From contig JAEOUN010000105.1 in NCBI GenBank assembly GCA_016839245.1, forward strand, positions 1 to 18,504: DNA of 18,504 nucleotides, read 5' to 3'. This DNA comes from Candidatus Thorarchaeota archaeon (GTDB lineage Archaea; Asgardarchaeota; Thorarchaeia; Thorarchaeales; Thorarchaeaceae). The notes below the pieces were generated by a model. The model searched no databases. It had not been told where the DNA came from and saw only the letters and a list, made by a program, of their open reading frames with translations. This document shows positions 1-18,504 of this stretch, one piece after another. Positions within the stretch are counted from its first letter, which is position 1. Every line of letters starts with the position of its first letter. Made by a program: the position numbers and the translations under genes.

Positions 1-901
1 CATCACTGAATTCGAGTGGAGAATTCGCGGTTGTGTTCCATGGGATATATGTATAGTTCAGTAGTGCTTCATATGGTCTATCTGAGCCCCAAGAATCTCC
101 ATCTGTCTTATGGCGTAGTGTTTGGAATATACCTGTTGAATTCTCAAAGTACCATCTTATTTTAGGATAATCTCCAGAAATTTGATTCAAATCAGTGCCA
201 TTTATTACTGCAAAATAGACTGTATTTGCATTAAGAATGGCACTCTCGGTCACACTAGCCCAAGTCCCAGTATATCCAACATCATATAATGGTACTGAGG
301 ATACCATGTTAGTGTCCCCATCTTTATAGTCCGCTCTTATATCGATATACGCATAGTTATGAAATCCTGGATCGTAGGTGGGGCTGTGATATAAAATTGA
401 CAGACTTTGAAGTTGTCCATCATAGATCTGATTATAGAATCCTTGAGCGAGATCAGTATAATACAAACCTGTTTCATATTCCCTGATTGCGAACACATCA
501 TTATACACCGGTGTGATATCACGAGAGCCCACAATTTCTCTCTCATTTGTCGCAGTGATGTCTATTGCAATGATTTCTGCTTCATAGAGTGTCCATCCCG
601 GGACTAGATATTCTAGAAGATTCATTTCTGCTTTGTGAGATGAAGTATTAGCATAGCTGTTAATCACATCAATGTCTAGATTTTCGACTCTTCTTGAAAA
701 AGTCATCAGTGACTGAATCGTATTTCCACTCCCCGCCACTGATGAAGATGAGCTTATATCTAGTGGATTAGGAATATCGGAATCAGTTGAATTTGGTAGT
801 TGAGAAATCGTTGAGTATGATATTGGCATATAAATGGGAAATGATGCCAGAATTAGAAATCCGAGAAGTAATATTATAATGCTTCTCAGACTTCTGTTCA
901 T
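1..901 (-). CDS. Secreted protein of unknown function, N-terminal part (3' end outside window)
   Basis: I do not recognise a family. The frame runs open for 300 codons from the ATG at 901 to the window edge, so only the N-terminal part is seen. Residues 1-30 form a signal peptide or membrane anchor: a basic start (MNRSLRS), then a hydrophobic stretch of about 16 residues. A Ser/Asn/Asp-rich linker follows to about residue 62, and then an extracellular-looking region rich in Tyr, Asn and Thr with several N-glycosylation sequons (NST, NTS, NGT, NYT, NTT). The start is supported by a GGAG ribosome site (complement of 911-914), nine bases upstream. A TATA-like AT stretch lies at 931-938 on the same strand. 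It is close for a leader that includes the ribosome site, so the transcription start is uncertain. The protein is probably exported and exposed at the cell surface. Confidence 0.8.
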   Translation of the reverse strand, partial: MNRSLRSIIILLLGFLILASFPIYMPISYSTISQLPNSTDSDIPNPLDISSSSSVAGSGNTIQSLMTFSRRVENLDIDVINSYANTSSHKAEMNLLEYLVPGWTLYEAEIIAIDITATNEREIVGSRDITPVYNDVFAIREYETGLYYTDLAQGFYNQIYDGQLQSLSILYHSPTYDPGFHNYAYIDIRADYKDGDTNMVSSVPLYDVGYTGTWASVTESAILNANTVYFAVINGTDLNQISGDYPKIRWYFENSTGIFQTLRHKTDGDSWGSDRPYEALLNYTYIPWNTTANSPLEFSD

Positions 902-1086
902 TCTATTTAGCTCCTTTTATGGTAGTATCTTATATTTTACAACCAATGAATTTAGAGTGCGACTTCTGACTAACACTCCCTCTATTAAAAGTTCATTTAA
1001 TCAGGATTGCAGATGTATTGTATTTTGTAAAGTTTGTATATCAACATGCTTTGGATTGCGTTTGACCGATAAATCGAAATGGTAAT

Positions 1087-1596
1087 CTAAGTGTAATAAG
1101 ATGGACTAGTATCTGTTGTTTCCTCAGGTTTTGGTCCAGTTTGCCCTGTGACATCATTAAGAATTGCTATGACCATATCTATTGCACTATGAAGTCTTCT
1201 CATGGTTTCCCAGAGTTTCTGTTCTGAGAATGAATCATCATAGATGCGATCCGAGATTACAAATCCTGGTCCTGGGGGCTGCGGTCCCGGTTGACCGGGT
1301 CTTGGCTGAATGAATCCAAGATTGACTCCTGATTCAAAACTGAATTTCAATGCCTGCATCTGAAAATTGCGCAGCTTTTCCACATTGAGGAGTTTTTGAT
1401 GCTGTGGAGAGATCATGATTTGTGACTCAATCTGGATGTATCTCTGGTCATTAGGCCGCACGACTGTGAAAAAGAACCTCATGAATTTTACTTTGAAGAG
1501 AAATTCTGCTCTTGGATTTGAAATACTCTCTACTTTAGTTCCCTCTCCAGAGAACCAGTCACGAACTGTGTTCTTGATTTTATCAGATCCTTCCAC
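1087..1596 (-). CDS. Small cytosolic archaeal protein, possibly DUF2299-like
   Basis: A 169-residue protein with no signal peptide or membrane segment. Residues 1-95 look like an alpha/beta domain (helix KNTVRDWFSGEG, then strands FLFKVKFMRFFFTVVRP and YIQIESQIMIS). A Pro/Gly-rich loop lies at about 97-111 (PRPGQPGPQPPGPG). A long helix follows at about 122-150 (EQKLWETMRRLHSAIDMVIA), and then a polar tail. The pattern recalls small archaeal DUF2299 proteins and the YbjN/secretion-chaperone-like fold, but this is a weak resemblance from memory. The start is GTG at 1596, preceded by a strong GGAGGT site with seven bases of spacing. It lies 53 bases downstream of the nitrilase stop on the same strand and is probably co-transcribed with it. 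No function can be assigned. Confidence 0.8.
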   Translation of the reverse strand: MEGSDKIKNTVRDWFSGEGTKVESISNPRAEFLFKVKFMRFFFTVVRPNDQRYIQIESQIMISPQHQKLLNVEKLRNFQMQALKFSFESGVNLGFIQPRPGQPGPQPPGPGFVISDRIYDDSFSEQKLWETMRRLHSAIDMVIAILNDVTGQTGPKPEETTDTSPSYYT

Positions 1597-1649
1597 TTAT
1601 TCTACCTCCATTATATTTCAGAAGATTCGCTTTTCACTTAACGGTTGTG

Positions 1650-2462
1650 CTACCCACGAAACCAAGTGACTTTTTCATATCCTGTTGGTAATAAGTCCTG
1701 ATAGCAGGTTATCTGCTTTCGAACATTCTGAATCATTTCGGTATCGCCCGATGTTGTGATAATCCTCGATTCTGAAGTTGGTCTTATTAGAACGATTCCC
1801 CAGGGATCAATCATCTGACTATGACCAAAGTATGATTTCTTATCAAATCCAAAACCAATTCTATTTGTTGCAGCAACATACAATTGATTCTCAATAGCTC
1901 TTGCTTGAATGAGAGTATTCCAATGCCCACTTCTGGGATCAGGAAATGCAGCTGGAATGACTATGAGTTCTGCTCCTTCAAGGGCTAATTTCCTTGAAAC
2001 CTCTGGAAAACGGATGTCATAACAAATCTGAACACCAACTCTGATACCATTGCAGTCTATCAATGTAATTGTATCTCCACTATCGAATACATCTCTCTCC
2101 TCTTGGAATGGATGCATCTTGCGATATGTTCCGACTGTTTTGCCAGATGGCCCTGCAGCTATCAGCGTATTGTAGTATCGTTCTTTTCTTTGATCACTTC
2201 TCTCAATGTCTGTTCCAAAGACATAGGCTTTGTTCTTCTTTGCTATCTCGCAGAGGAACTCACTCGTAGGCCCCGGATATCCTGGTCCTATCTTTTCATA
2301 GTCCTCTTTTCTGAAACCTATTACAAAGAGTTCAGGGAAGACAATGAATCTCACACCATTTGATGGTCTGTAGTCTTTTAGGAGGTCATCTGCACGATCG
2401 AAGTTGAACTCTCGGTTTCCCTCTTCGCACATCATCTGGACAAGAGTCATTGAGAATTCCAT
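1650..2462 (-). CDS. Carbon-nitrogen hydrolase (nitrilase/omega-amidase superfamily)
   Basis: A single-domain cytosolic amidohydrolase that would cleave a C-N bond in an amide or N-carbamoyl substrate through a thioester intermediate. In the 270-residue product from the ATG at 2462, the catalytic triad is visible: Glu44 in FPELF, Lys115 in YRKMHPF and Cys147 in GVQICYDIRFPE. The family's YFGHSQMIDPWG segment near the C terminus is also present. A GTG at 2471 would add three residues. I prefer the ATG because GAAGTGAT, close to the archaeal consensus GGAGGTGAT, lies four bases before it and overlaps that GTG. Family members are usually 260-280 residues, so the protein is full length. The substrate cannot be read from the sequence; close relatives include deaminated-glutathione amidases, omega-amidases and N-carbamoylputrescine amidases. 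It is divergent to porDAB. Confidence 0.93.
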   Translation of the reverse strand: MEFSMTLVQMMCEEGNREFNFDRADDLLKDYRPSNGVRFIVFPELFVIGFRKEDYEKIGPGYPGPTSEFLCEIAKKNKAYVFGTDIERSDQRKERYYNTLIAAGPSGKTVGTYRKMHPFQEERDVFDSGDTITLIDCNGIRVGVQICYDIRFPEVSRKLALEGAELIVIPAAFPDPRSGHWNTLIQARAIENQLYVAATNRIGFGFDKKSYFGHSQMIDPWGIVLIRPTSESRIITTSGDTEMIQNVRKQITCYQDLLPTGYEKVTWFRG

Positions 2463-2532
2463 AAGTATCACTTCTTGGATGAAACACTAGAGAGTCTGTT
2501 AATTCTGACTGATAAGGACAGCGACTTGAGTA

Positions 2533-2550
2533 TTGTTAATTAATTAACAA
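2533..2550. promoter_or_regulatory. Perfect 18-bp palindrome in the nitrilase/porD divergent promoter region
   Basis: TTGTTAATTAATTAACAA reads identically on both strands. It lies 71 bases upstream of the nitrilase start and about 110 bases upstream of the porD ATG. Its AT-rich core could serve as a promoter element in either direction, or the symmetry could reflect an operator bound by a dimeric regulator. Which of these is right is inference. A second AT-rich stretch (TTAATTGTAT, about 2566-2575) is an alternative promoter element for porDAB. Confidence 0.45.
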
Positions 2551-2663
2551 GCTACATCATAACGCTTAATTGTATCTCTCAGACTCCAGCAATTGAATGC
2601 TCAAAGCGGACGTGTTTCTTGTTGGTAAATGAAGTAAATACTGAACCAAAGAGCCGGGCTGAA

Positions 2664-2942
2664 ATGCCAAAGACATCTTACTCCAAGCCCACGATTGGAG
2701 CGACAGGCGCGACAGGCAGCTGGCGCACCTTTGATCCAGTTGTCAACTATGATGAGTGCAATAGATGCCGAACCTGTTGGCTACACTGCCCTGAGGCTGT
2801 GATAAGCTTGGATGAGGATGGGACTCCTCATACTGATTATGATTATTGCAAAGGCTGTGGAATCTGTGCTCAGGTCTGTCCTAAGAAGTGTATCGAAATG
2901 GTGCGTACAGACGAGCGAAAGAGGAGGACTGGTGAGTTATGA
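2664..2942 (+). CDS. porD: Pyruvate (2-oxoacid):ferredoxin oxidoreductase, delta subunit
   Basis: The 2x[4Fe-4S] ferredoxin-like subunit that carries electrons from the catalytic subunits towards soluble ferredoxin. From the ATG at 2664 the product is 92 residues. Two classical clusters are present: Cys32-x2-Cys35-x2-Cys38-x3-Cys42-Pro, and Cys62-x2-Cys65-x2-Cys68-x3-Cys72-Pro. The TGSWRTFDP segment before the first cluster is typical of PorD/VorD. The start is uncertain. The frame stays open upstream and a TTG at 2619 would give 107 residues, but neither start has a clear ribosome site; I chose the ATG. The stop overlaps the porA start (ATGA, 2939-2942), which indicates translational coupling. 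Confidence 0.92.
   Translation: MPKTSYSKPTIGATGATGSWRTFDPVVNYDECNRCRTCWLHCPEAVISLDEDGTPHTDYDYCKGCGICAQVCPKKCIEMVRTDERKRRTGEL
2700..2717 (+). repeat. Two head-to-tail copies of a 9-bp unit inside porD
   Basis: GCGACAGGC occurs twice in succession and encodes the duplicated Gly-Ala-Thr just before the conserved TGSWRTF segment. It is an in-frame micro-duplication in the N-terminal linker and probably has no functional effect. Confidence 0.7.
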
Positions 2943-4117
2943 AAACTGAACTTATGAGTGCCAATTATGCAGCTGCTAGAGCTGCAGTTTCTGCTCGTGT
3001 GGAGGTTGTAGCAGCATATCCTATAACCCCTGCAACTACTGTTCCTGAACAGGTTGCTCTTCTCAATGAACAAGGTATCTTCAAAGGAGAATTTATTCGA
3101 GTGGAATCAGAACACTCTGCAATATTTGCTTGCATCGGTGCTAGTTCCACAGGAGCGAGAGCATTTACTGCAACATCATCAAATGGGCTCCTCCTTATGG
3201 ATGAAGGTCTTCATTGGGCTGCAGCAGCAAGATTACCAATTGTCGTGAATAATGTTAATCGATCGGTTTCACCAAGTTGGAATATTCATGTGACTCATGA
3301 TGATTCATATTCAAAACGTGATACTGGCTGGATTCAGTTCTATGTGGCAAGCGTAGATGAACTGTATCATACAATCATCCAATCATTTAAACTTGCAGAG
3401 GATGAACGAGTACTGATGCCGGTAATGGTGAATGCTGACGGCTTTGTGCTCAGTCACACATTATCAACTTTTGATTATCTTGAACCTGAAGAAATTGACA
3501 AGTTCCTTCCGCCATATTCTCCCCCTCACTGGGTCATGGATATTGAGAATCCTGTTTCCCACGGAAATATCGTATTTCCAGAGTACTATCAGGAATTCCG
3601 ATATATGATGCATGAAGGAACTAAGAATGCCATTAAGGTATATGCTGAAGTAGTGAAGGACTATAAGAAACTCTTTGGCAAATATTTTGGCGGTCCTATT
3701 GACTCCTACAAATGTGATGATGCTGAAGTAATTTTCACTTCTCAAGGGTCTCTCAGTACTGAAGCGATTGATGCAGTAAAAGAACTGCGTGATGAAGGTT
3801 ACAAGGTGGGAAATGCAAGGATTAGGATGATTCGACCATTTCCTGTTGACGAAATACGCGAATTAGGTAGTAAGGTGAAAGCTTTTGCCAGCTTTGATAG
3901 AGGATTGTCTTATGGTTTTGGTGGACCTGTTGCAAATGATATACGGTCTACACTATATTCCACAAAGTATCATCCAATGGTCAAGAGCTATATTGGTGGT
4001 CTAGGTGGTCGTGATGTGACCGTCTCTGACATCAAGGAAATAATCTTGGATACATACAATGCCGTCGAAAGCGGCGAGCTAGGCCCAGAAGAGACCTGGC
4101 ATGATTTGATGGAGTGA
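2939..4117 (+). CDS. porA: Pyruvate (2-oxoacid):ferredoxin oxidoreductase, alpha subunit
   Basis: The catalytic alpha subunit, a pyrimidine-binding transketolase-like domain that pairs with PorB to bind thiamine diphosphate and convert 2-oxoacid plus CoA to acyl-CoA, CO2 and reduced ferredoxin. At 392 residues the length is normal for archaeal PorA. The hallmark YPITPATTVPE is at residues 27-37, and the conserved RVESEHSA and ATSSNGLLLMDE segments follow. The C-terminal transketolase domain includes VIFTSQGSLSTEA and the IRMIRPFP motif. The start ATG overlaps the porD stop by four bases and has an AGGAGG site upstream plus GGTGA three bases before it. Pyruvate specificity over branched-chain 2-oxoacids is an inference; Por and Vor subunits are hard to separate by eye. 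Confidence 0.94.
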   Translation: MKTELMSANYAAARAAVSARVEVVAAYPITPATTVPEQVALLNEQGIFKGEFIRVESEHSAIFACIGASSTGARAFTATSSNGLLLMDEGLHWAAAARLPIVVNNVNRSVSPSWNIHVTHDDSYSKRDTGWIQFYVASVDELYHTIIQSFKLAEDERVLMPVMVNADGFVLSHTLSTFDYLEPEEIDKFLPPYSPPHWVMDIENPVSHGNIVFPEYYQEFRYMMHEGTKNAIKVYAEVVKDYKKLFGKYFGGPIDSYKCDDAEVIFTSQGSLSTEAIDAVKELRDEGYKVGNARIRMIRPFPVDEIRELGSKVKAFASFDRGLSYGFGGPVANDIRSTLYSTKYHPMVKSYIGGLGGRDVTVSDIKEIILDTYNAVESGELGPEETWHDLME

Positions 4118-4122
4118 GTGAA

Positions 4123-5028
4123 ATGGTAGCTACTAGAGAAATGCCGCTCAAGGAATATGTGTTAAAAGGTAATGCATCATGTGCTGGGTGCCAAGATATG
4201 GTGGCTCTTAGGCATGCCCACAAAGCATTGGAAGGGAATGTAATTCAGGTTGTCCCTGCATGTTGCACAAGTGTTGTACAATCTCTCTGGCCGAAGAGTG
4301 GATTAGCAATCCCTGTTCTCAATACTGCATTCATGGCTGCTGCTGCAACAGCATCCGGCGTGAAAGCTGCTCTCAAAGCTAAAGGAAAAGACGATACAAT
4401 GGTAATGGTCTGGGCAGGAGATGGTGGAACCTTCGATATTGGTATCCAAGCTCTAAGTGGTGCATTCGAACGAAGAACTGACTTCCTGTATGTCTGTTAC
4501 AATAACCAAGTGTACAGCAATACAGGAACTCAACGATCTGGTGCCACTCCTCTTCATGCAAAGACTACGACAACGTGGTTGGGTAAGACTGAACCTGAAA
4601 AGCTGCTTGATCTTATTGTGGCAGCACATGAACCTTCGTATCAGTTCACTGCAAACACAGCATATCCAAGAGACCTCTATGATAAGTTCAGAAAAGCTCG
4701 TGAAATCAAAGGTCCAAAGTTCGGACATATCTTCTTACCTTGCCCACAAGCCTGGAACTATCCAGTAGAAAAGGGCGTGGAGATTGGGAAGCTTGCAGTT
4801 GAAACAGGATATTGGATTCAATTCGAACGCATCGGAGACGAGTTCATCCTTGGTCGCGAGAGTAAGCGATTCCAAGATCCAGAGAAGCGGACTGATATTG
4901 AAGAGTTTCTCCAGATGCAAGGTAGATTCTCACACCTCTTCAAACCAAAGAAAGATGAGAAAAAGATACAGGAGTTTCGTGATTTCATTCAGCATCGCTG
5001 GGATGTTGTCTTGAGAACTTTCACATAA
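4123..5028 (+). CDS. porB: Pyruvate (2-oxoacid):ferredoxin oxidoreductase, beta subunit
   Basis: The beta subunit, which binds the diphosphate of thiamine diphosphate and the [4Fe-4S] cluster next to it. In the 301-residue product from the ATG at 4123, the cluster cysteines are visible as Cys20-x2-Cys23, Cys47/48 (PACC) and Cys207 (LPCPQAW). The thiamine-binding motif starts at GDGG (99-102) and ends at Asn127-Asn128, followed by the family signature YSNTGTQRSGATP. A GTG at 4114 overlapping the porA stop would add three residues. I prefer the ATG because GGAGTGA sits five bases before it. The stop lies only five bases from the stop of the convergent gene on the other strand, so the two transcripts must overlap at their 3' ends. 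No gamma subunit gene follows. Confidence 0.94.
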   Translation: MVATREMPLKEYVLKGNASCAGCQDMVALRHAHKALEGNVIQVVPACCTSVVQSLWPKSGLAIPVLNTAFMAAAATASGVKAALKAKGKDDTMVMVWAGDGGTFDIGIQALSGAFERRTDFLYVCYNNQVYSNTGTQRSGATPLHAKTTTTWLGKTEPEKLLDLIVAAHEPSYQFTANTAYPRDLYDKFRKAREIKGPKFGHIFLPCPQAWNYPVEKGVEIGKLAVETGYWIQFERIGDEFILGRESKRFQDPEKRTDIEEFLQMQGRFSHLFKPKKDEKKIQEFRDFIQHRWDVVLRTFT

Positions 5029-5033
5029 TTCCT

Positions 5034-6905
5034 CTAATATTCAGACCAAGTCCGTTCCTTGTATTCTGTCCAGGCATAGAACGAAATACCCGCAAGTGCC
5101 ACAATAGTTGGAATTAGGATTAGCATCATAGGAATTGATGCAGTCTCTCTCTCTGCAACAAGAGGATTGGTGCCATTAAGAAACTCGTCTAGGTTAGTTT
5201 TCTCATCTCCATCTGGATCTTCACTTGCGTCATTTCTAAGTGGATTTAGACCATATTCTAGTTCCCAGGCATCTGGGAGGAGGTCAGAATCTGTATCCTC
5301 ACTAAGTGGATTAAGACCAAGGATATACTCCTGAATATTAGTCAATGAATCTCCATCAGCGTCCTCAAGTGCATCATTTGAATTTGTTGGATCAAAACCA
5401 TAAGCGATTTCATACCCATCAGGCATCATATCAAAATCGGAGTCTGAATTATCCATATCCGTCCCAAGAATGATCTCATATGCATCACTAAGCATGTCAG
5501 AATCTGAATCCTTTTCAAACAGTGTTTCATCAAGCCAATATTCTTGACTATCGAAGATGCCATTTCCATCAATATCGCCGTCATATGAATAATGAAACTC
5601 ATATCCGACATTGTGACTATCAGTATTATCCACTCTTAGTCGATAGAGACCTTTCTGTGTAACAGGAATTGTGAAGACATCTGTTGTCTGCCAAGCTGAT
5701 GTACGATCATACGATACATACGCTAAATCTGATCCTGAAGGAGAATAAAGCGCAAATGATGCTGTTCCACCAAACCAGCGTGAAGAAACATTGATTGATG
5801 TAGGTGTGGATATCGGAATATAGAAACTCCTGCTCTTCCCTACTTCTAAGTTAAAGCTCAGATCATATTGAATTGGCTGTCCGTACTTCCTTGACATAGT
5901 AAATGCAATACTTGCACCTATTGCAGCAGTCATTTCTTTTCCAAGATAGTACTTAAAGAGATCATTATTCCATGTGTCAAAAGGTGACCGTATTGTTTCA
6001 TCATTGATAAAGCCAGATTCAATAGCTATTATAGATTGAAAATATCCCCGTTCTTGATAGTATGTCTGTTCTATGTAACGGTTATTCCAATACGGACAAT
6101 CATCACTGGATACAGATTTTATTACGCTGGCTCCAATGTTCTTACTCATCGATTCTGCGAGATTTGCCCAATATTGTCCTATGTGGTAATTATCCTGCCC
6201 TAACTCCATGTAGATCATGTTCAATCTCTCGTCTTGTGGAACACTAAGATCTTGAAGTAGAAGAGCTTCCACGGTATAAACCATGTAGAACTCCACGCTT
6301 TGATTATAGAACCAGTTGGCTACTTCTGCTGGTCCAAATGGCCCCCATTCTACATATCTTGCATTACTTGCTACAAAATAGATGTCTAGAGGCCAAGAAT
6401 AAAGAGAGAATGGTTCAATCAAAGCTAACATTGTGGCAATCCCTGCACCTCCCTCATTGGCTCCGAGAGAACTAAACCATGAGTCGTAATGCCCTACAAT
6501 TGCAAAAGCTGGATTATTACCAGGAAGATACCCAGCTAGTTTACCAACAACATTCAAGTGTTTACCAATGACCTGTACTTCCATTCTCCCATTCGACAAG
6601 GCTTCCATTTGATCTATCAAGTAATTCCTAGCTTCAAGATTGTTGCCTGAGACCATATCCGTCGCGTCTAGGATATGTCTGACTCCAATCTCTGTAAAAT
6701 TGCGCACAAATTCTTGATAATTATCATACGTGATTGCTGTGAAGATGTCTTGAGAAAGATCTGTACCATATACTCTTGGAATTGTTGGATTCTGTTGGCC
6801 TGACTGAGGTACAGTATCTATCTCTGCATGACTGATACCTCGAGAACTTTGGATAGGTATCGAAATGCTGAAGATAATTAATACAACCAACAGATACTTT
6901 TTCAT
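5034..6905 (-). CDS. Secreted membrane-anchored M28-fold protein, catalytic site lost (left copy)
   Basis: A 623-residue surface protein. A signal peptide is at 1-23 (MKKYLLVVLIIFSISIPIQS), an M28 aminopeptidase-like domain at about 45-340, a PPC-like beta-sandwich at about 350-440, and at least five Asp-rich calcium-binding repeats of the thrombospondin type 3/EF-loop kind at about 440-580 (for example DIDGNGIFDSQE, DADGDSLTNIQE). A transmembrane helix at about 590-611 and a short charged tail complete it. Compared with the intact paralogue at 9683-11509, only His139 of the zinc site remains. The bridging Asp is Glu151, the Glu-Glu pair is replaced by Arg-Tyr near 183-184, the later Asp is Glu213, and the last His ligand is Arg307. 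The SDH segment is gone too. It is very probably not a peptidase and may be a binding or scaffold protein. There is no clear ribosome site, so the start rests on the signal peptide. Confidence 0.9.
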   Translation of the reverse strand: MKKYLLVVLIIFSISIPIQSSRGISHAEIDTVPQSGQQNPTIPRVYGTDLSQDIFTAITYDNYQEFVRNFTEIGVRHILDATDMVSGNNLEARNYLIDQMEALSNGRMEVQVIGKHLNVVGKLAGYLPGNNPAFAIVGHYDSWFSSLGANEGGAGIATMLALIEPFSLYSWPLDIYFVASNARYVEWGPFGPAEVANWFYNQSVEFYMVYTVEALLLQDLSVPQDERLNMIYMELGQDNYHIGQYWANLAESMSKNIGASVIKSVSSDDCPYWNNRYIEQTYYQERGYFQSIIAIESGFINDETIRSPFDTWNNDLFKYYLGKEMTAAIGASIAFTMSRKYGQPIQYDLSFNLEVGKSRSFYIPISTPTSINVSSRWFGGTASFALYSPSGSDLAYVSYDRTSAWQTTDVFTIPVTQKGLYRLRVDNTDSHNVGYEFHYSYDGDIDGNGIFDSQEYWLDETLFEKDSDSDMLSDAYEIILGTDMDNSDSDFDMMPDGYEIAYGFDPTNSNDALEDADGDSLTNIQEYILGLNPLSEDTDSDLLPDAWELEYGLNPLRNDASEDPDGDEKTNLDEFLNGTNPLVAERETASIPMMLILIPTIVALAGISFYAWTEYKERTWSEY

Positions 6906-6966
6906 AAATCAATAGTTATGTATTCAATGCTAATAATGTTCCTTTGCACGTAGGAATTCATCTACT

Positions 6967-8487
6967 CTAATTCCAAGCTTGCATGATTAGATAGACAACT
7001 CCTCCTGCATATGCTGAAATGATTCTTCGAATTCTATATTCTTCTTGCAGCTCTGCAATATTTCCATCAGAGATATCTCTCAAAACTAATTCTTCAGCGA
7101 TAAATCTTGATACCCACGGTAAATCTCCAATAGTGCCACCTAAATCTAAGAGCTCTAATATTCTGAAAGATGTATCAAAACAGAGTTCCTCAGTAAATTT
7201 GTCAATCTCTACTCCAAGTGAGCTCTGATGTTTGTGAATAATTTCTTTAATTGCTTCAAAAGCATCAGCTATTTGATTCACTATCTCATCAGATGATATT
7301 TTTTCAATTTTCGCGTGCGTTAGTCGTTGTTTTAGATTCGTTAGAATTACTCTGAATCTCCTCTCTGGCGATATTTGTGGCTTTTCGCCAACTCGAGCTC
7401 TCCTCTTGCATTCTAGAAATTCCTCAGATAGCGTGCCTGCTCTATCATCTGACTGAATTACTCGTAATGATATATCGACATTCTCTCCATTTAGAATGTC
7501 AACAAATTGTGCAAGTTCAACATTTTTGGATTTTCCAATTGAAGATCTGAGATTACTACTGTAATTTTCTGCAATCTCCTGAATTAAGAAAGACATGTAA
7601 TCTTCCTTGTTCCAAGGTACTATATTCCTACCATTTGATGCATTAAAAGATGGGCAGGTTGTAAGTTTTGACGCAAATTTCATTAAAACATCAAGTGTTG
7701 AAATCAATCCCGAAAAGACCCTCACCGTACCAACTAATGGCCAGTCGAATGGCTTACTAGAACGGCTACCTCTTATCCTGTTACTTATGATCTTCTTAGT
7801 ATGCATGCTAATTATGAAGGCAACTACTTGTTCAATCAGTTCCTCCTCACCTAGATTGAATATATTATCAAGATCAAAAGGCAACTCGGTTCCTTTAATA
7901 ATAATGAGACCAAGACTTGCTCTTGCTCTCTGTTGTTTATTGCACTCTTTTATTGTATAACCTCTCAAGACTCCACTCATACTAAAATGTCCAATATCGA
8001 TTCCTCGATTACTTAATTCTCTTGATAGTGCATCATTTAGTTCTGAACGAGAATTATCAGAATGTAATAAGTTGTAGATTATTGTGTCCACTCCTTGATT
8101 TTCATATTCATGTGGGCTTGTAACATGACTGATTAGAACTCTTGGCAGACTCATTAACAAGATTGTAGATAATGCACTATGTCTGGCAGCAGTAATTGCA
8201 TGTTCACCTGTTTCCAATACGGTAGTATCTACTTGGAACCCTGCCCATTTTGGTACATTTGAAAGAAAATTGACAAGGTCCTCGTCTTCAAATGTATTTG
8301 AAAAGATATGTCTTCTTACTCTCTCAAATAAATCGGATGGATTTGAAGGCGCCTCTGTATAAGATTCTATTCCTAATTCTTCTCTTAGTTGAAACGCATC
8401 TTTTGAATCCCATTCAGCAATATGACGAGTGAGATAGCTTTGATGCTGATTGTTTACCAATGACTTTACAGCCTGCTTGAGTTCCAT
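6967..8487 (-). CDS. Uncharacterised cytosolic protein, second gene of a two-gene operon
   Basis: I do not recognise this 506-residue protein. It has no signal peptide, no convincing transmembrane segment and no Walker A motif. The sequence looks mostly alpha-helical, with many amphipathic stretches. There is a basic segment at about 240-255 (SNRIRGSRSSKPFDW) and a hydrophobic end (AYAGGVVYLIMQAWN). The start ATG shares one base with the upstream gene's stop (TGATG, 8485-8489), which shows translational coupling, so the two products probably act together. The pair sits between two M28-type surface-protein genes on the same strand. The left M28-type gene begins 61 bases beyond its stop. Confidence 0.8.
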   Translation of the reverse strand: MELKQAVKSLVNNQHQSYLTRHIAEWDSKDAFQLREELGIESYTEAPSNPSDLFERVRRHIFSNTFEDEDLVNFLSNVPKWAGFQVDTTVLETGEHAITAARHSALSTILLMSLPRVLISHVTSPHEYENQGVDTIIYNLLHSDNSRSELNDALSRELSNRGIDIGHFSMSGVLRGYTIKECNKQQRARASLGLIIIKGTELPFDLDNIFNLGEEELIEQVVAFIISMHTKKIISNRIRGSRSSKPFDWPLVGTVRVFSGLISTLDVLMKFASKLTTCPSFNASNGRNIVPWNKEDYMSFLIQEIAENYSSNLRSSIGKSKNVELAQFVDILNGENVDISLRVIQSDDRAGTLSEEFLECKRRARVGEKPQISPERRFRVILTNLKQRLTHAKIEKISSDEIVNQIADAFEAIKEIIHKHQSSLGVEIDKFTEELCFDTSFRILELLDLGGTIGDLPWVSRFIAEELVLRDISDGNIAELQEEYRIRRIISAYAGGVVYLIMQAWN

Positions 8488-9605
8488 CAGCTAGTTATCT
8501 CCTTGGTTAATTTCAATAACACCTCTTTCTTCTCAGTCCTTCCATCCAATCTGGAATCAATAAACTCAAACATATCCATCACTGCGCTTTCGATATTAGT
8601 TTCAGTGTTTGGTCCCGCTGATTTAGAAAATGTGAGCTGATTCAAATCCATCTCTAGATCGATTTCATCAAAACAAGCGATTCCTGTTTCTGTGTCTAAA
8701 TCAATAATGCTGTCATATGAACGATATCGCACATCAACAATAGTGCCAAATGGATGTTTTTGATTGCGTACATAGATCCTGCGTCTGGGGTATAGTCCAA
8801 AGAATTCTATATCTTCAAGAAGTTTAATTATTCTATTACGAAGAAACGAACTTGAAACATATGCTTGCTTCACGACTTTTGTAGGCATCCATTTGGATAG
8901 CCGCATAGCCAATTCTATCTCTTTTGAATACTGAAATATCTCGTCTGATAGACCTGCATCTTTGAGAAAGGATTCTGAATGAAATAGTCCAAGTGTATCA
9001 AGATTCAATTGGACAGTTTTTCCATATCCACTCTCATCAAGGATCATTCCTGTGCTGATATCAAGTGGTCTCACATCTTCGGGTCTAAAACTGGAGATAG
9101 TCATTCCAAACAATTGCTTCTGTGTCACTTCGATAAGCACTGCGTCAACTGACGTCTGTTGTTCCGAGCAATAAAAAATCCCTGGAATAAACGCATAGAG
9201 GTTGAGAAATTCCATATCCCTTTCCAGATTTTCAATTAGCCTCCTATTCTGTGGTACTTCTATTTCTATTCCCTTAATTTCTCCGTTCCTTGGCGTCGAA
9301 AAAACATCTTTTGATAATTTATATCCAAATTTAAGAAGTGCATCATCGTCCTTGATAGTTGCATCTGATAGCATAATAAGATCATCAATATTGGAACTCT
9401 GTGGAAGGTCTGCTGTTACTCGACCGCCTGTTACCATTCCTCCTTGAAAGCCTAGACTCTTGTCTAATCGAAGAGCGACTGGCATAGAGTAGCCAACCCC
9501 ATTGAAATAATCCATGTCCGAGATACCGATGATCCACTCATCTTCGGGTAGTACACTCTCTTGAATCTCAACTAGTCTAAGTAATTGCTCGTCATGCATG
9601 TGCAT
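8487..9605 (-). CDS. Uncharacterised cytosolic protein, first gene of a two-gene operon
   Basis: I do not recognise this protein, which has 372 residues from the ATG at 9605. A GTG at 9614 would add three residues and an ATG at 9599 would remove two; none has a clear ribosome site. It is acidic and lacks a signal peptide and membrane segments. The N-terminal part (WIIGISDMDYFNGVGY) and the segment around residues 295-330, with PRRRIYVRNQKHPFGTIVDV, look like beta-rich domains. The second could be a small barrel. Its stop shares one base with the start of the downstream unknown gene, so the two are translationally coupled. A 7-bp hairpin separates it from the M28 peptidase gene upstream. Confidence 0.78.
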   Translation of the reverse strand: MHMHDEQLLRLVEIQESVLPEDEWIIGISDMDYFNGVGYSMPVALRLDKSLGFQGGMVTGGRVTADLPQSSNIDDLIMLSDATIKDDDALLKFGYKLSKDVFSTPRNGEIKGIEIEVPQNRRLIENLERDMEFLNLYAFIPGIFYCSEQQTSVDAVLIEVTQKQLFGMTISSFRPEDVRPLDISTGMILDESGYGKTVQLNLDTLGLFHSESFLKDAGLSDEIFQYSKEIELAMRLSKWMPTKVVKQAYVSSSFLRNRIIKLLEDIEFFGLYPRRRIYVRNQKHPFGTIVDVRYRSYDSIIDLDTETGIACFDEIDLEMDLNQLTFSKSAGPNTETNIESAVMDMFEFIDSRLDGRTEKKEVLLKLTKEITS

Positions 9606-9656
9606 TTCTACCACGTGGTCCCATTGTAGAATTGAACAGAATCAGTTTTGAATCTT

Positions 9657-9677
9657 TACGGCGTGTATATCGCCGTA
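9657..9677 (-). other. Hairpin just after the M28 peptidase stop codon
   Basis: TACGGCG and CGCCGTA (9657-9663 and 9671-9677) form a perfect 7-bp stem with a 7-base loop. In the minus-strand transcript it begins five bases after the stop codon of the peptidase gene and lies about 50 bases before the next gene. There is no U-run on the 3' side, so a bacterial-type terminator does not fit. A role in transcript-end stability or processing is possible but is inference. Confidence 0.45.
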
Positions 9678-9682
9678 TCATA

Positions 9683-11509
9683 CTATCGTTTACGATACCA
9701 ACTAGTCATACCTACGATTAGAATTGCTGCCACTCCTATCACAATTCCTGGCGTCAGCGTTAGAACCTGGGGGATACCATCTGCAATGTTAGGGTCAGTC
9801 CCTCTTAGATATTCTTCAATATTAGTAAGATTGTCATTATCTGGGTCTTCCTGTGAATCATCAACTAGCGGATTCAATCCATAGATATATTCCCAAGAAT
9901 CAGGGAGTTGATCCGAATCAGAATCGACAAGATTTGGATTTGATCCAAATTGGTATTCTTGTAGATTTGTTAACGAATCCCCATCATAATCTAATATTGC
10001 ATCAGATGGGTCCAATGGATTAAGGTTATTCTCAATCTCATAGCCATCAGGTAACAAATCTGAATCTGAGTCTGCTGAGTCCAAGGAAGTTCCAAGCAAC
10101 ATTTCTTCTCCATCACTTATAGAATCCAAGTCCGTATCAATCTGAAAATACTCATTATCAATCCAAAACTCTTGACTATCTGGTATGTCATTTCCTTCAA
10201 TATCTGTGTCATATTGCCAAAATAGCTCATGACCTGTTGTTGTTCTTCCATGATTCAGGATATTTAGGTAGTAACGTCCTTCATTTGATACGGATATCTC
10301 AAAAATTAATTTTGATGTCCAAGGATAAGCATTATCAAATACATGCTTTTCGATAAGATTTCCATTAGGGCCGTAGAGTGCAAATGTTGCTCCTCCACCA
10401 TACCATCTTGCAGTCACATTGAGCATGGTTGGTCCAGAGATGACAAAACTAAAATTCCTATTATTTCCAGGGAGAAGATCAAAATTCTTGCCAGAGGTAA
10501 TTGGTTCTCCATAGGTTCTGGACATGGTGAATGCTATACTTGAGCCAATAGCTTTCACTGCTTGACTAGCAATGTCATAGTCATAATCTTGGTTATCCCA
10601 ACTATCTCCTGATGTATGAAACCATCTGTCATACGCTCCACCGCTCTCATGTACAAATAGAGATGCTCCATATCCATTTTCAATAAAGGAATAATGGTCT
10701 GAGCTTTCCCATACGGGAAAATCATCAGAATTGATTGGTACAATAATGTCTTGTCCATAATTCATAGACATCATTGATACTAGGTCTGCCCAATAATGAC
10801 CGACATGATATTGTCCTGCCCGATATGCTACAAGGACTGTAGGATTGTTTGGATCTGGTACTAATAACATGTCAACATTATAATAGACTAAGATGTCAAT
10901 ATCACGTTGTACAAACTCCATCGCGACTTCCTTAGAACCATAGAGTCCCAATTCCTCTGCATTCCACGCTCCGAAGTAAATGTCAAGAGGCCAACTGTAT
11001 TGCGACATGACCCGAGCAATCTCAAGCATCATGGCGATGCCTGTTCCATCATCATTCGCTCCAGGACTCACCGTTATACTGTCATAATGCCCTCCGACAA
11101 GAATGACTGGGGCTTTAACAGGTAGATATCCCGGAAGCCTGCCAAGTACTGATTTGTAATCGCCAATAACTTCTACCTCAATTCTCTCATTGGAAACCTC
11201 TGTCAATTCCTCAATAATCCACTCTCGTGCATCATTATTTTGAGAACTTGCTAATTCTGGTGCTTGAATCCAACGAGAACCATTTTCTGTCAACTCTTTG
11301 ACGAAGGTCGCGAATGATCTCCTAGATATAGAATTGAAAATCTCTCTAGATTTATCAATGCCATATATTCGCTCCGGACTCTCCAGTGTTTCCTCTGCCA
11401 ATGCATCAGTTCTGGTCGGTATTATGTACGTTTGAATCTCAAAAGGAGTCTTAACTGGGATGATGAGAAGAGCAATACAGATTATTGTAACGACTGCGAG
11501 ATTTTTCAT
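9683..11509 (-). CDS. Secreted membrane-anchored M28 family zinc metallopeptidase (catalytic residues intact)
   Basis: A 608-residue surface peptidase, probably an aminopeptidase using two zinc ions. A signal peptide is at 1-20, and the M28 domain at about 48-335. Its metal ligands are His141 (GHYDS), Asp153 (GANDDG), Glu186, Asp213 (NVDM) and His298 (FHTSGDSW), and Glu185 is the catalytic base (AEELG). The conserved SSDHYSF segment is at 269-275. A PPC-like beta-sandwich occupies about 340-435, and Asp-rich calcium-binding repeats about 435-575 (for example DYDGDSLTNLQE, DPDNDNLTNIEE). A transmembrane helix at about 582-602 and the basic end WYRKR anchor it with the enzyme outside. The start has a GAGGT site six bases upstream, lying in the 19-base gap after the preceding M28-type gene, so the two are probably one transcript. 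It is the only copy of the three likely to be active. Confidence 0.93.
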   Translation of the reverse strand: MKNLAVVTIICIALLIIPVKTPFEIQTYIIPTRTDALAEETLESPERIYGIDKSREIFNSISRRSFATFVKELTENGSRWIQAPELASSQNNDAREWIIEELTEVSNERIEVEVIGDYKSVLGRLPGYLPVKAPVILVGGHYDSITVSPGANDDGTGIAMMLEIARVMSQYSWPLDIYFGAWNAEELGLYGSKEVAMEFVQRDIDILVYYNVDMLLVPDPNNPTVLVAYRAGQYHVGHYWADLVSMMSMNYGQDIIVPINSDDFPVWESSDHYSFIENGYGASLFVHESGGAYDRWFHTSGDSWDNQDYDYDIASQAVKAIGSSIAFTMSRTYGEPITSGKNFDLLPGNNRNFSFVISGPTMLNVTARWYGGGATFALYGPNGNLIEKHVFDNAYPWTSKLIFEISVSNEGRYYLNILNHGRTTTGHELFWQYDTDIEGNDIPDSQEFWIDNEYFQIDTDLDSISDGEEMLLGTSLDSADSDSDLLPDGYEIENNLNPLDPSDAILDYDGDSLTNLQEYQFGSNPNLVDSDSDQLPDSWEYIYGLNPLVDDSQEDPDNDNLTNIEEYLRGTDPNIADGIPQVLTLTPGIVIGVAAILIVGMTSWYRKR

Positions 11510-11528
11510 CCACTTACCTCTCTACGTG

Positions 11529-13376
11529 TCAGAATATCTCATCTCTTCGAACGTAAAGAACTATTACTATTGACGCAATCGCTGCAACTGGCAATATCAT
11601 CCATACCATGGGATTCTGTTGTATTGCTTTCTCTTGGGGATTCGAACCCTGCAAATATTCTTCCAAGTTTGTCAAATTGTCTCCATCTGGATCTAAATCT
11701 GCATCATTTACGAGTGGATCAAGTCCGTTTTCTAGCTCCCATAAGTCATCCATACCATCATTATCAGTGTCTTTACTAAATGGATTAAGCCCGCCAAGAT
11801 ATTCTTGGGCGTTTGTGAGGCCATCCCCATCGGCATCAAGATTTGCATCACTTGCATCCAAGGGATCGAATCCCATATCGACTTCATATTTATCAGGCAT
11901 ATTATCATTATCTGAGTCCGGACTATTCGGATTCAATCCCCAAAAGATCTCGTATGCATCTGATATTCCATCAGAGTCCTTATCTGATACAAAATAGCTT
12001 TGATCCAACCAATATTCGTCTTTATCCAATATTCCATTGCCATCGATATCAGTATCATATGTAAATTCGAGTTCGTATCCAACGCTTTGAATACTTGGAT
12101 TATAGACAAAAATTGAATACAATCCCTTCTCCGTCAACATCTGACTGAAGATATCTGTTGCTTCCCATGCTGATGCTTTGCTATACGCTTTGGTTACAAT
12201 GGGATTTCCTTCAGGATTGAGAATTAAAAACGTAGAGGGTCCACCAAACCAACGGGCTGACACATTGACTATTGTCGGTGTTGTCACTGCAAAATAGTAT
12301 CTTTGCGTGGAACCCGCGCCCACACTAAATGCTTCATCAATCGTTGTCGATTCACCATATGCCCTACTCATTGTAAATGCTACACTTGCACCGATGACTC
12401 CAGCCACCTCTTTGCCAAGGTCATATCTGTAATATGGATTTGACCATAAGTCATCTGAATTCTGATACGCGTCGTCGTTAGTACGACCGGATTCGAACGC
12501 GCAGACAAGATTGGTAAAGGTGCGTTCGAAAAATGCAAAATGATCTGATCTCTCCCATAGGTAGAATGAGTTTGATGATATTGGAACGATGACATCTACG
12601 CCATAATTATTACTCATCATTCGAGTGAGTTCAGCCCAGTATTGACTTTTATGATAATTCTCAATGCCCCCTTCTAAATATCCCATCTGAACCCTTTCAT
12701 CAGGCATTACAGAAACGCCAGGGACAAGAATAGTATCAATGTTGTATAGAGTAAGAATTTCAATACCTCTCTGTTTGAAGAAAAGTGCTACTTCTGGGCT
12801 TCCTGTCATGAAATCGAATGTAAACAGTCCATTGAAAGCTATGAAATAAATGTCAAGTGGCCACTCATATTTGGACAGTGCTTCAACCAAAGAGAGAACT
12901 GCTGCAATTCCACTTCCATCGCAATTGGCACCTGCTGAATTCTGGGGGCTATCATAATGTGCAGAAATAACAATGGCTGAGTGATTACCTGGCAGATAAC
13001 CCTTCAACTTTCCTACAATGTTTAAGTGCTTACCAATAAGCTCAATCTCAATTCTTCTGTTAGACAATTCTTCCATTTGCTGCATGATGTATCTTCTTGC
13101 ATAGTAGTTGCTACTGCTGTTAACCATAGTATAATCCATTATCCAACGAGAACCATTATCAGTAAATTCATGAACAAGGTTCCTGTAAAAATAAAAATCA
13201 ATATCGAGGTAAATCTCTTGAGCTAAATTCACACCATAGACTCTGCGTAAGACTGTCTGCGTCGGTGCTTCTGCAGTCGTATCTGAATTATTATAATAGT
13301 CGATTAATGGTGCGGTTTGACTTGTAGGCATAAGAATCAGTGTACAAAGAATCAGCACTACCAGCAGTTGTTTCAT
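11529..13376 (-). CDS. Secreted membrane-anchored M28-fold protein, catalytic site degraded (right copy)
   Basis: A 615-residue paralogue of the two other M28-type proteins. I placed the start at the ATG at 13376, because this gives the signal peptide MKQLLVVLILCTLILMPTSQ, which matches the paralogues; an upstream TTG at 13442 would bury it. Domain order is the same: M28 fold at about 45-340, PPC-like sandwich at about 345-440, Asp-rich calcium repeats at about 440-580 (DIDGNGILDKDE, DADGDGLTNAQE, DPDGDNLTNLEE), and a transmembrane helix at about 590-608 with a short charged end. The metal site is partly lost. His140 and Asp214 remain, but the bridging Asp is Cys152, the Glu-Glu pair is Gly-Leu (183-184), and the last His is Gln305. 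The SDH segment is kept. Peptidase activity is unlikely. The ribosome site is weak (GGGG). Confidence 0.9.
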   Translation of the reverse strand: MKQLLVVLILCTLILMPTSQTAPLIDYYNNSDTTAEAPTQTVLRRVYGVNLAQEIYLDIDFYFYRNLVHEFTDNGSRWIMDYTMVNSSSNYYARRYIMQQMEELSNRRIEIELIGKHLNIVGKLKGYLPGNHSAIVISAHYDSPQNSAGANCDGSGIAAVLSLVEALSKYEWPLDIYFIAFNGLFTFDFMTGSPEVALFFKQRGIEILTLYNIDTILVPGVSVMPDERVQMGYLEGGIENYHKSQYWAELTRMMSNNYGVDVIVPISSNSFYLWERSDHFAFFERTFTNLVCAFESGRTNDDAYQNSDDLWSNPYYRYDLGKEVAGVIGASVAFTMSRAYGESTTIDEAFSVGAGSTQRYYFAVTTPTIVNVSARWFGGPSTFLILNPEGNPIVTKAYSKASAWEATDIFSQMLTEKGLYSIFVYNPSIQSVGYELEFTYDTDIDGNGILDKDEYWLDQSYFVSDKDSDGISDAYEIFWGLNPNSPDSDNDNMPDKYEVDMGFDPLDASDANLDADGDGLTNAQEYLGGLNPFSKDTDNDGMDDLWELENGLDPLVNDADLDPDGDNLTNLEEYLQGSNPQEKAIQQNPMVWMILPVAAIASIVIVLYVRRDEIF

Positions 13377-13445
13377 GGTTTCTGCCCCAGTAAAGTCATT
13401 GAATAAGATTCTCCTATAAGCAATGATGATTAGGTATTTCAAGCT

Positions 13446-13455
13446 CTTTTATATC
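13446..13455. promoter_or_regulatory. TATA-like element shared by divergent M28-type and HD genes
   Basis: CTTTTATATC on the plus strand reads GATATAAAAG on the minus strand, a good archaeal TATA box in both directions. On the plus strand it lies about 40 bases before the ATG at 13490, allowing a very short leader. On the minus strand it lies about 70 bases before the ATG at 13376. It is the best promoter candidate in this 113-base divergent gap. Confidence 0.45.
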
Positions 13456-13489
13456 ATATAGGTTGAATAACAAATGGGTTGGATTACTA

Positions 13490-14764
13490 ATGCCATTGAC
13501 AGATTATCCATCGGTTCTTCAAATTAAGGATCCTATCCATGGATATGTCGCCCTCACTGAAGTTGAAAAAGACATTCTTGATTTGAAAATAACTCAGAGA
13601 TTGAGATATATCAAGGGTCCTGCTGGACTATCATATGTTTACCCGGGAGCTGATATCTCTCTTATGGGACGAACTCTTGGTTTTCTTCAAATGACCAGAA
13701 TTTTCCTTGAATACCTTGGTGGAACTATTGAAGAGATTCAGAGAGCCAGATTGGCCTCTCTGACACTGATGGTCGTAAATGGACCATGGGCAAATGTGAT
13801 GAAAGAGTATGTCACTGTTCGTGGTATTCCTCCATTGAAATTAGCAACATCTGTCCTAAAACACACAATCATCGGTGATATAATTGAGAAGCATGGTTTC
13901 TCAAGAGATGATATTCAAGATACTCTAGAGAAAGGTGTACCAATTAAAGGTGTAAAATTGGATTTAATCAATTGTCCAATCAATCCCGAGTTAATAGATA
14001 ATCTTCAACGTGACTCCTATTTTGCTGGCGTTGATTACGCACAGCTAGAGTTTCATAGATTATTCGATTCCACCAGAATTGCGAAAAACAAGATTGCTGT
14101 TGAACGAAGCTCTCTCTATACACTTGAATCATACCTCTCAGCTGCCGTAAATATGTTTGATGCGGTCTATTTTCACAAGACTGTACGTGCAACGGAGTTG
14201 ATGCTATTGCGAGTGCTTGAAGATGCTGGAACTCAATTATTCAATCTTAGTCTAGATGACCCAAATAGCTTCCTGCAATACGACGATCTTTCATTTCTTT
14301 ATCGCCTTCTTAATATCAATCCTGATGCAACTGAAGAGATGCGATTGGCAAATCGTTTATTTTCAGAGTATAGTAGGCGCAACCTGATTAAATTAGTCAG
14401 CACTCGTTCTATATCTGATCCTGCTTTTTTGAACAAACTAACTCGACCTGATGGTTTGTTCGAAATCGAGCGTGAAATTGCAGAGGACGCAGGTATTGAT
14501 CCTCAAAATGTCTATGTGGACTTTCCTGATAGACCTTCAGTCACATTTTATCCTGGGAAATTCAGTTTGGATGATATTGTTCTATTTGAAAGAGGATCAT
14601 CAGGTTATGAATTTTGGAAAATAAGTGATGTAAGTCCTGTTGCCAGAAGCTATTCTCGCATATTGAAACCAGTGCGAGTCTATACGACTAAAGGATATCG
14701 ATCAAAGTTGAAGAAGGCTGCAGATAGTGTCCTAGAAAGTGCTGATGGTGCAGGGACTAGTTAG
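13490..14764 (+). CDS. HD superfamily (COG1078/SAMHD1-like) protein lacking the HD metal site
   Basis: The 424-residue product follows the layout of COG1078 phosphohydrolases. Residues 12-20 are IKDPIHGYV, followed by the QRLRYIKGPAGLSYVYPGA segment, the RDSYFAGVDY segment at 174-183, VYFHKTVRATELM at 226-238, and the family's C-terminal region with YVDFPDRPS and PVRVYTTKGY. Functional relatives bind a metal through His, His-Asp and Asp. Here the HxxxEH-type segment after the YPG motif is ADISLMGRTLG without histidine. The usual LHDIGHGPFSH is replaced by LMVVNGPWAN, and the D-x-D-R aspartate by NPELID. All four ligands appear lost, so hydrolase activity is unlikely and a regulatory role is possible. 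A TTG at 13463 would add nine residues. I prefer the ATG because the TATA-like element at 13446-13455 fits a short leader there. Confidence 0.88.
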   Translation: MPLTDYPSVLQIKDPIHGYVALTEVEKDILDLKITQRLRYIKGPAGLSYVYPGADISLMGRTLGFLQMTRIFLEYLGGTIEEIQRARLASLTLMVVNGPWANVMKEYVTVRGIPPLKLATSVLKHTIIGDIIEKHGFSRDDIQDTLEKGVPIKGVKLDLINCPINPELIDNLQRDSYFAGVDYAQLEFHRLFDSTRIAKNKIAVERSSLYTLESYLSAAVNMFDAVYFHKTVRATELMLLRVLEDAGTQLFNLSLDDPNSFLQYDDLSFLYRLLNINPDATEEMRLANRLFSEYSRRNLIKLVSTRSISDPAFLNKLTRPDGLFEIEREIAEDAGIDPQNVYVDFPDRPSVTFYPGKFSLDDIVLFERGSSGYEFWKISDVSPVARSYSRILKPVRVYTTKGYRSKLKKAADSVLESADGAGTS

Positions 14765-14781
14765 TATCTTCTGATAATACG

Positions 14782-14791
14782 AAATATATAT
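14782..14791 (+). promoter_or_regulatory. TATA-like element before the small membrane protein gene
   Basis: AAATATATAT lies 39-48 bases before the ATG at 14830. A start of transcription about 25 bases downstream would leave a leader of roughly 20 bases, which would include the GGTGA ribosome site. Confidence 0.45.
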
Positions 14792-14829
14792 GATGAAGCG
14801 CTCATTTGTATTCTCATTTGGTGAAGGAA

Positions 14830-15327
14830 ATGATTGAAGAACCGATTAGTATGTTTGAGCAGATTAAGAATGATCCAAATTATCTCATGATACTCGCAGG
14901 AGCAATCATTTGGTATATTGGCTTCTATGCTGGTTTTCTTGAAGGTATACTGGTTTCTACAGGATTCGTCCTAGTCTGTTTTGCTGCAGCTCTCAATGCA
15001 ATTCGTAGAGCAATTGATATCGCATGGCCTGGTTTGCTCATCGGTGGCCTTATTCAAGTTCTAGGATATTATTTTGAATGGTTTCCGTTCATAGGCAATC
15101 TCTTGATAGTTGTTGGTGGCGTTTTAATCATATATTTCGCTATTCCATTAGCAATTCAAAAAGGAGAGCTACCGATTCTTACACAGATTCAGAAAATAAT
15201 TGAAGCACAGAAAAAATCTCTTAAGAAGAAGAAGAAAGACGAATCTGAATCCGAACTTGATGAAAGCGTAGGTGATAATGAATCATCTGATACCATTTCT
15301 GACGAAGATGAAGTGACAGAGGATTAA
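14830..15327 (+). CDS. Small integral membrane protein with charged C-terminal tail
   Basis: I do not recognise a family. The 165-residue product has four predicted membrane helices at about 18-37, 38-56, 66-83 and 86-109, with very short loops (LNAIRRAIDIAWP is the longest). A cytosolic-looking tail follows: an amphipathic helix (ILTQIQKIIEAQKK), then a basic run (KKSLKKKKK), then about 30 strongly acidic and Ser-rich residues. The start is decided by GGTGA with five bases of spacing before the ATG at 14830; GTG at 14821 and TTG at 14806 lie further upstream without such a site. The charge-split tail suggests a protein or lipid interaction region. It is followed on the same strand by the zinc-ribbon genes, 88 bases away. 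Confidence 0.82.
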   Translation: MIEEPISMFEQIKNDPNYLMILAGAIIWYIGFYAGFLEGILVSTGFVLVCFAAALNAIRRAIDIAWPGLLIGGLIQVLGYYFEWFPFIGNLLIVVGGVLIIYFAIPLAIQKGELPILTQIQKIIEAQKKSLKKKKKDESESELDESVGDNESSDTISDEDEVTED

Positions 15328-15415
15328 TGTGGAAATCTAAGTAGATATCAAAGAATCCCTTAAGAAGCAAAGTTTCACACCTAGTACTACAAAGATATCC
15401 AATCAGGTGTGTACT

Positions 15416-17692
15416 TTGTTCTCTTGCCAAAGATGCCGTGAACCACTCTATATCCGAAATGTTGAGATAAAAGACCGAATTCTCACCTTTGAAACTCAAT
15501 GCCTTAATGGTCATAAGAGTATACGACGACTTGCAGAACATCAACTTCAGGACATGGGTGAGGAGATTTTCAAGAAATTATTCACTTGTTTTGATTGCGG
15601 GTCCAACATGACCCTCGTTGATTCTCAGATTAAGGGAACAAAGATTGAAGGATTTTTCTTATGTCCTCGACATGGACTTCAGAAAAGAGAATATCCTTCA
15701 TCTTTTTCTTCCATAGTCAATATTGCAGCTTCTGATATTGATAGTCCTCGATCAATAGTGGATTCATTTAGATGCCCTGATTGTGGTCTTATTTTCGCGA
15801 TAAGTGAAATAGAGATACGTAAGGGCATAATAGAAGTTGCTGTAAAGTGTGCAAATGGTCATAGAGCAGAGCGCTATCTTCCAAGCAATATTGAGCAATC
15901 CATGTTGAAGAGAATCCTTCAGAGAGTAGTGCACTGTGATAAGTGTGGAATGCCTGGTCACATAGCGAATGCTGAAGAATCTGGAAATTTAGTTAGAATT
16001 TATTCATCGTGTCCCGTCCATGGGATTACAAAAAAAGACATTCCTCTCTCCTATTTGGAACCCTTACGCATAGCTGTATCTGAGATTCCTGAAGATGCTG
16101 TCCTTAAAGCAACTCTTACATCACGTGATTGCAGACAACCTTTGGCTATTCGTAGTATTGAAGATGATAAATCTGGATACAAATTGAAGTGTGTCTGCCC
16201 GGGCACTAAACATGCCACCGAAAGAATTCTTCCGCTGACTTGGACAGAATCCATTGCGAAAGGCATTACATCTGCGATTTTAACATGTGATGAATGTGGA
16301 AATCTAACTCATATTCTTTCAAGGCGGAAAAGCAGCAAAAAAGTAAGTTTTCATATTGTCTGTCCTGTTCATGGAGTGATGCAAAGAGAAGCTCCCCCTT
16401 CAGTCTTTGAAATAATCTCTGATTTTGAAGAATCACTTGACCATATTCCATCGATGGTAAAGAGCTTGAGTTGCACCAAATGCAAGATGCCTTTGAATCT
16501 GAAAGATGTTGAGGAAAAGCGTGGGCTTATTGAGTTTGATGTCGAATGTAGAAATGGTCATAGCAGTAAGCGATTGTTTAAACCTGGCCTAACTCCTAAC
16601 ACTCTTGTTGACCTTTACAAGCGGTTTTATCAGTGCCCCGAATGTTATGAATCTCTAGAACTTGTCTACATTGAACCTGGCGCCAGAGAAGACAGAGTTG
16701 TTCTCCTATGTTCGATACATGGCAAATTTGTTTTTGATATTCCTCCTGATCATGCAAAGGCGATGCAAGCTGCATATCAAGAGATTCAAGCAGATAAGAG
16801 TAAACCTCCCGTTGAGGTTCCTGAAGAGACTCCTCCTGAAACTTTTGAAGTTGAGGTCGAATCAGTCGATGATTCAGAAATTGGTGTACAAGTGTTTCGG
16901 GGATGTGAGATAGTAGGTGGCAAGTTTGATTATAAAGTGAAAGTGATGAATAATAGTGGTTACGTCATAACTAATGTCACTGTCAGTATAGTTGCTTATC
17001 CTATGGATTGCATGGAGCTAGCAGGAGAGAGTGTAAAGACAATCTCTCGGATAGAGGTTGGAGGTTTTAGGTCACCACAGTTCACGCTGTATCCAACGAA
17101 AGATTGTGTTCAAGGAAAAATCGTTGCAACTGTATCTTACATTGATTTTCTTGATCAATTGCACACACAGAGTGTTGAACCATACCTCATCCGTTCAGTC
17201 TGTGATCTCCTACAACCTTCCAAAAAGACATCTGTTGATTTTGATTTACTTCTTCAGAATTTAGAAAAGACCCACCAAGAACAGACTTTGGATTGGAATG
17301 CACAGGTACTCTTTACAAAGGCTGAGAAGATACTCCCACTCAAGAATTTTCACGTTGTCGATACTGAGGAACACATTGTATCTGGTGAATTCATTGGTAC
17401 CATAAGAGGATATGCAGAAGGCAAGTATACTAAAAACAAAGTGGCTGTTATAATGATGATTTGCGGGCCTGAGAACAGTCGTCATTCTACAGTCAAAGTT
17501 GAGGCTTTAGGCGAGGACGTTTCGATGTTGCCTACAACAATTGATGAACTAGCTGATACAATGGACTCTTGGATTTGTCTTAGATGTGGTGCTCCACTTG
17601 ATCCTGATGAAGTTGAAGAACTAGGAAGACGTCAACCAATTCGATGCAAATACTGTACTCATACGCTAACAATCGCCCTCTATCTTCAATAG
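15416..17692 (+). CDS. Multi-zinc-ribbon protein with appendage-like C-terminal domains
   Basis: A 758-residue cytosolic protein. Residues 1-440 hold four repeats of about 115 residues, each with two different ribbons. Type A is CxxC...Cx3H with a C-x-NGH end (Cys4/7/29-His33, Cys120/123/145-His149, Cys353/356/378-His382). Type B is CxxC...Cx2H with a CPxHG-like end (Cys58/61/83-His86, Cys174/177/199-His202, Cys291/294/316-His319, Cys407/410/432-His435). The third A ribbon is degenerate, lacking its first Cys. A Pro/Glu linker (about 463-487) leads to a beta-sandwich at about 488-600, an alpha/beta domain at about 605-715, and a last ribbon (Cys721/724/744/747). The order sandwich-then-platform recalls adaptin and gamma-COP appendages, which is inference. 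The TTG start aligns MFSCQRC with MFVCNKC of the downstream paralogue and has AGGTG six bases upstream; a GTG at 15407 is the alternative. Function is unknown. Confidence 0.85.
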   Translation: MFSCQRCREPLYIRNVEIKDRILTFETQCLNGHKSIRRLAEHQLQDMGEEIFKKLFTCFDCGSNMTLVDSQIKGTKIEGFFLCPRHGLQKREYPSSFSSIVNIAASDIDSPRSIVDSFRCPDCGLIFAISEIEIRKGIIEVAVKCANGHRAERYLPSNIEQSMLKRILQRVVHCDKCGMPGHIANAEESGNLVRIYSSCPVHGITKKDIPLSYLEPLRIAVSEIPEDAVLKATLTSRDCRQPLAIRSIEDDKSGYKLKCVCPGTKHATERILPLTWTESIAKGITSAILTCDECGNLTHILSRRKSSKKVSFHIVCPVHGVMQREAPPSVFEIISDFEESLDHIPSMVKSLSCTKCKMPLNLKDVEEKRGLIEFDVECRNGHSSKRLFKPGLTPNTLVDLYKRFYQCPECYESLELVYIEPGAREDRVVLLCSIHGKFVFDIPPDHAKAMQAAYQEIQADKSKPPVEVPEETPPETFEVEVESVDDSEIGVQVFRGCEIVGGKFDYKVKVMNNSGYVITNVTVSIVAYPMDCMELAGESVKTISRIEVGGFRSPQFTLYPTKDCVQGKIVATVSYIDFLDQLHTQSVEPYLIRSVCDLLQPSKKTSVDFDLLLQNLEKTHQEQTLDWNAQVLFTKAEKILPLKNFHVVDTEEHIVSGEFIGTIRGYAEGKYTKNKVAVIMMICGPENSRHSTVKVEALGEDVSMLPTTIDELADTMDSWICLRCGAPLDPDEVEELGRRQPIRCKYCTHTLTIALYLQ

Positions 17693-17767
17693 AAGATAAC
17701 AATAGAGATAAGGAAGATACTCCCTTAATCTGATACTCTGTGTCGCCCACCAAGGTAAGGGATTGGT

Positions 17768-18504
17768 ATGTTCGTCTGTAATAAATGCAAGGAACCTTTC
17801 TATATACTAGGCAGTGAACTCCGTGGTAATACTCTTCGAGTTTATTGTCAATGCTTGAATGGCCATAAAGGAAAGAGGGACATCTCAAAATATCAAGCCG
17901 ACAGCATGGCGCCCGAAGTGTTCAAGGGTCTCTTTACCTGTATAGAATGCGGTTCTACTATGTCACTTCTTCATTCTGATCTTGGTCGCAAAGAGGTTGA
18001 ATACACATTTCTATGTCCTATTCATGGACCTCAATTAAAACGGATTCCTTCATTTTATCATACTGCAGTGACTAGCGCGCTTGGTTCGATTAACGCTGCA
18101 AAATCAATCCTAGATTCTTTGAGTTGCCCGAAATGTGGACAAATCTTCTCTACTCATGATGTTCTTGAGAAAAAGGGAATATTGGAATTTCGGTATCGTT
18201 GCCCCAATGGCCATAAACAAACACGATTTGTTCCTGCTGAGGCTGATTCCTCTATTCTAAAACCCGTATTCAAACGATTACTTCATTGCGAACAGTGTGG
18301 TCTTCCATGTTCGGTTCTAAATTCTAAGACAAAAGGCGAACGAGCTCGAATTGAGATATCTTGCCCTGCTCATGGGAAAACATCCAAAGAATTACCTGCC
18401 AAGCATGCATGGATGATGGAGAAGATTGCTGATGCTATGTCTGAAGGAACTATTGTACGATCCATGTTAAAATGCACACAATGTTCCAATGATTTGTCTA
18501 TTAG
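17768..18504 (+). CDS. Multi-zinc-ribbon protein, paralogue of the preceding gene (3' end outside window)
   Basis: The first 245 residues of a close paralogue of the gene before it, 75 bases downstream on the same strand. The same alternation of ribbons is visible: A1 Cys4/7, then a CLNGH end; B1 TCIECGS with a CPIHG end; A2 SCPKCGQ with a CPNGH end; B2 HCEQCGL with a CPAHG end; and the start of A3 (KCTQCSN). In this copy A3 keeps its CxxC, unlike the upstream gene. The start ATG at 17768 begins MFVCNKC and is preceded by an AAGGTAAGG stretch. The pair arose by tandem duplication. Whether this copy also carries the sandwich and platform domains lies beyond the window. Confidence 0.85.
   Translation, partial: MFVCNKCKEPFYILGSELRGNTLRVYCQCLNGHKGKRDISKYQADSMAPEVFKGLFTCIECGSTMSLLHSDLGRKEVEYTFLCPIHGPQLKRIPSFYHTAVTSALGSINAAKSILDSLSCPKCGQIFSTHDVLEKKGILEFRYRCPNGHKQTRFVPAEADSSILKPVFKRLLHCEQCGLPCSVLNSKTKGERARIEISCPAHGKTSKELPAKHAWMMEKIADAMSEGTIVRSMLKCTQCSNDLSI

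Follow-up and report, generated by a model that had tools for sequence, protein, structure and literature searches.

The gene at 15416–17692 on the forward strand of the window, by which we mean the whole 18,504-nucleotide stretch of a Candidatus Thorarchaeota contig analysed here, encodes a chain of zinc-ribbon units that is followed by a hinge, a beta-sandwich and an alpha/beta platform predicted to resemble the appendage ("ear") of vesicle-coat subunits, and a last zinc ribbon. We consider it probable that the product is a soluble, cytosolic scaffold or adaptor, whose module is related to the ears of adaptin and COP subunits and is carried on a zinc-ribbon rod. What the analysis shows is the domain order, the predicted fold, the conservation of the family, the lack of any hydropathy sign of a transmembrane segment and the recurrence of the module on a wide range of carriers.

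The zinc-array gene and its neighbours

The features of the locus are listed below; all are on the forward strand, and residue numbers throughout refer to a reading of 761 amino acids from a GTG start.

13463..14764, +, HD_assoc_2 protein; conserved neighbour, separated by 41 nt from the membrane-protein gene that follows
14806..15327, +, small, acidic-tailed membrane protein; recurrent neighbour, ending 88 nt before the zinc-array gene
15416..17692, +, whole gene: zinc-ribbon array, hinge, coat-appendage-like module and C-terminal zinc ribbon
15419..15580, +, zinc ribbon 1 (C7, C10, C32, H36)
15581..15763, +, zinc ribbon 2 (C61, C64, C86, H89)
15767..15928, +, zinc ribbon 3 (C123, C126, C148, H152)
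15929..16114, +, zinc ribbon 4 (C177, C180, C202, H205)
16124..16279, +, ribbon-like unit 5, degenerate (C242 and C264 alone conserved)
16280..16462, +, zinc ribbon 6 (C294, C297, C319, H322)
16466..16627, +, zinc ribbon 7 (C356, C359, C381, H385)
16628..16792, +, zinc ribbon 8 with trailing helix (C410, C413, C435, H438)
16793..16885, +, acidic, proline-rich hinge, predicted to be disordered from pLDDT and sequence composition
16886..17218, +, beta-sandwich subdomain, residues 494–604, from the model and structural comparison
17219..17566, +, platform subdomain, alpha-beta-alpha-beta4-alpha, TBP-like, residues 605–720
17567..17689, +, ninth zinc ribbon, C4 type (C724, C727, C747, C750)
17768..18504, +, next gene, a paralogue, 75 nt downstream and cut by the window end

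The open reading frame (15407–17692, +) offers two starts, a TTG at 15416 giving 758 amino acids and the in-frame upstream GTG at 15407. The TTG fits the MFSC start and the length of 758 residues of many homologues, as well as the coordinates of the original prediction. A search of 5.8 billion proteins yielded 188 homologues at E ≤ 0.001, and the source names among the matches listed were mostly Candidatus Thorarchaeota, with a few other Asgard labels. Since 64 full-length or near full-length homologues share 56–87% identity (alignment A1, 65 rows including the window protein), conservation indicates that the reading frame is a real gene of a conserved Thorarchaeota family. Pfam and NCBIfam scans of the window protein gave no model above cut-off, a PDB sequence search with the protein alone returned nothing significant, and no sign of a transmembrane segment was seen in its hydropathy.

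The N-terminal 460 residues consist of eight ribbon units, arranged as four alternating pairs of CxxC..CxxxH and CxxC..CPxHG. In units 1–4 and 6–8, the ligands are kept in all A1 rows or in all but one to three, counting those rows that have a residue there; the lowest value is 62/65. Unit 5 retains just C242 and C264 (61/65 each in A1), so that seven sites are complete and one unit is degenerate. Unit 5, in which two of the four ligands are kept in the family, yet retains its strands and helix in the model, suggesting that the site has another role. Two elements had been missed in the original prediction, namely the hinge, where pLDDT falls below 50 at residues 469–472 and 474–491 of the structure model, and the ninth ribbon (residues 721–761), whose four cysteines are each present in 64/64 rows of A1. 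Otherwise, the reading frame, the 64 homologues, the ligands and the domain borders confirm what had been observed of the gene, its zinc array and its two-domain C-terminal part.

Nucleic-acid machinery, too, often contains zinc ribbons, and the array may thus bind something of quite another kind. Automatic names of homologues, such as 'RNA polymerase subunit RPC12/RpoP', and weak Pfam ribbon matches, for example to Zn_ribbon_RPAB4 and Trm112p, would fit a nucleic-acid-associated protein, acting in transcription or translation, in which the appendage-like domain is incidental. We regard this as very unlikely, because no Pfam zinc-ribbon family exceeded its cut-off with the window protein and the paralogue, whose array is similar, likewise bears a platform. 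An RpoP/RPB12-type protein was rejected as main reading, as Zn_ribbon_RPAB4 reached 14.5 bits against a cut-off of 24.

The gaps of 41, 88 and 75 nt are consistent with an operon, and the small membrane protein is possibly a membrane partner of the zinc-array protein. The product of 13463–14764 contains the HD-associated region PF19276 and had no HD-domain match in Pfam. Of 26 counterpart loci (L001–L026), 20 have the HD_assoc_2 gene upstream and the sequence of the other six ends before it; the small membrane protein was recognised in 16 and a zinc-array paralogue follows downstream in 15; no paralogue was found in L016, L017, L018, L021, L022, L025 and L026, in which downstream DNA is present. 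Full-length relatives of the paralogue have a similar array, then the platform and a C4 ribbon, and no sandwich. Consistently, the paralogue C-terminus (13 sequences) aligns with columns 122–271 of the module (hhalign probability 97.8, E 9.8e-13), that is with platform and ribbon and not with the sandwich, so that the locus pairs an array carrying the full appendage with an array carrying the platform only. On the reverse strand, the window holds three similar-looking reading frames (5034–6905, 9683–11509 and 11529–13442), the last of which matches M28 peptidase, with additional weak TSP3 repeats (Pfam); in many relatives, too, genes of M28 type are found ahead of the HD gene. No GTPase gene was detected in the window with a profile built from the GTPases of the gene cluster described below, and no ESCRT domain in the nine window reading frames scanned with Pfam.

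Predicted fold and sequence links of the module

In the AlphaFold model of the module (276 residues, pLDDT 95.2, pTM 0.80), the sandwich leads directly into the platform, as in the coat appendage fold, and the borders given originally (about 488–600 and 605–715) are within a few residues of those in the model. Coat appendages, or COPI chains holding them, filled the first 14 rows when the modelling and Foldseek check was run, with E-values of 5.7e-10 for beta-COP, 9.7e-10 for AP2 alpha, 2.3e-8 for AP2 beta2 and 5.7e-8 for gamma-COP. Likewise, the first 14 rows of the VIA search were coat appendages or COPI chains holding them, 13 covering both subdomains and the 14th being the AP-4 platform. 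The two subdomains together superpose on beta-COP with 3.8 Å over 224 residues (VIA), and identity in the Foldseek and VIA matches is 7–16%. Matches to the sandwich only were a TRAP subunit (12.5), lacto-N-biosidase (12.2) and transglutaminase (10.7); under the VIA rule the TRAP score counts as tied with gamma-COP (13.3–13.4), and sandwich-only rows outscore appendages inside the larger chains 5a1u_E (12.1) and 5nzr_B (11.7). A generic CARDB or Ig-like sandwich was rejected as the whole answer because such rows rank below the 13 two-domain appendage rows of VIA, and the combination of a generic Ig sandwich with no platform was not what the model and the searches returned. Model and structure comparison thus support the resemblance to vesicle-coat appendages that had been proposed.

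FxxxW is the ligand-site motif of AP2 and beta-COP platforms. Its phenylalanine is present in 65 of 71 modules, including the conserved F612 of the window platform, and the +4 position is occupied by L in 43, I in 7, F in 3 and W in none, the tryptophan being absent from 71/71 modules and hence from the window protein. Yeast gamma-COP is described as having FxxxF instead (PMC2262067). FxxxW is therefore not common to every appendage, and we limit the claim to an appendage-like module and do not assign the protein as a COPI or AP subunit. The beta-COP appendage (9qpq chain H; PF14806) sits on a HEAT trunk, whereas the carrier in the window protein is the zinc-ribbon array; the latter also differs by the extra C4 ribbon after the platform, the lack of the FxxxW tryptophan and the lack of a direct sequence match. 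In contrast to the AP2 alpha and beta2 appendages (1b9k, 3hs8, 1e42), the window protein contains neither an adaptin trunk nor the ligand-site tryptophan, and the zinc array takes the place of the N-terminal HEAT/ARM trunk of COPI and AP large subunits. Superposition on the gamma-COP appendage (1pzd, 1r4x) gave an rmsd of 6.8–6.9 Å over both subdomains, with a Z score tied with TRAP. Compared with BBSome chains 6vbu_9 and 6vbu_1 (BBS9 and BBS1 by chain labels), the window protein lacks the propeller, and 6vbu_1 matches over 112 columns only (Foldseek).

By its own sequence, the window module is not recognised as an appendage, and the searches gave it no direct sequence link to one: its five Pfam matches at E ≤ 1 include no model of a eukaryotic appendage, and the 13-row module profile (A2) found no appendage in PDB. 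When a 71-row profile was compared with 177,635 PDB sequences, coatomer beta occupied the first two ranks (E 0.086 and 0.088), its positions 826–883 (9qpq chain H) lying in register with the module platform, followed by PEX19 (E 0.2). This profile includes five HEAT-bearing relatives, and after removal of these rows (66-row profile) coatomer beta dropped out of the matches at E ≤ 10, the top one now being PEX19 (E 0.52). The sequence link to beta-COP thus depends on the HEAT-bearing relatives. The link between these relatives and the window module is firm at the level of profile comparison: A2, which contains no HEAT-bearing relatives, matches the HEAT-bearing profile A5 with an hhalign E of 1.1e-29 over 228 columns, and among the matches listed it finds HEAT-bearing modules in genomes at E of about 7e-36 to 3e-25. 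Profile A3 gave 1.2e-57 against A5 and holds five of its proteins, so the value for A2 is the clean one. Among 58 HEAT-bearing proteins chosen from 119, 20 matched PF14806, the beta-COP appendage platform, at E ≤ 0.1 (best 7.6e-5), though below its cut-off, and 56 matched HEAT_2. Profiles of HEAT-bearing proteins listed HEAT proteins and no coatomer, and the profile of the paralogue C-terminus listed no appendage.

Plain HMMER searches found no match above cut-off for PF08752 in 195 Asgard genomes or for PF14806 and PF09066 in 148 each. All 21 matches of PF14806 at E ≤ 0.1 were below cut-off; the best (E 2.2e-5 for one genome, 25.8 bits against 32.7) is in a reading frame with HEAT repeats and module, and five matches (G208, G201, G215, G210, G224) fall in such reading frames by position. 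The second-best lies in an unrelated-looking reading frame resembling phosphomutase (L128), and one of 14 control genomes also matched below cut-off. The best PF09066 match (G128, E 0.0027) is in no detected module protein, and the second (E 0.045) is in a paralogue with array and platform.

The low identity in the structural matches, the sub-threshold scores of the eukaryotic Pfam models in Asgard genomes and the loss of coatomer beta from the profile without HEAT-bearing rows are in line with the alternative that a sandwich followed by an alpha/beta domain arose independently and is appendage-like only in outline, a view that overlaps with the functional alternatives. We judge such convergence to be distinctly unlikely, considering that both subdomains superpose jointly on beta-COP, that the HEAT-bearing relatives are tied to the window module by the A2 comparison and match PF14806 in 20/58 cases, and that these relatives, once in the profile, align in register with the beta-COP platform.

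Carriers of the module and the HEAT-appendage gene cluster

The module family was detected with A2 in 103 of 227 Asgard genomes at E ≤ 0.001, one of which has at least 11 matches; up to 11 candidates were scored in each genome, and copy numbers are therefore lower bounds. Close counterparts of the window module (≥ 429 bits) occur in 27 of the 227 genomes, a count that leaves out a tandem-module reading frame of G195. A pattern scan over one genome each for 84,980 prokaryote species, a procedure that misses distant relatives, gave 58 loci; 56 bear the titles Thor-, Loki- or Helarchaeota or Njordarchaeum, and the other two (L025, L053), from one isolate, are called simply 'archaeon'. The C4 ribbon is present in 50 of 71 module rows, and because rows end where the profile match ends, some ribbons may have been cut off.

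Pfam analysis of 19 module proteins identified SBBP propeller repeats, SBP_bac_5, LVIVD, TPR, LRR, NosD/PKD and HEAT_2 above cut-off as carriers and propeller/BBS families (L110) and PCI (L119) below it, while L044, L053 and L113 had no Pfam family. HEAT_2 exceeded the cut-off in one of the four HEAT-form proteins of this survey, two more being below it and one unmatched. A transmembrane segment ahead of the module is common according to hydropathy, and six proteins (P0115, P0116, P0117, P0119, P0120, P0121) contain two modules each in tandem. In one group (L029, L032, L039, L044, L045, L049), the module is preceded by an N-terminal hydrophobic segment, a large N-terminal part that in some members contains a propeller or a solute-binding domain, and a second hydrophobic segment; in these receptor-like proteins the module is presumably cytosolic. 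L123, L124 and L126 each have three or four nearby genes for N-terminal hydrophobic segment(s) plus module. A Njordarchaeum protein (L055:8867-11218) combines the appendage module with a following EAP30/Vps36 (ESCRT-II) domain, which exceeded the Pfam cut-off. L110, for which Pfam was run, has a beta-propeller with weak, below-cut-off matches to BBS2, BBS7 and PTHB1 ahead of the module, which is the order of a BBSome subunit; it and L169–L175 encode module proteins of similar length (about 600 residues), and none of the seven propeller-module loci L169–L175 has a GTPase gene nearby.

Thorarchaeota relatives include a protein of about 408 amino acids composed of HEAT repeats, a linker, the sandwich and the platform, which is how an adaptin or COP large chain is ordered, and with no predicted membrane segment; several copies carry the NCBI name 'HEAT repeat domain-containing protein'. 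Essentially full-length matches to it came from 21 of 227 Asgard genomes; one further genome has it split over two contigs. Within 3 kb, 20 of these 21 loci (L114, L149–L168) have a Ras-type GTPase gene and 17 a second one; WD40 genes occur there in 20 and Roadblock genes in 18, and some of the misses (e.g. L160, L163, L165) lie at contig ends. In two of the clusters, Pfam matched PF00071 at 1e-46 to 1e-52 and PF03259 and PF00400 above cut-off. KaiC-like ATPases are also encoded in most of the 21 clusters, beside the HEAT-appendage, GTPase, Roadblock/LC7 and WD40 propeller genes. As a control, 58 non-HEAT module loci (at least 9 kb each, 898 kb in total, some overlapping or from the same genomes) were searched with a profile of the cluster's own GTPases, and one held a GTPase reading frame. 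GTPase linkage is thus a property of the HEAT form that is not simply transferable to the window protein.

The restriction of GTPase linkage to the HEAT form, the great diversity of carriers and the neighbours in the window (M28-type peptidases, HD_assoc_2 protein and small membrane protein) are points in favour of a generic interaction scaffold, in which a genuine appendage fold would serve for all-purpose docking in signalling, proteolysis or metabolism with no tie to membranes or vesicles. This alternative appears rather doubtful to us, since the module is often found behind a predicted transmembrane segment, one relative carries EAP30/Vps36 and Ras-family GTPase genes accompany the HEAT-bearing relatives.

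Proposed function and implications

For the probable scaffold or adaptor on a zinc-ribbon rod, we propose that the array probably anchors the window protein on a partner or complex, and that the appendage at the end of the flexible hinge would recruit proteins through weak contacts of sandwich and platform, as coat ears do. In AP2, both appendage subdomains are described as bearing ligand sites, and yeast is described as requiring the appendage of beta-COP (PMC2262067). The cytosolic location, homology to rather than convergence with coat ears, recruitment of peptides, the partners and any connection to membranes or vesicles are inferences. Because the window lacks a GTPase gene and the module lacks the FxxxW tryptophan, a vesicle role is put no more strongly than that the window protein may have one.

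Archaeal appendage regions are already known. Makarova et al. (2024; PMC10936438) describe adaptin-appendage regions composed of IG and TBP domains in the ESCRT systems of euryarchaea (Meth_adaptin) and in Asgard multidomain proteins; one of these regions also has a Zn ribbon. In our model, as in their published description, an archaeal protein contains an IG and TBP pair; those regions, however, are tied to ESCRT loci or to Vps28-C/longin proteins. AP and COPI domains, the AP ones unfused to each other, were reported in Asgard archaea by Eme et al. (2023; PMC10307638), and adaptin domains are listed for Atabeyarchaeia (PMC11291895). In the titles, abstracts and text passages covered by the literature search, we found neither an eight-unit zinc array with an appendage nor a HEAT-appendage protein with GTPases, and both the zinc-array carrier and the HEAT form near GTPases are apparently new.

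As a tentative possibility beyond the single protein, Thorarchaeota might run a GTPase-controlled, coat-like sorting system of interchangeable appendage proteins. One part could be the minimal HEAT-linker-ear protein, whose gene is clustered with those of two Ras-family GTPases, a WD40 propeller and a Roadblock protein. Receptor-like membrane proteins that expose an ear to the cytosol would be another, and soluble scaffolds, the window protein among them, a third. If true, this would represent a prokaryotic cousin or precursor of the COPI, AP and BBSome coats. The origin of vesicle coats is an open question in the study of eukaryote origins, and it becomes testable with an appendage-like module that is widespread in Asgard archaea and, in Thorarchaeota, fused to HEAT repeats and encoded with GTPases. 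With its ear on a zinc-ribbon scaffold of a very different kind, the window protein agrees with the view that the eukaryotic membrane-trafficking machinery began in part as modular archaeal adaptors.
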